From the NCBI GenBank assembly GCA_015478775.1, contig JADMKP010000007.1, positions 248,001 through 312,000 on the forward strand: DNA of 64,000 nucleotides, in the 5' to 3' direction. Position 1 is the stretch's first letter. Each line of letters begins with the position of its first letter. The stretch is from Fermentimonas sp. Lineage in GTDB: Bacteria; Bacteroidota; Bacteroidia; Bacteroidales; Dysgonomonadaceae. A model generated the notes under the pieces. The model did no database searches and was not told the origin of the DNA. It saw nothing but the letters and a program-made list of their open reading frames with translations. A program made the translations under genes and the position numbers. Positions 1 through 64,000 of the stretch are shown in pieces.

Positions 1-728
1 CCAGGTGCTTCAAGTGAATAAGCTGTTTCAGACTCTAAAAGCTTTCTGAAAGGATTGAATGTCTCTCTAACTTCCTCATCACTGGCCATAACACTTGGAA
101 GTGAGTTGAAGTTAAGAACAGAGTATTTAACTCTCTCGGGGTATTCCGTGTAATAATTGCGTCTTACCCTCTGTATAAAATCAACTTGCTCTAATCTGGA
201 AGCGAATGTTTTATCTTGTGGAATAAGTAATCCTTTATCACTTTCATCTTCTATAGAATAAAATGTTAAATCGCGAGGAATGATTTTCCCATTATAAATC
301 ATAGGAAGAAATAGAGGGTTGTAGAAAAGAGTATCGTTAAAAGTTAAGCCACTCAATGAATATGGACTTTGATAATATTCGGGAAGTTGCAGTGTACCAT
401 TCGCTTTTCGTGAATAAATAGAATCTAAAGGATTTCTACTTACAAAAGGAGGGGTAATTGGTACAATTATAGTATCTTCATTTAATTCTGGAATTAATAT
501 TGTATCCGGAGGAAAAGTTTGAGGCAAAGTATTAGGTAAAGTATCCACAGGTATTACTTCCTCATTTAAAGGAATAGACTCTTTCACTAAAGTTCGCTGC
601 TGAATCTGACGACTGATATCTGTTATGTTTTCAAACAAGTTAAGAGTATCTGGTACCTGAAAAGCCTCAGAGGCCGTTAAAGCCATTGAAAAAACTGATA
701 TTATAAAAAAAGTAAGAAGTTGTTTCAT
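1..728 (-). CDS. Exported protein of unknown function (3' end outside window)
   Basis: A continuous reading frame of 242 codons starts with ATG at 728 and stays open to the window edge, so the C-terminus is missing. Residues 1 to about 22 form a signal peptide (MKQLL, a hydrophobic run, then ALTASEA), so the protein should cross the inner membrane. The next 70 residues are rich in Pro, Thr, Asp and Ile and look like a flexible linker. A more ordered part follows, with motifs such as YNGKIIPRDLTFYS and a basic-aromatic stretch RVRRNYYTEYPERVKYS. I do not recognise the family. It is divergent from lemA, and its own -7 box lies 25 bases upstream of the start. Confidence in the gene is high and in any function nil. 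Confidence 0.8.
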   Translation of the reverse strand, partial: MKQLLTFFIISVFSMALTASEAFQVPDTLNLFENITDISRQIQQRTLVKESIPLNEEVIPVDTLPNTLPQTFPPDTILIPELNEDTIIVPITPPFVSRNPLDSIYSRKANGTLQLPEYYQSPYSLSGLTFNDTLFYNPLFLPMIYNGKIIPRDLTFYSIEDESDKGLLIPQDKTFASRLEQVDFIQRVRRNYYTEYPERVKYSVLNFNSLPSVMASDEEVRETFNPFRKLLESETAYSLEAP

Positions 729-753
729 ATTTTTAGAAAGCTAGACATAAACA

Positions 754-761
754 CAAAGATA
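754..761 (-). promoter_or_regulatory. -7 box for the unknown exported gene
   Basis: Read on the minus strand this is TATCTTTG, an exact match to the Bacteroidetes -7 consensus TAnnTTTG, 25 bases before the ATG at 728. No good -33 TTTG was found at the usual distance. Confidence 0.55.
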
Positions 762-846
762 TAAAAAATTTTACTTACACATGAAGTATTAAAACCATAA
801 AGCTAACATTACTGTTCATTTTAATGAGAGATTTTGAAAAAAAGAA

Positions 847-854
847 TATATTTG
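847..854 (+). promoter_or_regulatory. -7 box for lemA
   Basis: TATATTTG matches the Bacteroidetes -7 consensus TAnnTTTG and ends 37 bases before the lemA ATG. The nearest TTTG is only 10 bases upstream, too close to serve as a -33 element. Confidence 0.55.
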
Positions 855-891
855 CAATAGTTTTAATTGAACAAATAAAAAATTCAAAGAA

Positions 892-1473
892 ATGAAAAAA
901 TTGTTATACATTTTATTGATTGTTGCAGGTGCACTATCTCTTTCGAGTTGTTCGGGTTACAATAATATGGTAGAGAAACAGGAAGCAGTGACCTCTCAGT
1001 GGGGGAATGTGCAAAATGCTTATCAAAGACGTGCAGACCTGATTCCTAATCTTGTGAACACAGTAAAAGGGTATGCGACGCATGAGCAGGAAACATTTAC
1101 TCAGGTGACAGAAGCAAGATCAAGAGCTACACAAACTAATATTAATCCGGAGAACCTAACAACAGAAAGTTTGCAAGAGTATCAACAGGCGCAAAATCAA
1201 CTAAGTCAAGCTTTGGGCAGACTACTACTAATTCAGGAGAATTATCCCGAATTGAAGGCTAATCAAAACTTCCTTGCATTACAGGATGAATTGGCAGGAA
1301 CGGAAAACAGGATATCGGTTGAACGAAATAGATTTAATCAGTTGGCTCAAGATTACAACTCATATATTCGTAAATTTCCGCAGGTGATTTATGCCAAATG
1401 GTTTAAGTTTGAAAGTAAGGCTTATTTTGAAGCGCTTCCTGAAGCACAAACTGCTCCACAGGTACAATTCTGA
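892..1473 (+). CDS. lemA: LemA family lipoprotein
   Basis: 193 residues, the usual length for LemA. The N-terminus is a lipoprotein signal ending in the lipobox LSSC, so the mature protein should be lipid-anchored. The rest is the long helical LemA domain, recognised by YNNMVEKQEAVTSQW near residue 23, RRADLIPNLVNTVKGYATHE near residue 47 and a C-terminal FPQVIYAKWF block. The biochemical role of LemA is not settled. In many bacteria it sits beside TPM-domain proteins, as it does here with two of them 33 bases downstream. The gene opens a probable operon with the TPM genes and miaA. Confidence 0.92.
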   Translation: MKKLLYILLIVAGALSLSSCSGYNNMVEKQEAVTSQWGNVQNAYQRRADLIPNLVNTVKGYATHEQETFTQVTEARSRATQTNINPENLTTESLQEYQQAQNQLSQALGRLLLIQENYPELKANQNFLALQDELAGTENRISVERNRFNQLAQDYNSYIRKFPQVIYAKWFKFESKAYFEALPEAQTAPQVQF

Positions 1474-1505
1474 TAATTAGAGTTCCAAAAGACCGATAAA
1501 TAGAT

Positions 1506-1931
1506 ATGCTTAACAAAGAAGAGCTAAATAAAATATCTGAGTCGATAAGGAGTGCAGAAAGCCACACTTCGGGGGAAATACGTGTTTACGTAGCACGTCA
1601 TTGCCAAAGTGAGCCATTAGAAGCAGCATTTAAAAAATTTCATCAGTTGGGTATGGATAAAACTCATTTGAGAAATGGTGTACTTATATATATTTCTGTT
1701 GCCGATCATAAGGCTGCTATTTATGCTGATGAGGGTATAAATGAGACTGTTGGCAAGCAAGAGTTCTGGAATGAGGCACTAGAGCTGATGCTTACTCAAT
1801 TTAAGCTTAATGAAATTAGATTGGGTATTTCTAAAGGGGTAGAAAAGGTTGGTGAACTGCTAAAAGAGTATTATCCGATAGCCGACGATGATAAAAACGA
1901 ATTAGAAAATGAAGTTATTATTGAAGAGTAA
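1506..1931 (+). CDS. TPM-domain protein, cytoplasmic type
   Basis: 141 residues without a signal peptide or transmembrane segment. The sequence TSGEIRVYVAR followed by RNGVLIYISVADHKAAIYADEGI is the core of the TPM (TLP18.3/Psb32/MOLO-1) fold. It lacks the glycine-rich tail of its neighbour. The stop codon overlaps the next gene by 23 bases, which suggests translational coupling. Some TPM proteins have acid phosphatase activity, but the substrate here is unknown. LemA plus a short and a long TPM protein is a recurrent arrangement, so the three products probably work together at the membrane. Confidence 0.82.
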   Translation: MLNKEELNKISESIRSAESHTSGEIRVYVARHCQSEPLEAAFKKFHQLGMDKTHLRNGVLIYISVADHKAAIYADEGINETVGKQEFWNEALELMLTQFKLNEIRLGISKGVEKVGELLKEYYPIADDDKNELENEVIIEE

Positions 1932-2706
1932 AGCACTTCTGTTATTCTCAATTATATTGATATCAAACGGAACCCTTGCACAGGATATACCTGAGCCTAT
2001 GGTTCCGTTTCGTTTGGTGAACGACTTTGCAGGTGTTTTTTCATCTGCAGAAAATAATGCACTTGAACAGAAATTACTTGCATATAACGATTCAACCTCT
2101 ACTCAAATATATGTAGTTACAGTAGATGATTTGGGTGGATATGCTACATCCGACTATGCATTTAGACTAGGTGAGAAATGGCAAATTGGTCAGAAAAGCA
2201 AGGATAATGGTGCCGTAATTCTAATAAAGCCAAAGATTGGCAATAGTAGAGGACAAGCTTTTATTGCTACAGGGTATGGATTAGAAGCAAGAATAAATGA
2301 TGCTTATGCAGGCAGAATTGTTCGTAATGATATGATTCCGTATTTTATTGAGGATGATTATTTTGGAGGTGTAAATGCTGCTGTAGATGCAATGATTGCA
2401 CGTCTTTCGGGCGAATATATAGCTGAAAATGAGAACGATGAAGGAGAGTTCCCTGTTTTATTTATAATTATTGGTATAATAGCTATTATTGTAATAATCT
2501 CTATAATTGGCGGAGGGGGCGACCAGAATATTGGTGGTGGTGGACACCACAGGACAAATATGCCACCCTTCTTTTTTCCACCTGGTACGGGCAGAAGAAG
2601 TGGAGGTTTTGGTGGTGGCGGATTTGGAGGTGGCGGCTTTGGCGGAGGTTTCGGCGGAGGCGGAGGCGGAAGTTTTGGTGGCGGTGGTGCAGGAGGTAGC
2701 TGGTAG
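1909..2706 (+). CDS. TPM-domain membrane protein with Gly-rich tail (YgcG-like)
   Basis: 265 residues. Residues 1 to about 24 are a signal peptide ending at LAQ. Residues 30 to about 170 form a periplasmic TPM domain (VNDFAGVFSSAE, STQIYVVTVDDLGGY, GYGLEARINDAYAG). One transmembrane helix follows at about 183-201 (FPVLFIIIGIIAIIVIISII). The tail is strongly glycine-rich with GGGGF repeats, the hallmark of YgcG-type proteins. The gene overlaps the preceding TPM gene and is followed by miaA after one base. GGC/GGT-rich DNA in the tail opens spurious frames on both strands. Confidence 0.87.
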   Translation: MKLLLKSKALLLFSIILISNGTLAQDIPEPMVPFRLVNDFAGVFSSAENNALEQKLLAYNDSTSTQIYVVTVDDLGGYATSDYAFRLGEKWQIGQKSKDNGAVILIKPKIGNSRGQAFIATGYGLEARINDAYAGRIVRNDMIPYFIEDDYFGGVNAAVDAMIARLSGEYIAENENDEGEFPVLFIIIGIIAIIVIISIIGGGGDQNIGGGGHHRTNMPPFFFPPGTGRRSGGFGGGGFGGGGFGGGFGGGGGGSFGGGGAGGSW

Positions 2707-2707
2707 A

Positions 2708-3622
2708 ATGAAAGATAAATTGATTACAATACTTGGACCCACCGCTAGTGGTAAGACTACTTTTGCTGCTAATCTTGCACATAGCATATATGGAGAAATA
2801 ATAAGTGCCGATTCTCGTCAGATTTATAGAGGAATGGATATTGGTACTGGCAAAGATCTTTCTGACTATTTTATTAATGGAGAGCTTATTCCTTATCATC
2901 TTATTGATATAAGAGAGGCAGGAGAGAAATATACACTTTTTGAATATCAGCACGATTTTCACGATGCATATGCCGATATTCTGTTTCGTAAAAAAACCCC
3001 CATTCTATGCGGTGGAACTGGACTTTATATTGAATCTGTACTAAAAGGTTATAACTTGCCAGATGTTCCGGCAAATATAAAACTAAGGGAATCACTTCAA
3101 AACAAAACACTTGAAGAGCTAACAGAAATATTGAAAAGTTATAGATCACTGCATAATATCACGGATACCGATACAAAAAAACGCGCAATTAGGGCTATTG
3201 AAATTGAAGATTTCAGGATAAAACAAGACCCCTCAGAAAGAGATTTCCCTCCAGTTGAAAGCTGCATTCTTGGAGTGATGATAGATCGTGAATTACGTCG
3301 TAAAAAAATAAGTGAACGGCTAAAAGCTCGTCTTGATGAAGGTATGATTGATGAGGTTAAAAATATTCTGAACTCTGGTGTTTCACCTGGTGACTTGATT
3401 TACTATGGTTTGGAGTATAAATTTGTTACTCTATATGCTATAAGTAAAATCAGTTATAATGAGATGCTTGATGGACTAGAAGTGGCTATACATCAATTTG
3501 CAAAGCGACAAATGACATGGTTTAGGGGCATGGAACGAAGAGGAATAAAAATTAATTGGATAGATGCCAATTTACCTATGGACATAAAGCTTGAAAAAGC
3601 TTATTCTTATATCCATATGTAG
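2708..3622 (+). CDS. miaA: tRNA dimethylallyltransferase
   Basis: 304 residues from the ATG one base after the TPM stop. The longer frame upstream only reads through the Gly-rich repeat DNA of the previous gene, so this ATG is preferred. The enzyme transfers a dimethylallyl group to N6 of A37 in tRNAs that read UNN codons. The P-loop GPTASGKT is at residues 10-17, followed by SADSRQIYRGMDIGTGK, GGTGLYIES and the C-terminal FAKRQMTWFRG motif. All are diagnostic for MiaA. It is the last gene of the lemA-TPM-TPM run. Confidence 0.95.
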   Translation: MKDKLITILGPTASGKTTFAANLAHSIYGEIISADSRQIYRGMDIGTGKDLSDYFINGELIPYHLIDIREAGEKYTLFEYQHDFHDAYADILFRKKTPILCGGTGLYIESVLKGYNLPDVPANIKLRESLQNKTLEELTEILKSYRSLHNITDTDTKKRAIRAIEIEDFRIKQDPSERDFPPVESCILGVMIDRELRRKKISERLKARLDEGMIDEVKNILNSGVSPGDLIYYGLEYKFVTLYAISKISYNEMLDGLEVAIHQFAKRQMTWFRGMERRGIKINWIDANLPMDIKLEKAYSYIHM

Positions 3623-3640
3623 AGTTTAGCAAAAAAGTTG

Positions 3641-3648
3641 TAATTTTG
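3641..3648 (+). promoter_or_regulatory. -7 box for lysA
   Basis: TAATTTTG matches TAnnTTTG and lies 34 bases before the lysA ATG, just past the miaA stop. No convincing -33 element was found. Confidence 0.5.
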
Positions 3649-3682
3649 TTGTGAAAACAAGAACCCTCTAGTTGATATTAAA

Positions 3683-4840
3683 ATGATTAAAGGCATATTC
3701 CCGAACGATAAATTTGAATCACTCGAAACTCCGTTTTACTATTATGATATGGAGTTGTTAAAAAAAACACTTCAGACTATAAACAAGGAAACTGAAAATC
3801 GCCCGTTTCACGTACATTACGCGCTTAAAGCAAATGCTAATCCACGTATATTAAAAGAGATAGCATCGCAGGGATTTGGCGCCGATTGTGTTAGTGGAAA
3901 TGAAATTTTAAAAGCAATTGAATGTGGATTTTCACCTTCAAAAATTGCATTTGCAGGTGTTGGGAAAAGTGATAAAGAGATAAATATTGGACTAGACAAT
4001 GACATTTTTTGCTTTAACGTTGAGTCGATTCCTGAAATTGAAGTTCTTAATGAACTGGCAGCAAAAAAAGGAAAGATAGCATCTGTTGCACTTCGCATTA
4101 ATCCCAATGTTGACGCACGCACCCATAAATATATTACAACTGGTTTAAATGAGAATAAGTTTGGCATAAATGAACAGGATTTACCTGAGACATTAAAAAC
4201 TCTTTCTCAATCGCCTAACATTAAACTTATTGGCATACATTTTCATATTGGTTCGCAAATTACCGACTTAACCTCATTTGAGGATTTATGTGTTAAAATA
4301 AAACTTTTAAGAGACTGGTTTCATGAACAGGGTGTATCGCTGCAGATTATTAATGCAGGAGGCGGACTTGGTATAAATTACCAACATCCAAACCATTTCC
4401 CTATGGCCGACTTTGAGTCCTACTTTCGTCTCTTTGATAAGTATTTAAAACTTGAGAATGGACAGTCTTTACATTTTGAGTTAGGTCGCTCTGTTGTTGC
4501 ACCATGTGGAACACTAATTAGTCGTGTTTTATACTTGAAGGAAGGCATTCAGAAAAACTTTCTTATAATTGATGCAGGAATGACAGACCTTATCAGACCT
4601 GCACTTTATCAGGCATTTCATCATATGGAAAACATAAGTTCAGACGGAGAACTCAACAAATATGATGTTGTAGGTCCGATTTGCGAATCGAGTGATACTT
4701 TTGGAGAAAATATTACTCTTAACCAATCTAAAAGAGGAGACTTAATTGCGATACGTTCGGCAGGTGCTTACGGTGAAACAATGGTTTCTAGATACAATTG
4801 CAGAGATATACCTAAATCATATTATTCTGACTCACTTTAA
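3683..4840 (+). CDS. lysA: Diaminopimelate decarboxylase
   Basis: 385 residues, a group IV PLP decarboxylase of the alanine-racemase fold that makes L-lysine from meso-diaminopimelate. The PLP lysine lies in HYALKANANPRIL (about residue 50). GIHFHIGSQITD, NAGGGLGINY, FELGRSVVAPCG and the C-terminal GPICESSDTFGEN and GAYGETMVSRYN complete the active site. The CESSD cysteine is the one contributed across the dimer. The protein is near the short end of the family. It has its own -7 box, and a glycosyltransferase follows after 56 bases. Confidence 0.95.
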   Translation: MIKGIFPNDKFESLETPFYYYDMELLKKTLQTINKETENRPFHVHYALKANANPRILKEIASQGFGADCVSGNEILKAIECGFSPSKIAFAGVGKSDKEINIGLDNDIFCFNVESIPEIEVLNELAAKKGKIASVALRINPNVDARTHKYITTGLNENKFGINEQDLPETLKTLSQSPNIKLIGIHFHIGSQITDLTSFEDLCVKIKLLRDWFHEQGVSLQIINAGGGLGINYQHPNHFPMADFESYFRLFDKYLKLENGQSLHFELGRSVVAPCGTLISRVLYLKEGIQKNFLIIDAGMTDLIRPALYQAFHHMENISSDGELNKYDVVGPICESSDTFGENITLNQSKRGDLIAIRSAGAYGETMVSRYNCRDIPKSYYSDSL

Positions 4841-4896
4841 TTTTTAATTTCTGTATTACTTCAACTTTCAAATTCTTAAATAAATTCATTGCAAGT

Positions 4897-6072
4897 ATGA
4901 ATATTGTCTTCTCTTATTTCGAATCATTCTCAATTATTGAATGGGTGCTTGGTGCTTCTTTACTTTTATTGTTTTTAATCCAAATTCTTTACAGCATAGT
5001 TTTATTTAGAAAACCCCAAGCTTTTGTAAAAAAAAGAGAAGAAATTTTTATTGATGAAACCGAGCTACCCGGCATATCTGTAATAGTTACATCAAAAAAC
5101 AACTCATTTGAGTTAGAAAGAAACCTTCCCTATTTTTTAAATCAGAATTACCCAAAATATGAGGTGATAGTAGTAAATAGCGGATCAACAGATGATACTG
5201 ATCTTATACTGAAAGCAGCAGAACAGAAATATCCTCAGTTATATCACACATTTATACCAGCAGGTGCTGATGAAATAAATGAAAAAAAACTTGCAATTAC
5301 TTTAGGTGTTAAAGCTGCAAAGTATGATATTGTTTTGTTCAGTGACTCATATTGCAGGCCAACTTCAAATAACTGGGTTAGGGAATTTGGGAAAGAATTC
5401 ACAAAAGGAAAGGACATATTGCTGGGGTATAGCAAAGTGATTTTTACAAATAAAGTTGGATTAGGAAACTTCATACGTTATGACAACCTTATTCACCATC
5501 TGAAGTTTTTATCCATGGCAATTGCAGGCAGGCCTTTTATGGGTATTGGCAGAAATATGGCATATAAAAAAGAACTTTTCTTCAATAATAAAGGACTCTC
5601 TTCTGTTTTGGGGATTGATGGTGGTGAAGATGATTTATATATCAATAGAATTTCTAATAGAAAAAATACAGGGGTTGTCCTTTCAAAAGAGAGTATTACA
5701 GAAACAGATAGTGTGGATAGCTTTGCAACATGGAGATCTATTAAATCTAAATATCTATATACAAAACAATTTTATAGAGGACCAGCTAATTTTATTCTTG
5801 GTTTGGAAACGATTACCAAACAATCTTTTTATTTAATTCTTTTATTTTCAATAGCAGCTTGTATTTATTTTTCGAATTATATATTATTGGGTCTTTCTGT
5901 TTTGTTGTTTATAATACGTTTTATAATACTGCTGCTTATCATAAATAAAAATAGCGTATGTTTTGATTCAAGAAAATTTCATGCTAACCTTTTATTTTTT
6001 GATTTAGTGCAACCATTAAGTAATATGAGATTCAGAAAATATGCGAATAGAAGAAATAAATATAGTAGATAA
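4897..6072 (+). CDS. Family 2 glycosyltransferase, membrane-bound
   Basis: 391 residues. A transmembrane helix lies at about 15-38, followed by a cytoplasmic GT-A domain. PGISVIVTSKNNSFELERNLPYFL begins the nucleotide-sugar site, NSGSTDDT follows, and LFSDSYCRPTSNNW is the DxD-like region. GGEDDLYINRI resembles the catalytic ED block of processive-like GT2 enzymes. Two further hydrophobic segments occur at about 310-350. The substrate cannot be told. No other surface-polysaccharide genes are nearby, so this looks like a stand-alone conserved enzyme. Confidence 0.85.
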   Translation: MNIVFSYFESFSIIEWVLGASLLLLFLIQILYSIVLFRKPQAFVKKREEIFIDETELPGISVIVTSKNNSFELERNLPYFLNQNYPKYEVIVVNSGSTDDTDLILKAAEQKYPQLYHTFIPAGADEINEKKLAITLGVKAAKYDIVLFSDSYCRPTSNNWVREFGKEFTKGKDILLGYSKVIFTNKVGLGNFIRYDNLIHHLKFLSMAIAGRPFMGIGRNMAYKKELFFNNKGLSSVLGIDGGEDDLYINRISNRKNTGVVLSKESITETDSVDSFATWRSIKSKYLYTKQFYRGPANFILGLETITKQSFYLILLFSIAACIYFSNYILLGLSVLLFIIRFIILLLIINKNSVCFDSRKFHANLLFFDLVQPLSNMRFRKYANRRNKYSR

Positions 6073-6178
6073 CTGTCTTTTTGACAGAGACTGCGTTAAA
6101 TGGGGTTAATGGAAAATTTATTGCGTTAAAAGTGTTAAAAGTTAAATGACTCGAGTAATGATTGCACATTATTTGTTT

Positions 6179-6186
6179 TATATTTG
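6179..6186 (+). promoter_or_regulatory. -7 box for the HtrA protease gene
   Basis: TATATTTG matches TAnnTTTG, 24 bases before the ATG. The spacer upstream carries the hairpin CTGTC-TTTTT-GACAG (6073-6087) right after the glycosyltransferase stop, and two GCGTTAAA copies. Confidence 0.5.
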
Positions 6187-6210
6187 AAATAAAGAAATAA
6201 CATTAAAACA

Positions 6211-7737
6211 ATGATTATGAATACAAGTAAAATAAAAAACGTACTTTACATAGTACTAATAGCAATTGTAAGCTCCATTGTTACCATATTGGGTTATAAT
6301 GTGGCAAACAGTAATAACATTAATTTTTTAGATAAATCAAAAACTAGTACAACCTCAGAAGAAATTGGCTTATACTCAAACTCTTTTAACCAAGATAAAA
6401 ATGTAGTACTTACTAACTTAATGACTTCTGAAGGTTATCCTGATTTTACAGAAGCCGCTGAAAGATCGGTTGATGGTGTAGTGCACGTAAAAACAAAAAC
6501 TTTAAGCAGTCAGCAATATATAAACCCGTTCGATTTCTTCTTTGGTTTCGGAGAACGGGGTCCCTCTCAACCACGTGAACAGGTAGGTTTTGGTTCTGGA
6601 GTTATTATTTCAAAGGATGGGTATATTATTACAAATAACCATGTTGTTGAAAAAGCAAATGAAGTTTTAGTATCTTTAAATGACAATAGAGAGTTTGTTG
6701 CCAAGGTAGTAGGAAATGATCCTCAGAGCGATTTAGCTCTATTAAAAATCGAGGGAGACGACTTTCCATATCTCACATTTGGCAACTCAGATGCATTGAA
6801 AGTAGGCGAATGGGTTTTGGCTGTTGGAAATCCTTTTAATTTAACTTCTACTGTAACCGCGGGTATAGTTAGTGCCAAAAATAGAGGAAATGTTATGGGA
6901 GGTGGGCTGCAGTCATTTATACAAGTTGACGCTGCCGTGAATCCCGGCAATAGTGGTGGAGCCTTAGTAAATACAAGAGGAGAATTAGTAGGTATTAATA
7001 CAGCCATATATTCTCAAACTGGGAATTTTGCAGGTTATGCTTTTGCAATTCCAATTTCAATTGCGGGAAAAGTAGCAGCAGATATTAAAGAATATGGCAC
7101 TGTACAAAGAGCATATTTGGGAATTAAAGTTCAGAATATTGAAGGTGTAAGACAAGAAGATCCTGCAAAGGCTAGAGAATTATCGCAAATTAAAGGAGTA
7201 TTGGTGGATGACTTTTCAGACAGAAGTGCTTCTAAAGCTGCTGGAATGGAAAAAGGTGACATTATAACTGCAATAAACAATGCGACTATTAATAATTTTG
7301 CAGAGTTACAGGTTCAATTAAACAGATACAGACCTGGAGATAAAGTTAATGTAACTGTAAATAGAAATGGTAAGACTCAAAACTTTAATGTGGAGCTTAA
7401 AAACACTGAGGGCAACACGGAAATTTCGAGAGTTACAAATCCGCTTGATAAACTGGGAGCTAAATTTGCTAGTATATCAGAAGAGAGAAAATCTGAACTA
7501 GGAATTACTAGCGGTATAGAAGTTGAAAGTGTAGAATCGGGAGGTTTATTTAGAAAAGAAGGAATTAATAAAGGATTTATTATTTTGAGAATAAATAATA
7601 CTCCCGTTAATAGTGAAAACGACTTGAATAGCATTGTTGCGTCAATTCAAAACAGGCAAGATAAGGTTTTATTGGTAGCTGGGTTTTATCCTAATGGTCG
7701 AACGCAGTATATAGCAATTGATTTATCATCAGAATAG
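6211..7737 (+). CDS. HtrA/DegP-type periplasmic serine protease
   Basis: 508 residues. An N-terminal hydrophobic segment (about 10-28) acts as signal or membrane anchor. The trypsin-like domain shows the full triad: His in TNNHVVEKANEV, Asp in QSDLALLKIEG and Ser in NPGNSGGALVN. Two PDZ domains follow (AYLGIKVQNI to about 395, then LGAKFASISEER to the end), the DegP/DegQ layout. It degrades or refolds damaged envelope proteins. ATG codons at 6211 and 6217 are both possible starts. Its position just ahead of rpoD is separate transcriptionally, because a strong hairpin and a -7 box lie between them. Confidence 0.93.
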   Translation: MIMNTSKIKNVLYIVLIAIVSSIVTILGYNVANSNNINFLDKSKTSTTSEEIGLYSNSFNQDKNVVLTNLMTSEGYPDFTEAAERSVDGVVHVKTKTLSSQQYINPFDFFFGFGERGPSQPREQVGFGSGVIISKDGYIITNNHVVEKANEVLVSLNDNREFVAKVVGNDPQSDLALLKIEGDDFPYLTFGNSDALKVGEWVLAVGNPFNLTSTVTAGIVSAKNRGNVMGGGLQSFIQVDAAVNPGNSGGALVNTRGELVGINTAIYSQTGNFAGYAFAIPISIAGKVAADIKEYGTVQRAYLGIKVQNIEGVRQEDPAKARELSQIKGVLVDDFSDRSASKAAGMEKGDIITAINNATINNFAELQVQLNRYRPGDKVNVTVNRNGKTQNFNVELKNTEGNTEISRVTNPLDKLGAKFASISEERKSELGITSGIEVESVESGGLFRKEGINKGFIILRINNTPVNSENDLNSIVASIQNRQDKVLLVAGFYPNGRTQYIAIDLSSE

Positions 7738-7805
7738 GTTCACAGTTAAGCATTGTTAATTAGTGGTTTTTCAGTAACAAAATCACTATATGAGATGTTT
7801 CTTAT

Positions 7806-7842
7806 ACAAAGGGATTGGGTGAAATTCACCAAATTCCTTTGT
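7806..7842 (+). terminator. Long hairpin between the HtrA gene and rpoD
   Basis: Two 17-base arms (7806-7822 and 7826-7842) pair with one G-U and one mismatch around a three-base loop. The downstream tract is TA-rich rather than a clean T run, so termination strength is uncertain. A smaller hairpin with AGTGGTTTT and AAAATCACT arms lies just upstream at about 7762-7787. Confidence 0.55.
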
Positions 7843-7892
7843 TATATATATTAGGTGTAGGAGATTAAAAACAATAATACAAAATAATTTCG

Positions 7893-7900
7893 TACTTTTG
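7893..7900 (+). promoter_or_regulatory. -7 box for rpoD
   Basis: TACTTTTG followed by CACCCCC is a very typical Bacteroidetes -7 region, 49 bases before the rpoD ATG. Confidence 0.65.
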
Positions 7901-7949
7901 CACCCCCAAACGTTTAAGATAGAAATATTTATTGAAGGATAGGATATAA

Positions 7950-8810
7950 ATGAGACAATTAAAAATTACAAAATCGATCACCAATCGTGAAAGTGCTTCT
8001 TTAGACAAGTATCTACAAGAAATAGGTCGCGAGGAACTTATTACTGTTGAGGAAGAAGTAGAATTGGCGCAAGCAATTAAGAAAGGTGATCGTCTAGCTC
8101 TAGAAAAACTAACTAGAGCAAACCTTCGTTTTGTTGTTTCTGTAGCCAAACAGTATCAAAACCAGGGATTAAGCCTCCCCGACCTTATTAATGAGGGAAA
8201 TTTGGGTTTGATTAAAGCTGCTGAGAAATTTGACGAAACAAGAGGATTTAAATTTATTAGTTATGCTGTATGGTGGATTAGACAATCTATTTTGCAGGCA
8301 TTGGCTGAACAATCAAGGATTGTAAGATTACCTCTCAACCAAGTAGGATCACTTAATAAAATTAGTAAAGCTTTACAGAAATTTGAACAGGAAAACGAAC
8401 GCAGACCTTCAGCTGAAGAGTTGGCAGTAGTATTAGATATACCTGTAGAAAAAGTAAGAGACTCTTTAAAAGTTTCAGGCAGACACATATCTATGGATGC
8501 ACCTTTTGTGGAAGGAGAGGATAATAGTTTACTTGACGTACTTGTGAATGATGATGCTCCGATAGCCGACAGAAAGCTTATTAATGAATCTCTACAAAAA
8601 GAAATTGATAGGGCTCTTTCTACACTTACAGAAAGAGAAAGTGATATCATTAAAATGTTTTTTGGCATAGGCTGTCAAGAAATGACTCTTGAAGAGATTG
8701 GAGATAAATTTCAACTCACACGTGAACGTGTTCGCCAAATCAAAGAAAAAGCAATTCGTCGTTTGCGACAAGACTCGAGAAGCAAACTTTTGAAAGGTTA
8801 TTTAGGCTAG
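7950..8810 (+). CDS. rpoD: Primary RNA polymerase sigma factor (RpoD)
   Basis: 286 residues, the short form of the housekeeping sigma factor normal in Bacteroidetes, which lacks the large region 1.1. Region 1.2 is at the N-terminus ([20 protein letters not shown]). Region 2 contains [18 protein letters not shown] and [15 protein letters not shown] for core binding and -10 melting. Region 3 contains RRPSAEELA, and region 4 holds the helix-turn-helix [23 protein letters not shown]. It reads the TAnnTTTG promoters seen across this window. It has its own -7 box and appears monocistronic. Confidence 0.96.
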
Positions 8811-8931
8811 CAAAAGCACTATTCAAGACTTAATTTGTTCGGTTAGCCACAAATAATGTAGAAAAACTGTACACATTGCTATATTTTGGATAATTTTTAC
8901 ACAAAAATCAGTAAATGTGAAAATTAAGTTT

Positions 8932-8939
8932 TATATTTG
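8932..8939 (+). promoter_or_regulatory. -7 box for the ompA gene
   Basis: TATATTTG matches TAnnTTTG. It is the only good match in the spacer and lies 215 bases before the start codon. Confidence 0.55.
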
Positions 8940-9031
8940 TATTCTATTGTCAGTAGCTTGGTGTAAATCGGTTTAGATAGGATTTTATATTATGAATTCA
9001 TTACAGTTTTACACCTAATTTATCGAACATT

Positions 9032-9053
9032 TTTATAACGTAAACGTTATAAA
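9032..9053. promoter_or_regulatory. Palindrome in the ompA leader, possible operator or RNA hairpin
   Basis: TTTATAACG - TAAA - CGTTATAAA, perfect 9-bp arms around four bases. It could be a dimeric regulator's operator or an mRNA stem. The sequence alone does not decide. Confidence 0.45.
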
Positions 9054-9154
9054 TACAATAAATAAAAAAAGTACTAACGTATATCACGTGAGTGAAATGG
9101 CAAAATGAATATCGAGTTATTGTAATAAAAAATGTTTAATTAGAATTTAAATTT

Positions 9155-10327
9155 ATGAAAAAGTTTAGTTTACTTTTATTTACTGCTCTTGTAGCGTTTA
9201 GCATAAGTGCACAAGAAGTACAAAACGTTTCTCAAGGTACTGTGTATCTGAAGAACAAAGGAAGTGATAATTGGTATATAGGCCTGGGCGGTGGCACAAA
9301 CCTTTATATGACTAAAGGTGAAAGCGACGCAGATGCCAGTTTTGGCGATCGTCTTGGTTGGATGGGTCAATTAGAAATTGGTCGTTGGAATTCTCCTAAT
9401 TGGGGTGCTCGTTTAGTTATTGATGGTGGACATATCAAACATGTGAACACTGCAGTTACTGCACCATTCGGTCCTGAAAAGAACTGGGTAGGAGGACATG
9501 TTGATATCATGTATAACATTATCAATGCATGGGGAACTTATAATCCAGACAGAGTTTACAGCCTTATACCATACTTAGGTATTGGTTATATGTACGGTTT
9601 AGACAATGATTGGAAAAGACCAAATCCAGATAATGGATTATTTGAAAGCCAAAATCAGACTCTAACTTACAATGTTGGTCTTATCAACAACTTCCAAATC
9701 TCAAATAGCGTTGCTATTTTTGTAGAATTAGGCCTACGCTTAGCTGACGCTGGTTTTGACGGAGAAACTGGTCCTGGCATTGGTGAAAACATCTCTTATG
9801 ATGGTATTGTAACAGGTACTGCAGGTATCAAATTCGGACTAGGTGGAAAACAAGATTTCACACCAGCTGAACTTATGGATTACAATTTAATTAATGATCT
9901 TAACAGCCAAATCAACAGACTACGTGCTGAAAACGAACAATTGAGACAAAGACCAGAATCTTGTCCAGAATGTCCTGAAGTACAGCCTACAGTAACTGAA
10001 GCTGTTTATGTTCCTAACGTTGTATTCTTCCGTATTAACTCTTCAACTATTGACAGAGGACAGCAAGTAAGTGTATATAACACTGCTGAATACATGAAGG
10101 CTAACGATAGCGCGAAAGTTAACATTGTAGCTTATGCTGACAGACAAACAGGTACTCCTGAATACAACTTCGCACTTTCTGAAAGACGTGCTAGAGCGGT
10201 TGCAGATGCATTGATCAATGATCATGGAATCAACAGCGATCGTATCTCAATTGACTGGAAGGGTGACACAGAACAGCCATATGCTGAAAACGATTGGAAC
10301 CGTGTTGCAATATTCTTTGTTGACTAA
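9155..10327 (+). CDS. OmpA-family outer membrane protein
   Basis: 390 residues. The signal peptide ends at ISAQ (about residue 20). Residues 30-235 form the beta-barrel, with alternating aromatic and glycine strands such as WYIGLGGGTNLY and LIPYLGIGYMYGL. A short coiled linker follows (INRLRAENEQLRQ) with a Cys-Pro-Glu-Cys-Pro repeat. The C-terminal OmpA-like domain runs to the end (VVFFRINSSTIDRG, ALSERRARAVADAL) and binds peptidoglycan. Codons are the most uniformly common set in the window, consistent with very high expression. It is isolated by a long leader upstream and an excellent terminator downstream. Confidence 0.93.
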   Translation: MKKFSLLLFTALVAFSISAQEVQNVSQGTVYLKNKGSDNWYIGLGGGTNLYMTKGESDADASFGDRLGWMGQLEIGRWNSPNWGARLVIDGGHIKHVNTAVTAPFGPEKNWVGGHVDIMYNIINAWGTYNPDRVYSLIPYLGIGYMYGLDNDWKRPNPDNGLFESQNQTLTYNVGLINNFQISNSVAIFVELGLRLADAGFDGETGPGIGENISYDGIVTGTAGIKFGLGGKQDFTPAELMDYNLINDLNSQINRLRAENEQLRQRPESCPECPEVQPTVTEAVYVPNVVFFRINSSTIDRGQQVSVYNTAEYMKANDSAKVNIVAYADRQTGTPEYNFALSERRARAVADALINDHGINSDRISIDWKGDTEQPYAENDWNRVAIFFVD

Positions 10328-10348
10328 TTCAACAAAATAACAAAATAT

Positions 10349-10381
10349 AAAAAAAGCATCTCTTTGGAGATGCTTTTTTTT
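10349..10381 (+). terminator. Intrinsic terminator of the ompA gene
   Basis: GCATCTC - TTTG - GAGATGC forms a perfect stem that extends through seven A-T pairs and ends in a run of eight T. It begins 21 bases after the stop codon. Confidence 0.9.
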
Positions 10382-10482
10382 GTGTATTAAATTATTGATT
10401 ATATGAATGTATAGAAATGAAAGTGTGAATACGAATTAACAATATAACATGAAAAGTAAGATCAATAAGTAGTAATATAAAA

Positions 10483-12951
10483 TCATTCTTTAATGTAGAT
10501 TCGTTTTACGCGTGGAGAAACAGATGTTAGTATTTCGTAGGGAATTGTACTAATACTATCAGCTAACTCTGTTACTGTAAGATTTTCTCCAAAGAGAATT
10601 GCTATATCTCCTTCTTCTGCTGTTATATCGGTTACATCAACCATTGTAAGATCCATACAAACATTACCAACAATGGGCGCATATTCTCCATTAATTAAAA
10701 CTTTACCATTTCTGTTTCCGAACTTTCTATCTAATCCATCTGCATACCCAAAACGAATTGTCGCAATTCGTGCATCACGATTGAGCTTTTCTTTTCGACC
10801 ATAGCCGATAGTCTCTTCTTGCGGTATATTCTTAATCTGCAGTATTGTACTTTTTAATGTAGATACATTTTGCAAACCATTTAATTTACTGGGACTAATA
10901 CCATACAGTCCAATTCCCAGTCGTGCCATATCCCATTCATAGTCATGAAAACGTTCAATGCCTGCCGAATTCAGTATGTGTTTATTTATCGGGTAATTTA
11001 ATTCTTTCTCTATAATTTCTGCCGCATGTCTGAAACTGCTAATCTGTTGATGAGTGAAATCGTCGAATGTCCAACTTTCACTTGCAGAAAGATGCGAGAA
11101 AATAGAATTTACTCTTAATCCCTTTTGCTCTTTTAAAATGATTATTAGTTTCTCGATATCACTGATCAGGAAACCTAAACGGTGCATACCTGTATCAATT
11201 TTTAAATGGATAGGATAATTGGTAACACCACTCCGCTGAGATTCTCTAATAAATGATTCGAGAATTCTAAAATTATACACTTCGGGTTCAAGATCATTTG
11301 AAAACAGTTCATCAAACCCATTTACTTCGGGATTGAGAACTATTATTGGTAGCGAGATACCTTCATTTCTGAGAGAAACACCTTCTTCTGCAACGGCAAC
11401 TGCAAGATAATCGCACCTGTGATATTGTAAGGTTTTAGCTATTTCTATCGCCCCTACCCCGTATCCATTAGCTTTAACCATACATATAAGTTTAACATTA
11501 GGATTCAACTTAGATTTATAGAAGTTGAAATTATGCACCACAGCATCAAGATCTACTTCAAGACGTGTTTCATGTATCCTTTCTTCCAAAAGTGTATTAA
11601 TTTTTTCGAACTGAAACCTCCGTGCTCCTTTAAGTAATATTAATTCATTTTTGAAAGATTCTTTTGTAATATTTTTAAGGAATTCTTCTGTGGAGGCATA
11701 AAATGATTTATCTTGTAAATTAAAAAATTCAGCATTTGCAAGGATGTCTTTTCCAATACCTATTAATCTTTGAACACCACTCTGTTCTATCATTTCAGAT
11801 ACTCTCTTATAAAGAGTTTTAGGCAAAATGCCGGTTTGTAAAATATCTGAGAGTATTAGAGTTTTCTTTAAAGATTGTTGCAACTTACGCTGTTGTTGGA
11901 AGTCAAGAGCGATTTTTATGGAGTTGATATCTGAATTGTAACTATCATTTATAACAAGACAGCCATTCTTACCTTTTCGCACATCAAGTCTCATAGCTAC
12001 AGGATCGAGGGTATTCATTCTGTCTGTGATTTCCGTTGGTGAAACGTGTAAATAAAGAGCTACTGCAAGACAATTTATTGCATTTTCTATTGAAGCATCG
12101 TCTATAAATGGAATACAAAAACTATAATCGAAATTCATAAAGGAGTAACTTATTTGAGTTAACTCCTGGTTTTTCTCAATTCGTGAAATATAAAGATGAG
12201 CATCTCTATTTATTCGGGACCAAGTAAATGTTTTTTGCGAAAGCACCTTTAAATCGATACATCTATCTACCAAATGATTATCTTCGTTATAAATTAACAC
12301 TTCACAGTCAACAAACAACTCTAACTTTTCCATAATTTTATGTTGAAGAGAACTAAAATTCTCTTGATGTGCTTCACCAATTTTTGTAAGTATTCCAATA
12401 GTAGGTTTAATTATGGGTTCCAGGAATTCCATTTCATTGGGCATGGAAATACCAGCTTCGAAAATACCCAATTCGGCCTCCTGATTTAACTGACAAACAG
12501 ATAATGGGACACCTATTTGAGAATTATAACTACGGGGTGATCTAACAATATTATAATCTTTTTCGAGCAACTGGTATAACCACTCCTTAACTATTGTTTT
12601 ACCATTACTGCCTGTAATCCCAATTACGGGAATATTAAAAAGTATCCTGTGATATATTGCTATTTTCTGTAAGGCATGCAAACAGTTTTTTACTTTAATA
12701 AAATTTGCATTCTGCAACCTCTTCCATTGAGGCAACTGCTTTGAAACAACAAAATTGCGAACACCGGAATCATAAAGCTCACAAATGAAATTATGCGCAT
12801 CGTTGTTTTTTGTTTCTAGTGCAAAGAATAATGTTTCAGAAGGATTTGAAAGTTTTCGACTATCAGTAAGTAAATTCGTTATTACTGCCGGAAAATGGTT
12901 ATTGTCTTCAACTCCTAAAATAGAAGTAATTTGTTTTATATAGTATCTCAT
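10483..12951 (-). CDS. Bifunctional MurF ligase / alanine racemase
   Basis: 822 residues, a fusion known in Bacteroidetes. Residues 1 to about 450 are MurF, which adds D-Ala-D-Ala to UDP-MurNAc-tripeptide. The ATP loop is ITGSNGKTIVKEW (about 110), with LRLD-like MRLDVRKGKNG and the ligase motif VINDSYNSD. Residues from about 455 are alanine racemase. LDAVVHNFNFYK starts the barrel, Lys493 in CMVKANGYGVG binds PLP, and IGYGRKEK supplies the catalytic tyrosine. The same protein therefore makes D-Ala and joins the dipeptide. The gene follows the GSCFA gene with a 14-base spacer, a pair that recurs in the phylum. Confidence 0.95.
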   Translation of the reverse strand: MRYYIKQITSILGVEDNNHFPAVITNLLTDSRKLSNPSETLFFALETKNNDAHNFICELYDSGVRNFVVSKQLPQWKRLQNANFIKVKNCLHALQKIAIYHRILFNIPVIGITGSNGKTIVKEWLYQLLEKDYNIVRSPRSYNSQIGVPLSVCQLNQEAELGIFEAGISMPNEMEFLEPIIKPTIGILTKIGEAHQENFSSLQHKIMEKLELFVDCEVLIYNEDNHLVDRCIDLKVLSQKTFTWSRINRDAHLYISRIEKNQELTQISYSFMNFDYSFCIPFIDDASIENAINCLAVALYLHVSPTEITDRMNTLDPVAMRLDVRKGKNGCLVINDSYNSDINSIKIALDFQQQRKLQQSLKKTLILSDILQTGILPKTLYKRVSEMIEQSGVQRLIGIGKDILANAEFFNLQDKSFYASTEEFLKNITKESFKNELILLKGARRFQFEKINTLLEERIHETRLEVDLDAVVHNFNFYKSKLNPNVKLICMVKANGYGVGAIEIAKTLQYHRCDYLAVAVAEEGVSLRNEGISLPIIVLNPEVNGFDELFSNDLEPEVYNFRILESFIRESQRSGVTNYPIHLKIDTGMHRLGFLISDIEKLIIILKEQKGLRVNSIFSHLSASESWTFDDFTHQQISSFRHAAEIIEKELNYPINKHILNSAGIERFHDYEWDMARLGIGLYGISPSKLNGLQNVSTLKSTILQIKNIPQEETIGYGRKEKLNRDARIATIRFGYADGLDRKFGNRNGKVLINGEYAPIVGNVCMDLTMVDVTDITAEEGDIAILFGENLTVTELADSISTIPYEILTSVSPRVKRIYIKE

Positions 12952-12965
12952 AATATAATTATATA

Positions 12966-13961
12966 CTATTTACTTTTTTCTATTAGACTAAATAATTGTT
13001 TGATTTCTTCTTCACACTTTATTATAGGATATTTCTTTGCGAATGTCTCTATATTTTTAAACGTATTAAGAAGAAACTTGCTGTAAGCTTGGGTTTCTGC
13101 ATTAATAGGACGATGATCTAATGATCTCTTTATAGAAGTCCATTCTCTGTTTATCATTTGAGTGTCATCTGAAAAAAAACAATGGGAAAAACATTGCCAT
13201 ATATAATCTTGCGCAACGGATGTTGGATGGACCATATCTTCATTATAAAACCTATAATCACGAAGTTCATCAATCATTATTTCGTATGAAGGGAAGTATT
13301 CTATTCTGTCTCTGTATTTGTTTTTAATATTTTCTATAGCAATATGTAAAATGGACTTGCTTATTTGATTATCATGTGCTCCGTCTCTAAAATGTCTTAT
13401 AGGGCTTACTGTAAATATAAAACGTATACCAGAGTTTTGATTTACAAGCATACTAATTAAGTTACACCAATCTTCTACAATTGCATCTATAGATAACCTA
13501 CTGCGCTGGAAATTGTTTGCGGAAAACTTATGACAGTTATTTACAATTTGCTGACTGTTGTGTAATTTAAATATATAAGCTGTACCAAATGTTATAAGAA
13601 GTATGGTTGTATCTTTTAAGGAGTTTGCAGCATAGCTATACCGATCATTGATACTTTTAAGGCATAGTTGTTCATCAACATGAGAGGAGCTACCATGGTG
13701 CATAAAACTATGATACATCTCGTTATTATAAACAAGTTCTGATTTATGAAATTGTTTATCTACAATTAGACGCTTAATGCTGTTTGAGATTGAAACAGGA
13801 TTGTATTGAATACCAAAAGGATTAGAATCTACTTTGAATTTGTGTTCTTTGAGTTTATTACCGATGTTTTCAGAAAAGCAGGATCCGAAAAGCATCATTT
13901 TAGTGGTGTGATCTATCCTTACTTCCGATTTGTCAATTTGTACGCGAGTTCTAAAATCCAT
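12966..13961 (-). CDS. GSCFA-domain protein
   Basis: 331 residues. The N-terminal motif MMLFGSCFSENIGNKL is the family signature (here GSCFS rather than GSCFA). The fold resembles SGNH/GDSL esterases, and FTVSPIRHFRDGAHDNQISKS plus the C-terminal YNEDMVHPTSVAQDYIW supply a plausible catalytic Asp-x-x-His type region (DMVHP). No signal peptide is visible, so it is probably cytoplasmic. Substrate unknown. Transcription likely starts at the -7 box 24 bases upstream and continues into murF-alr, which hints at a cell-wall role without proving one. Confidence 0.88.
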   Translation of the reverse strand: MDFRTRVQIDKSEVRIDHTTKMMLFGSCFSENIGNKLKEHKFKVDSNPFGIQYNPVSISNSIKRLIVDKQFHKSELVYNNEMYHSFMHHGSSSHVDEQLCLKSINDRYSYAANSLKDTTILLITFGTAYIFKLHNSQQIVNNCHKFSANNFQRSRLSIDAIVEDWCNLISMLVNQNSGIRFIFTVSPIRHFRDGAHDNQISKSILHIAIENIKNKYRDRIEYFPSYEIMIDELRDYRFYNEDMVHPTSVAQDYIWQCFSHCFFSDDTQMINREWTSIKRSLDHRPINAETQAYSKFLLNTFKNIETFAKKYPIIKCEEEIKQLFSLIEKSK

Positions 13962-13984
13962 ACACTTGAATTTTTATTTTGATA

Positions 13985-13992
13985 CAAAAATA
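13985..13992 (-). promoter_or_regulatory. -7 box for the GSCFA / murF-alr operon
   Basis: On the minus strand this reads TATTTTTG, matching TAnnTTTG, 23 bases before the GSCFA ATG. Confidence 0.55.
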
Positions 13993-14045
13993 GAAATAAA
14001 GAGGCAAATAACTATGGGAAGTATATAAAACTAATGGTATGTATA

Positions 14046-14117
14046 TAAAAAAGGAAAGGTTGTCTCACGACAACCAATCTTCATTGTTAACCTTAAATCT
14101 AATACCATGAAAAACAC
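14046..14117 (-). ncRNA. Candidate small RNA with its own promoter and terminator
   Basis: The 339-base spacer between the GSCFA gene and the RlmI-type gene contains a compact minus-strand transcription unit. A -7 box TATATTTG lies at 14129-14122. About 40 unstructured bases follow, then the hairpin GGTTGTC-GTGA-GACAACC (14075-14058) and a T-rich tract with six consecutive T. The predicted RNA is about 70 bases. It also contains a 25-codon frame (14108 to 14031) starting MVLDLRLTMK, which runs past the terminator and is probably not a protein. Read on the plus strand, the hairpin has no T tract, so the minus orientation is the functional one. Confidence 0.6.
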
Positions 14118-14121
14118 GTTG

Positions 14122-14129
14122 CAAATATA
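14122..14129 (-). promoter_or_regulatory. -7 box of the small-RNA candidate
   Basis: TATATTTG on the minus strand, matching TAnnTTTG. No clear -33 TTTG at 19-21 bases. Confidence 0.5.
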
Positions 14130-14300
14130 GAGTATTTTTTAATACTGAACATGAATATCACGAATAAATATGAAGCTTTTTGCACAGTTTAACACAATTA
14201 ACCCTCGTTAAACAGTTTTTTATCATGTTTGCCTCATATTTTATATCTTTTTTCTCTAATTGTGCCGTTTTCTATAGCAATATTTACTTTGCACTCTATT

Positions 14301-15494
14301 CTATTCAACGTACAATACTAATCCTTTTAGGTACTCCCCCTCTGGATGATAAATATTTACAGGATGGTCTGCAGGCTGTGTTAGTTGATGAAGAATTTTT
14401 ACTTTACGACCACTTAAAGCGGCAGCGCTGAAGACTGTCAATCTGAATTGCTCTTTTGTAATAACCTGAGAGCAGGAGAATGTAAACACTATTCCTCCTG
14501 ATGCTATTTTACTGAAAGCTGCATGATTTAATCTTTTATAGCCCTGCAAAGCATTGTTAATTGCTCCTCGGTGTTTGGCAAAAGCGGGAGGATCTAGCAC
14601 TATGAGATTATATTTTCCTTTAGGTAATTCTCCTAAAAATTTAAAGCCATCTTCTGAACTTGAATGATGTCGTGAATCATCTCCAAAGTTCATTGCTACA
14701 TTTTCTTCTGCTAATGATATAGCTTTTGACGAACTGTCTACAGAAACAACATCGGTGGCACCACCACGCAAAGCATAAACAGAGAATCCTCCGGTATAAC
14801 TAAACATATTAAGAACATTTCTACCATAAGAATAATGTTCTAGTAAGCTACGATTATCGCGTTGATCGATAAAAAAGCCGGTCTTTTGACCTTTCAACCA
14901 GTCGATTTTAAACTTTAGCCCATTTTCTACCGCTATATGTGTTTCATTTTTACTTCCGTATATATATGAATCGTCAAAATCTATTTCTGCTTTAAATGGT
15001 AATGTTCCTTCGGATTTATAGAATATATTGAAATCGGGATAGCTCCTGAAAACTTTTTTGAGGGCTTCAACTATTAATTTTCTATCGGCATGCATACCTA
15101 CTGAATGTGCTTGTACAACGGCTGTAGAACCATACATATCAATAATAAGACCCGGTAAATTATCTCCTTCGCCATGAATAAGACGATAGACATTGTTATC
15201 TGATCTGATTAACTTCAACTCATTACGCATTTTATATGCTGAAGTAATTCTTTTTTCATAGAAATTTTCATCTATCTTTTCTTCATCAAAAGATAGAATT
15301 CGAACTGCGATGCTACCAATCTGATAGTGTCCTATTCCTAAAAATTCTTTTTCAAAAGATAAGACATTTACTAAATCACCTTCTATCAAATTGATCGTCT
15401 TTGATGATATGGCTCCGGAAAACACCCAGGGGTGAAATCTTTTTAAGAATTCATCTTTCTTTGGTCTCAGTATAATTTCTTTATGTTGGCTCAT
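14301..15494 (-). CDS. Class I rRNA large-subunit methyltransferase, RlmI/YccW type
   Basis: 397 residues. The N-terminus is a PUA RNA-binding domain (ILRPKKDEFLKRFHPWVFSGAI). EGDNLPGLIIDMYG and GQKTGFFIDQRDNR lead into the Rossmann methyltransferase with SAM motif VLNMFSYTGGFSVYAL and LIVLDPPAFAKH. FTFSCSQVIT carries the cysteine expected for 5-methylcytosine chemistry on 23S rRNA. The start codon shares one base with the upstream exonuclease stop (TAATG arrangement), so the two are translationally coupled. Confidence 0.92.
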   Translation of the reverse strand: MSQHKEIILRPKKDEFLKRFHPWVFSGAISSKTINLIEGDLVNVLSFEKEFLGIGHYQIGSIAVRILSFDEEKIDENFYEKRITSAYKMRNELKLIRSDNNVYRLIHGEGDNLPGLIIDMYGSTAVVQAHSVGMHADRKLIVEALKKVFRSYPDFNIFYKSEGTLPFKAEIDFDDSYIYGSKNETHIAVENGLKFKIDWLKGQKTGFFIDQRDNRSLLEHYSYGRNVLNMFSYTGGFSVYALRGGATDVVSVDSSSKAISLAEENVAMNFGDDSRHHSSSEDGFKFLGELPKGKYNLIVLDPPAFAKHRGAINNALQGYKRLNHAAFSKIASGGIVFTFSCSQVITKEQFRLTVFSAAALSGRKVKILHQLTQPADHPVNIYHPEGEYLKGLVLYVE

Positions 15495-16066
15495 TAGCTC
15501 TTTTGGGTTAAGTGATTATAAATGCATAAACATGCCCATGCGTCAATTGCAGCATAAGATTGTTGTGCAGGCGAAAGTTCGGCCGCCTCCCAATTTGATA
15601 ATCTTTGACTTTTTGATATTTTTTGTCCGAATAAAATTGCATATATTTTTTGAAGACTATTATCATCGATATCAAATTTATCAACAAATAGTTGTAGATC
15701 GATGAAATTCTCTGGGGTTTTACCGGTGCGTTTTCTTATCGCTGCAAAATCATCTCTAAGGGAAAGACCTATTTTTTTTACGTTTATATTGCTCATCAGA
15801 TCTTCTAATTCTTTGGGAAAACCGATTTTATTAAGTCTGAATAAATAGCACTCTTCTTCTGTAGCTAATTGCAAAAGTGCGACATTATTAATTTGTCCGC
15901 GTTTAAATGCCGGTTTTGTTTCTGTATCAAACCCAATGGCAATTTTGGAAGATAAATGATTCACTGCATCTTTTACCTGAACAATATGATCTATTACAAT
16001 AATATCTCCGTTATATACTACTCTATCGAGTTCTGCAATTTGTTGTTTTGAAATAGTTAATCCCAC
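15494..16066 (-). CDS. 3'-5' exonuclease, DEDDy (RNase D / WRN-like) family
   Basis: 190 residues, a bare exonuclease domain without HRDC repeats. IGFDTETKP is Exo I (Asp and Glu), SLRDDFAAIRK is Exo II, and QSYAAIDAWACLCIYNHL is Exo III with the Tyr-x3-Asp that defines the DEDDy subgroup. The nucleic-acid substrate is not decided by sequence. It lies between DUF5063 (10-base overlap upstream) and the rRNA methyltransferase (one-base overlap downstream). This tight three-gene set suggests a shared RNA-related role. Confidence 0.9.
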   Translation of the reverse strand: MGLTISKQQIAELDRVVYNGDIIVIDHIVQVKDAVNHLSSKIAIGFDTETKPAFKRGQINNVALLQLATEEECYLFRLNKIGFPKELEDLMSNINVKKIGLSLRDDFAAIRKRTGKTPENFIDLQLFVDKFDIDDNSLQKIYAILFGQKISKSQRLSNWEAAELSPAQQSYAAIDAWACLCIYNHLTQKS

Positions 16067-16626
16067 GGCTCCTCCTGATTTAAAAAGCTCTCGTCAGCCA
16101 TATCATATTCTTTATTTAACAAAGCATGCAGAGGACGTAGTACATTTAAAAGTTTTTGTCCCCAATATGATTTAAAATTATTCGAGCAAATTCCAAGAGC
16201 GTTTTCCATTTGATTAGTTAGTTCGAACTGATATACTGAAATAAAATTTCTAATATCCTGATAAATATCTGCTATATTCTCTGAAATAAAAGCCGAAATA
16301 GGGCGATCACTATATTTCATATCTTCAATAAAAACATCTAGATAAATATCTTCTTCACCCATTATATCAGATACGCGCAATTCTACTCTAGAATAATCTT
16401 CTTCCTTTACAAATATTTCAGGTATTGTACCAAAAGAGTTTTCTGTTTCGGGCAACAAAGAAGCTTTTAGATAAAGAAGAGGTAAAATCTTTAACATCCT
16501 ATCTATCCACTCCATCCTAGGTAACTTCTCTTCGCCTTCAAGAATTGCACAAAACTCTACCGATACTGTAACAAAATCTATGACGTTTTTGTCGTATATT
16601 ATTTTATCGTTCTCTATCTGTTCCAT
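16057..16626 (-). CDS. DUF5063 family protein
   Basis: 189 residues from the ATG at 16626. An in-frame upstream extension would add a 37-residue hydrophobic stretch, but it reads straight through a -7 box and looks untranslated. The protein is all-helical and acidic (FVTVSVEFCAILEGEEKLPRMEW, KILPLLYLKASLLPETE, IYQDIRNFISVYQF). It matches my memory of DUF5063, a Bacteroidetes family of unknown function. It ends inside the start of the exonuclease gene, so the two are coupled. The -7 box sits only four bases from the ATG, so the mRNA may be leaderless. Confidence 0.8.
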   Translation of the reverse strand: MEQIENDKIIYDKNVIDFVTVSVEFCAILEGEEKLPRMEWIDRMLKILPLLYLKASLLPETENSFGTIPEIFVKEEDYSRVELRVSDIMGEEDIYLDVFIEDMKYSDRPISAFISENIADIYQDIRNFISVYQFELTNQMENALGICSNNFKSYWGQKLLNVLRPLHALLNKEYDMADESFLNQEEPWD

Positions 16627-16630
16627 ATGA

Positions 16631-16638
16631 CAAAAGTA
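16631..16638 (-). promoter_or_regulatory. -7 box for DUF5063 / exonuclease / RlmI operon
   Basis: TACTTTTG on the minus strand, exact TAnnTTTG, ending four bases before the ATG at 16626. It argues against the longer N-terminus and for a leaderless or nearly leaderless transcript. Confidence 0.55.
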
Positions 16639-16737
16639 CATAATATTTTCGATAAAGATTATATAATTAAATGGAGCTATTATTATTATAAATATCACCA
16701 ACACAATAGTGAGGGTATTAAAAATAATAGCAAACAT

Positions 16738-16768
16738 TTTGTGAATCCGTTTGAAAACAATATCTTTG
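16738..16768 (+). promoter_or_regulatory. Complete promoter of the rimP-nusA-infB operon
   Basis: TTTG (16738-16741), 19 bases, then TATCTTTG (16761-16768). Both the -33 and -7 elements of the Bacteroidetes sigma-A consensus are present at the right spacing, the best promoter match in the window. Confidence 0.75.
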
Positions 16769-16784
16769 TAGTTGAAATGAATGA

Positions 16785-16814
16785 GGGGAAGCAGGAAATA
16801 CCGCTTCCTTTTTT
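16785..16814 (+). promoter_or_regulatory. Terminator-like hairpin in the rimP leader
   Basis: GGAAGC - A - GG - AAATA - CC - GCTTCC forms an eight-pair stem with one bulge (extendable by two G-U pairs), followed directly by six T. It lies between the promoter and the rimP ATG at 16832, so it could act as an attenuator of the whole operon. NusA, encoded downstream, is itself a termination/antitermination factor. Confidence 0.6.
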
Positions 16815-16831
16815 ATTCGATAGTAACTTAT

Positions 16832-17296
16832 ATGATCGAAAAAAGTGTGCTTTTAGAACTCACTAATGAGTATTTGAAAGATTCATCAAATTACTTGGTG
16901 GAGGTTTCTATCGGTTCTGGCAATAGTATTACTATTGAAATTGACAATGATGAAGGGGTTAATATTGAAGAATGTGTTGCTCTTAGTCATTACATAGAAT
17001 CCAAATTCAATCGAGAAACGGAAGATTTTGAGCTTACGGTTACTTCTGCTGGATTAACATCGCCATTAAGGATTTTACGTCAATATAAAAAATTTGAAGG
17101 TAAAGAGGTGGAGGTTTTGAGTAAGGATGGTAGAAAATACAAGGGAGAGCTTAAGTCTTCCGATGAAAACGGATTTACGATTATCGTAACCACAAAAGCA
17201 AAACAGGAAGGTGCCAAACGAAAAGTTGAAATTAGTGAAGATATTAGCTTTGAGTTTGATGAGGTAAAACATACAAAATATCTGATTAGATTTTAA
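16832..17296 (+). CDS. rimP: Ribosome maturation factor RimP
   Basis: 155 residues from ATG 16832. An earlier ATG at 16781 would place the leader hairpin inside the gene and add 17 residues not usual in the family. RimP helps assemble the 30S subunit. VEVSIGSGNSITIEIDNDEGVNIEECVALSHYIE and LTVTSAGLTSPLR are the RimP N-domain motifs, and KFEGKEVEVLSKDGRKYKGEL is the SH3-like C-domain. First gene of the classic rimP-nusA-infB order, with nusA seven bases downstream. Confidence 0.93.
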   Translation: MIEKSVLLELTNEYLKDSSNYLVEVSIGSGNSITIEIDNDEGVNIEECVALSHYIESKFNRETEDFELTVTSAGLTSPLRILRQYKKFEGKEVEVLSKDGRKYKGELKSSDENGFTIIVTTKAKQEGAKRKVEISEDISFEFDEVKHTKYLIRF

Positions 17297-17303
17297 ATAA
17301 CAT

Positions 17304-18668
17304 ATGGGCAAGAAGAAAGATACCATAAGTCTCATAGATACATTTTCTGAATTTAACGAGCTGAAAAATATCGATAAGGCAACGCTTATCAGCGTACTTG
17401 AAGAAGCATTTAGAAACGTAATATCTAAATCTGTTGGAACAGATGAGAATTATGACATTATAATTAATCCAGACAAAGGTGATTTGGAAATCTGGCGTAA
17501 CCGTGTAATAGTAGAAGATGGTGAGCTGGAAGATCCCAATATGGAGATAACTATTTCGGAAGCTCTTAAAATTGACAACGACTTTGAAGTAGGAGAAGAT
17601 TTAACCGATGAGGTTCACCTTGAACACTTTGGAAGGAGAACGATTCTAAACCTTCGACAAACTCTTGCTTCCAAGATATTGGAACTTGAAAAAGACAACC
17701 TATATAATTTATATAAAGACAAGGTTGGTGAAATAGTATCAGGAGAAGTATATCAAGTATGGAAAAAAGAATTACTATTACTTGATGATGATCATAATGA
17801 ACTTATTCTACCTAAAACAGAACAAATACCCAGCGATTTCTTTCGTAAAGGAGAACATGTAAGAGCAGTTGTGGCTAGAGTAGAAAACAAAAACAACAAC
17901 CCTAAAATAATTCTTTCACGCACATCAATTGTATTTCTAGAGCGTCTGTTTGAACAAGAAATACCAGAAATTGCCGATGGACTTATTACTATTAAAGGAA
18001 TTGCCAGAATACCTGGAGAAAGAGCAAAAGTAGCAGTAGAAGCTTATGATGACCGTATTGATCCGGTTGGTGCGTGTGTGGGGATGAAAGGTTTTAGAAT
18101 TCACGGAATTGTACGGGAATTGCGCAACGAAAACATCGATGTTATTAATTTTACTAATAACACGTCTTTATATATACAACGTGCTTTGAGTCCTGCGAGG
18201 ATTAATTCTATTACGTTAAAAGAAGAGGAGAATCGTGCAGAAGTATTTCTAAACCCCGAAGAAGTATCACTTGCAATTGGTAAGGGTGGAGCAAATATTA
18301 AGCTCGCATCTATGCTAACCGGATACAACATAGAAGTATTTAGAGATATAGATGAAGTAGATGAAGAAGATATTTACCTGGATGAATTTCGTGATGAAAT
18401 TGATGGCTGGGTAATTGATCAGCTAAAGAAAATTGGGTGCTCGACAGCTAAAAATGTACTAGAAACTAGCAGAGATAGACTAATCAAAGAGGCAGATCTA
18501 GAAGAAAGTACAGTAGATGAAATTCTAACCATTTTTAGGTTTGAGTTTGAAGATGAAAACGAAGAAACAGAAAATATTGATAATGTTGAAGATGTTGATA
18601 GCATTAACAACATTGATGATATTGAGAAAACAGTAGACATTGATGACGTTGAAGACACCAATGATTAA
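17304..18668 (+). CDS. nusA: Transcription termination/antitermination factor NusA
   Basis: 454 residues. The N-terminal RNA polymerase-binding domain runs to about 130, S1 from about 135 (GEIVSGEVYQVWKKELLLL), KH1 from about 205 (AYDDRIDPVGACVGMKGFRI) and KH2 to about 345 (EEVSLAIGKGGANIKLAS). A helical region follows, then a very acidic tail from about 415 made of Asp/Glu/Asn/Ile repeats (NIDNVEDVDS and similar). The tail is encoded by degenerate short tandem DNA repeats and is probably disordered. There are no AR1/AR2 domains of the E. coli type. Confidence 0.96.
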   Translation: MGKKKDTISLIDTFSEFNELKNIDKATLISVLEEAFRNVISKSVGTDENYDIIINPDKGDLEIWRNRVIVEDGELEDPNMEITISEALKIDNDFEVGEDLTDEVHLEHFGRRTILNLRQTLASKILELEKDNLYNLYKDKVGEIVSGEVYQVWKKELLLLDDDHNELILPKTEQIPSDFFRKGEHVRAVVARVENKNNNPKIILSRTSIVFLERLFEQEIPEIADGLITIKGIARIPGERAKVAVEAYDDRIDPVGACVGMKGFRIHGIVRELRNENIDVINFTNNTSLYIQRALSPARINSITLKEEENRAEVFLNPEEVSLAIGKGGANIKLASMLTGYNIEVFRDIDEVDEEDIYLDEFRDEIDGWVIDQLKKIGCSTAKNVLETSRDRLIKEADLEESTVDEILTIFRFEFEDENEETENIDNVEDVDSINNIDDIEKTVDIDDVEDTND

Positions 18669-18755
18669 TAAAGAAGATAAAACTCAAATCTGCCACTTCG
18701 TACTACAATAACATGGTGTTAAAATAAAAAAGAGAAAAGGATAGAAGATTTATAT

Positions 18756-21700
18756 ATGCCTATTAGACTAATAAAAGTTTCGAAAAATTTAAATGTGGGA
18801 ATAAACAGTCTCGTGGAATTCCTACACAAAAAAGGTATTGAAGTAGAAGCAAACCCCAATGTAAAAATTGAGGACGAACATTACAATTTACTTGTAACTG
18901 AGTTTGGTAAAGATAAAAGCATCAAACTTGAAGCACTGGAAACACGTGAAAAACTACATCGTAGAGATGACAAACGTGATACTGTAGCAATCGATGGTTA
19001 TGGTTTGCCTGAAGATCACGCACCTAAAAAAAGTGCAAATAAAGAAACAATAGAGACCGAAATTCCTCAAGAATTAAAACCTCAAGTTAACGTAGTAGGC
19101 AGTATCGATTTAGAAATTTTGAATAAAAAGCGTACTCCTTCTTTGAAAAACAAACCAGAGCTGGTTAATAAGAAGAAAGAGGAGATTTTAAAAGAAGAAA
19201 ATACAGTTGAGGTAGAACCTAAAAAATCAGAAGTTTCAAAAACTGATACAACCGAAACCAACTTAACAATTGAGACCGAAAACATTCAGTTCTCTGAAAA
19301 AGAAACTAAAGTTGAGGATTCTCCAAAAACAAATAAAGTAATTACTACTGAAGTAGATAAAAGCTTTGATAAAGAGGAAGAAGCAATTCCTAAAACAGTA
19401 TCTATTGTAGAAGCAGAGTCTATTGTAGAAGCAGAGTCTAAACCAATTGTCGAAACTGGGATAGAAAAAGAAGAAATTAAAGAAATAAAAGAAGAGGTAT
19501 TATTGGATAAAAGTCCTGAAATTAAAGAACCCACTATACTAGAAGAAGCTAAGGAATCACAGAAAACTGTAGAAAAGATCGAAACTAAGAAACAGACTGT
19601 AGAACCGATTAAAGAAGAACCGGCTACAAAAGACGAAACAACTATTCAGATTGAAGATTCTAAAATAGAAGACTTAAAATCTGAAGAAAACAAAACAGAT
19701 GAAGATGATACATCGAAGTCAGAAGGGTCAAGATCTGTAAAAGTATTCAGGCTTAATAAAAATAAACTGGAGTCGAATATCGTAGTAAAGGGATCAATAG
19801 ATCTGAGTGCAATTAACGACCGTACGCGCCCTCCCAGGAAATCGAGAGCAGAACGCAAAAAAGAACGATTGGATCGTGAACAGAATAGTCTTGACGGTAA
19901 AAAACTGAAAGATGAAAAAATAAAGCTATTGAAGAAAGAAACTATCGACGAGCAGAAGAAACATCCTCAAACTGCTGATAGCTCGGACGATAGCAAGAAG
20001 AAAAAACGAAAACGTATACGTTCCGGAAAAGTAAATCTGGATAAACCTGGAAGCTTTAATCCATCTATGGTTGCTAAAAAGAGTGATAGAAAATCAACTC
20101 TAAGAAAACCTGTTAAGGCTGAAGTTAAAGAAGAGGATGTACAAAAACAAATTAAAGAAACTCTAGCTCGTCTGACAGAAAAAAGGGGCAAGAAGGGTGG
20201 AGCAAAATACAGACGCGAAAAGCGTGAAGCCAGTGCTACAAAGCAAAGAGAAGAAATCAAACAACAGGAAAGAGAGAGTCTTACATTACAACTCACCGAG
20301 TTTGTAACTGCTAACGATTTGGCTAACATGATGGATGTTCCTGTTACTGATGTAATCTCAACCTGTATGAGCCTAGGTGTAATGGTTGCTATAAACCAAC
20401 GCTTGGACGCAGAAATAATCAATCTTGTAGCTGAAGAGTTTGGATTTAAAACTGAATATGTAAGTGCCGATGTAATAGAGGCTATTGCAGAAGAAATAGA
20501 TAGTCCGGAAGATTTAATTCCACGTTCTCCAATAGTTACAGTTATGGGCCACGTAGATCATGGTAAAACATCTCTACTTGATAGTATAAGAAGTACTAAC
20601 GTTATTGGTGACGAAGCAGGTGGTATAACACAACATATAGGTGCTTATAACGTAGTATTGCCGAGTGGAAGAAGGATTACTTTCCTTGATACACCCGGTC
20701 ACGAAGCATTTACAGCGATGCGTGCACGTGGTGCTAAAGTTACTGACGTTGTTATTATTATAATAGCTGCAGATGACAATGTGATGCCACAGACAGTTGA
20801 AGCAATTAATCACGCAGCAGCTGCTGGGGTACCAATTGTATTTGCTATTAACAAAATTGACAAAAATGGTGCTAACCCTGAAAAGATAAAAGAAAGGCTT
20901 GCTGAAATGAATTATCTTGTTGAAGATTGGGGCGGTCAATACCAATCTCAAGAAATTTCAGCAAAAAAAGGAGTAGGCATCCGTGAACTTCTTGAGAAAG
21001 TTTTACTTGAAGCCGATTTACTTGAGCTAAAAGCTAACCCAAATCGAAAAGCTTCAGGTTCAGTTATTGAATCAGAATTAGATAAAGGACGTGGTTACAT
21101 TTCAACAATTCTTGTTGAGAATGGTACTCTTAAACAAGGTGACATTGTATTAGCCGGTGCATATTTTGGTAAAGTAAAAGCAATGTTCAACGAACGCAAT
21201 CAGCGAATTGAAGAGGCAGGGCCTTCAGAACCAGCTCTTATCCTTGGACTTAACGGAGCACCACAGGCAGGTGACACTTTTAATGTTATGGAAACAGAAC
21301 AAGAAGCCCGTTCAATTGCCAGTAGAAGAGAACAGCTACAACGAGAGCAATCAATGAGAACTCAAAAAATGCTGACTCTTGATGACATTGGTAGAAGAAT
21401 AGCGATAGGTAATTTCCAACAATTGAATATTATTGTGAAAGGTGATGTGGATGGATCAGTTGAAGCTCTTTCTGACTCTTTGATACGCCTTTCAACTGAA
21501 GAAATTCAAATAAATGTAATCCATAAAGCAGTAGGTCAAATATCAGAATCAGATATCACACTTGCTGCTGCTTCAGAAGCAATTATCATAGGGTTCCAGG
21601 TTCGTCCATCACTGGGAGCACGTAAAGAAGCAGAAAAAGCAGGAGTAGATATACGATTATATTCTATTATATATGATGCTATCGAAGAGGTTACTGCAGC

Positions 21701-22028
21701 AATGGAAGGTATGTTGTCTCCCGATATTAAAGAAGAGATTACAGGAAACGTAGAAGTTTTAGACGTGTTTAAAGTATCTAAAGTTGGTACAGTTGCTGGA
21801 AGTATGGTTCGTGATGGCAAAATCAAACGCTCAAGTAAAATACGTTTAGTGCGTGATGGTATAGTAATTTTCACAGGTGTTCTGGATTCTCTTAAGAGAT
21901 TCAAAGATGACGTTAGAGAAGTTTCTGTGGGATATGAGTGTGGCATTACAATTCACAACTTCAACGATATAAAAGTGGGTGATATAATAGAATCCTATGA
22001 AGAAATTGAGGTTAAGAAAACCTTGTAA
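18756..22028 (+). CDS. infB: Translation initiation factor IF-2
   Basis: 1090 residues, long for IF-2. The excess is in the N-terminal half. The first 50 residues are an IF2_N helical module ([25 protein letters not shown]). Residues 90 to about 500 are a highly charged Lys/Glu linker, including a perfect 18-bp DNA duplication (19401-19436). A second IF2_N module precedes the G domain. G1 is GHVDHGKTS (about 596), G3 is DTPGHEAF and G4 is NKIDK. Domains II, III and IV follow ([31 protein letters not shown]). It places initiator tRNA on the 30S subunit. Confidence 0.97.
19401..19436 (+). repeat. Perfect 18-bp tandem duplication inside infB
   Basis: Two identical units starting TCTATTGTAG, encoding SIVEAE twice in the charged linker. 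In frame and therefore tolerated. Confidence 0.85.
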
Positions 22029-22061
22029 GAAAAGAATATTCACTGCATAAAGTTTATAATT

Positions 22062-22592
22062 ATGACAAAAATTAAATTATGGACTCTAAGTCTGTTTGTA
22101 TTGTTTGTAAGCCTTTCTGCTTACTCTCAAATTATGCCCAATGCACAAAGCACAGTCGCATATATTAACAGTGATGAACTTCTTGAAGCTTTCCCAGAAA
22201 GGAAACAAGCAACAGACCAGCTACTAATTTTAAGTGAGGAGTATAAAAAAGAGCTTGATCTGATGCAAAACGAATATAACAAAAAGTATTCTGACTACAT
22301 TACATATCAAGCATCGCTGGCAGAAAACATTAAACTCCGCAGAATGCAAGAACTGACTGAACTGGAAAACAGAATGCAGGAGTTTATGGAAATGGCACAG
22401 AAAGACATAGAATTCCAAGAAAAAGAAAGACTAGAACCACTTAAGAAAAAGATTTCTGAAGCTATAAATGCTGTTGGATTAGAGCGAAATTATACTGTGA
22501 TTTATGATTTAGCCGATTCTGGAATTGCATTTATTTCTCCTCGTGCTGAAGATGCAAGCCCCTTTGTAAAGCAAAAACTTGGAATTCGGTAA
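22062..22592 (+). CDS. OmpH/Skp-type periplasmic chaperone
   Basis: 176 residues. The signal peptide ends near SAYSQ (residue 23). VAYINSDELLEAFPERKQATDQL opens the Skp/OmpH fold, residues 60-130 form the long coiled coil of Glu/Lys/Gln, and the C-terminal core ends VGLERNYTVIYDLADSG. It should guide unfolded outer-membrane proteins through the periplasm. It lies 33 bases after infB and is followed at once by murI. Confidence 0.9.
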   Translation: MTKIKLWTLSLFVLFVSLSAYSQIMPNAQSTVAYINSDELLEAFPERKQATDQLLILSEEYKKELDLMQNEYNKKYSDYITYQASLAENIKLRRMQELTELENRMQEFMEMAQKDIEFQEKERLEPLKKKISEAINAVGLERNYTVIYDLADSGIAFISPRAEDASPFVKQKLGIR

Positions 22593-22608
22593 CCAACATG
22601 CTACTTTT

Positions 22609-23448
22609 GTGGAAGATAATGATACCTATAGAGCTGGTGCAATTGGAGTGTTTGACTCAGGATATGGTGGACTAACCGTATTATCAGAGATAAAATCACA
22701 ATTACCCGAATATGACTTTATCTATTTAGGAGATAATGCTCGTACACCATATGGTAATCGTTCTTATGAAAGAGTATATGAATTTACACTAGAGGCAGTA
22801 AAATGGTTTTTCAAACAAGGATGCAAGCTTGTTATTTTGGCTTGTAATACAGCTTCAGCAAAAGCTTTAAGAAGTATTCAACAAATAGATCTTCCACAAA
22901 TAAACTCAATCAATAGGGTTCTTGGTGTAATTAGACCTACTGCTGAAAATGTATCTAAGTTTTCTCAATCGGGTCACATAGGTATCATGGGAACCGAAGG
23001 TACAATTCAATCTAAATCTTATGATATAGAGATAAATAAATTACACCCAAATATGTTTGTTACTGGTGAAGCATGTCCGATGTGGGTTCCACTAGTGGAG
23101 AATAGAGAATATAATAAACCTGGAGCAGATTATTTTATTAAAAAACATATTGACAATTTATTATCAAAAGATCCCCTTATAGATACTATTATCCTTGCTT
23201 GCACTCACTATCCACTTTTGATTGAAAAAATAAATAATTTTTTACCAAAAGGAGTAAGGGCTATATCTCAAGGGAAAATAATTGCCGAAAGTCTAAAAAG
23301 TTATCTGAAACGACATCCTGAAATGGATATTTTATGTTCCAAAAAAGGTACAATAACCTACTTTACTACTGACTCTACCTCAAAATTTATAGAACAGGCA
23401 TCCATTTTCCTAGATGAGGAGATTGTGGCCCATAATGCAGACTTATGA
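22609..23448 (+). CDS. murI: Glutamate racemase
   Basis: Interconverts L- and D-glutamate for peptidoglycan. The first catalytic cysteine is in LVILACNTASAKAL and the second in TIILACTHYPLLIE. IGVFDSGYGGLTVL and YLGDNARTPYGNRSYE are the family signatures. No ATG fits the start. GTG at 22609 gives 279 residues and the usual ten or so residues before the IGVFDSG motif. A TTG at 22579 would add ten residues and overlap the ompH stop by 14 bases. The gene ends one base before cvpA. Product certain, start uncertain. Confidence 0.9.
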   Translation: MEDNDTYRAGAIGVFDSGYGGLTVLSEIKSQLPEYDFIYLGDNARTPYGNRSYERVYEFTLEAVKWFFKQGCKLVILACNTASAKALRSIQQIDLPQINSINRVLGVIRPTAENVSKFSQSGHIGIMGTEGTIQSKSYDIEINKLHPNMFVTGEACPMWVPLVENREYNKPGADYFIKKHIDNLLSKDPLIDTIILACTHYPLLIEKINNFLPKGVRAISQGKIIAESLKSYLKRHPEMDILCSKKGTITYFTTDSTSKFIEQASIFLDEEIVAHNADL

Positions 23449-23449
23449 T

Positions 23450-24055
23450 ATGAATTGGTTTGATTTAGTCATAATCATTCTATTATTAATAGCTTTAATA
23501 GATGGATATAGAAAAGGATTAATTCAACAATTAGTTGGTTTAACAATAATCTTAATATCTGCAATCTTTGGAGGAAAACTTGCTGCATACTTTCTTCCTC
23601 TACTCGATAGATTTTTAGATCTATCACCTAGTCTTGCGAGAGTTTTATCGTTTGTTTTGGCATTTGCTGCTATTGCAATAGTCATTTCCTTTATCGGCAG
23701 ACTTATACAAAAGTTATTAGCAGCAGTACTACTTGGTACTGTAAATAGAATTCTTGGCAGTATCATTGCCGTAGGAACTCTTATACTTATTTTAAGTATA
23801 ATTCTTAATCTGGTATTAATGCTAGATAAAAATGAAAGCCTTATTAGCAAAGAAATAAAAGAAGAATCCTTCTTTTTTGAACGAGTTGAAGCTGTTGTTC
23901 CTGCAGTTGTACCCTATCTTGATAAAGAATTTTGGGATTTTATACCCGAAAATTATAGAGAAGAAATTGAGAGAAAAAGTGATAGCATATTTCAAAACAG
24001 ACCAAAAGGAATAGATATAGATTCTGTTTTTCAAAAAGAACATTTTACTGTATAA
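23450..24055 (+). CDS. CvpA family membrane protein
   Basis: 201 residues from ATG 23450, directly after the murI stop. A longer frame from 23414 would overlap murI. MNWFDLVIIILLLIALIDGYRKGLIQQLVGL is a textbook CvpA beginning, with four transmembrane helices in the first 135 residues (ends near 8-24, 28-50, 66-88 and 108-130) and a soluble, charged C-terminus. CvpA was named for colicin V production. Its general role in envelope homeostasis is poorly defined. Confidence 0.88.
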   Translation: MNWFDLVIIILLLIALIDGYRKGLIQQLVGLTIILISAIFGGKLAAYFLPLLDRFLDLSPSLARVLSFVLAFAAIAIVISFIGRLIQKLLAAVLLGTVNRILGSIIAVGTLILILSIILNLVLMLDKNESLISKEIKEESFFFERVEAVVPAVVPYLDKEFWDFIPENYREEIERKSDSIFQNRPKGIDIDSVFQKEHFTV

Positions 24056-24064
24056 AAATTATTT

Positions 24065-24751
24065 ATGAAAATCCACAAAGAAGGTAAATCACCATTAATT
24101 AATACATTTATCATAATATTATTGATAAATGTTTGTACTTTATATTTCTTCTCCGAGACACTATTTTCTACAATCTTCCTTGGTATATCACTTATATTAT
24201 TAGCATTGACAATTAACTTTTATAGAAGTCCCGAACGTGTTTATAAAGGCGATCTTCATGGATTAGTAAACAGTCCCACTGACGGCAAAGTAGTTGCTAT
24301 TGAAAGGGTGCATGAAAAGAATTTTTTAAATGAAGAAAGGATTCAGGTATCTATATTTATGTCTATTTTTAATGCACATTCAAATTGGATACCAGTTTCG
24401 GGAAAAATCACACATTTCTCACATGTTGATGGCAACTTCCATGTGGCATACCTACCTAAATCTAGTACTGAGAACGAACACACTAATATTATTATTGAAA
24501 CCCCTCAACATGGCACAATACTAACAAAACAAATCGCGGGAGCTGTTGCACGTAGAATTGTCACTTATGTAAAAGAAGGGGAAGAAGTGCATATTGGCTC
24601 ACCTCTTGGGTTCATTAAATTAGGGTCGAGGATGGATGTCTTTCTACCAGTTAATTCAGAATTAATGGTTAATATTGGAGATGAAGTACGCGCAAACAAT
24701 ACATTCCTTGCTAGGTTAGCTAAAACCAGTGAAACAATGGGTGAGGAATAA
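24065..24751 (+). CDS. psd: Phosphatidylserine decarboxylase, short type
   Basis: 228 residues. An N-terminal hydrophobic hairpin (about 15-52) anchors it to the membrane. NSPTDGKVVAIERV and SIFMSIFNAHSNWIPVSGKI are the substrate-site motifs. FIKLGSRMDVFLP contains the Gly-Ser self-cleavage site that generates the pyruvoyl cofactor. The short form is common in Bacteroidetes. It makes phosphatidylethanolamine from the phosphatidylserine produced by pssA, 85 bases downstream. Confidence 0.92.
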   Translation: MKIHKEGKSPLINTFIIILLINVCTLYFFSETLFSTIFLGISLILLALTINFYRSPERVYKGDLHGLVNSPTDGKVVAIERVHEKNFLNEERIQVSIFMSIFNAHSNWIPVSGKITHFSHVDGNFHVAYLPKSSTENEHTNIIIETPQHGTILTKQIAGAVARRIVTYVKEGEEVHIGSPLGFIKLGSRMDVFLPVNSELMVNIGDEVRANNTFLARLAKTSETMGEE

Positions 24752-24807
24752 AGCTTTGGAATAGAATAAAACATTGGGATAAGTAAAAAGCTTTGGGATA
24801 AAGATAG
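24751..24807 (+). repeat. Three imperfect repeats after the psd stop
   Basis: Units AAGCTTTGGAATA, AAACATTGGGATA and AAGCTTTGGGATA start at 24751, 24769 and 24788, a period of 18-19 bases. The first unit begins on the last base of the psd stop codon. Confidence 0.6.
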
Positions 24808-24836
24808 AACTTTTTATTAAATGAATAATATAAATA

Positions 24837-25544
24837 ATGCGTAAACAAATACCCAACATTATAACTCTTCTAAACCTCTTTTCGGGTACTATAGCAATTA
24901 CACTTGCTTTTAATGGTAATTTCTTAGGAGTAGTAATTTGGGTAGTTATAGCTGCTATATTTGACTTTTTGGATGGAATGGTAGCGCGTTTTTTAAAAGC
25001 ATTCTCACCTTTGGGAAAGGAGCTTGATTCATTAGCTGATGTAGTGAGTTTTGGAGTGGCTCCAGCTTCTGCTCTGTATATATTAATGAAAGACGGCATT
25101 ATCTATCCCTATTTCCTTCAATCTATAAGTCATTTAATACCTTACATAGCATTTTTGATTCCAGTATTTGCTGCATATCGACTTGCTAAATTCAATATTG
25201 ATTCTCGTCAATCTAACTCCTTTATTGGACTACCAACTCCAGCAAATGGACTTTTTTGGATTAGTTATTGTTACACTATTGATAAATTTGCCATACATAA
25301 TGAAATAATTATCTATGTTACTGTGATTGCAGTAATTATCATGTCAATAATTATGATAGCAGAGATTCCGATGTTTTCTTTTAAATCTAAAAACAAAGGG
25401 TTTAAAGGAAATGTAAGCCAATTAATACTGATACTTCTTTCTATAACATTTCTTGCAGTATTTGGGATTGGTGGAGTAGCTCTTAGTATCATTGCTTATA
25501 TATTTATTTCAATATTTAGTAACAGTTACAAAACTAAGCGTTAA
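24837..25544 (+). CDS. pssA: CDP-diacylglycerol-serine O-phosphatidyltransferase
   Basis: 235 residues, a polytopic membrane enzyme. FDFLDGMVARFLKAFSPLGKE followed by LDSLADVVSFG is the complete CDP-alcohol phosphotransferase motif (D-G-x2-A-R-x8-G-x3-D-x3-D). It makes phosphatidylserine from CDP-diacylglycerol and serine. About six hydrophobic segments span the protein. Paired with psd, it supplies the phosphatidylethanolamine branch. Confidence 0.93.
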   Translation: MRKQIPNIITLLNLFSGTIAITLAFNGNFLGVVIWVVIAAIFDFLDGMVARFLKAFSPLGKELDSLADVVSFGVAPASALYILMKDGIIYPYFLQSISHLIPYIAFLIPVFAAYRLAKFNIDSRQSNSFIGLPTPANGLFWISYCYTIDKFAIHNEIIIYVTVIAVIIMSIIMIAEIPMFSFKSKNKGFKGNVSQLILILLSITFLAVFGIGGVALSIIAYIFISIFSNSYKTKR

Positions 25545-25619
25545 ATTATTGAAACAGATAAGCATGAATATGATGAATCATAGTATCTTTACTATATAAC
25601 AAATAGCTTATTACTACAT

Positions 25620-25862
25620 ATGTTTAAATTTTTATTTTTCCTAATACTTATATTTATGGTTATAAGAGGCATATTTGCCTTCTTATTCAGATTTCTAAAT
25701 ACTGGCAGATTCAAATCACAGCAAAGTAGAACTCAACAACGCCCGACACAACCCAAACAACCTGAATCGCAGGAAGAGAGAATTATAGATTATCAGAAAA
25801 AATCATTTGAGTCTACGGAAATTGAAGATGCAGATTATATAGAAATTAAGGATCGTAAATGA
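25620..25862 (+). CDS. DUF4834 small membrane protein
   Basis: 80 residues. One hydrophobic segment at residues 2-25 (MFKFLFFLILIFMVIRGIFAFLF) is followed by a Gln/Pro/Arg-rich cytoplasmic linker and a short acidic end EIEDADYIEIKD. This layout is that of DUF4834, a Bacteroidetes family of unknown function. Probably the last gene of the rimP operon. Confidence 0.78.
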   Translation: MFKFLFFLILIFMVIRGIFAFLFRFLNTGRFKSQQSRTQQRPTQPKQPESQEERIIDYQKKSFESTEIEDADYIEIKDRK

Positions 25863-25902
25863 ACATAAAAACTAGTTATTTTCGTATTCTTAATATATTC
25901 CT

Positions 25903-25910
25903 TATTTTTG
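25903..25910 (+). promoter_or_regulatory. -7 box for the putative sulfonolipid genes
   Basis: TATTTTTG matches TAnnTTTG, 54 bases before the ATG at 25965. A weak TTTTCG sits at about the -33 position. Confidence 0.5.
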
Positions 25911-25964
25911 TTATTAAAGGAAAATCAACAAGTGTTTTATAATTAAAGTAATGCAATATTAATC

Positions 25965-27227
25965 ATGACAGATATTTTTGATCGTTTAAAAAGTGCTGCC
26001 GGTCCCCTTGAGCAGTATCGCCAAAAGGCTGAAGGTTATTTCATGTTCCCTGAATTAGAAGGAGAAATAGGACCGAGAATGAAATTTATTGGTAAAGAAG
26101 TAATCACATGGAGTCTTAATAACTATCTGGGATTAGCAAATCACCCCGAAGTGCGTGAAGCTGATGCAAAAGCAGCAGCCGATTGGGGAATGGCATACCC
26201 AATGGGCGCCAGAATGATGTCGGGACAAACAAAATATCATAAAGAACTTGAAGTTCGTCTTTCTAAGTTCGAGAAAAAAGAATCTACATACCTCCTCAAT
26301 TATGGTTACCAGGGTATGGTTTCTATTATCGATTCACTAGTATCAAGAAACGATGTTATTGTGTATGATTCAGAGTCACATGCATGCATAATGGATGGCA
26401 TCTTTTTGCACAAAGCTAAAGGAGGTAAAAGTTTTGTTTATCCACACAACGATATGGAACGTTGCGATAGGATGCTTGGCTTTGCTACACGTAATGCAGA
26501 AGAGACAGGTGGTGGAATTTTACTTATTACAGAAGGTGTATTCGGAATGTCGGGAGACCTAGGCAATCTACCTGGAATTATTAAGTTGAGAGATAAGTAT
26601 AATTTCCGAATCATGATTGATGATGCACACGGATTTGGCACAATGGGCGAAACGGGTGCTGGTGCCAGTGAGCACTTTGGACTAATGGATCAAGTGGATA
26701 TCTACTTCGCAACTTTTGCAAAATCAATGGCAGGTATTGGTGCATTTGTAAGTTCAGAAAAAGCAATTATAGATTCTCTGAAGTATAATATGCGATCACA
26801 GATCTTTGCTAAATCACTACCCATGCCAATGGTAATTGGTGCTTTAAAACGACTAGATATTCTCCAAAATCAACCAGAGCACAAAGAGAATCTGTGGAGA
26901 GTTACTAAATCTTTACAAGAAGGCTTAGTTGCAGAGGGCTTCAATATCGGAAACACAGAATCACCCGTTACGCCCGTATATGTCAAAGGAAATGTTGCAG
27001 AAGGCACAAACGTTGTAGTTGATTTGCGTGAGAACCATAATATTTTCTGCTCACTTGTTGCATATCCTGTTGTACCTAAAGATGTGCTAATGCTTAGGCT
27101 AATACCCACTGCTTCTCACACTCAGAAAGAAGTAGATCAAACAATTGAAGTATTTAAAAAGATAAAAGCTAATCTTGAAGCAGGAAAATATAAGGGCGAC
27201 GAGATGCAATCCAAATCTATTGAATAA
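25965..27227 (+). CDS. Alpha-oxoamine synthase; likely cysteate fatty acyltransferase (CapB/SulA-like)
   Basis: 420 residues, fold-type I PLP enzyme of the serine palmitoyltransferase / KBL / AONS family, which condenses an amino acid with an acyl thioester and releases CO2. WSLNNYLGLANHPEV and YPMGARMMSGQTKYHKELE are the family N-terminal motifs. MIDDAHGFGTMGETG binds the PLP nitrogen, and Lys253 in TFAKSMAGIGAF is the Schiff-base lysine. The substrate is inferred from context: the overlapping downstream gene looks like cysteate synthase and an SDR follows, which is the capnine set. Alternatives are serine palmitoyltransferase (sphingolipids) or 2-amino-3-ketobutyrate ligase. Family 0.95, cysteate specificity about 0.6. 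Confidence 0.85.
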   Translation: MTDIFDRLKSAAGPLEQYRQKAEGYFMFPELEGEIGPRMKFIGKEVITWSLNNYLGLANHPEVREADAKAAADWGMAYPMGARMMSGQTKYHKELEVRLSKFEKKESTYLLNYGYQGMVSIIDSLVSRNDVIVYDSESHACIMDGIFLHKAKGGKSFVYPHNDMERCDRMLGFATRNAEETGGGILLITEGVFGMSGDLGNLPGIIKLRDKYNFRIMIDDAHGFGTMGETGAGASEHFGLMDQVDIYFATFAKSMAGIGAFVSSEKAIIDSLKYNMRSQIFAKSLPMPMVIGALKRLDILQNQPEHKENLWRVTKSLQEGLVAEGFNIGNTESPVTPVYVKGNVAEGTNVVVDLRENHNIFCSLVAYPVVPKDVLMLRLIPTASHTQKEVDQTIEVFKKIKANLEAGKYKGDEMQSKSIE

Positions 27228-28555
27228 TGTTAAGATTAAAAGCCCAGAACAAATACTGGCTAACCTGTACTCAGTGCAGTTATGAAACCCCTAACTTCTG
27301 GACTTGGTTTAATCAAAACCAACAATGTCCAAAGTGTTCTAGTAAGCATTCAGAAGTATCTTATAATAGAAGATACCAAAGATTGCCACGTATAATGAAT
27401 CGTGTAAACGATAGTTTTTGGACCTACTTCCCCTTTTTGCCTCTTTTACGTAGAAGACATATTGTCTCATTTAAAGAAGGAGCAATTCCTGTTGAGAGAT
27501 GGAGTTTCCTTGAGGAATTTGCCAAAAAAGAATTTAATCTAGATATTAAAGTACATGTTTACCGCAACGACCTCAATGGGGGCACCGGCACATTTAAAGA
27601 TATTGCAGCTTCTTTGGCTGCAAGTATTTTCAACGAAATAGGAATAAATCAGTATTGTATTGCTTCAACAGGCAATTCAGCTACGGCTTATGCCAAATAT
27701 CTCTCCAAGGCAAATGTAAACTGCTCAGTTTTTATGCCTGAGGATACAATAGGTACGTCAGAAGCAACTATAACTTCTTATGGCCAACAAGTATTCAAAG
27801 TATCAGGAGATTACGCTAGAGCTAAGGAAATAGCTGCTGGTTACGCAAAGATTCACAAAATCCCCATGTCTACCGGAAATATCGATCCAATTAGAGTTGA
27901 AGCTAAAAAGACTATGGTGTTTGAATTACTTCGCCAGATGGATACATTTCCCGATGTATATATACAAGCTGTAAGCGGTGGAACGGGTCCAATTGCAATA
28001 GATAAAGGTATAAGAGAAATTAAATCAATATATCCCGATATTAAGAATCCTCGTTTTATGCTGGTGCAACCTGATGGGTGTGACCCAATGGTGAGTGCAT
28101 GGGAAAAAGCCGAAGAAGAAGGTTTTCCCGAAGGATTCGAAAAAAACTATACAATAATTGATAATCCAAAGACCGAAGTTCCAACATTAGCCACAGGAAA
28201 CCCAGCTACCTACCCTATTGTTGCAAAACTAGTTAAAGAATCTGGGGGTACATTTTTAAGAATGCGTGAAAGTAAGTTGCTATCCATAGGGAAACTTATT
28301 GCATATGAGCAAAAAGTAATACCAGGACCCGCATCTTCGGTTTGTATTGCTGGTTTCTTTCTAGCTCTTAAAAAGAATAAAATTAAGGATGGAGAAACAG
28401 TTCTTATAAATATTGGTGAAGGTCCAAACCGTGCACCATATTATTTAGAGCAAATGGTTACTACCTCACAATTAGTAAGCAATGTCGAAGAGTGTGCACC
28501 CCATTTCATTGACGATTTCCGCAAAGGACTTTGGGATGAAGTTTTGAGAGATTAA
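27227..28555 (+). CDS. Threonine-synthase-like PLP enzyme; likely cysteate synthase (CapA-like)
   Basis: 442 residues. A zinc ribbon is formed by Cys14, Cys17, Cys34 and Cys37. The fold-type II PLP core follows: Lys124 in LNGGTGTFKD, ASTGNSATAYAKYLSKA, and QAVSGGTGPIAID as the phosphate-binding loop. GEGPNR near the end is also typical of the threonine-synthase group. Cysteate synthase, which makes L-cysteate from O-phosphoserine and sulfite, is a known relative of threonine synthase. The ATG shares a base with the upstream synthase stop, so the two proteins are made together. No thrA or thrB is adjacent, which argues against simple threonine synthesis. True threonine synthase remains possible. 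Confidence 0.8.
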   Translation: MLRLKAQNKYWLTCTQCSYETPNFWTWFNQNQQCPKCSSKHSEVSYNRRYQRLPRIMNRVNDSFWTYFPFLPLLRRRHIVSFKEGAIPVERWSFLEEFAKKEFNLDIKVHVYRNDLNGGTGTFKDIAASLAASIFNEIGINQYCIASTGNSATAYAKYLSKANVNCSVFMPEDTIGTSEATITSYGQQVFKVSGDYARAKEIAAGYAKIHKIPMSTGNIDPIRVEAKKTMVFELLRQMDTFPDVYIQAVSGGTGPIAIDKGIREIKSIYPDIKNPRFMLVQPDGCDPMVSAWEKAEEEGFPEGFEKNYTIIDNPKTEVPTLATGNPATYPIVAKLVKESGGTFLRMRESKLLSIGKLIAYEQKVIPGPASSVCIAGFFLALKKNKIKDGETVLINIGEGPNRAPYYLEQMVTTSQLVSNVEECAPHFIDDFRKGLWDEVLRD

Positions 28556-28601
28556 TATTATAACTCACAATTCGGTAGTTGTTTGTATGGTCATACAATA
28601 A

Positions 28602-28670
28602 ATGTTTAGATAGTCACATAAAAGATGTTCTGGACTGTTACACAAAAATGTTTGGATAGTTACATAAATG
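28602..28670 (+). repeat. Three tandem 23-bp imperfect repeats
   Basis: Units beginning ATGTTTAGATAGTCACATA, ATGTTCTGGACTGTTACAC and ATGTTTGGATAGTTACATA start at 28602, 28625 and 28648. The period is exactly 23. They fill most of the spacer between the PLP pair and the SDR gene. There are no spacers between units, so it is not a CRISPR array. Confidence 0.75.
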
Positions 28671-28695
28671 CTCGTTTCACATAATTAATCAAATT

Positions 28696-29487
28696 ATGCA
28701 AAACAATAAAACTATATGGATAACTGGAGCTTCGTCTGGCATAGGCGAAGCTTCTGCTTATCAATTTGCTAAAGAAAAGGCTAACCTTATTCTAACGGCT
28801 ACTCGGGAAGATAAACTAAAGGAAGTTCAGCAAATATGTATTAGTATGGGTGCTCATTGCAAAGTAATACCATACGATCTTTCAGATCTGGAAAATATTG
28901 ATGAACTAACAGATAAAGCTATTTCAGCATTTGGGAATATTGATATTGCTTTTCTTAATGCAGGCATTAGTCAACGCTCCAAAACACTAGATACAGCCTT
29001 CACGGTGGATGAAAAAATAATGGCAGTAAATTTCTTTGCGCCAGTAAAGATTACAAAACGTTTACTACCTAAAATGATCGAAAACGGAGGAGGTACAATA
29101 GCCGTTACCAGTAGCATCTCAGGCAAATTCGGATTCCCTCTCAGGTCGGCTTATGCCTCATCCAAATTCGCAGTATATGGATTCTTCGAAACTGTCCATG
29201 CCGAGTATTACAACGATAACATACGAGTTGTAATGGTATGCCCAGGTAGAATAAAAACTAATATATCTTACAACGCACTTGAAGCTGATGGAACAAAACA
29301 TGCAAAGATGGATTCCGGTCAACAAGGCGGAATGTCAGCCGAGAAAGCAGCAATTAAAATTGTTAGAGCCATAAACAACCGCAAACCCGAAGTATTGGTA
29401 GGTGGCAAGGAGTTAATCATGGTTTATATAAAACGACTCTTCCCAGCTCTTGCTAGAAAATTGGTACGTAAAGTTAGTGCAACATAA
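28696..29487 (+). CDS. SDR-family oxidoreductase; candidate 3-ketocapnine reductase (CapC-like)
   Basis: 263 residues, classical short-chain dehydrogenase. The nucleotide-binding motif TGASSGIGEA is at residues 11-20, and LNAGISQ is the NAG motif. The catalytic Ser lies in VTSSISGKFG and Tyr-x3-Lys in SAYASSKFAVYG. ATREDK after the second strand, with Arg and Lys, suggests NADPH. The C-terminal helix with KRLFPALARKLVRKV is basic and amphipathic, as in membrane-associated lipid reductases. Placed after the two PLP enzymes, it could reduce the 3-keto intermediate. Other SDR roles are equally allowed by sequence. Confidence 0.82.
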   Translation: MQNNKTIWITGASSGIGEASAYQFAKEKANLILTATREDKLKEVQQICISMGAHCKVIPYDLSDLENIDELTDKAISAFGNIDIAFLNAGISQRSKTLDTAFTVDEKIMAVNFFAPVKITKRLLPKMIENGGGTIAVTSSISGKFGFPLRSAYASSKFAVYGFFETVHAEYYNDNIRVVMVCPGRIKTNISYNALEADGTKHAKMDSGQQGGMSAEKAAIKIVRAINNRKPEVLVGGKELIMVYIKRLFPALARKLVRKVSAT

Positions 29488-29574
29488 GTCAATATAATTT
29501 ATTATATATTCTTCAAATAATAATTTCTTCATATTTAGAATTTAGGAACATTGACTTTAAAAAAGAAGTAAAAA

Positions 29575-30669
29575 ATGAAAGAGAATTATATCATATCCGG
29601 AATTCAACAAATTGGTATTGGAGTTGAGAATTTTGCAGAAGCTTGGAAGTACTATATTGATGTTTTCAATATGGATATTCGTATCCTCGAAGACGATAAA
29701 GTAGCTGAGTTAATGCTACCTTACACTGGTGGTAAACCACACAAGCGCAGAGCAGCCATAGCTCTTAATATGCAAGGTGGGGGCGGATTTGAGATATGGC
29801 AATATTCAGAACGTAAACCTAAACCTATCGACTTTCAGATTCAGGTGGGTGATTTGGGTGTTTTTGTTGCAAAAATAAAGAGTAGGGATGTAATGAAGAC
29901 CTACCAGCATTTCAGCAAAAAACCTAATGTGCACCTTTTAGGAAAGCCACAAAACAGTATAGATGGTCATAAAACATTTTTCATGAAAGATCCTTTCGGT
30001 AATTTGTTTCAGATTGTACATGAACCTACTGTTTACCGAGATGAGGGGCGACTAACAGGTGGTATTGCAGGTGCTATGATTGGTGTCACCGATATTGAAA
30101 AAGCTATGCCCATATACCGCGATATTCTAGGGTATGATGTAATAGTTGCAGACGAAACCGGAACTTTTGAAGATCTTAAATCACTCCCCTCAGGAGAAGG
30201 ACAATTTCATCGTCGTATATTATCTCACAGTAACCCACGCCAAGGCAGTTTTAGTGAATTATTTGGCAAATCTTTTATAGAGTTAGTTCAACCATTAGAT
30301 CGCACTCCACGTAAAATTTATGAGGGACGTTATTGGGGAGACCCCGGATTCATACAGATATGTTTCGATATCAGAAATACAGATGCACTAAGAAAGAAGT
30401 GTGAAGAAATGGGATATCCTTTCACTGTCGACAGTTCAAGCGCTTTCAAAGAAGGAGAATCATTTGACATGGGCGAGGCTGCAGGTCAATTTGCTTATAT
30501 TGAAGACCCCGACGGCACACTCATAGAACTTGTGGAAGCTCACAAGATACCGCTCATGAAAAAGCTCAATATTTATCTCGATCTCCGTAAGCGCTACCCA
30601 TCAAAATCACTGCCAAAATGGATGCTTGGCATGTTACGCTTTATGAAGGTTAAACCCGAAAGTTTATAA
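29575..30669 (+). CDS. Double-VOC-domain protein (glyoxalase / HPPD-like fold)
   Basis: 364 residues with two vicinal-oxygen-chelate modules. The first is residues 5-150 (ISGIQQIGIGVENFAEAWKYY to FMKDPFGNLFQIVHE) and the second 160-325 (GAMIGVTDIEKAMPIYRDILGYDVIVADE to AYIEDPDGTLIELVEAH). Each module ends in the expected Glu near the metal position (FQIVHE, IELVEAH). The metal-binding His positions look incomplete, so enzymatic activity is uncertain. A basic tail KLNIYLDLRKRYPSKSLPKW follows. It lies between the SDR and the type IX secretion operon. Function unknown. Confidence 0.8.
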   Translation: MKENYIISGIQQIGIGVENFAEAWKYYIDVFNMDIRILEDDKVAELMLPYTGGKPHKRRAAIALNMQGGGGFEIWQYSERKPKPIDFQIQVGDLGVFVAKIKSRDVMKTYQHFSKKPNVHLLGKPQNSIDGHKTFFMKDPFGNLFQIVHEPTVYRDEGRLTGGIAGAMIGVTDIEKAMPIYRDILGYDVIVADETGTFEDLKSLPSGEGQFHRRILSHSNPRQGSFSELFGKSFIELVQPLDRTPRKIYEGRYWGDPGFIQICFDIRNTDALRKKCEEMGYPFTVDSSSAFKEGESFDMGEAAGQFAYIEDPDGTLIELVEAHKIPLMKKLNIYLDLRKRYPSKSLPKWMLGMLRFMKVKPESL

Positions 30670-30709
30670 CGTCATACAATTTTTTCGCCTCTTCTCAGTT
30701 ATATCTATA

Positions 30710-31753
30710 ATGAGGAATTGGCGAAATTATTTTATCATAACAATACTATTGTGTTGTTCAATTAAATTGTGTGCACAGTGGGAATCACCTATAGCCCAGT
30801 ATTGGGAAGTTAAAGGATATTACAATCCTTCATATGCAGGAATAGCAAATAGCATTAATACAACTGCAATTTATAAATATCAGGGGAATGGCATAGAAGG
30901 GCCATCTCAACGTATGCTATTTACAGCAGATATGCCCTTCACGTTACTAAATAAACGTCACGGAGCGGGAATCATCGCTTACACCGAAAATATTGGCACA
31001 CTTCGTAATTCTCTATTTGCGGCACAATACAGCTTCAAGCAACAAATAGGCAGTGGAATGCTCAATATCGGTTCACAAGCTGGGATATACAACCTAAACT
31101 ACGATGCAGGGACGGTAAATCTTATAACTAACCCAGATCAAACCAGATTTAGTAATATAAGTTTAAACACTACCAAAAAGCAAACTGTAGATATAAGTGC
31201 AGGTATATCTTGGACCGCCAAAAAGTTTTATGTGGGACTCTCTACACTACATATCAATCAACCAAAGTTTTATGTTTATAATATCACAAGCCCAACAAAC
31301 ACAACAGATTATCCACTAAATAACTCATCAGACACTCACGCAAATTACTCATCACAAAGTCTTACAAATAACTCATCAGACTCATTAAAATCGCATATAC
31401 CTCTATCATTAATTTTCACCACAGGATACAATATTCCACTATTTAATTCGTTTGAAATACAGCCTATGATGTTGATATTATCAAATAGTAATCACACATA
31501 TACGCAAGCAACCTTGCAAATTGAATATGATAATAAGCTTTCGGGAGGATTCTCTTGGATCTCAGATAATGGGTATTCAATATTCGCCGGTACAACAATT
31601 CAAGGTTTCGGTCTTGGTTACGCTTATATAATAGATAAAAACGGTTTTGGTAAAGATAGCAAAGGAAGTCACGAACTGTATTTAAAGTATGACTTTCCTT
31701 TAGATTACCTCAAGCCAAGATCACAACCGCATAAAAGTATACGATTTTTATAA
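30710..31753 (+). CDS. Type IX secretion membrane protein PorP/SprF family
   Basis: 347 residues. The signal peptide ends at LCAQ (residue 23). WESPIAQYWEVKGYYNPSYAGIANSINTTAIYKYQ is the diagnostic PorP/SprF beginning, and the rest alternates like an outer-membrane beta-barrel (GAGIIAYTENIG, LNIGSQAGIYNLNY, GISWTAKKFYVGLST). PorP is required for type IX secretion in Porphyromonas. SprF paralogues serve individual substrates such as SprB. Directly followed by gldK-L-M-N, this copy is the core-operon PorP. Confidence 0.9.
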   Translation: MRNWRNYFIITILLCCSIKLCAQWESPIAQYWEVKGYYNPSYAGIANSINTTAIYKYQGNGIEGPSQRMLFTADMPFTLLNKRHGAGIIAYTENIGTLRNSLFAAQYSFKQQIGSGMLNIGSQAGIYNLNYDAGTVNLITNPDQTRFSNISLNTTKKQTVDISAGISWTAKKFYVGLSTLHINQPKFYVYNITSPTNTTDYPLNNSSDTHANYSSQSLTNNSSDSLKSHIPLSLIFTTGYNIPLFNSFEIQPMMLILSNSNHTYTQATLQIEYDNKLSGGFSWISDNGYSIFAGTTIQGFGLGYAYIIDKNGFGKDSKGSHELYLKYDFPLDYLKPRSQPHKSIRFL

Positions 31754-31757
31754 GTAA

Positions 31758-31875
31758 AACGATAACTAAATAGTATACGTTGATAGGTAAGAGATAACGA
31801 TTAGTAAATAGTACATTTTAATTGGTAAGAAATATAACGAAGAGCAAATAGCACACATTGATTGATAAGAAATAT
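31758..31875 (+). repeat. Three tandem imperfect repeats of 38-40 bp before gldK
   Basis: Units starting AACGATAACTAAATAGTA, AACGATTAGTAAATAGTA and AACGAAGAGCAAATAGCA begin at 31758, 31796 and 31836. They fill the spacer from five bases after the porP/sprF stop to 60 bases before the gldK ATG. Confidence 0.75.
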
Positions 31876-31935
31876 AAACTTAGCACGATTAAAACAAACA
31901 ATATATTTACAAGAAGAAAAACTTACAATAAAATA

Positions 31936-33315
31936 ATGAGAAAACTTTTTTTATTATTAATGATAATCCCTATAATCCATTCATGTGGTGGAAGCCGTAT
32001 GGGAGGTGGTATCGGCGGCGAATTAGTTGGTGTTCCGGTGGGTAAGGTTTGGAACGAGCCAACTCCTTATAATATGGTATTAGTATCACGCGGGGCTTAT
32101 ACTATGGGTGGCGAAATTGATTCAATCTGGGGAATAAATATTCCTACTCGCGGGGTGTCTGTAGACAATTTCTGGATGGATGAAACAGAAATCACCAATT
32201 CGCAATACAAGCAGTTTGTGTACTGGGTGCGCGACTCGATAATACGTGAACGAATGGCCGATCCTGCATACGCTGGAGATGATTTCTACAAGATTACTGA
32301 AGATATTTATGGCGATCCGGTAACTCCTCATCTCAACTGGTCAATTCCAATACCATGGACACGTAATACCGAAGAGGAAGAGGTTGCTATCAATAGCCTT
32401 TATAAAACACATCCAATTACCGGAGAAAAAATGCTGGATGTTAAACAGATGAACTTTCGTTACGAATGGTATGATGCAGGTGAAGCAGCAAAACGACAAT
32501 ATCAAACTGTTGCCAATGATAATCAGTTAATTATTAGCAAAGACACTGCTTATATTGCAATTGATGGTAGTGTAGTTAATGAAACAATTACTCGTCCATA
32601 TAGCAGTCACTACGACTTTGTACATACGTATATAGTCAACATTTATCCCGATACAACCACTTGGATAAATGATTTTGATAATAGCAATAATGAGATTTAC
32701 GTGCGCAACTACTTCTCACATCCTGCCTACTCTCATTATCCGGTTGTAGGTGTATCTTGGGAACAAGCCACTGCATTTTGCGAATGGCGCACACTGTTTT
32801 TAAGAAAAAGTATCAATAGGCCAGGCATTCAAGTTGAAAAATACCGACTCCCCACCGAGGCCGAATGGGAGCTTGCAGCGCGTAGTGGAAATTCTGACAA
32901 TATTTATCCTTGGGGTACTGATGAAACTACCTCCGAAAGTGGTTGCTACCAGGCAAACTTCAATCCGGGCGAAGGTGCTTATGCGGCAGACAACTATCTC
33001 ATTACCGCACCTGTAAGGAGTTTTAAGCCAAACAATATCGGTTTATATGACATGGCCGGCAATGTTGCAGAATGGACTTCCACAGCATACACCGAGGCAG
33101 GCAATGAGTTGATGGGAAACATAAATCCCGAATTCAGATATAATGCCTCAGTTGACGACCCTAACTTTATGAAACGAAAAGTAATAAAAGGAGGATCATG
33201 GAAAGATATAGCAACATTTATTCGTGCCGACACAAGAGATACTGAAACACAAAATGTTGGACGTTCCTACATAGGATTCAGATGTGTGCGCACTCAATTA
33301 CCAGGGAATAGATAA
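31936..33315 (+). CDS. gldK: Type IX secretion ring lipoprotein GldK/PorK
   Basis: 459 residues from ATG 31936. A TTG-started extension from 31858 would run into the repeat tract. MRKLFLLLMIIPIIHSC is a lipoprotein signal with lipobox IHSC. The body is a formylglycine-generating-enzyme-like fold: MVLVSRGAYTMGG, VDNFWMDETEITNSQYKQFVYW, YRLPTEAEWELAAR, GLYDMAGNVAEWTSTAY and GGSWKDIATFIRADTRD to GFRCV. The fold is structural in this protein. With GldN it forms the large periplasmic ring attached to the outer membrane. Confidence 0.95.
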   Translation: MRKLFLLLMIIPIIHSCGGSRMGGGIGGELVGVPVGKVWNEPTPYNMVLVSRGAYTMGGEIDSIWGINIPTRGVSVDNFWMDETEITNSQYKQFVYWVRDSIIRERMADPAYAGDDFYKITEDIYGDPVTPHLNWSIPIPWTRNTEEEEVAINSLYKTHPITGEKMLDVKQMNFRYEWYDAGEAAKRQYQTVANDNQLIISKDTAYIAIDGSVVNETITRPYSSHYDFVHTYIVNIYPDTTTWINDFDNSNNEIYVRNYFSHPAYSHYPVVGVSWEQATAFCEWRTLFLRKSINRPGIQVEKYRLPTEAEWELAARSGNSDNIYPWGTDETTSESGCYQANFNPGEGAYAADNYLITAPVRSFKPNNIGLYDMAGNVAEWTSTAYTEAGNELMGNINPEFRYNASVDDPNFMKRKVIKGGSWKDIATFIRADTRDTETQNVGRSYIGFRCVRTQLPGNR

Positions 33316-33364
33316 TACAGCGAATGATTGACACTTAAAGAATAAGCAAAAAAATATTATAAAT

Positions 33365-33901
33365 ATGAATGCATACAAAAGATATAAAAATAGGCTCGAA
33401 AATTTTCTTCAAACCGAGCGGGGCAAACGCTTCATTAATTTTGCATATAGTATAGGGGCGGCTATTGTAATTCTCGGTGCCATGTTCAAGCTTCTTCATT
33501 TTCCGTTTGGCAACGAGCTTTTATTCATAGGTATGGTAACAGAAGTTATCGTGTTCACTCTTTCTGCATTTGATACGCCAATTCGAGATTACAACTGGGA
33601 CAAAGTCTTTCCCGCTCTAACACTGGAACGGCAAGAAAAAACAGACGCTGGTGATTATGCATTACAGCCAAACCAAGCATCACAGCTAAATCAGACTTCA
33701 CACAGCAGCACAAATCAACCACATAGGCACTCATCGGAGTTTCCAGAAGCAAACATCGATCTTTCTCCCCAAACCATTGAATATGCCAAGCAGATGGAGA
33801 GCCTCAAAAATGAAACCGAAAAAATGGCTCAGCAACTCAAGGAGCTCAACGAGGTTTATGCTCGAATGCTTAATGCAATGTCAACCAACAGAGACCACTA
33901 A
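33365..33901 (+). CDS. gldL: Type IX secretion motor protein GldL
   Basis: 178 residues. Two transmembrane helices lie at about residues 22-40 and 49-65 (FAYSIGAAIVILGAMFKLLHFPFGNELLFIGMVTEVIVFTLSAF). The sequence holds the conserved charged residue Glu between the helices (GNELLF and TEV) implicated in proton flow. The rest is a cytoplasmic domain with a Gln/Ser/Asn-rich linker (about 100-125) and a terminal coiled coil (EYAKQMESLKNETEKMAQQLKELNEVY). GldL pentamers surround a GldM dimer to form the proton-driven rotary motor. The gldM gene starts 12 bases downstream. Confidence 0.94.
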   Translation: MNAYKRYKNRLENFLQTERGKRFINFAYSIGAAIVILGAMFKLLHFPFGNELLFIGMVTEVIVFTLSAFDTPIRDYNWDKVFPALTLERQEKTDAGDYALQPNQASQLNQTSHSSTNQPHRHSSEFPEANIDLSPQTIEYAKQMESLKNETEKMAQQLKELNEVYARMLNAMSTNRDH

Positions 33902-33913
33902 AATTAACACACA

Positions 33914-35461
33914 ATGGCAGTAAACAGTCCCAACTCCCCACGTCAAAAAATGATAAACCTCATGTATCTGGTTTTCATTGCTATGTTGGCACTAAACGTA
34001 TCGGCAGAGGTGCTGGATGGCTTTGGATTGGTTGATAATAGTTTACGTAACTCATCCAATACATTGACTGATAGGAACAATCTTATAATGGAGGAGCTTG
34101 AAGTTTATAGCTTACAAAATCCCGAAAAAGCAGGGGATTGGTTTCAAAAGGGATTAGAAGTACGAAACATGACCGACTCTCTCACCGCTTATATTCAAGA
34201 ATTAAAGTATAAGATGGTTAGAGAGGCAGATGGTAAAAAAGCCGATGTAAATAATATAAAACGCAAAGACGATTTGGATGCTGCCTCCATCGTTATGTTA
34301 TCACCTATTAAAGGAAAGGGCAGTGAGCTCAGAAATGCAATAGATAATTATCGCAATAATATCACTAAACATGTACTAAACCCGGCTCGCAGAAGTATAA
34401 TAGAAAGAAGTTTAAGTACCCAAAGTGAAACCAATAAAAGTTGGGAAGCTCTGCATTTCGAGAATATGCCCTTAGCAGCAGCGGTTGCCATTCTCACTAA
34501 AATAGAGAACGATATAATTGCAGCAGAGGGTGATGCACTTGAAAATATTTTAAATAGTATAGATATAGGCGATTTCCGAGTAAATCAACTTAATGCATAC
34601 GTAATATCCGAGTCCGACATTGTATTTCAGGGTGGTCAATATAATGCTAGGGTGATTCTATCAGCCGAAGACACAACCAAACATCCCATAATGCATATAA
34701 ATGGAGCAACACCCACATTAAGTGAAAACAATACATTCTCTTTGTCCGCCAATTCTACAGGCACTTTCCCGGTTGATGGATATTTAGAGATTAGCGGTAA
34801 TGATGGCATTATTACAAAGCGAAATTTCAATAGCACTTACACCGTAATAGAACCCATGGCAACAATAGCTCCATCACTTATGAATGTGCTTTATGCCGGA
34901 ATAGATAACGAAATTAGTATATCTGTACCCGGAATTGCACCACAAGGTATAAGCGCAACAATTAAAAACGGAACAATTACCCGTAAAGACAATTTATGGG
35001 TAGCTCGTCCAAATGCAGTAGGGCAAGACGTTACAATTTCAATATCAGCACAAACAGCAAATGGTAAAACAAGGCAAGTAACCTCACGTGAATTTAGGGT
35101 ACGTGCACTCCCCGATCCCACTCCATTTATATCTTTTCAAGATGCAAATGGCAACCTGGTGATGTTTAAAGGAGGAGTTGTTACTAAAAGCACCTTAATG
35201 AATGCCGATGGAATTGGTGCTGCCATAGACGACGGGATACTCAATATTCCCTTTCGTGTACTGAATTTCCGTACAATATTTTTTGATTCTATGGGAAATG
35301 CAATCCCCGAAGTATCAAATGGAAATCAGTTTTCCTCAAGACAAAAGGATCAGATCAGGCAACTCTCCCGTGGAAAATATTTTTATATCTCAGGGGTTAA
35401 AGCAGCAGGTCCCGATGGCACAGAACGCGAAATAGCAGTAATGGAGATCAGAATAAATTAA
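33914..35461 (+). CDS. gldM: Type IX secretion motor shaft protein GldM
   Basis: 515 residues, the usual GldM length. The N-terminus PNSPRQKMINLMYLVFIAMLALNVSAEVLDGF carries the single transmembrane helix that sits in the GldL ring. The rest is periplasmic, with a helical D1 domain (to about 215) and three beta-sandwich domains. The end contains DADGIGAAIDDGILNIPFRVLNFRTIFFDSMGN and GKYFYISGVKAAGPDGTER, characteristic of the family. It transmits torque to the GldK-GldN ring. Confidence 0.95.
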   Translation: MAVNSPNSPRQKMINLMYLVFIAMLALNVSAEVLDGFGLVDNSLRNSSNTLTDRNNLIMEELEVYSLQNPEKAGDWFQKGLEVRNMTDSLTAYIQELKYKMVREADGKKADVNNIKRKDDLDAASIVMLSPIKGKGSELRNAIDNYRNNITKHVLNPARRSIIERSLSTQSETNKSWEALHFENMPLAAAVAILTKIENDIIAAEGDALENILNSIDIGDFRVNQLNAYVISESDIVFQGGQYNARVILSAEDTTKHPIMHINGATPTLSENNTFSLSANSTGTFPVDGYLEISGNDGIITKRNFNSTYTVIEPMATIAPSLMNVLYAGIDNEISISVPGIAPQGISATIKNGTITRKDNLWVARPNAVGQDVTISISAQTANGKTRQVTSREFRVRALPDPTPFISFQDANGNLVMFKGGVVTKSTLMNADGIGAAIDDGILNIPFRVLNFRTIFFDSMGNAIPEVSNGNQFSSRQKDQIRQLSRGKYFYISGVKAAGPDGTEREIAVMEIRIN

Positions 35462-35483
35462 ATTTGAATATAAATACTTCTAT

Positions 35484-36455
35484 ATGAAATCAATTATATT
35501 AACAGTTATACTTTCATTTGTTTCTTTGTCGCTGTTTCCACAAGAAACAGCAAGAGAGCGAATTGAACAAAGGAGAATAGAAGAAGCTAAGCAAAATAGT
35601 GGCGCTTCAACTTCACAAACCAACCACTCAGACATTCTTTTAAAAGATATTATAGAAAATGCCAGGTGGTCAAGAATAATATACCGATACATAGATCTAA
35701 CCAATCAAACCAACTCCCCACTCTACTATCCAGAAACGCCGGTGGAAGGTAAGATGAATCTGTTTACAACCCTATTCAGATTGTTGCAAAACAATGATAT
35801 TAAAGCATATGAATATCTAGATGGTAGAGAGAGTTTTACCGATGAGTACCTTATAAATTTTACTGAATTCATGGATCGTTTTGATATATATTACGAAAAT
35901 AACAATGGCGCAACTATAGTGCACGATGCCGACATACCTTCTCATCTTGTGCAGGGCTATTATTTAAAAGAAGTGTATTACTTCGATACCTCCACATCAA
36001 GTTTAAAAGTATTACCAATATCTCTCTGCCCCATCCTTCATCAAATAGATAATTACGAGGGTACAACACGTTATCCCCTGTTTTGGGTTCCTTATAGTGA
36101 TGTGGAGCAAAAGATGCGCACTATGTCAGCCATGTCGTCGTCTATTAACAACAATATGAGAGGCTCCATCGACGATTTTTTCAGAACTCGATTGTATGAT
36201 GGTGAGATATACAAAACAGGAAACCCAGGCAACCTCTCGATTTCTCAGTACACCAACTCACCCCAAGAGATGAAAACAGAGCAAGAAAGGATTGAGCAAG
36301 AGCTAGTTGATTTCGATAATCAGCTCAGGAAAGAACCGGTGGGCAATCTCATCCAAAACAATAAAAACACTAAAAACCAAAGACAAAGAACAAGCGTTAT
36401 ATCTAAAGACAACAATTCTGGTGCGCAACAATCTATGCGTAACCGCAGATATTAA
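35484..36455 (+). CDS. gldN: Type IX secretion ring protein GldN/PorN
   Basis: 323 residues. The signal peptide ends near LFPQE (residue 20). LLKDIIENARWSRIIYRYIDLTNQTNSPLYYPETP is the GldN/PorN signature, followed by FTTLFRLLQNNDIKAYEYLDG and PCIL-like ISLCPILHQ. FFRTRLYDGEIYKTGNPGNLSISQY is also conserved. The C-terminal 50 residues are charged and low-complexity (KNTKNQRQR). Last of the five co-directional type IX genes. Confidence 0.93.
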   Translation: MKSIILTVILSFVSLSLFPQETARERIEQRRIEEAKQNSGASTSQTNHSDILLKDIIENARWSRIIYRYIDLTNQTNSPLYYPETPVEGKMNLFTTLFRLLQNNDIKAYEYLDGRESFTDEYLINFTEFMDRFDIYYENNNGATIVHDADIPSHLVQGYYLKEVYYFDTSTSSLKVLPISLCPILHQIDNYEGTTRYPLFWVPYSDVEQKMRTMSAMSSSINNNMRGSIDDFFRTRLYDGEIYKTGNPGNLSISQYTNSPQEMKTEQERIEQELVDFDNQLRKEPVGNLIQNNKNTKNQRQRTSVISKDNNSGAQQSMRNRRY

Positions 36456-36477
36456 TTTTGAACTTCAAACTTTAGAT

Positions 36478-37035
36478 ATGAAAAGAAATGATGTTTCTAA
36501 AGAACAAATCGCAGAACTATTTGCAACTCTTAATAGACGTTTAGAAAATTCAAATGGTCAACCAAAATATAAATGGGAAGATGTTGAAGATAAACTCCAA
36601 AATAATCCCGATAAAATTTGGTCTTTATATAAAATGGAAGAAACAGGAGGTGAACCCAATATTATTGGATATGACATAAAATCTAAAGAGTATATTTTTT
36701 GCGACTGCTCTACCGAGAGCCCAAAAGGTAGGCGGAGTTTATGTTACGATGATGCTGCATTAAATTCGCGCAAAGAAAATAAACCCAAAGGCAGTGCTCT
36801 TGGCATGGCAAATGAAATGGGCATAGAACTTTTGGTTGAAGAGCAATATTTTGAACTTCAAGAACTGGGCGATTTTGATATGAAAACTTCAAGCTGGGTA
36901 CTCACCGATAGCGAAATACGCAATAAGGGTGGCGCACTTTTTGGAGATAGCCGCTATGGCAGAACTTTCATCTACCACAACGGCGCAGAATCTTACTATG
37001 CTGCAAGAGGTTTTAGAGGAATATTGAGGGTTTAA
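36478..37035 (+). CDS. DUF4256 family protein
   Basis: 185 residues from ATG 36478. An in-frame extension back to 36307 only overlaps the gldN tail in another frame. It contains ELFATLNRRLENSNGQPKYKWEDVEDKL, GEPNIIGYDIKSKEYIFCDCSTESPKGRRSLCYD and a C-terminal SRYGRTFIYHNGAESYYAARGFRG, the pattern I associate with DUF4256. No signal peptide. Three cysteines cluster in FCDCSTESPKGRRSLC. Function unknown. It follows gldN by 22 bases but is probably an independent housekeeping family rather than a secretion component. Confidence 0.8.
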   Translation: MKRNDVSKEQIAELFATLNRRLENSNGQPKYKWEDVEDKLQNNPDKIWSLYKMEETGGEPNIIGYDIKSKEYIFCDCSTESPKGRRSLCYDDAALNSRKENKPKGSALGMANEMGIELLVEEQYFELQELGDFDMKTSSWVLTDSEIRNKGGALFGDSRYGRTFIYHNGAESYYAARGFRGILRV

Positions 37036-37124
37036 TCAGATGTTAGCTTCTGCTTATCACCCATAATCAATATCCTCTACTAGGATGTTATTTTAATGTT
37101 GAATTAAATGTTATAAATGTTTCA

Positions 37125-37676
37125 CTAGTGTCCATGCTCAGTTGCGTGCTCAGCCTCATGTGCCGCAATTCCCTCAGCCTGTGTTTGATGTATAGTGCTA
37201 TGTGGGTGCTCAACAGGAGAATAAATGGAGTAAACCTTTAAGGGCTCATCTGAATCATTAACCAAGTTATGCCATTTGCCTGCGGGAATAAATATTGCAA
37301 AATCATGCTCCACTCTCGCTTCAAAATCCATATTATCTTCTTCATCACCCATCACTACAACTCCCGAACCAGCCTCAACGCGAAGGAATTGATCAATATC
37401 GGAGTGCATCTCCGCGCCAATATCACCACCTGCGGGAATACTCATCACTGTCATTTGCATGTATGTGCCGGTCCAAATTGATGTACGATAAGTTTCATTT
37501 TGAGTGGTATAGGCCTCAATATCAAATACGAAAGGCTCGGGACCAAAATCTTTAAACTCAACCTGAGCTGTAGCTTCTGGCGTTGATTCAACTGTTTGAT
37601 TTTTCTCTGCAGGTTGCGTACAAGCCACAAGAAATACTGATGCGATTATCGTTGTAAAAAAAGCTATTTTCTTCAT
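37125..37676 (-). CDS. Cupin-domain lipoprotein
   Basis: 183 residues. MKKIAFFTTIIASVFLVAC is a lipoprotein signal with lipobox LVAC, followed by a short acidic linker. The cupin fold spans about 65-165. Motif 1 is PAGGDIGAEMHSDIDQFLRVEAG, with His and Gln/Glu as candidate metal ligands, and motif 2 is IFIPAGKWHNLVN. The tail ends AHEAEHATEHGH, rich in His and Glu, and may bind metal. Substrate unknown. The gene is convergent with the DUF4256 gene and has its own -7 box at 37715-37722. Confidence 0.87.
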   Translation of the reverse strand: MKKIAFFTTIIASVFLVACTQPAEKNQTVESTPEATAQVEFKDFGPEPFVFDIEAYTTQNETYRTSIWTGTYMQMTVMSIPAGGDIGAEMHSDIDQFLRVEAGSGVVVMGDEEDNMDFEARVEHDFAIFIPAGKWHNLVNDSDEPLKVYSIYSPVEHPHSTIHQTQAEGIAAHEAEHATEHGH

Positions 37677-37714
37677 TGTTACATTATTTTTAATTATATA
37701 TTTTCGAGTTATTA

Positions 37715-37722
37715 CAAATATA
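37715..37722 (-). promoter_or_regulatory. -7 box for the cupin lipoprotein gene
   Basis: TATATTTG on the minus strand, exact TAnnTTTG, 38 bases before the ATG. Confidence 0.55.
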
Positions 37723-37958
37723 ACAAAAATAATTAAAACCTATATCGTTATTTATCAATATTTTAATAAAAACCTAGTAAATTTAATGACTCAGTAATCT
37801 AAATTAAATGTAATGTTTTGAAGAATAAATTCGCAATAGATACAATCTATTTATCGATAGAGAAAAAGACACAAAAGAAATTGTTTCGTTCTGATTAATT
37901 TATTAAAATCATTTGCAAACGTCCATAAGGACTAGACAGGGGTTCCCTTATGATTGCT
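37723..37958. other. AT-rich spacer without recognised features
   Basis: Together with the repeat block at 37959-38032 this makes a 395-base gene-free stretch between the cupin and esterase-remnant genes. Apart from short self-complementary bits around an ATCGAT at about 37854, I see nothing in it. Confidence 0.5.
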
Positions 37959-38032
37959 TTATGGTTTCCTTATGGTTTCCCTATAGTTTCCTTATAGTTT
38001 TATAAGGAAACCATAAGAAAGCTATAGGGAAA
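37959..38032. repeat. Four 11-bp tandem repeats followed by inverted copies
   Basis: TTATGGTTTCC (37959), TTATGGTTTCC (37970), CTATAGTTTCC (37981) and TTATAGTTTTA (37992) are head-to-tail with exact 11-bp spacing. GGAAACCATAA (38006-38016) is a perfect inverted copy of the first two units, and GAAAGCTATAG (38018-38028) is a near-inverted copy of the third. CTTATGGTTTCC and GGAAACCATAAG can form a 12-bp stem. The block lies just past the stop of the esterase remnant. Confidence 0.75.
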
Positions 38033-38071
38033 GTATAAAGAGAATCCACATCAGGTATGGCAGATGTGCTT

Positions 38072-38803
38072 TTATTTAAACAACATTGGAGCAAACTCCG
38101 ATAAGTATATTCTCCAGTTTTTCCATATATGCCCTTCTCCACTTTCTCTGTAAGTATAATTGAAGCCAATCTCATCCATCTTCTTCATGCTATCTTTTAC
38201 ACCTTGATATAAAAAATCTGTAGCTCCACAAGCAATCCAATATAGTTTAAAACCATTCTTCTGCTGTAGCTCTAGCTTCGGCATAAACTCTTCGGCATAC
38301 TTTGCTCTTTCGCTCTCGCTTCGTGCCATCATACTTGCTATTGGAGGTGCAGAGAATACACCGATATAATTGAAAGTTTTTGGATATTGAGCTGAAATTG
38401 CTGTCGAGTGCATTCCACCCATAGATAAACCTGCTATAGCACGATTGGCTTTATCTTTCTTAACTCTATAGTTGTTTTCAACAAACTTTAATATATCTTC
38501 AAAGCTATCTTCCATACTTGCTACCGCCTGTCGTTGTCCTCCACCCATTTGTGGACGATAATGTCGATACGATTCTCCAACAGCTGCAACATTTTGAGTA
38601 TGTCCGTTTGGCATTACAACAATCATTGGCTTGGCTTTACCCTGGGCAATAAGGTTGTCCAGAATCTGAACTGTAAGACCTAATGTAATCCATGCTTCTT
38701 CGTCACCACCATAACCATGGAGCAGATAAAATACAGAATACGATTGTTTGCTGTTTTCATAACCATGAGGTGTATAGATTGTAATCCTTCGCTGTTCTTC
38801 TAA
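38072..38803 (-). pseudogene. Esterase (alpha/beta hydrolase), 5' end lost
   Basis: 243 codons of an esterase-D/feruloyl-esterase-type hydrolase are open from 38803 down to the stop at 38072. The nucleophile is in GLSMGGMHS, the acid in GATDFLY and the histidine in GEGHIWKNW, and [13 protein letters not shown] is the oxyanion region. No start codon is available at the front. The frame begins directly after the rhodanese stop (TAA) and in the same frame, reading [16 protein letters not shown], which in relatives lies some 50-60 residues in, after the signal peptide. An internal ATG at 38626 would give only 184 residues and lose the oxyanion part. Best explained by a deletion that removed the esterase 5' end. 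Confidence 0.75.
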
Positions 38804-39115
38804 TTATTGGGAATCTAAATCTTTAAATGTCATCCAACCGCCTCCATTATAAGCCTGGTACCCATTTTTATTTAAAAATCTTACTACTTGTGCGCTTCTA
38901 GCTCCGCTAGCGCAAACTACAACAATTGACTTTTCCTTATTAAAAGAGTTATATTTTCTTGGTATTTGTGATACTGGGATATTAATTGATCTTTTAACAT
39001 GCCCTGCTTTAAATTCTTCTTTAGTGCGCACATCTAGTAGCATGGCACCGCTATTTACCCTTTCTTTTAATAATTTTTTGTCGGGCACTCTGAATAGTTT
39101 GCTTAAAAATCCCAT
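38804..39115 (-). CDS. Rhodanese-like single-domain protein
   Basis: 103 residues, one rhodanese domain. MLLDVRTKEEFKAGHVKRSINIPV is the N-terminal signature, and the active-site loop is VVVCASGARSAQVV with the catalytic cysteine. LNKNGYQAYNGGGWMTF closes the fold. It probably moves sulfane sulfur between cytoplasmic acceptors. The last residues (KDLDSQ) are followed by the in-frame esterase remnant, so the original C-terminus may have been altered by the same deletion, though the length is normal. Confidence 0.9.
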   Translation of the reverse strand: MGFLSKLFRVPDKKLLKERVNSGAMLLDVRTKEEFKAGHVKRSINIPVSQIPRKYNSFNKEKSIVVVCASGARSAQVVRFLNKNGYQAYNGGGWMTFKDLDSQ

Positions 39116-39465
39116 ATTTATCTGTTCTTAATTTTCTTATTCATTATAAACATTGATAAGCTAACAAAGTTTTAAAATCTTGGCTGATCTTTGAAATAAT
39201 GACAACCTTATCTAATTATTGCAATAAAATAAATTTGAGACAGACATAAAGAACAAATTCATTTATTTTTACCTTGAGTAAACATGTTTTTACCATATGC
39301 AAAGGTCTTGAGTATTGTACTATTGTCGAATATTTATCTTTGCGTCCGATAAATATGAGTATGCCGAAATACGTAATGCGAAGGCAAAAGCATACAATAT
39401 TAAGTCAATAAGTTTGTCCATTTTTTTCAATTTAGTGTCTATTATAAAAACAGTACAGTCCCTTT
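39116..39465. other. 350-base spacer between divergent genes
   Basis: Holds a plus-strand -7 box TATCTTTG at 39335-39342, with a TTG 17 bases upstream, in front of the small AraC gene. A 78-codon frame overlaps it but has no recognisable protein features. I see no terminator or RNA structure of note. Confidence 0.5.
39335..39342 (+). promoter_or_regulatory. -7 box upstream of the small AraC gene
   Basis: TATCTTTG, exact TAnnTTTG, about 124 bases before the ATG at 39466. A TTG at 39315 is two bases closer than ideal for -33. Confidence 0.45.
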
Positions 39466-40122
39466 ATGACAATTATGAATCTGACATTTATTTCTTTATT
39501 TCTGACTATTGCACTAATTGTAGCATTAATCAGTTTTGCATTTGTTGTTAACCTAAACAAGAAGTTGACCAGAGCAAAGAATAATGAAAGAAAATTTAAT
39601 GGCGATATAGAATCAAATATCGCAATGCTTGTTACGAAGCAATTAACACACAATTTAAACGGGTTATTTGAGAGTAACGAATTCAACCACCCCATGGACA
39701 GCACAACAAATCACAAAGTAATTAAATCTGAAGTTGAAAGTGAGTTTGATAACATTATTAGAAGCAAAATAGACCCACTTTTTCTACAACGTGTTACCTC
39801 TCTTATTTATAAAGAAATTACAAATACCGATAATATAATTGAGGCTATCTCTTCTGAATTATGCATCAGTTCCTCTCAGCTTAATCGTAAAATAAAACTG
39901 ATGACCGGAATGACTACCTCCCATTTAATTCTTGAAACTAGATTAAAAAAGGCCAAGAAGCAGTTAACATTGACTCAAAAACCAATTGGAGAAATTGCTA
40001 TGGAATGCGGATTTAATGATTTTGCATATTTCTCTCGTTCATTTAAAAAAGAGTTCGATATGACACCTAGCGCATTTCAACGTATACCACATTCTGTAAA
40101 CTTAACACGAGAACAAGCATAA
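39466..40122 (+). CDS. Membrane-anchored AraC-family regulator, minimal form
   Basis: 218 residues. A single transmembrane helix at about 5-29 is followed by a short charged linker. The C-terminal AraC DNA-binding domain lies at about 110-208: first helix-turn-helix ISSELCISSSQLNRKIKLMTG, second IGEIAMECGFNDFAYFSRSFKKEFDMTPSAF. This looks like the C-terminal end of a hybrid two-component system or TPR-TM-AraC sensor without the periplasmic sensor and kinase. It may be a reduced regulator or a remnant. The stop codon lies inside a 16-bp tandem duplication. Confidence 0.85.
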   Translation: MTIMNLTFISLFLTIALIVALISFAFVVNLNKKLTRAKNNERKFNGDIESNIAMLVTKQLTHNLNGLFESNEFNHPMDSTTNHKVIKSEVESEFDNIIRSKIDPLFLQRVTSLIYKEITNTDNIIEAISSELCISSSQLNRKIKLMTGMTTSHLILETRLKKAKKQLTLTQKPIGEIAMECGFNDFAYFSRSFKKEFDMTPSAFQRIPHSVNLTREQA

Positions 40123-40149
40123 GCGCAAACAAACATAAGCGCAAACAAA
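40118..40149 (+). repeat. Perfect 16-bp tandem duplication across the AraC stop
   Basis: CATAAGCGCAAACAAA twice in a row. The TAA in the first unit is the stop of the upstream gene. A separate 11-bp duplication, TTTCTGCTTTC twice, lies at 40211-40232 in the same spacer. Confidence 0.8.
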
Positions 40150-40310
40150 CAAAAGTAAGTGCTTTTTAGCTGTACACTATTTGCTCATTAACGGCTCACA
40201 AACTGCCCAATTTCTGCTTTCTTTCTGCTTTCTTTCTGAACGAACTTAACCCCTCACAACATTGTTATAAATTAAGAATATGCAATGTAAAACATTTAAA
40301 ATCACATATT

Positions 40311-40574
40311 ATGAAGGTAGCAGTGTGGGATACTTATGTAACTAAAAAAAATGGAGAAATTATGCATTTTGATATTATAGCACCTGCTGAAATGAAAGAT
40401 GCTGATAAAATATATGAATATGGCAGAGAGTACCTGAAAGCTAAAGGTGAGGAAGGGCAGAAACTTACATCCAAAGAATGCTCATTTTGCCATATAGAGG
40501 CACTGAAGCCCGAGAATGAGGCAGAGATATTGCAAAATGGATACTATATTGTAGAAATGGAAAATTGCAATTAA
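40311..40574 (+). CDS. DUF2024 family protein
   Basis: 87 residues. MKVAVWDTYVTKKNGEIMHFDIIAPAE is the DUF2024 beginning, and YLKAKGEEGQKLTSKECSFCHIEAL contains the conserved Cys-x2-Cys-His block. IQNGYYIVEM-type ending (LQNGYYIVEME). Small, soluble and of unknown function. It ends ten bases before the stop of the convergent AraC gene. Confidence 0.88.
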   Translation: MKVAVWDTYVTKKNGEIMHFDIIAPAEMKDADKIYEYGREYLKAKGEEGQKLTSKECSFCHIEALKPENEAEILQNGYYIVEMENCN

Positions 40575-40583
40575 AAGTGTTAA

Positions 40584-41939
40584 TTAGGACTCTTTTAATT
40601 GTTCTGCCCGTTCTAATTGTTCTGCCCGTTCTGTTTGCTCTGCCCGCCACTGCAAGGGGCTACAATTCATTTTTTGCGTAAATGCTCTGCCAAATACTGA
40701 TATTGAGCTAAACCCTGATAGTTCGGCAATGTTGGTAATTTTTAAATCGGGACGAGATAGTAACAATCGCTTACTTTCTTCTAAACGGTATCGCATAACA
40801 AATTGATAAAAACTCTCGCCATAACCTTCATTAAAAAGTCGTGACAGGTAACTCCGATTGAGTGGGAGAATTTCCATTGCATCTATCAGCTTAAAATCTT
40901 TGCGCAAATACGGCTTCTCTGTTTCCATCCACTCTTCTAGCTTTTCTTTATAATTAGTAAGCCTATCATTAAATGATTTAATTAAAATTGCATTATTATC
41001 TAATACAAGAGTTACATCTGTTTGAGTTTGCTCAACCTCTCTTATCTGAGCATTCCAATCGTTCATCCCTTCTTTGAAATAATCATTTGGATAGGGACTC
41101 TTCCTAAACAGTACTCTATAAAATCCATATAGAAAAAAGCACAGAAAAATAATGCTGTGCATTAAAACACTACGTATATTATTACTAAACACTACAATCA
41201 AACACGAAAGGGAAATTATTAAATTAGCATATATGTAATCACTTAACCATTTTATATCTATGTTTTCCATTGATGCATAATTATTTTCACACCATCTAGT
41301 GTAACTTTTCCTATAACGCAGCATAATTATAACTCCAAATATTGGATAAAGCAGAATTAGTAATCTAAGCAATACACTAAACATACTTAATTCATTGATG
41401 AAAGACGACCAATTATTATAGACAGGTATAGTTGTAAATAGTGTATTAGTCTCTACCAGAGATAAAAGAATTATAATGAATGTGGGCGAAAAAAGCATTA
41501 ACGCTCTTTTTAATGTAAGCCAACCGGGTCGTAAAGCTTCAAGAGGGTATAAAAGAAATATATATGCATTAACAACACCATATATCAGCATTGGGAGAGA
41601 CATAAACTTATATTCAACTACACCAGCATATCCAGTGGTCAGGCCTTTTACAAGGGATAAAAAGTTAGTTGATCCTGTAATAATCATAAGAACAACAAAA
41701 AGCATATCATCTCTATGCATTTTTTTTTGTGTCACAATCATAAAAGCTCCAAAGAGGCACACCAAGCACAGCATTGACATTGTCGACTGGCGAATATATC
41801 TAAATGACTCAAAGGGCAATTGCATTAGATAATAATGACCTAATAAAACTATTAAAAAGACAACAGTGTATATTAATAATCTCTTATGCCCAGAAAAGAC
41901 ATTCTGATGTATGTTTTTCATAAATGATAAATTGGACAT
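40584..41939 (-). CDS. AraC-family regulator with multi-pass membrane N-terminus
   Basis: 451 residues. Residues 20 to about 280 hold seven or so transmembrane helices (for example LLIYTVVFLIVLLGHYYLM, FIIILLSLVE, LLRLLILLYPIFGVIIML, SIIFLCFFLYGFYRVLF). A linker leads to the AraC domain at about 355-440 (LPLNRSYLSRLFNEGYGESFYQFVMRYRL, ITNIAELSGFSSISVFGRAFTQKMNCSPLQW). The last 18 residues are three hexamers (RAEQTE, RAEQLE, RAEQLK) that extend past the normal domain end. It probably senses a membrane or lipid signal. The target is unknown. Confidence 0.87.
   Translation of the reverse strand: MSNLSFMKNIHQNVFSGHKRLLIYTVVFLIVLLGHYYLMQLPFESFRYIRQSTMSMLCLVCLFGAFMIVTQKKMHRDDMLFVVLMIITGSTNFLSLVKGLTTGYAGVVEYKFMSLPMLIYGVVNAYIFLLYPLEALRPGWLTLKRALMLFSPTFIIILLSLVETNTLFTTIPVYNNWSSFINELSMFSVLLRLLILLYPIFGVIIMLRYRKSYTRWCENNYASMENIDIKWLSDYIYANLIISLSCLIVVFSNNIRSVLMHSIIFLCFFLYGFYRVLFRKSPYPNDYFKEGMNDWNAQIREVEQTQTDVTLVLDNNAILIKSFNDRLTNYKEKLEEWMETEKPYLRKDFKLIDAMEILPLNRSYLSRLFNEGYGESFYQFVMRYRLEESKRLLLSRPDLKITNIAELSGFSSISVFGRAFTQKMNCSPLQWRAEQTERAEQLERAEQLKES
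40594..40647 (-). repeat. Three tandem 18-bp repeats at the AraC gene 3' end
   Basis: On the plus strand, units TTTTAATTGTTCTGCCCG, TTCTAATTGTTCTGCCCG and TTCTGTTTGCTCTGCCCG start at 40594, 40612 and 40630. In the gene they encode RAEQ-x-E hexamers just before the stop codon. Confidence 0.85.
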
Positions 41940-41982
41940 AATTCAATTAAGAAGGTGTAATTATTAAAGATGAAAATGTGAA

Positions 41983-41990
41983 CAAAAATA
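41983..41990 (-). promoter_or_regulatory. -7 box for the multi-pass AraC gene
   Basis: TATTTTTG on the minus strand, matching TAnnTTTG, 43 bases before the ATG. Confidence 0.5.
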
Positions 41991-42175
41991 TATATATTTT
42001 TCTTTTCTGCAAAGCTTTTACCCACAGCATATCGTAAGAGACTGGTATTTATAAATTAACGAATACTTAGGTGTATATAGAATTTACTATTTGCAAAAAA
42101 CAGCCAAAACTCACATTCTTCTTTTTTACTTAACGCATACATGTTTTTTACTAAGAGACAAGACCCAACGATCAG

Positions 42176-42218
42176 CCGCTTTGGTAAATATTTACCTTTA
42201 CACGCTAAAACAAAGCGG
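42176..42218 (+). promoter_or_regulatory. Nested inverted repeats in the barrel gene leader
   Basis: CCGCTTTG (42176-42183) pairs with CAAAGCGG (42211-42218). Inside it lies the perfect palindrome GTAAATATTTAC (42184-42195). This could be a leader RNA structure or an operator. Confidence 0.4.
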
Positions 42219-42266
42219 AAGCCGAAAAGCTCAATGAGTAGGCAAGAATATATTATACTTAATATT

Positions 42267-42836
42267 ATGACTAAAAAATGTATTTCGTTATTAATTGTAT
42301 TTTCATGTAGCGCATTAATTAGTATGCAAGCACAAAACATTTTCTCGAAGGGAGACAGAGCTATTAATGTTGGTATTGGTTTGGGAAGCTACTATGGTGG
42401 TACTGGATATAAAAGCAGTATTCCTCCTATTTCAGCTTCTTTTGAACAAGGTGTAGTAGATGGTTTGTTAGATGGCAAGGCTTCGATAGGTGTAGGTGGA
42501 TATTTGGCTTATACTGCCAATAAATGGGAAACATCAATCTCAAATAGTACATATGGATATAAATACACTTATTTTATTCTTGGTGCACGTGGTATATTCC
42601 ATTATCAATTTGTTGATAAACTCGATACATATACAGGATTGATGCTGGGCTATAATGTTGTTGGCAGCAAAAATATTGGTGATAACGGTGGAGGTTTAGA
42701 TAGTCCAACTGCAAGCGGTATAGGATATTCTGCATTTATTGGTGGACGTTACCATTTCTCTGAGAAATTCACTGCTTTTGCAGAACTTGGATATGGAATA
42801 TCTGCATTAGAATTGGGTATATCGTTTAGACTATAA
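42267..42836 (+). CDS. Small outer-membrane beta-barrel protein
   Basis: 189 residues from ATG 42267, where a clear signal peptide starts (MTKKCISLLIVFSCSALISMQAQ). The mature part alternates Gly, aromatic and polar residues like an eight-stranded barrel (INVGIGLGSYYGGTG, ASIGVGGYLAYTANKWE, DTYTGLMLGYNVVG, FAELGYGISALELGISFRL). The final Phe-Arg-Leu resembles the C-terminal BAM signal. Function unknown. A strong hairpin follows the stop. Confidence 0.82.
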   Translation: MTKKCISLLIVFSCSALISMQAQNIFSKGDRAINVGIGLGSYYGGTGYKSSIPPISASFEQGVVDGLLDGKASIGVGGYLAYTANKWETSISNSTYGYKYTYFILGARGIFHYQFVDKLDTYTGLMLGYNVVGSKNIGDNGGGLDSPTASGIGYSAFIGGRYHFSEKFTAFAELGYGISALELGISFRL

Positions 42837-42862
42837 GAATTTGTGAAAGTTCAAATACAAGG

Positions 42863-42899
42863 TAGCGTAAAACAAATTTCGAGTCTTTGTTTTACGCTA
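42863..42899 (+). terminator. 14-bp hairpin after the barrel gene
   Basis: TAGCGTAAAACAAA (42863-42876) and TTTGTTTTACGCTA (42886-42899) are perfect inverted repeats around nine bases. No strict T run follows, so this is probably a terminator or mRNA-stabilising stem. Confidence 0.65.
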
Positions 42900-42997
42900 A
42901 TTGTAATTTTAACAGTTCAGTTTCAAACTATTATCTATACACAGTGTTATAAGCGAAACTCCTGCTATTCTTATATATTAATATAAATTAGAAAAAC

Positions 42998-45139
42998 ATG
43001 TCGCACATATTTCAAATGATTAGTAAGATTTTAGTAATCTTACTAATCACTATCTTTTTTTCGTGTAATCAATCTGATTCCAATAAGCACACAGAAATTA
43101 TATGGGACAAATGGGGTGTGCCTCATATTTATGCTGAAAACGAATCGGATATGTATTACGCTTTTGGATGGGCACAGATGCATAATCATGCAAATCATAT
43201 TCTCGAGATGTACGCAACAGCTAGGGGCAAGGCAAGTGAATATTATGGAAGAAAGCATTTTAGGATGGATCAAATAATTCATCTATTTTCTATACCCGAT
43301 AGTGCAGCCGCTCAATATGAAAGGTTTACAGGTGAAGAAAAACAGATATTAGTTGCTTTTGTAAACGGAATAAACGATTATGCAGAAAAGCATCCTGAAG
43401 ATATAAGCGAGAGTGCTAAAAAGGTATTGCCTGTCACTGCCATAGATGTATTGGCACATGGCAAAAGAGTTATAAACATTGAATTTCTTGGAATGAGGGA
43501 TATTGTGACTGCCTATAATGAAACAAAGGATTCTGATAGCAATATAACACCTGGTTCAAACTCATATGCAATTGCCGCTTCAAGGTCAGAATCGGGAAAT
43601 GCAATGCTAGTTGCAAATCCCCATTTACCATGGTCGGATTTTTATCTGTTTTTTGAAGCTCATCTTAATGCCCCCAATTTTAAATTATATGGTGTTACTC
43701 TTGTGGGTATGCCTGTTCTGAATATAGCATTTAATGAACATTTAGGATGGACACATACAGTTAATACGATAGATGCATCGGACCGCTATGAGCTTACCCT
43801 TCAGGATAATGGATACTTGCTTGATGGAGAAACCTTGCCTTTTGAAGAGAAAAAGGTTGTCATTAAGGTTTGGCAACAAGATGGCACTCTAGAAGACCAT
43901 GAAGTAAATTTAAAGTACTCTGAACATGGACCAATTATTGGGCAAAAAGACAATAAAGCATATGCAATAAAGGTTGCTGGTCTTGAAAATGATTCATATT
44001 ATTTTCAATATCACGAGATGGGCAAAGCAAAAGACATAAAAGAATTTGAGAATGCTTTGCAGATGATGCAAATTCCGATGTTTAACTTAGTTTATGCCGA
44101 TAAGGATGGAAATATAATGTACCTGTTTAATGGCAATGTGCCTGTTAGAGAAGAAGGTGACTGGACATTCTGGCGATCAAATATAGATGGTACCAGATCT
44201 GACTTAATTTGGAGTGATTATCACAACTATGATGATCTCCCCAAAATATTTAATCCTGAAACGGGGTTTGTGCAGAATGCAAACGATGCACCCTGGACTG
44301 CTACTTATCCTGTAATACTTAATTCCGATGATTTTCCATCTTATATGTCGCCAAAGCCACAACAGTTAGCAACTTCATTTAGAGCACAACGCGCAATTAA
44401 TATGATAAAAGAAGATAGCTCCATTACCTTTAGAGAGTTAGTAGACTATAAACTAAACACCGGTATGGAGGTTGCAGATAGGTTTTTGGATGATTTGCTT
44501 GAAGCTGTAAAAGAATACCCCGATTCTCTGGCAAATGAGGCAGCATCAGTCTTGGTGAAATGGGATAAAAGCACCAATAGTGATAGTCGCGGCGCCATAC
44601 TTTTTGCTAAATGGTTTGATAAAATTGATAATAGCATGTTTACAATTCCTTGGAGTGCAGACTATCCTGTTAGCACGCCCGATGGCTTAAGTGAAAAGAA
44701 GTTAGCTGTTTCTCTTTTGGTCGATGCTGCCAAAGAAGTTAATGATACTTATGGCTCACTCGATATAGCTTGGGGTGAGGTAAATCGTTTTATTATAGGT
44801 GAAAAAGAGTTTCCGGGCAACGGTGGCAAACACGATTTAGGGGTATTCAGAACAATGTATTTTCAAGAACGAGAAATAATTAGCAAGACTAATAACTATG
44901 CTTTCAATGGAGATACATACGTTGCAGTAGTTGAATTTGGCGATTCGGTTAGAGCAGAAGTATTATTAAGTTATGGCAATGCAACCCAATCATCACACAA
45001 ATTCAAAGAAAATCAACTTGAATTACTATCACAAAATAAGCTGCGTAATGCACTATTAACTAAAGATGATGCTTTAAATAATATGGCATTTAAAGAAACT
45101 ATTATAAGAAATGAAGAGGTAAATGAAGATGTAGAGTGA
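42998..45139 (+). CDS. Penicillin-acylase-family lipoprotein (Ntn hydrolase)
   Basis: 713 residues. The N-terminus is a lipoprotein signal with lipobox FFSC (about residue 23). ATG codons at 42998 and 43016 are both possible. IIWDKWGVPHIYAENESDMYYAFGWAQ is the typical start of the alpha chain. Autocatalytic cleavage is expected before the Ser of PGSNSYAIAAS (about residue 187), which becomes the N-terminal nucleophile of the beta chain. NPHLPW and EHLGWTHTVN are also conserved. Relatives hydrolyse beta-lactams, acyl-homoserine lactones or N-acyl peptides, and the substrate here is open. The stop lies in an 18-bp duplication. Confidence 0.9.
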   Translation: MSHIFQMISKILVILLITIFFSCNQSDSNKHTEIIWDKWGVPHIYAENESDMYYAFGWAQMHNHANHILEMYATARGKASEYYGRKHFRMDQIIHLFSIPDSAAAQYERFTGEEKQILVAFVNGINDYAEKHPEDISESAKKVLPVTAIDVLAHGKRVINIEFLGMRDIVTAYNETKDSDSNITPGSNSYAIAASRSESGNAMLVANPHLPWSDFYLFFEAHLNAPNFKLYGVTLVGMPVLNIAFNEHLGWTHTVNTIDASDRYELTLQDNGYLLDGETLPFEEKKVVIKVWQQDGTLEDHEVNLKYSEHGPIIGQKDNKAYAIKVAGLENDSYYFQYHEMGKAKDIKEFENALQMMQIPMFNLVYADKDGNIMYLFNGNVPVREEGDWTFWRSNIDGTRSDLIWSDYHNYDDLPKIFNPETGFVQNANDAPWTATYPVILNSDDFPSYMSPKPQQLATSFRAQRAINMIKEDSSITFRELVDYKLNTGMEVADRFLDDLLEAVKEYPDSLANEAASVLVKWDKSTNSDSRGAILFAKWFDKIDNSMFTIPWSADYPVSTPDGLSEKKLAVSLLVDAAKEVNDTYGSLDIAWGEVNRFIIGEKEFPGNGGKHDLGVFRTMYFQEREIISKTNNYAFNGDTYVAVVEFGDSVRAEVLLSYGNATQSSHKFKENQLELLSQNKLRNALLTKDDALNNMAFKETIIRNEEVNEDVE

Positions 45140-45157
45140 GATGAAGTTGTAGAGTGA
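45122..45157 (+). repeat. 18-bp tandem duplication across the acylase stop
   Basis: ATGAAGATGTAGAGTGAG and ATGAAGTTGTAGAGTGAG are adjacent and differ by one base. The TGA of the first unit is the acylase stop codon. Confidence 0.8.
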
Positions 45158-45190
45158 GATATGAATATGATCGTGAGTGAAATGAAGAGG

Positions 45191-45265
45191 TGAACCGTAC
45201 TGGACTTGAACCAGTGACTTCTACCCTGTCAAGGTAGCGCTCTAAACCAACTGAGCTAACGGTCC
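45191..45265 (-). tRNA. tRNA-Val (anticodon GAC)
   Basis: 75 bases folding into a full cloverleaf on the minus strand. The acceptor is GGACCGT/ACGGTTC with one G-U pair, the D stem GCTC/GAGC, the anticodon stem CTACC/GGTAG with loop TTGACAG, and the T stem ACTGG/CCAGT with loop TTCAAGT. Anticodon GAC reads valine codons. CCA is not encoded. It lies between the acylase and oxidoreductase genes. Confidence 0.95.
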
Positions 45266-45314
45266 GGGACTGCAAATTAAATAAATAATTTGCAGTTTAT
45301 TGTTGTAAGTACTA

Positions 45315-46661
45315 CTATAAAGTAGGCTCCCATCCAGGTTCATACTCACGACTCCATAGTTTCATTGCATCACGATCGTACATCCTACCACTTTTTTCGT
45401 CTATATCAAACCCTTTTCCTATTCTATATGCTATATTAGAATAGTGTACCATAGCCATACTAATGCTAGCATCGTCAATGGGGGCTGAAAGTTTTTCTTT
45501 TCCTCTAACGGCATCAAAGAAGTTTATAACATGCCCTGTAGTCATATCTCCACCTCCTCCTAAGGCAGTACCGGCTTCGCTTGAAGTTGATCTATTGTCT
45601 TTAATCACTTTTCCATTCCTGTCGTATAAAACAGATTTGTCACGATCCATAAATACTGAACCTTCGCTACCGTAAATGATTGTACCTCTACCGGCACCAT
45701 AAGTTTCAAAACCATTACGGCTTTTACCATCCCATTTAATAATCTTGTCTCCTGTAAAATGGAAAGTAGCATCCATGGTATCATACATCTCCCAGCCATC
45801 ATTTACAAAATGACGTTTTGCAGCCTCCACATCAACTCTTGTTGGGTAATCAACACCCAGTGCCCATCTTGCAATATCTAGCTCGTGAGTGGCATTGTTT
45901 CCAGTTTCTGCAGTTCCATAATCCCAACCATACCAGTGCCAGTTGTAATCCCATGTTTCTGAAGTATATTCACGTCTGGGAGCTGGACCTTGAAATAGCT
46001 CCCAATCGAGACCTTCTGGAACTGCAACTCTCTTCTGTAATGGCACTTCTCCTCTTGTGTTTGTGTAAAATGCTACACCCTTATAAGGTGTTCCAATTGC
46101 ACCGTTACGAATCTCGTTTATCATTTCAATAGTATGAAGTGATGAACGCTGTTGGTTACCCATCTGAACAACCTTATCGTATTTCTTTGCTACATCAACT
46201 AATAGTTCGTTTTCGAACATATTATGACTGCATGGCTTTTCTACATAAACATGTTTGCCGGCCTTCATAGCCATTATAGAGCCGGGCGCATGCCAGTGGT
46301 CGGGAGTTGCATTAAGAACAACATCAACTTGTTTATCTGCCAGCACCTTACGAATATCCTTTTCAAGCTTAGCTTTGTAGTTGATATGCTTTGAAAATGC
46401 ATTCATTGCACCATTCATTTGCTTATTGTGCACATCGCACAGATACAGAAGCTCAACATTTGAACTCTTCATCGCAATTGGTTCAATAAAAGCCCCCAAT
46501 CTCCTTCCGAGTCCTACAATAGCAACATGTACACGATCGTTAGAACCAATTATACGGTTATAACTTTTAGCTGAGGTATTACTCATTATAGGAGCTCCCA
46601 CTGCCAGCCCTGCAGCCCCTACACCCATTTTCTTAATAAAATCCCTCCTATTTACACTCAT
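45315..46661 (-). CDS. Gfo/Idh/MocA-family oxidoreductase, Tat-exported
   Basis: 448 residues. NRRDFIKKMGVGAAGLAVGAPIM is a twin-arginine signal, so the folded NAD(P)-containing enzyme is exported. VHVAIVGLGRRLGAFIEP is the Rossmann motif, and HVYVEKPCSHNMFENELL is the EKP catalytic region. The C-terminal substrate domain includes YNWHWYGWDYGTAETGNNATHELDIARW. Such Tat-linked members often act on glycans or inositols. No sugar-utilisation genes are near, so the substrate is unknown. Confidence 0.9.
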   Translation of the reverse strand: MSVNRRDFIKKMGVGAAGLAVGAPIMSNTSAKSYNRIIGSNDRVHVAIVGLGRRLGAFIEPIAMKSSNVELLYLCDVHNKQMNGAMNAFSKHINYKAKLEKDIRKVLADKQVDVVLNATPDHWHAPGSIMAMKAGKHVYVEKPCSHNMFENELLVDVAKKYDKVVQMGNQQRSSLHTIEMINEIRNGAIGTPYKGVAFYTNTRGEVPLQKRVAVPEGLDWELFQGPAPRREYTSETWDYNWHWYGWDYGTAETGNNATHELDIARWALGVDYPTRVDVEAAKRHFVNDGWEMYDTMDATFHFTGDKIIKWDGKSRNGFETYGAGRGTIIYGSEGSVFMDRDKSVLYDRNGKVIKDNRSTSSEAGTALGGGGDMTTGHVINFFDAVRGKEKLSAPIDDASISMAMVHYSNIAYRIGKGFDIDEKSGRMYDRDAMKLWSREYEPGWEPTL

Positions 46662-46745
46662 TGTATTTTTGTTATTAGTTAAATAATATTGTATTATCGT
46701 TTTTAGTTAAAAAGTGCTCTTCATCACCTTAAGCATTGTTTTCAA

Positions 46746-46845
46746 CACTTTAGTTTTTTAAAGATCTAATGTTATATCAGTTTTGACCCATTCTCATCAT
46801 TTTTAAAAATCCATTTAGGTCACTTCAGTTTTTCAAAGATCCATT
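46746..46845. repeat. Imperfect repeats downstream of ugd
   Basis: CACTTTAGTTTTTTAAAGAT (46746) recurs as CACTTCAGTTTTTCAAAGAT (46821), 75 bases apart. A weaker related piece, TTTTTAAAAATCCATTT, lies between them. The block directly follows the ugd stop on the minus strand. Confidence 0.55.
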
Positions 46846-46846
46846 T

Positions 46847-48169
46847 TTATGACTTCTGCCCAATTCCTCTATACTCAAAACCATGAGTCTCTAGATCTTC
46901 TTTATTATATATATTCCTGCCGTCTATAACTAAGTGGTTACTCATTATTTTCTTTAGAACCGCCCAACCTGGAAGTCGAAACTCTTTCCATTCAGTTGGC
47001 ACTATCAATGCATCAGCCTCAAAAGCTGCATCGTAAATATCTTTTGCATAATAGATTTTGTCATCTAGATACTTTTGTGCTTCTTGCATTGCTGCCGGAT
47101 CATATGCACGAACATTAACCCCCGATTTAAGTAAACAATCAATTAACGTTAAAGATGGTGCATCACGCATATCATCAGTTTCGGGTTTAAAAGATAAACC
47201 CCAAACAGCTACCGTTTTACCTTTTATATCCCCATCGAAATGTTGATCGAACTTCTTAAAGAGTATTGATTTCTGATTATTATTTACCTCTTCAACGGCT
47301 TTTATAACTTTCATTTCGTAGCCTGCCTCCTCACCAATTTTGATGATTGCACGTATATCTTTGGGGAAACAACTGCCTCCATAACCACAACCGGGATACA
47401 GAAAACTTCTTCCAATTCTAGTATCGCTACCCATACCTTTGCGCACCATATTTACATCGGCACCAACTATTTCAGAAAGGTTTGCAATATCATTCATAAA
47501 GCTAATTCTAGTTGCAAGCATTGCGTTAGAAGCATATTTTGTCATTTCTGCCGACAATATATCCATAAATATTATACGGAAATTATTTAGCAGGAAAGGA
47601 CGATATAACTTAGACATCAAGTCCTCGGCAGTCTTACTTTCCACTCCCACAACTACTCTATCGGGGCTCATAAAATCATTTATAGCAGCACCTTCTTTCA
47701 AGAACTCAGGATTAGAAGCAACATCAAAATCAAGATTAGTAAGTCCACGCTCATCAAGACGCTTACGTATTTTATCTCTTACCCTAAAAGAAGTACCAAC
47801 CGGAACAGTACTTTTAGTTACCACCAAAAGTGGAACAGTCATATTATTTGCAATTGTTTCTACTACCTTATCTACATAAGAAAGATCGGCATTACCATCA
47901 TTATCAGAAGGAGTGCCAACGGCAATAAAAACAATATCCATTTGGTTTACCACAGAAGCAAGATCAGTTACAAAATGCAGACGTTCAGCTTCATAGTTAC
48001 GCATCACAATACCCTTCAAACCAGGTTCATAAATAGGAATCACTCCTTGTTTAAGTCCTTCAATCTTTTCTTTGTCGATATCAACACAAGTTACATCTAC
48101 ACCCATCTCTGCAAAACATGCACCGGAGACTAAACCTACATAACCCGTACCTACAATTGCTACCTTCAT
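46847..48169 (-). CDS. ugd: UDP-glucose 6-dehydrogenase
   Basis: 440 residues. MKVAIVGTGYVGLVSGACFAE is the NAD Rossmann start and IPIYEPGLKGIV binds the sugar nucleotide. The catalytic Cys is in YPGCGYGGSCFPKDI. The C-terminal domain with VWGLSFKPETDDMRDAPS is complete. It oxidises UDP-glucose to UDP-glucuronate for surface polysaccharides. It follows the LolC/E-type gene by 16 bases. Other UDP-sugar specificities of the family are less likely given the match. Confidence 0.94.
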   Translation of the reverse strand: MKVAIVGTGYVGLVSGACFAEMGVDVTCVDIDKEKIEGLKQGVIPIYEPGLKGIVMRNYEAERLHFVTDLASVVNQMDIVFIAVGTPSDNDGNADLSYVDKVVETIANNMTVPLLVVTKSTVPVGTSFRVRDKIRKRLDERGLTNLDFDVASNPEFLKEGAAINDFMSPDRVVVGVESKTAEDLMSKLYRPFLLNNFRIIFMDILSAEMTKYASNAMLATRISFMNDIANLSEIVGADVNMVRKGMGSDTRIGRSFLYPGCGYGGSCFPKDIRAIIKIGEEAGYEMKVIKAVEEVNNNQKSILFKKFDQHFDGDIKGKTVAVWGLSFKPETDDMRDAPSLTLIDCLLKSGVNVRAYDPAAMQEAQKYLDDKIYYAKDIYDAAFEADALIVPTEWKEFRLPGWAVLKKIMSNHLVIDGRNIYNKEDLETHGFEYRGIGQKS

Positions 48170-48185
48170 AATACTTGTTTAAAAT

Positions 48186-49415
48186 TTACCTGTTGAATTC
48201 TAATTTTCTCCTCAAATTATTAACCGGATATAGTACTGTAAGTATTCCTATAAGACTTACTACCGAAAACACTACTAATACATCAGAGATCTTAACAATG
48301 ACCGGATATGAATCTATTATATATGCTCCAGGCGTATCGCTCAACCTGATAAAGCCAAAGTGTTGTTGAAGCAAGCATAATATCAACCCTATTGTTATAC
48401 CTGCTATAATTCCTATAAATGTAATGAGCCATCCTTCATACATGAAAATATTGGCAATCATAGTTTTAGATGCACCCATATTGGTAAAACTCTTGATATC
48501 GTCTTTCTTTTCAACAATTAACATCGAGAGCGAGCCCACCACATTAAAAACGGCAATAAGCAATATAAACGCTAGTATAAGAAAAGTAACCCATTTCTCA
48601 ATCTGTAGCATTCTAAAAGACTCTCGTTGTTGTTCATACCTATCCTCAACTAAAAAATCATTGCCCAGTATTCCTTGAATGTTCCTTTTCGCTCTTTTTA
48701 CCGAAGCAGTTGGTATAAGCTTAATATTGAGAGAGGTAACTTCATTATCATAATTAAGGAGCTCGCGTGCCAGAGATATAGGTATAATAGCCATTTGATC
48801 ATCATACTGAGGTGAGTTGAGACTAAAAACACCGCCAATCTGAGCATAACCAGTTGTGAAAGCCGAAGAAGGATTTGCTATATTGACCTTAACATCTCTC
48901 TTAGGTGCAAATATTTCAATAGGATATATAAATCCTGGACGGGCACCCAAAGAAATGGCGAGCCCTGCGCCCAATGTTACATAATCTACAACATCCTCTC
49001 TTAATTTAAAAGTACCATCAATCATAAGTTTCTCCATTTCAGTCATAAGGTTGAAATCTTCTGATACGCCTTTTAAAATTACCGGTACTTGCTGACCGTC
49101 GAATGTCAATAATGCATTTTCTTCCAACGATTCAGAAAACATATTTATCTCTTCAATCTGTAATGCTTTATCAAAAGTGCTTGTATGATAATTAAACACC
49201 TTGCCCTCTTTAACCGTAACTTTCAGATCAGGATCAAATGCGCTAAACATTCCTTCCACAATACCCCCGAAACCGTTGAATACAGATAAAACCACAACCA
49301 TTGCCATCGTTGCAATGGCTATACCACACACTGATATTGCAGAAATCACATTAATAGCATTATGCGATTTCTTTGAAAACAGATATCTACGTGCTATGAA
49401 AAAAGAGATATTCAA
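48186..49415 (-). CDS. FtsX/LolC-LolE-type ABC transporter permease
   Basis: 409 residues. An N-terminal transmembrane helix at about 20-48 (AINVISAISVCGIAIATMAMVVVLSVFNGF) is followed by a periplasmic MacB_PCD-like domain. Three C-terminal helices begin at about 275, 325 and 375 (VTFLILAFILLIAVFNVVGSLSMLIVEKKDDI; GWLITFIGIIAGITIGLILCLLQ; VLVVFSVVSLIGILTVLYPV). This is the LolC/LolE layout for lipoprotein release to the outer membrane. The ATPase partner is not in the window. It is 11 bases after rbfA. Confidence 0.88.
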   Translation of the reverse strand: MNISFFIARRYLFSKKSHNAINVISAISVCGIAIATMAMVVVLSVFNGFGGIVEGMFSAFDPDLKVTVKEGKVFNYHTSTFDKALQIEEINMFSESLEENALLTFDGQQVPVILKGVSEDFNLMTEMEKLMIDGTFKLREDVVDYVTLGAGLAISLGARPGFIYPIEIFAPKRDVKVNIANPSSAFTTGYAQIGGVFSLNSPQYDDQMAIIPISLARELLNYDNEVTSLNIKLIPTASVKRAKRNIQGILGNDFLVEDRYEQQRESFRMLQIEKWVTFLILAFILLIAVFNVVGSLSMLIVEKKDDIKSFTNMGASKTMIANIFMYEGWLITFIGIIAGITIGLILCLLQQHFGFIRLSDTPGAYIIDSYPVIVKISDVLVVFSVVSLIGILTVLYPVNNLRRKLEFNR

Positions 49416-49426
49416 GCAATAATTTT

Positions 49427-49765
49427 TTACTGGTCTTTTAACAGTTTGTCAATATTCTCGATATAATCAAGAGAATCATCCACATGAAAAGTAAGTTCAG
49501 GTATAACCCTGAGTTGATTCTTTAGCCTTTTGCCAAGATCATATCTTACTGTTTTTACGTTTTCATTGATATTACTTACCAACTCATCCGATTTCTCAGT
49601 AGGAAATACACTTAGATATGCGTGAGCTACACTTAAATCGGCCGAAACCCTAACATTTGTAACCGAAATTAATATCCCCGGCATCTTCTTTGCTTCAATA
49701 AGAAGTAAATCTCCAAGCTCTTTCTGTATTAAACGGTTTACCTTTTGTAGTCTGTTATTATCCAT
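49427..49765 (-). CDS. rbfA: Ribosome-binding factor A
   Basis: 112 residues, a single KH-type domain. RLQKVNRLIQKELGDLL opens the fold. VTNVRVSADLSVAHAYLSVFP and LGKRLKNQLRVIPELTFHVDDSLDY are the family core. It binds 16S rRNA helix 1 during 30S maturation. It sits between the methyltransferase gene (4 bases) and the permease gene (11 bases), a compact operon. Confidence 0.94.
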   Translation of the reverse strand: MDNNRLQKVNRLIQKELGDLLLIEAKKMPGILISVTNVRVSADLSVAHAYLSVFPTEKSDELVSNINENVKTVRYDLGKRLKNQLRVIPELTFHVDDSLDYIENIDKLLKDQ

Positions 49766-49769
49766 TTTT

Positions 49770-50402
49770 TTATATCTTTCTTATAAGTGTTAATCCATCT
49801 CTTAGTGGTAAAATAACCTTTTCGACACGATTATCACTCTTCAATTTATTATTAAATTCCAAGATTCCCTTAGTTTGCCAATCGTTACTTTTAACCGGTT
49901 CAACTACTTTACCGTGCCAAAGTGTATTATCAGCAATAATGAAGCCTCCTTTTTCAGTTTTCGGAAGCACCGATTCAAAGTTAAGCCAATAATCTCGCTT
50001 ATTTCCATCAATATAAACCAAATCGAAGAAATTATTCTCAAATTGCTGAATAACTTCATTTGCATCACCTATATGCAATATTATTTTTTCTCCAAACAGG
50101 GACTGACTGAAATTGTTGACAATCAAATCCTCCATTTCATCATCAATTTCAATTGTATGAATTGTAGCCTCATCATCTAGCGCTTCGGCCATGCAAAGTG
50201 CCGAGTAACCCGTGAAAGTACCAATTTCAAGCACTTTCTTGGGATTAATCATATGCACTAACATTTTCAATAATCGTCCTTGAAGATGCCCTGAAGACAT
50301 GTTTCCGTGAAGCAGCTTAAGCTGAGCTTCACGGTAAATATGTTTTAACAGATCTGGTTCCTGGTCTATGTGTTCAGTAATATAATCGTCAATTGATTCC
50401 AT
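49770..50402 (-). CDS. SAM-dependent O-methyltransferase (COMT-like family 3)
   Basis: 210 residues. KKVLEIGTFTGYSALCMAEALDDEATIHTIEIDDEM is SAM motif I and the acidic loop, FFDLVYIDGNKRDYW is motif III with the metal Asp, and GGFIIADNTLWHGKVVEP completes the divalent-metal site. The enzyme is soluble and probably methylates a catechol or similar hydroxyl. The physiological substrate is unknown. It lies between pyk and rbfA in a co-directional operon. Confidence 0.9.
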   Translation of the reverse strand: MESIDDYITEHIDQEPDLLKHIYREAQLKLLHGNMSSGHLQGRLLKMLVHMINPKKVLEIGTFTGYSALCMAEALDDEATIHTIEIDDEMEDLIVNNFSQSLFGEKIILHIGDANEVIQQFENNFFDLVYIDGNKRDYWLNFESVLPKTEKGGFIIADNTLWHGKVVEPVKSNDWQTKGILEFNNKLKSDNRVEKVILPLRDGLTLIRKI

Positions 50403-50421
50403 TAAACAAACACCTATTCAT

Positions 50422-51894
50422 TTATTGAGTATAATCTGGTAAGTTATATTTCTCTTTTGCCTCAAGAATTCTCGATACATCAACTATTTCAAGATAAGTT
50501 GTGCCACCTACTTCACCAAAACTTCCACCAAGATAAGCTACCCTATCATTTATTTTTACCATGTCTTGATCCACTAATCTTTTTAGTGCTTCAGTGAAAT
50601 ATGCTCTACGACTCTCTTTCGTATTGCCATCACCTTTGCCCTCCTGGTACTCTGCCCAAATACCATAAGATAAAGCTAGTTCACGTGCAAGACGCTTAGA
50701 AGTAGCAATGGCATATACAGGGCTCTTGCCTCTGAAGGCCGCCAATACACGAGCTGTCCTACCGGTATGACTATCGGTAACTATTGTTTTTACATTTAGC
50801 CTGGTTGATGATCTTACAGCCTGTTTTGCTAAAAATTCTGTTACCTCTCTATCGTCTTCTGGATTAATTGGTACTCTTATATCATTATCGGTAAGTTTTG
50901 TAAGCTCTGCCTCATAGGCTGTCCTAGCCATTGTTTTAACTGCTTCAACCGGATATTTACCATATGCTGTCTCTCCGCTTAACATTACAGCATCTGTTCT
51001 ATAATATATAGCATTAGCAATATCTGTTATTTCTGCACGAGTAGGTCTTGGATTAACAATCATCGAGTGCAACATTTGAGTTGCAACAATAACTGGCTTC
51101 TTGTGATGAATGGCCTTTTTAATAAGAATACGCTGAATTCCAGGAATCTTCTCCTGAGCAACTTCAATTCCAAGATCACCACGAGCAATCATTATTCCAT
51201 AAGCTTGCACAAGTATCTCATCGGCATTGTCTACGCCTTCTTGATTCTCAATTTTGGCGATAATCTTGATAGGGCTTTTTAAATTATCAAGTATCTTTTG
51301 AACTGCAATTACATCTTCTCCGTTACGAACAAATGAGTGTGCAATAAAGTCAACTTCATTTTTAACAGATAACTCAATAAACTTTTTATCTCTTTCTGTT
51401 ATAGCAGGCAGATTTATACGAACACCCGGTATGTTTACACTCTTGCGACTTCCTATAACACCATCATTCATTACCCTGCATATCAGGTATTCCTTATTTA
51501 CTTCAATAACATTCAAATCAATTTCTCCATCATCAATGAGTATGTCATCTCCAACTTTCATTTCGTTTGCGATGCCGGGATATGAAATATAGATGGTTTC
51601 TCTTGAAGAAATTCCCTCAGGATTTCCTATTATTTTAATCTCTTCTCCTGTTTTAAGTTTTATTTCATCTTCTGCAAATGTTGTACGAATCTCCGGTCCT
51701 TTTGTATCTACCAATATTGCTATTTCGTCAGATACCTCACGAACATTATTTATAATACTCATGAACCCTTTTTCATCTAAATGAGCTGAGTTGAGTCTCA
51801 CCACATTCATTCCGGCTTCATATAATTCTTTAAGGAAAGGAACTTCACAACGTTTATCGGAAATTGTAGCTACAATTTTAGTATGTTTACGCAT
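50422..51894 (-). CDS. pyk: Pyruvate kinase
   Basis: 490 residues. KIVATISDKRCEVPFLKELYEAGMNVVRLNSAH begins the barrel, GPEIRTT opens the B domain, and IIAKIENQEGVDNADEIL holds the catalytic Lys. IMIARGDLGIEV and the signature HKKPVIVATQMLHSM precede AEITDIANAIYYRTDAVMLSGETAYGKYPVEAV. It converts phosphoenolpyruvate and ADP to pyruvate and ATP. It is upstream of the O-methyltransferase gene by 19 bases and downstream of aroQ. Confidence 0.96.
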   Translation of the reverse strand: MRKHTKIVATISDKRCEVPFLKELYEAGMNVVRLNSAHLDEKGFMSIINNVREVSDEIAILVDTKGPEIRTTFAEDEIKLKTGEEIKIIGNPEGISSRETIYISYPGIANEMKVGDDILIDDGEIDLNVIEVNKEYLICRVMNDGVIGSRKSVNIPGVRINLPAITERDKKFIELSVKNEVDFIAHSFVRNGEDVIAVQKILDNLKSPIKIIAKIENQEGVDNADEILVQAYGIMIARGDLGIEVAQEKIPGIQRILIKKAIHHKKPVIVATQMLHSMIVNPRPTRAEITDIANAIYYRTDAVMLSGETAYGKYPVEAVKTMARTAYEAELTKLTDNDIRVPINPEDDREVTEFLAKQAVRSSTRLNVKTIVTDSHTGRTARVLAAFRGKSPVYAIATSKRLARELALSYGIWAEYQEGKGDGNTKESRRAYFTEALKRLVDQDMVKINDRVAYLGGSFGEVGGTTYLEIVDVSRILEAKEKYNLPDYTQ

Positions 51895-52018
51895 ATTGCT
51901 TTTTTGATTATTCTATTTACTGATTTATAACTCCTTGCTTAGTAGTTTCTTACTTTTAATTATTTATATATAAATGTCTTAGAGACAAATATTTCTGAAT
52001 ATCTAACATTTAACTCCT

Positions 52019-52444
52019 CTATTTGTTTGCAAATAGCAGCGACTCAATTGCAAGCTTATAGGAATTCATCCCAAAACCTGCAATAACACCCATACATACA
52101 GAAGTTAGCATCGATTTATGACGAAATTCTTCTCTTGCATATACGTTAGAGATATGAACTTCAACTACAGGTGTTTTTATTGCCTTAATTGCATCTCTTA
52201 TGGCTACCGAAGTATGTGTATAACCACCTGCATTTAATATAATACCATCGTAGCTAAAACCTGTTTCGTGTAATTTATTGATTATTTCTCCCTCAATATT
52301 CGATTGAAAGTAAGATATTTCAATATTAGGGTAATTCGATTTTAATCTTTCCAGAAATACTGAAAAAGATTCTTCACCGTAAATACTGGGTTCACGACTT
52401 CCCAGTAGGTTGAGATTTGGCCCATTGATAATTTGTACTTGCAT
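52019..52444 (-). CDS. aroQ: 3-dehydroquinate dehydratase, type II
   Basis: 141 residues from ATG 52444. A longer frame to 52540 would add 32 hydrophobic residues and span the -7 box, so it is rejected. QIINGPNLNLLGSREPSIYG carries the catalytic Tyr and Arg. ILNAGGYTHTSVAIRDAI and PVVEVHISNVYAREEFRH provide the Asn and His residues. It dehydrates 3-dehydroquinate in the shikimate pathway. Length is standard for the dodecameric type II enzyme. Confidence 0.95.
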   Translation of the reverse strand: MQVQIINGPNLNLLGSREPSIYGEESFSVFLERLKSNYPNIEISYFQSNIEGEIINKLHETGFSYDGIILNAGGYTHTSVAIRDAIKAIKTPVVEVHISNVYAREEFRHKSMLTSVCMGVIAGFGMNSYKLAIESLLFANK

Positions 52445-52485
52445 ATAAATACTTTTTTTCACTATGGAGTGCTGAAAATAATATG

Positions 52486-52493
52486 CAAAGATA
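52486..52493 (-). promoter_or_regulatory. -7 box for aroQ
   Basis: TATCTTTG on the minus strand, exact TAnnTTTG, 41 bases before the ATG at 52444. Confidence 0.55.
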
Positions 52494-52580
52494 CTAATAA
52501 AAATTTGGAGAAGAATGCAAATTAGTAGAGGGTACCACATTACATGATACCCTCTCTAAAAAATTTATTCCTTTAATATG

Positions 52581-55500
52581 TTATTCTACGCTCTTCTCCA
52601 TAGCAAAATTGGCCTCTTGCATCCTCATATAAGAACGATAACGCCATTTTGCATTTTCCTCTGCAGCATTAAACAATTCATCAGCTTCTGCAGGAAATGA
52701 TTTAAGTAGTTGAGTGTAACGCAATTCACCCATCAGGAAGCTTCGGAATTTATTCCAATCGGGTTCTTTACTATCAAACTGGAATGGATTTTGACCCTCT
52801 TCCTCAAGACGAGGATCATAGCGCCATAATTGCCAGTAACCACATTCTACAGCCAGTTTCTGTTCTGTTTGTGCCTGTCCCATTCCTCTTCTTAAACCGT
52901 GACTGATGCATGGTGAATAGGCAATCACAAGTGAAGGTCCGTTGTACGATTCAGCTTCACGTAGTGCCTTTAAAGTCTGTGCCTGACTAGCACCCATTGC
53001 AATTTGTGCCACATACACATAACCATAGGTTGTAGCAATCATTCCAAGATCTTTCTTTCGCACCCTTTTACCAGCTGCAGCAAACTTAGCTACCGCCGCA
53101 ATAGGAGTAGATTTAGAAGATTGACCCCCTGTGTTTGAATACACTTCTGTATCTAATACCAACACATTTATGTTTTTTCCACTTGCAAGAACATGATCCA
53201 AACCACCAAAACCTATATCATATGCCCATCCGTCACCACCAAACACCCATATAGATTTCTTGGCAAGATATTTCTTCAAAGAAAGAATTTCTTTAGCTAT
53301 GGGTAAATCGCTTCCAGATAATGACGAAACTAATTTAGATGATATCTCTTTCGATAAATCCGAGTCGTCTTTATGGGTAAGCCACAAGTTAAACAACGCG
53401 TCTTGTTCTTTCGTGAATTCTTTTTCAGATATTGCCTTGGTCATAAGGTTATTCAACCTGTTTCTCATACTTTCATGAGCAATAGCAAAACCGTAACCAA
53501 ACTCAGCATTATCTTCAAACAATGAGTTCGCCCAAGCTGGACCTTTACCCTCTTCGTTTTTAGTATAAGGAGTGGCAGGAGCAGAAGCACCATATATTGA
53601 CGAGCATCCGGTTGCATTTGCAATCATCATCTTGTCGCCATATAATTGAGTCACCAGTTTCACATAAGGAGTTTCACCACAACCCGAACAAGCACCAGAG
53701 AATTCAAACAAAGGTGTTGCAAACTGAGAGTTCTTTACATTCAATTTAGTATCAACAAGATGCGCTTTACTGGTAACATTCTCCATCATCCAGTCCCAGT
53801 TCTTTTGGTTCTCTAGTTGAGATTCTATAGATACCATCTCCAGAGCTTTTTCGCCTTTCCTTCCTGGACAAACATCTACACAATTTCCACAACCAAGGCA
53901 ATCAAGAACATCAACCTGAATACGGAAACCCATATTAGTAAACTGTTTACCCTGAGTTTTTAGCAGTTCAATGTTTTCACCAACACCTTGCTGTTCATTC
54001 TCATCTAGGACGAAAGGACGAATTGTTGCGTGAGGGCAAACATATGCACACTGATTACACTGAATACAATTTTCGGGTATCCAAACAGGCACACTAACCG
54101 CTACACCACGCTTTTCATATTTTGTAGTTCCAACGTCCCATGTTCCATCTTCACGCCCTATAAAGGCTGATACAGGCAAGCTGTAACCTTTCTGAGCATT
54201 AACCGGACGAACAACATTTTTTATAAACTCCGGCACCACATCAGCGCTTTCATTATAAACTTGAATATCCGACCATTCTTTTAATACCTCTACCTCTTCA
54301 ACATCGCCACCACGATCAACCGCAGCATAGTTCATGTTAACAATAGTTTCACCTTTTCTACCATACGATTTAACAATAAACTTCTTCATCTGCTCAACAG
54401 CAAGGTCAAAAGGAATAACATTAGATATTTTAAAGAAAGCAGATTGCAGAATCGTGTTTGTTCTATTACCAAGACCTATCTCATCAGCAATTTTTGTTGC
54501 GTTAATTATATAAAGCTTTATATCATTGTCGGCAAAATACTTCTTCACATGATCTGGAAGATGCTTTGCCACTTCCTCTTTTGACCACAATGAATTAAGA
54601 AGGAAAGTACCATTCTTTTTAAGACCTGCCGTTACATCATACAAATGTAGATATGCAGGAACATGGCATGCCACAAAATTAGGAGTATTTACAAGATATG
54701 GCGAACGAATTGGATTATCGCCAAACCTAAGATGCGAGCAAGTAAATCCGCCCGACTTTTTAGAGTCGTATGCAAAATAAGCCTGCACATACTTATCCGT
54801 ATTATCACCAATAATCTTAATAGAGTTTTTGTTTGCACCCACCGTACCGTCAGATCCAAGTCCATAAAACTTAGCCTCATAAGTAGTCTCATCCATAGAC
54901 ACTTCGGCCTTCATCGGTAGCGATTTGAATGTAACATCATCTAAAATACCAATGGTGAAATCATTTTTAGGCATCTTCATCAAGAGGTTCTCATACACAG
55001 AAATTATCTGAGTTGGAGTTGTATCCTTAGATGAAAGCCCATATATACCACCTACAATTTCAGGAGCATTTTCCTTACCATAAAAGCTGTTCTTAACATC
55101 AAGATACATTGGTTCTCCGGGAGCACCAGGTTCTTTTGTTCTATCTAGTACAGCAATTCTTTTAACTGTTTTTGGAATTACCGACAAGAATGCCTCAGCT
55201 TTAAATGGGCGGTATAAATGAACTGCAACCAAACCAACCTTCTCACCTTTTTCATTCAAGTGATCAACGGCCTCACGAATTGTTTCCGTTACCGAACCCA
55301 TTGCAATAATAATTCTTTCTGCTTCCGGATCTCCGTAGTAGTCAAACAATCCATATTTGCGTCCAGTCACCTCAGCAAGCTTTCCTAAGTATTTCTCAAC
55401 AATATCCGGCACATCATTATAAAAAGGATTAGATGCTTCACGTGCTTGAAAGTATATATCATCGTTTTGCGCAGTACCTCTAATCTCTGGATTATCAGGA

Positions 55501-56132
55501 CTTAAAGCTCTTTTTCTGAACCCCTCTAGTGCTTCACGATTTACTAATGGTGCAAGTTCCTCATTTGTAAGCGTTTCAATCTTCTGTATTTCGTGTGATG
55601 TTCTAAACCCATCAAAGAAATGCAGAAAAGGAACACGACTTTCAATTGCTGCCAAATGAGCAACTGCCGCCAAATCCATAACTTCCTGTACAGAACCCGT
55701 CGCAAATAACGCTAAACCAGTGGGTCTTGCCGCCATTACGTCCTGGTGGTCGCCAAAAATAGATAAAGCATGCGAAGCCAGTGCACGTGCCGAAACATGA
55801 AATACACCCGGCAACAATTCACCTGCCATCTTATACATATTAGGTAACATCAGCAACAAGCCTTGTGATGCTGTAAATGTAGTTGTTAAAGCTCCGGCCT
55901 GAAGTGAGCCATGCATAGCTCCGGCAGCTCCAGCTTCTGATTGCATTTCCTGCACTAAAACTGGTTGTCCGAAAATGTTTTTTCTTCCGGCAGCCGACCA
56001 TTCATCAACATATTCAGCCATAGTTGACGATGGGGTAATAGGGTATATCGCAGCAACTTCGCTAAACATATATGCTATATGCGCTGCGGCCTGATTACCA
56101 TCGCAGGTTAAATAATTTTTTTGTTTTGCCAT
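52581..56132 (-). CDS. nifJ: Pyruvate:ferredoxin (flavodoxin) oxidoreductase
   Basis: 1183 residues, the full single-chain enzyme. Domain I begins TCDGNQAAAHIAYMFSEVAAIYPITPSSTMAEYVDEW. Domain III contains the gamma-type FYGLGSDGTVGANKNSIKIIG. The ferredoxin domain has two [4Fe-4S] motifs, CIQCNQCAYVCPHA and CLGCGNCVDVCPG. The thiamine diphosphate domain has GACSGCGETPYVKL, WVFGGDGWAYDIG and LDTEVYSNTGGQSSKSTP. It oxidises pyruvate to acetyl-CoA and CO2 with reduction of ferredoxin, which points to anaerobic fermentative metabolism. Divergent from the trehalose genes. Confidence 0.96.
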   Translation of the reverse strand: MAKQKNYLTCDGNQAAAHIAYMFSEVAAIYPITPSSTMAEYVDEWSAAGRKNIFGQPVLVQEMQSEAGAAGAMHGSLQAGALTTTFTASQGLLLMLPNMYKMAGELLPGVFHVSARALASHALSIFGDHQDVMAARPTGLALFATGSVQEVMDLAAVAHLAAIESRVPFLHFFDGFRTSHEIQKIETLTNEELAPLVNREALEGFRKRALSPDNPEIRGTAQNDDIYFQAREASNPFYNDVPDIVEKYLGKLAEVTGRKYGLFDYYGDPEAERIIIAMGSVTETIREAVDHLNEKGEKVGLVAVHLYRPFKAEAFLSVIPKTVKRIAVLDRTKEPGAPGEPMYLDVKNSFYGKENAPEIVGGIYGLSSKDTTPTQIISVYENLLMKMPKNDFTIGILDDVTFKSLPMKAEVSMDETTYEAKFYGLGSDGTVGANKNSIKIIGDNTDKYVQAYFAYDSKKSGGFTCSHLRFGDNPIRSPYLVNTPNFVACHVPAYLHLYDVTAGLKKNGTFLLNSLWSKEEVAKHLPDHVKKYFADNDIKLYIINATKIADEIGLGNRTNTILQSAFFKISNVIPFDLAVEQMKKFIVKSYGRKGETIVNMNYAAVDRGGDVEEVEVLKEWSDIQVYNESADVVPEFIKNVVRPVNAQKGYSLPVSAFIGREDGTWDVGTTKYEKRGVAVSVPVWIPENCIQCNQCAYVCPHATIRPFVLDENEQQGVGENIELLKTQGKQFTNMGFRIQVDVLDCLGCGNCVDVCPGRKGEKALEMVSIESQLENQKNWDWMMENVTSKAHLVDTKLNVKNSQFATPLFEFSGACSGCGETPYVKLVTQLYGDKMMIANATGCSSIYGASAPATPYTKNEEGKGPAWANSLFEDNAEFGYGFAIAHESMRNRLNNLMTKAISEKEFTKEQDALFNLWLTHKDDSDLSKEISSKLVSSLSGSDLPIAKEILSLKKYLAKKSIWVFGGDGWAYDIGFGGLDHVLASGKNINVLVLDTEVYSNTGGQSSKSTPIAAVAKFAAAGKRVRKKDLGMIATTYGYVYVAQIAMGASQAQTLKALREAESYNGPSLVIAYSPCISHGLRRGMGQAQTEQKLAVECGYWQLWRYDPRLEEEGQNPFQFDSKEPDWNKFRSFLMGELRYTQLLKSFPAEADELFNAAEENAKWRYRSYMRMQEANFAMEKSVE

Positions 56133-56388
56133 AATTATATGATACTATTAACTTATAGAATTCAAGTGTAGTTATTTTCGATATTCCTAAGATTTGAAAG
56201 CCGAAATTACGAAAAAAAGTTGAAACAACAAACTTAATAACTTTTTGTTCACCGTATTATATATAATGTTCAACCAATATGCAAAAACATGTTAAATATT
56301 AATCTATAACCGTGTTCATGCGTTATAATAAATAAGATTGAACAATAATCAGTGTAAATTAAATACAGTATATCAGAAACTTAAGTAT

Positions 56389-58557
56389 ATGAAAACAATT
56401 ATTATAGCTAACAGATTACCCGTTAAGATTGAAAGAAATGGCGAGGAATTCAACATCATTCGCAGCGAGGGAGGATTGGCCACAGGATTGGGATCGCTCG
56501 AAACAGATTCAGATATATACTGGGTAGGATGGCCAGGTATTTTTACTGATGATAAAAACGAAAAAAAGGAGATTACCAAAAAGCTGCATGCCATGAATTT
56601 TCATCCTGTTTTTTTATCTTCCGATCATATCGAAAAATATTACGAAGGTTATAGTAATAGCACAATATGGCCTCTTTGCCACTACTTCTTTTCATTTATA
56701 GAATATAGAGCAGATTATTGGGAAGCATACCAGGAAGTGAATTCTTTATTCTGTTCAGAAGCACTCCTATTCATAAAAGACGATGACATAGTATGGGTGC
56801 AAGATTACCAACTCATGCTACTCCCAAAAAAAATCAGAGATAAAAAACCAAATATTAATATCGGCTATTTTCATCATATTCCATTTCCTTCTTACGAGCT
56901 ATTTAGAGTATTACCCGAAAGAGAAGAGATTCTTGAAGGACTTCTGGGGGCAGATCTAATTGGCTTTCACACCCATGATTATATGCGCCACTTTATAAGT
57001 GCAATTTACAGAGTACTCAATTTAAATTGTAATCTTGATGAAGTTAGCCTAAACAATAGAATTGTTCATATCGATGCATTCCCAATGGGTATCAACTATG
57101 AACAATATCATAATGCACCAAACTTGCCCGAAGTGAAAGAGAAATCAAAACTTTTAATAGAGAGTTTTGGTGAAAAAGATATTATTTTATCAGTAGACAG
57201 ACTCGATTATAGTAAAGGTATTTTGCATCGATTAAATGGCTTTGAACAATTTCTCGAAAACAACCCTGAGTATCACGAAAAAGTATCGCTCGCTATGATT
57301 GTAGTACCCTCACGCGATACGGTAGATATTTATGCAGAGCTTAAAACTCATATCGATCAATTAATTGGAGAAATAAATGGCAAATACTCTAAATTGGGAT
57401 GGAACCCTATCTACTATTTTTACCAAAGTTTTAGCTTTGAAGAACTCATAGCTATGTATGATATTGCAAAAGTTGCATTAGTTACCCCTGTGCGCGATGG
57501 TATGAACCTGGTTGCAAAAGAGTATTTAGCTACCAAAATCAATAAACCCGGAGTTCTTGTATTAAGTGAAATGGCCGGTGCAGCAATTGAATTATCAGAT
57601 GCAATTATAATAAATCCAAACGATATTGATCAGATTGAAAAAGCTATTTTGCAAGCATTAAATATGCCCGAGAAAGAGAAAAAAGAACGCTTAGAAAAAA
57701 TGCAAAAGCGTATTTCAAAACAAGATGTAAAAAAATGGGCAAAAGATTTTGTAAATGAACTGCTTGATATAAAAAACCGAAACAGAGAAATCTTACAGAA
57801 AGTAGTGGGTAAAAGACAACTCAACCAGATAAAAAAGGCATATGATGATGCTAACTCAAGGCTCATTTTACTTGACTACGACGGCACTCTCGCTCCATTT
57901 GTCAAAAAGCCCGAAGATGCCATTCCTTCAGATAAGGTTATTGATTTACTAAATAAAATGAGCTCCGACAGTAAAAATAAAGTTGTTATAAATAGCGGTA
58001 GAAATCATCAAATTCTTGATAAGTGGTTTAAAGGTCTCGACCTGGACTTTGCTGCCGAGCACGGAATGTTTTATAAGGAAAATAACAAATGGCATAAAAA
58101 TCTAATTGATAAAATTGTGTGGGATGAAGAAATCCTAAATATTATCCAACATGCTATAGATAAAACCCCACGCTCATTTATGGAGCAAAAAGAAGCATCA
58201 TTGGTATGGCACTATCGTAATGTAGACGTATGGCTAGCCGAACTTCGTTCACAGCAGTTAGTAAACGCGCTAATTGGCCCCTGCGCAAGATTAAACCTTC
58301 AAATAGTACCTGGCAATAAAGTTGTAGAAATAAAACCACCCGATTTTACAAAAGGAAGTGAAGTTCTTAGACGTATGGAAAATCATAATTATGATTTCAT
58401 ATTAGCCATTGGCGATGATACTACTGATGAAGACATGTTTAGGGTACTACCACTAGATGGAGTAAGTATAAAAGTGGGCAATTTCTCACAAGCTGCAAAA
58501 TACCGTATCCCATTACAATCGTCTGTAGTTCCCTTTTTAAACAATCTCATTACTTAA
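56389..58557 (+). CDS. otsA-otsB: Trehalose-6-phosphate synthase/phosphatase fusion
   Basis: 722 residues from ATG 56389. A TTG-started 17-residue extension lacks family support. Residues 1 to about 470 are the GT20 synthase: IIIANRLPVKIER, SEGGLATGLGSLE, WVQDYQLMLLP, VDRLDYSKGILHRL and PVRDGMNLVAKEY. Residues from about 495 are the HAD phosphatase, with nucleophile LLDYDGTLAPF and metal motif AIGDDTTDEDMF. UDP-glucose and glucose-6-phosphate are converted to trehalose by one polypeptide. First gene of an apparent osmoprotection module. Confidence 0.95.
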   Translation: MKTIIIANRLPVKIERNGEEFNIIRSEGGLATGLGSLETDSDIYWVGWPGIFTDDKNEKKEITKKLHAMNFHPVFLSSDHIEKYYEGYSNSTIWPLCHYFFSFIEYRADYWEAYQEVNSLFCSEALLFIKDDDIVWVQDYQLMLLPKKIRDKKPNINIGYFHHIPFPSYELFRVLPEREEILEGLLGADLIGFHTHDYMRHFISAIYRVLNLNCNLDEVSLNNRIVHIDAFPMGINYEQYHNAPNLPEVKEKSKLLIESFGEKDIILSVDRLDYSKGILHRLNGFEQFLENNPEYHEKVSLAMIVVPSRDTVDIYAELKTHIDQLIGEINGKYSKLGWNPIYYFYQSFSFEELIAMYDIAKVALVTPVRDGMNLVAKEYLATKINKPGVLVLSEMAGAAIELSDAIIINPNDIDQIEKAILQALNMPEKEKKERLEKMQKRISKQDVKKWAKDFVNELLDIKNRNREILQKVVGKRQLNQIKKAYDDANSRLILLDYDGTLAPFVKKPEDAIPSDKVIDLLNKMSSDSKNKVVINSGRNHQILDKWFKGLDLDFAAEHGMFYKENNKWHKNLIDKIVWDEEILNIIQHAIDKTPRSFMEQKEASLVWHYRNVDVWLAELRSQQLVNALIGPCARLNLQIVPGNKVVEIKPPDFTKGSEVLRRMENHNYDFILAIGDDTTDEDMFRVLPLDGVSIKVGNFSQAAKYRIPLQSSVVPFLNNLIT

Positions 58558-58561
58558 TTGC

Positions 58562-58610
58562 CTGAATACTAGACTACTTGAATTATAAATTTCTTGAATT
58601 CTAGACAATT
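58562..58610 (+). repeat. Imperfect short repeats after the trehalose gene
   Basis: CTGAATACTAGACTA (58562), TTGAATTATAAATTT (58579) and TTGAATTCTAGACAA (58594) are related units with a period of 15-17 bases, starting four bases after the stop codon. Confidence 0.5.
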
Positions 58611-58633
58611 TGATTACTGACAAATTTAACAAT

Positions 58634-59716
58634 ATGGATTTTATTAATAATATTTCTCAAAACAGCTCGGTGCGTTATTTATTAGTTGCACTTACATTTA
58701 TAATCTTATTCATTATACTTGCCTGGATATACAAATCCATTATAAAAAGGTGGCAAGTACGTGCCCGTAAGAGTAAAAGCAATATAGATGATACAATTAT
58801 ACGTCTATTAAGAGTACCGGGCGTATGGGCTATTTTTGCAATTCTATTAAATATTTTCAGTTCTTTTTTAAGAGAAAATGAGCGAGTTTATGCGGTTTAC
58901 CAAAAGATAAGTGAAATATTGCTAGTGCTAACAATAGGCTGGTTAATTATTCAGGTAATAAGAGGTCTATTTCAATATTGGCAAAAGAGATTCGACATCA
59001 CGTCAGAGAACAATTTAGAGGCAAGAAAAAAACTCACTCAAATTAGCATAGTAGAAAGAATAGTCATAATCACTATTGCATTTATATTCGTATCCATAGC
59101 ACTAATGACAATTGAGTCAATCAGAGAGTTAGGAGTTAGCCTTCTTGCCTCTGCAGGTGTTGCAGGTATTATACTAGGCTTTGCTGCTCAAAAAAGCTTT
59201 GGGCAGGTCTTCTCTGGCATCCAAATTGCATTTACACAACCAATAAGAATTGACGATGTTGTTGTTATTGAAGGTGAGTGGGGAAGAATTGAAGAGATTA
59301 ACATAACCTATGCTGTTGTTAAGATATGGGATCAGAGAAGACTGATAGTTCCAATAGAATATTTTTTAAATAACCCTGTACAAAACTGGACAAGAAGTGA
59401 GTCAGAAATTCTCGGAACTGCCATGTTGTATGTATCATACGATCTTCCTGTTGATCCTCTTCGTGAGGAGTTGGCCCGACTAGTCAAAGACAACCCTAAC
59501 TGGGACGGAAGGGTTCAAAACATTCAGGTAACTGAAAGCAAGGAATGGTTTAAGGAGCTACGTGTATTGGTTAGTAGCTCCGAATCCGGGAAGAACTGGG
59601 ACTTAAGAGTCTTTGTTCGCGAGAAACTAATCGATTTTATAAATATAAACTATCCTGGCTCGTTTGCTAAAATCAACTCAGCCCCAATATCCCATAATAA
59701 AGATATTAGTCGATAG
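58634..59716 (+). CDS. MscS-type mechanosensitive channel
   Basis: 360 residues from ATG 58634. Helices at about 16-37, 64-80, 95-115 and 135-155 precede the pore helix VSLLASAGVAGIILGFAAQKSFGQVFSGIQIAFTQPIRIDDVVVIEGEWGRIEEI, the MscS signature TM3 and beta domain. PIEYFLNNPVQNWTRSE follows. The C-terminal alpha/beta domain is shorter than usual, and the last 20 residues are unrelated. It should open on hypo-osmotic shock and release solutes. It lies 76 bases after the trehalose fusion. Confidence 0.92.
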   Translation: MDFINNISQNSSVRYLLVALTFIILFIILAWIYKSIIKRWQVRARKSKSNIDDTIIRLLRVPGVWAIFAILLNIFSSFLRENERVYAVYQKISEILLVLTIGWLIIQVIRGLFQYWQKRFDITSENNLEARKKLTQISIVERIVIITIAFIFVSIALMTIESIRELGVSLLASAGVAGIILGFAAQKSFGQVFSGIQIAFTQPIRIDDVVVIEGEWGRIEEINITYAVVKIWDQRRLIVPIEYFLNNPVQNWTRSESEILGTAMLYVSYDLPVDPLREELARLVKDNPNWDGRVQNIQVTESKEWFKELRVLVSSSESGKNWDLRVFVREKLIDFININYPGSFAKINSAPISHNKDISR

Positions 59717-59746
59717 TATTATTGTAATTACGGATAAATAAACTTT

Positions 59747-61552
59747 TTACGGTCTAATAAACTGAGACAGAGTTTTCTCTTCCGAGAAGAGTGCAGCCGT
59801 ATTAATAAAAGCTAGATGAGAATATGCCTGAGGAAAATTACCTAACTGCCTTTTAGACTTAAAATCAAGGTCCTCACTATACAAGCCCAAATGGTTTGAA
59901 TAAGAAATCATGTTCTCAAAAATCTCCTTTGCCTCTTCTTTTTCGCCAATCATATACAAAGCATCAATCAACCAGAATGTGCAAATTGTGAAAGAAGAGG
60001 TAGGCACACCAAAATCATCTTCTGCCTTATATCTATACATCAACCCTTCGTGATAGAGTTCCTTTTTAATATACTGCACAGTATTAACAAAACGCTCATC
60101 ATCAACCTCAATAAAATCATAAAAATACATCAATAGAAGAGAAGAATCTGCATCTTTATTCTCATAAGCCTGAGTAAACGATTGCAAATCCTCGTTCCAC
60201 CCCTTTTCATGCACCTCTTTCTTTATTATATCAGCCTCTTTGCGCCACTCTATTGCATAAAAATCACGTTGCAACAACTCAGCAATTAACGATGCTCTGT
60301 CAATAGCAACCCAACTCATAACCTTAGAGAAAACAAAATGATGTTTTTTGGTTCTATACTCCCAAATACTTCTGTCGGGCTTCTTCCACGAAGCAAGAAC
60401 CGATCTAACCAGGTTTTTTATAATTTCCCAAATCTCTTCCACCTCATCCAATGTACCTGGGAAATAGAGATAATACTTATAGATCACATCCAGTAAATAC
60501 CCAATTGAGTCGTTCTGCTCTTGATAATAGGCAGCATTGCCGGTTCTTACAGGATGAGAGTTCTCATAACCACTCAAATGATGCAAAATCTCTTCAGTTA
60601 GATCCTTTTCACCTCTTATCCCATACATTATCTGCACAGGCTCATCACGCGAACTTTTTGTTATACGCTTAATAAAACCTATAAACCTCTCGGCAGCTGT
60701 CTTCTGTCGCATAAACAACAGCGTATCAATAGACATAGAAGCGTCTCTCAACCAACAATAACGATAATCCCAGTTTCTGGTCTCACCAATAGTTTCGGGC
60801 AAACTGGTTGTAATGGCCGCCAGCATGGCACCCGACTGTTGATAGGACAACAGCTTTAATACCAAGAGGCTACGTTTAATCATTTCATTATACTCCACAT
60901 AATCTCTTGAGCGATTTACAAAATTGAGCCAATAAACTTTGGTGCGCTCAAACTCCAGCATTATCCTGTTTATATCTATATTTACAAGCTTCTGATTATA
61001 CGAAAGAAGAAAGAACTGATGACTCTCAAACTCAATCTCTTCTCTGTTTAACACTCTCTCAAGATCCATACTTGTATATAGATATACTTTATCTTCGGAA
61101 TCTTCTACTGAATGTGTTTTTATATAATTCCCAACAACCTCATGCTTAATCTCTTCACGTGCATAATTTATTTTGGGATCATAAATAACCCGCACTTTTG
61201 GCTTTCCCTTAAATACCCTAATAAGTCTCTGAATCTCGGGTGGCATATAGTGCTGAAGCTCTGTAGTTCTGTATCGCGGCATATAATCAAACACGATAAA
61301 GCCATTTTCGGGCGACTCAAATCGAGTCATCAGTATATTAGTATTTCCGTTATATTTTTGTGTTATATTGTAATCGTCAGAAACCTCAAAATGGAAACTG
61401 CCACCTTTTTCATTATCCAACAACTTCGCAAAAATAGAAGGTGAGTCGAAATCAGGCAAACAAAACCAATCTATACTTCCCTTTTTTGATACTAACGCTG
61501 CAGATCTACAATTTCCAATTACTCCGTAATCCATATTATTTATACTGTCCAT
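59747..61552 (-). CDS. Glycoside hydrolase family 15 (glucoamylase/trehalase-like)
   Basis: 601 residues. The N-terminal beta-sandwich contains YGVIGNCRSAALVSKKGSIDWFCLPDFDSPSIFA, typical of bacterial GH15. The (alpha/alpha)6 barrel begins near 220, with ETIGETRNWDYRYCWLRDASMS around the substrate site, and ends TSSFTICTFWLIDALY and NFPQAYSHLAFINTA. No signal peptide, so it is cytoplasmic. Some GH15 members are trehalases. Next to a trehalose-forming enzyme and MscS, trehalose is an attractive substrate here, but maltooligosaccharides remain possible. Convergent with the channel gene. Confidence 0.9.
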   Translation of the reverse strand: MDSINNMDYGVIGNCRSAALVSKKGSIDWFCLPDFDSPSIFAKLLDNEKGGSFHFEVSDDYNITQKYNGNTNILMTRFESPENGFIVFDYMPRYRTTELQHYMPPEIQRLIRVFKGKPKVRVIYDPKINYAREEIKHEVVGNYIKTHSVEDSEDKVYLYTSMDLERVLNREEIEFESHQFFLLSYNQKLVNIDINRIMLEFERTKVYWLNFVNRSRDYVEYNEMIKRSLLVLKLLSYQQSGAMLAAITTSLPETIGETRNWDYRYCWLRDASMSIDTLLFMRQKTAAERFIGFIKRITKSSRDEPVQIMYGIRGEKDLTEEILHHLSGYENSHPVRTGNAAYYQEQNDSIGYLLDVIYKYYLYFPGTLDEVEEIWEIIKNLVRSVLASWKKPDRSIWEYRTKKHHFVFSKVMSWVAIDRASLIAELLQRDFYAIEWRKEADIIKKEVHEKGWNEDLQSFTQAYENKDADSSLLLMYFYDFIEVDDERFVNTVQYIKKELYHEGLMYRYKAEDDFGVPTSSFTICTFWLIDALYMIGEKEEAKEIFENMISYSNHLGLYSEDLDFKSKRQLGNFPQAYSHLAFINTAALFSEEKTLSQFIRP

Positions 61553-61645
61553 ACTATATTCTTTTACAAATCTACATCTAGATTATTAATAAGTATAACA
61601 CAATTATAGATGTAAGGGTTTATAAAAAGATAAAATATGGATTCT

Positions 61646-62683
61646 CTAAATAGATACTTCACCACATAAAGGCAGTTGCATGATTCTGATTACTTCTGCT
61701 GTATCTGATTTTCTATCAAACAGATACATCATTTTGGCCAGAGCAGCTTCAGTTGTAAGATCGTGACCGCTTATAACCCCAAGTTTTTCCAACTTTTGCC
61801 CGTTTTGATATCTATGCATTTCTACACTACCAAAAAGACATTGAGAGACATTTACAATAACAATACCTCTGCTAATTGCATCCTGCAATAGCGATGTAAG
61901 CCAAGGGAACAGTGGTGAATTTCCCGATCCAAATGTTTCCAACACAACTCCCTTTAATCCAGGTATATTAAGATGAGCTTTAACGGCTTCAAAGCTGATA
62001 CCGGGGAATAATTTCAGGATAACCACATTGGCATCTAAATAATAGTTAAAAACTGTCTCTTTGCTATAATCGGGCTTAATTATTATATGACTATCATATC
62101 TAAATTCTATACCTGTTTCTGCAAGATATGGGCAGTTGGGACTTCTGAATGCACTAAAATTATCTGCATTTAGTTTTGTTGTACGGTTTCCCCTCATCAA
62201 CAAATTCTGCATATAAACAGCAACTTCAGGCACTTTGGGGTTGTTATTTTGATCTTTGTCAGCAGCAATCTCAAGCGCTGTAATAAGGTTCTCTTTACCA
62301 TCAGTTCGCAACTTACCAATTGGCAATTGCGACCCAGTTAGTATTACAGGCTTAGTAAGGTTTTCTAGCATAAAGCTCAATGCAGAAGCAGTGTACGCCA
62401 TTGTATCTGTGCCATGTAAAATAACAAAGCCATCATATTTGTAATAATTAATTTCAATAACTTCCACAATTTGTCTCCACGTATCCAATGTCATATCCGA
62501 CGAGTCGATTGGTGGATCAAACAAATAACTCTCTATATTGAAATTCAATCGTTTAATTTCTGGAAAATTGGAATATAGATGATCAAAATTAAAAGGCTCT
62601 AAAGCCCCGGTTTTTTTATTTTCAACCATCCCAATTGTTCCACCCGTATAAATCAATAATATATTTGAGTTTATATCAATCAT
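61646..62683 (-). CDS. ansA: L-asparaginase, type I (cytoplasmic)
   Basis: 345 residues from ATG 62683, preferred over a TTG ten codons upstream. NILLIYTGGTIGMVE provides the first catalytic Thr, and DGFVILHGTDTMAYTASALSFML holds the Thr-Asp pair. ILTGSQLPIGKLRTDGKENLITA is the type I signature, and LLMRGNRTTKLNADNFSAFRSPN follows. No signal peptide, so this is the low-affinity cytoplasmic enzyme that converts asparagine to aspartate and ammonia. It has its own -7 box. Confidence 0.94.
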   Translation of the reverse strand: MIDINSNILLIYTGGTIGMVENKKTGALEPFNFDHLYSNFPEIKRLNFNIESYLFDPPIDSSDMTLDTWRQIVEVIEINYYKYDGFVILHGTDTMAYTASALSFMLENLTKPVILTGSQLPIGKLRTDGKENLITALEIAADKDQNNNPKVPEVAVYMQNLLMRGNRTTKLNADNFSAFRSPNCPYLAETGIEFRYDSHIIIKPDYSKETVFNYYLDANVVILKLFPGISFEAVKAHLNIPGLKGVVLETFGSGNSPLFPWLTSLLQDAISRGIVIVNVSQCLFGSVEMHRYQNGQKLEKLGVISGHDLTTEAALAKMMYLFDRKSDTAEVIRIMQLPLCGEVSI

Positions 62684-62701
62684 CACTTTAAATTTTGAAT
62701 A

Positions 62702-62709
62702 CAAAAATA
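62702..62709 (-). promoter_or_regulatory. -7 box for the asparaginase gene
   Basis: TATTTTTG on the minus strand, matching TAnnTTTG, 18 bases before the ATG at 62683. This also argues against the TTG start, which would lie upstream of the box. Confidence 0.5.
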
Positions 62710-62844
62710 GCAATTTGCAAACAATATCTATCTATTTGACACATATAATCCAAAACAAAAGTGTTATTATTTTGTTTAAGATGACATATATAATACAAAG
62801 AGAACATTTTCAATTTTATTACGGAAAATTTTCCATATTATTAT

Positions 62845-62852
62845 TATCTTTG
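62845..62852 (+). promoter_or_regulatory. -7 box for pgk
   Basis: TATCTTTG, exact TAnnTTTG, followed by GCAA. It lies 110 bases before the pgk ATG, leaving a fairly long leader without clear structure. Confidence 0.55.
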
Positions 62853-62962
62853 CAATTAAATATTTGCTTCACTTACAATTCCGTCTAACTAGGTTATCAT
62901 ATTAAAACTTAGATGGCTATCTGCAAGTGATTTTAATTACATTATCATTAAAATACAGAACA

Positions 62963-64000
62963 ATGCAAACAATGGACTCGTTTAATTTTGCCGATAAGAA
63001 GGCATTTGTGCGTGTGGATTTTAATGTTCCACTGGATGAAAACTTCAACATTACAGATGATACTCGTATCCGTGCAGCAGTACCAACGCTTAAGAAAATT
63101 CTTAAAGATGGGGGTAGCGTTATTATCGGATCGCACTTGGGCAGACCCAAAGGTTCAACCGACAAGTTTTCTCTAAAACATATTCTTCCTCGTGTATCTG
63201 AGCTACTTGGTGTTGATGTGCAGTTTGCCGACGATTGTATTGGTGAAGAAACAGAAACAAAAGTTGCCGCTTTACGTGCTGGCGAAGCTCTACTTCTAGA
63301 GAACCTGCGCTTTTATGCAGAAGAAGAAGGCAAGCCACGTCTTTCGGCCGACGCCACTGAAGAAGAAACAGCAAAAGCTAAGAAAGAAGTTAAAGAATCG
63401 CAGAAAGAGTTCACAAAACAATTGGCTTCTTATGCCGATGTATATGTAAATGACGCATTCGGAACAGCTCACCGTGCACACGCCTCTACAGCGTTAATAG
63501 CTGAGCATTTCGACAGCGAGCATAAATTATTTGGATACCTGTTGCAAAACGAAATTACAGCAGTTGAAAAAGTGATGAAAGATACTGCTCGTCCGTTTAC
63601 CGCCATCATGGGTGGTTCAAAAGTATCATCTAAGATAGAGATTATCAAAAACTTACTCGATAAGGTAGACAATCTAATTCTTGCGGGCGGAATGACCTAC
63701 ACATTTGCAAAAGCATCTGGTGGCAACATTGGCAACTCAATAGTTGAAGATGATAAGTTAGAACTTGCAAAAGAACTAGTTGAGATGGCAAAAGAAAAAG
63801 GTGTTAACCTTGTTCTTGCTACCGACGCAAAAATTGCAGATGATTTCTCAAACGATGCAAACACAAAATTTGCTTCAGTAAAAGATATCCCCGAAGGATG
63901 GGAAGGCCTCGATATTGGCGCAGAGTCAGAAAAAGCATTTACAGAAATCATCAAAAACTCAAAAACTATTCTTTGGAACGGACCAGTTGGAGTATTTGAA
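62963..64000 (+). CDS. pgk: Phosphoglycerate kinase (3' end outside window)
   Basis: 346 codons from ATG 62963, open to the window edge. About 70 residues are missing. [15 protein letters not shown] is the 3-phosphoglycerate site, [12 protein letters not shown] and [14 protein letters not shown] are signatures, and [17 protein letters not shown] begins the nucleotide domain. [11 protein letters not shown] is the last visible motif. A charged insertion of about 20 residues ([16 protein letters not shown] and following) precedes the DAFG motif and is usual in Bacteroidales enzymes. It forms ATP and 3-phosphoglycerate in glycolysis. Confidence 0.95.

Follow-up and report, generated by a model that had tools for sequence, protein, structure and literature searches.

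A compact cluster of four genes in Fermentimonas sp. (Bacteroidales; assembly GCA_015478775.1, contig JADMKP010000007.1) very probably serves to make capnine, the sphingolipid-like, sulfur-containing base of sulfonolipids. It lies in the window, i.e., the whole 64,000-nucleotide stretch analyzed, whose numbering is used below. Judged from sequence, the first three steps of capnine synthesis are assigned, taken together, to its synthase, acyltransferase, and SDR genes with a probability of about 0.83. The initial annotation had already attributed these three genes to that pathway, and it is supported by the match of the acyltransferase to SulA/CFAT, its equivalent of SulA Lys281, the separate SPT, KBL, and ThrC genes of the genome, and the position of the synthase outside the ThrC clade. 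Gliding motility, inflammation, and the development of choanoflagellates have all been connected with sulfonolipids (PMC11211663), whose biosynthesis is understood only in part. The cluster has what looks like a cysteate synthase of an unnamed type and a conserved fourth gene, encoding a VOC protein. Of interest are this synthase family, which has no name in curated models, the small size of the operon, which allows its expression in one piece, and the leads it gives on possible sulfite suppliers and a candidate for N-acylation.

The acyltransferase (25965-27227, PF00155), synthase (27227-28555, PF00291 (PALP)), and SDR (28696-29487, PF00106) are open reading frames on the + strand, with the limits and families first proposed, and the acyltransferase stop codon (TAA, 27225-27227) has one base in common with the ATG of the synthase (27227-27229). 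When 80 loci were fetched by means of the synthase, these three genes were found in line in 53, so their order is not due to chance. Their description as a three-gene cluster holds for the reality of the genes and their conserved order, but it is one gene short: the next gene on the + strand (29575-30669) also belongs, since all four are in line in 47 of the 80 loci. Proteiniphilum acetatigenes is another carrier of the four genes. The flanking genes are context only. The phospholipid genes psd (24065-24751) and pss (24837-25544) lie just upstream on the same strand (24065-25544; NF003678, 242.1 over 225; TIGR00473, 116.3 over 107), and are found in 32/80 and 34/80 of the fetched loci, respectively. 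On the other side, also on the + strand, lie the type IX secretion genes porP/sprF, gldK, gldL, gldM, and gldN (30710-36455), of which porP, gldK, and gldM pass their cut-offs (TIGR03519, TIGR03525, and TIGR03517) and gldL and gldN are named by position. The link to gliding that they might suggest was not counted, because gldK is near the synthase in 19/80 loci and 19 of the 47 four-gene loci, some of them short contigs, lack all of eight flanking genes. Promoter and terminator scans returned 23 and 4 sites, versus 33.7 and 4.4 in shuffled sequences, and so gave no signal.

The fourth gene encodes a protein of 364 amino acids with two VOC (glyoxalase-fold) modules, identified by PF00903 (over its cut-off) and placed in the cluster by gene order. 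It would act in the pathway beside the reductase. A non-catalytic role in the pathway, binding a lipid or a partner, is possible, if doubtful: in weak alignments, the usual first-ligand His is replaced by Gln in module 1 and by Gly in module 2, and the second module is followed by a conserved C-terminal extension. However, four candidate metal ligands (Gln12, Glu73, Gln261, and Glu318, also placed by weak alignments) are invariant in 28/28 aligned rows, which would be surprising if the site were dead. A speculative, low-confidence guess is that the protein is a metal-dependent epimerase acting together with the reductase; by epimerizing 3-ketocapnine at C2, such an isomerase might let a stereoselective reductase consume the whole pool. 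That the gene is a mere passenger and takes no part in making capnine, as a detoxification enzyme might be, is improbable. In favor of a passenger, the VOC gene is absent from 51/88 acyltransferase-positive genomes of the order and from 67/108 in the phylum sample, and in 15/40 VOC loci no gene of the pathway lies within 2.5 kb. Nevertheless, VOC-positive genomes carry the acyltransferase in 41/41 cases in the phylum sample and 37/40 in the order sample, and the gene adjoins the SDR, the acyltransferase, a PlsC-type protein, or cysH in 25/40 loci from diverse genomes, both sets of counts being inflated by the relatedness of the genomes. The VOC gene thus tracks the acyltransferase (the counts were made against this gene, not against SPT), and on this ground the idea of a sphingolipid enzyme was dropped.

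The synthase (442 amino acids) is a ThrC-like PLP enzyme and probably represents, beside CapA and the archaeal type, a third family of cysteate synthases, as judged from curated cut-offs, clade, co-occurrence, and neighbors. The Cys4 ribbon noted at the outset is borne out: Cys14, Cys17, Cys34, and Cys37 (segment 27266-27337, + strand) are invariant in 28/28 aligned rows, zinc binding being putative. The protein might instead be a mere neighbor of the acyltransferase, either a threonine synthase or an enzyme making another product from O-phosphoserine or O-phosphohomoserine. Its top NCBIfam match is indeed a threonine synthase model, as are its best solved matches threonine synthases, and the acyltransferase was not seen in 15 of the 80 synthase-fetched loci, some of which are short. 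This reading is nonetheless decidedly improbable. The synthase falls below every threonine synthase cut-off (TIGR00260, 90.6 versus 167.1; PRK08197, 154.5 bits versus 303), and it is not the threonine synthase of this genome, which is encoded elsewhere by a separate thrC (296.6 bits over 167.1). It also forms a clade of its own, apart from CapA, the archaeal type, the genome's thrC, and nine ThrC-like proteins, so that the grouping with threonine synthases that would have spoken against the initial annotation was not seen in this set; its complementarity to the archaeal cysteate synthase and the sulfate-to-sulfite genes beside it in relatives, both described below, argue in the same direction. 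Assignment to CapA was rejected too, as the CapA model NF053679 is absent from the 15 models matching the synthase at E 0.001, and the genome's best match to that model is another gene, at 256.9 of the 600 bits required. With the archaeal-type model TIGR03844, the synthase scores 100.4 bits versus a cut-off of 324.9.

The distribution of the synthase was followed in 119 Bacteroidales genomes, of which 88 are acyltransferase-positive. Window-type (25 genomes) and archaeal-type (31 genomes) synthases never occur together (Fisher p 2.3e-4), and the same holds among the 88 acyltransferase-positive genomes (22 and 29; p 4.1e-5). The link between the window-type synthase and acyltransferase presence, taken alone, is not significant in the 119 genomes (p 0.08). 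Because 37 of the 88 carry neither type and none of the 119 passes the CapA cut-off, part of the cysteate supply in the order is left unexplained. Three genomes of the order (G317, G331, and G378) have the synthase and the VOC gene with no acyltransferase detected, either in genome searches at E 1e-90 or, at E 1e-4, in the stretches around the synthase. Genomic neighborhood ties the synthase both to the acyltransferase, which lies within the fetched stretch in 65/80 loci, and to sulfite supply, cysH being nearby in 7 of 65 scanned loci and accompanied by cysD and cysN in four (one of the rows was scanned gene by gene); the other 58 scanned loci show no cysH nearby. In another lineage, it is CapA (649.2 over 600 bits) that fills the slot beside the acyltransferase. 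Sulfite is presumed to be the substrate of the synthase, and sulfite-making genes adjoin the synthase in some relatives. The cys and hdr genes of these relatives have no match within the window, and a search of the genome for hdrB at E 1e-60 was also negative.

The oxoamine synthase (420 amino acids, PLP-dependent) is a cysteate acyltransferase of the SulA/CapB/CFAT type, with cysteate and acyl-ACP as predicted substrates. Solved SulA/CFAT structures are matched at E 1.4e-169 (PDB 7u7h, 567.5 bits) and E 1.2e-161 (28eh, 541.4 bits), versus E 7.1e-73 and 249 bits for the best SPT structure (3a2b) and 199.8 bits for the best structure named as KBL alone. In the alignment to 7u7h, N52, H139, K253, K283, and R378 correspond to SulA positions 53, 140, 251, 281, and 376. 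The Lys283 codon (26811-26813, + strand) is, therefore, equivalent to Lys281, the residue that tells SulA from SPT (PMC9304779); Lys occupies this position in 110/110 matches above 350 bits, and Ala in the genome's own SPT. An identity as SPT (or KBL/AONS), with a cluster devoted to ordinary sphingolipid bases or to amino acid metabolism, is highly improbable: although the superfamily is common to all and the top NCBIfam model by bits is an SPT model (NF047600), its 306.6 bits are far below the cut-off of 640, SulA/CFAT structures give twice the bits of SPT, the diagnostic Lys is present, and true SPT (655.1 bits over 640) and KBL (634.2 over 493) genes are encoded elsewhere in the genome. The enzyme is thus far closer to SulA/CFAT than to SPT or KBL, and the clustering with the latter two that would have spoken against the initial annotation did not appear.

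The SDR (263 amino acids) is the likely 3-ketocapnine reductase. This is the weakest of the assignments, based on gene order and SDR motifs. The protein has the fold with the Ser-Tyr-Lys and glycine motifs expected of such a reductase (G11/G15/G17, S140, Y153, and K157, invariant in 24/24 rows) and passes the generic SDR model NF004825 (227.2 bits over 215). In two species, C. gleum and A. finegoldii, the genes for the active reductases lie apart from the rest of the pathway (PMC11211663), so an SDR assigned by position could be another SDR.

In the proposed pathway, the ThrC-like PLP enzyme would swap the phosphate of O-phosphoserine for sulfite to give cysteate. The oxoamine synthase would then join cysteate and acyl-ACP, with loss of CO2, to yield 3-ketocapnine, a step proposed because the protein is closely homologous to an enzyme whose activity and structure have been shown. 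The SDR would reduce the ketone to capnine, as gene order and family suggest, and N-acylation would be carried out by a gene located elsewhere; no gene is named for this step in the literature passages considered on capnine N-acylation. A PlsC-type neighbor of other genomes is a candidate lead, taken from those genomes since its match here is just 31% identical. In a broader proposal, cysteate synthase would have arisen a third time, as a ThrC-like enzyme with a Cys4 ribbon, and would have its own dedicated sources of sulfite, namely CysD/N/H in some genomes and, in others, a membrane complex resembling heterodisulfide reductase and encoded by five genes; an unrecognized metal-dependent VOC step would work with the ketocapnine reductase (perhaps C2 epimerization in a dynamic resolution), and this PlsC-type protein would be the missing capnine N-acyltransferase. 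As a whole, the proposal is rather unlikely.

Several known systems can be compared with the cluster. The VOC protein shares paired modules and PF00903 with glyoxalase I and methylmalonyl-CoA epimerase-like proteins, but its best solved match (6bu2) reaches merely E 0.0068 and its scores are far below every NCBIfam cut-off listed. The 3-ketocapnine reductases of C. gleum and A. finegoldii (PMC11211663) belong, like the window SDR, to the SDR family and presumably catalyze the same reaction, a likeness at the level of the family; their genes are scattered in their genomes, whereas the SDR gene lies inside an operon. The archaeal-type cysteate synthase (TIGR03844; PDB 9k3c is so named) has the PLP fold type II in common with the window synthase and is distantly homologous over most of its length (9k3c, E 2.1e-19 by profile); the latter, however, scores far below the archaeal-type cut-off and belongs to a separate clade never found in the same genome. 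SulA of Alistipes finegoldii (PDB 7u7h, PMC9304779) is a close homologue of the window acyltransferase over the whole length, with all the named active-site residues, including Lys281, in common; m/z 362.2 has been reported for its 3-ketocapnine product. The difference lies in the partner synthase: Alistipes and Odoribacter have a homologue of the archaeal type, according to a passage of PMC10191378, and the window type is a separate clade. The CapA-CapB-CapC capnine pathway (Liu et al. 2022), as given in passages of PMC10191378 and PMC12927429, has its chemistry in common with the cluster: cysteate synthase, cysteate acyltransferase, and ketocapnine reductase act in the same order, and the acyltransferase is orthologous to CapB/SulA. 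The window cluster differs in that its synthase is not CapA, its reductase gene lies within the operon, and a VOC gene is added.

The three genes that the initial annotation had read as a sulfonolipid (capnine) base cluster keep both their coordinates and their families, as judged from open frames and Pfam matches: an oxoamine-synthase-type acyltransferase (25965-27227), a ThrC-like PLP enzyme that is the probable cysteate synthase (27227-28555), and an SDR reductase (28696-29487), all on the forward strand. The overlap between the acyltransferase stop and the synthase start is also found, and amounts to one common base, 27227. A fourth gene on this strand (29575-30669) starts 87 bases behind the SDR gene; its product, 364 aa long, matches the glyoxalase fold (VOC) in its N- and C-terminal halves alike. 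The genes psd and pss lie upstream of the acyltransferase gene, while porP/sprF and gldKLMN (30710-36455; gldL and gldN named without a model scan) directly follow the operon. As far as sequence can tell, the capnine-pathway reading stands: this is a well-supported, chemically ordinary capnine operon that has its own type of probable cysteate synthase and carries a conserved partner gene. The genome (2.9 Mb, 13 contigs) is 99.6% complete. Elsewhere in the window, Rfam matches over the gathering score mark a FopS paralogous sRNA (14044-14117, reverse strand, 77.6 bits) and a DUF805b RNA (42212-42244, forward strand, 40.6 bits).

The best solved relative of the acyltransferase is 7u7h (E 1.4e-169), entitled 7-keto-8-aminopelargonate synthetase-like enzyme in its record, which we take to be A. 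finegoldii SulA given the agreement of residue numbers. The cysteate-C-fatty acyltransferase (CFAT) 28eh gives E 1.2e-161, and the best serine palmitoyltransferase (SPT) structure only E 7.1e-73. According to PMC9304779, Lys281 separates SulA from SPT, which has Ala there. By pairwise alignment, this position is Lys283 in the window protein, and it is Lys in 110/110 matches above 350 bits (some possibly of one species), a count omitting four weaker matches: two fragmentary acyltransferases that have Lys, and two proteins of 33% identity that have Ala. One of the latter is the genome's own SPT (over cut-off, 655.1 of 640 bits). Since it is far closer to SulA/CFAT, carries Lys283, and is encoded separately from both this SPT and a KBL over cut-off (634.2 of 493 bits), the oxoamine synthase is neither of these, as had been proposed. 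Locus L153:2145-5573 (genome G254) encodes a 1143-aa protein in which a fatty acyl-AMP ligase and a carrier protein (PP-binding) precede the oxoamine synthase, so that the acyltransferase makes up its C-terminus; a VOC gene adjoins it. Such a fusion agrees with acyl-ACP being the natural acyl donor. The domain scan was of L153 only; in G179 and G219, frames open for 1171 and 1113 aa point to similar fusions by their length.

The synthase matches no NCBIfam model over its cut-off: it obtains 154.5 of 303 bits with PRK08197 (threonine synthase), 100.4 of 324.9 with the archaeal cysteate synthase model, and 90.6 of 167.1 with the thrC model; the same models are matched by 28/28 aligned synthase rows, the bit scores being the window protein's. 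In a profile search of solved structures, threonine synthases lead (E 4.5e-34), with the cysteate synthase 9k3c behind (E 2.1e-19). A separate thrC of the genome is over cut-off, at 296.6 bits against a required 167.1. In a 62-row tree, without a named biochemically characterised row, the window-type synthases form one clade (support 96/97) and 20 archaeal-type rows another (100/100). As had been anticipated, the synthase groups there neither with the thrC of the same genome nor with nine rows that are ThrC-like (weakly matching TIGR03844, classified no further), all of which fall outside both clades. The two clades meet at 92/97, below the starred level, via long branches, which leaves the deeper joins unsure. 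The nearest relatives among the matches listed are from a Bacteroidales bacterium (97% and 95%), then from Proteiniphilum, Fermentimonas, and Petrimonas; these names would place the window in Dysgonomonadaceae.

The order sample comprised 119 Bacteroidales genomes, which in the rows shown rarely share a family, with thresholds of E 1e-90 for the acyltransferase (88 genomes) and E 1e-60 for the window-type synthase (25 genomes). The archaeal type is counted in 31, of which G404 has a partial match and the other 30 are over cut-off; CapA is over cut-off in none of the 119. The two synthase types never occur together, neither in the 119 genomes (Fisher p 2.3e-4) nor in the 88 acyltransferase-positive ones (22 window-type, 29 archaeal-type, p 4.1e-5), these p-values being a guide only, because the sampled genomes share common descent. 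The acyltransferase is present in 22/25 window-type genomes, which alone is not significant (p 0.08). Neither type is found in 37 of the 88 (e.g., G299, G301, and G359), which counts against a complete picture of cysteate supply. Outside its own genome, the window-type synthase has no match in a 296-genome phylum sample.

Gene neighbourhoods were examined in the best 80 loci from a search that gave 156 synthase relatives; many of these loci are broken off at contig ends. The acyltransferase is found in 65/80, the SDR in 54 (in line in 53), and the VOC gene in 47, all four genes being in line in 47. In nineteen loci the complete set of four is present although none of infB, murI, psd, pss, and gldK-N stands in the stretch; three of these stretches (L044, L059, and L084) are short or partly covered. 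The literature ties sulfonolipids to gliding (PMC10191378), but the linkage of type IX secretion genes to the capnine operon looks family-specific. gldK lies near the synthase in 19/80 of these loci. In 14 loci (L093, L096, L098, L100-L106, L110, L111, L232, and L238), the window-type synthase is repeatedly accompanied by C9, which in L105, the one scanned, is a TPR-repeat protein; most of these loci show no acyltransferase close by. In class-mates outside the order, the acyltransferase neighbours CapA in L189 (NF053679, 649.2 of 600 bits) and a PALP protein in L184; its neighbours in L190 and L191 are alike by eye.

APS or PAPS reduction yields sulfite, which would be the presumed substrate of the window-type synthase. 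A cysH-type gene occurs in 7/65 scanned synthase loci, six of which show no sulfite reductase by eye. L172 (G356) reads VOC-cysH-cysD-cysN-DASS symporter-cysQ-synthase, with every cys gene over a cut-off, and L227 (G317) cysH-cysD-cysN-synthase (cysH by Pfam, others by BLAST cluster). Of the same 65 loci, 19, including L078:2213-7129, hold three or more genes of a block of five (HdrC-, HdrB-, and HdrA-like, a small Fe-S protein, and a CCG-domain protein, below NCBIfam cut-offs), and none of the 65 combines these with cysH. Of the 119 order genomes, 36 encode the block's HdrB, and 35 of those 36 also have the acyltransferase (p 6e-5). In G303 this HdrB is 3.3 kb away from an archaeal-type synthase; in the window's own genome it has no match at E 1e-60. 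That this heterodisulfide-reductase-like block supplies sulfite is a guess.

With a 28-row profile, the VOC gene was detected in 41/296 phylum genomes, every one of which belongs to the 108 whose acyltransferase match reaches at least E 3.7e-117; the p-value of 3e-21 is inflated, as one family makes up 26/41. In the order sample it was detected in 40/119 genomes, 37 of them with the acyltransferase (p 8e-4). The other three (G317, G331, and G378) all have the window-type synthase, which suggests that their acyltransferase was missed. Within 2.5 kb of the VOC gene in 40 loci from diverse genomes lie the SDR (17), the acyltransferase (9), a PlsC-type protein (7), or cysH (3); any of these occurs in 25/40 and none in 15/40. 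A PlsC-type membrane acyltransferase, with PF01553 in the six proteins scanned, stands beside SDR-VOC in eight loci (L145, L161, L164, L169, L171, L178, L179, and L180), and is a candidate capnine N-acyltransferase. Invariant Gln12, Glu73, Gln261, and Glu318 may occupy glyoxalase I-type ligand positions (weak alignment to 6bu2, E 0.0068). Reductases give two capnine epimers, as PMC11211663 describes; with epimerisation at C2, a stereoselective reductase could consume all of the substrate, but a role of the VOC protein as such an epimerase is rather doubtful.

The capnine pathway was reportedly treated by Liu et al. in 2022, who may have counted window-type synthases as archaeal-type homologues; their status as a hitherto undescribed third family is therefore provisional. 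The pathway itself is already described (PMC10191378; PMC12927429). Among the titles and abstracts searched, few of them from subscription papers, none dealt with the window-type synthase or with a VOC gene of the sulfonolipid pathway, and none joined Hdr genes and sulfonolipids. The SDR passes the generic model NF004825 (227.2 of 215 bits), and its motifs are present in 24/24 aligned rows. Its assignment as the ketocapnine reductase needs caution, because the two species studied in PMC11211663 each have three active reductases, scattered from the other pathway genes, whereas in the window the SDR is clustered with them.
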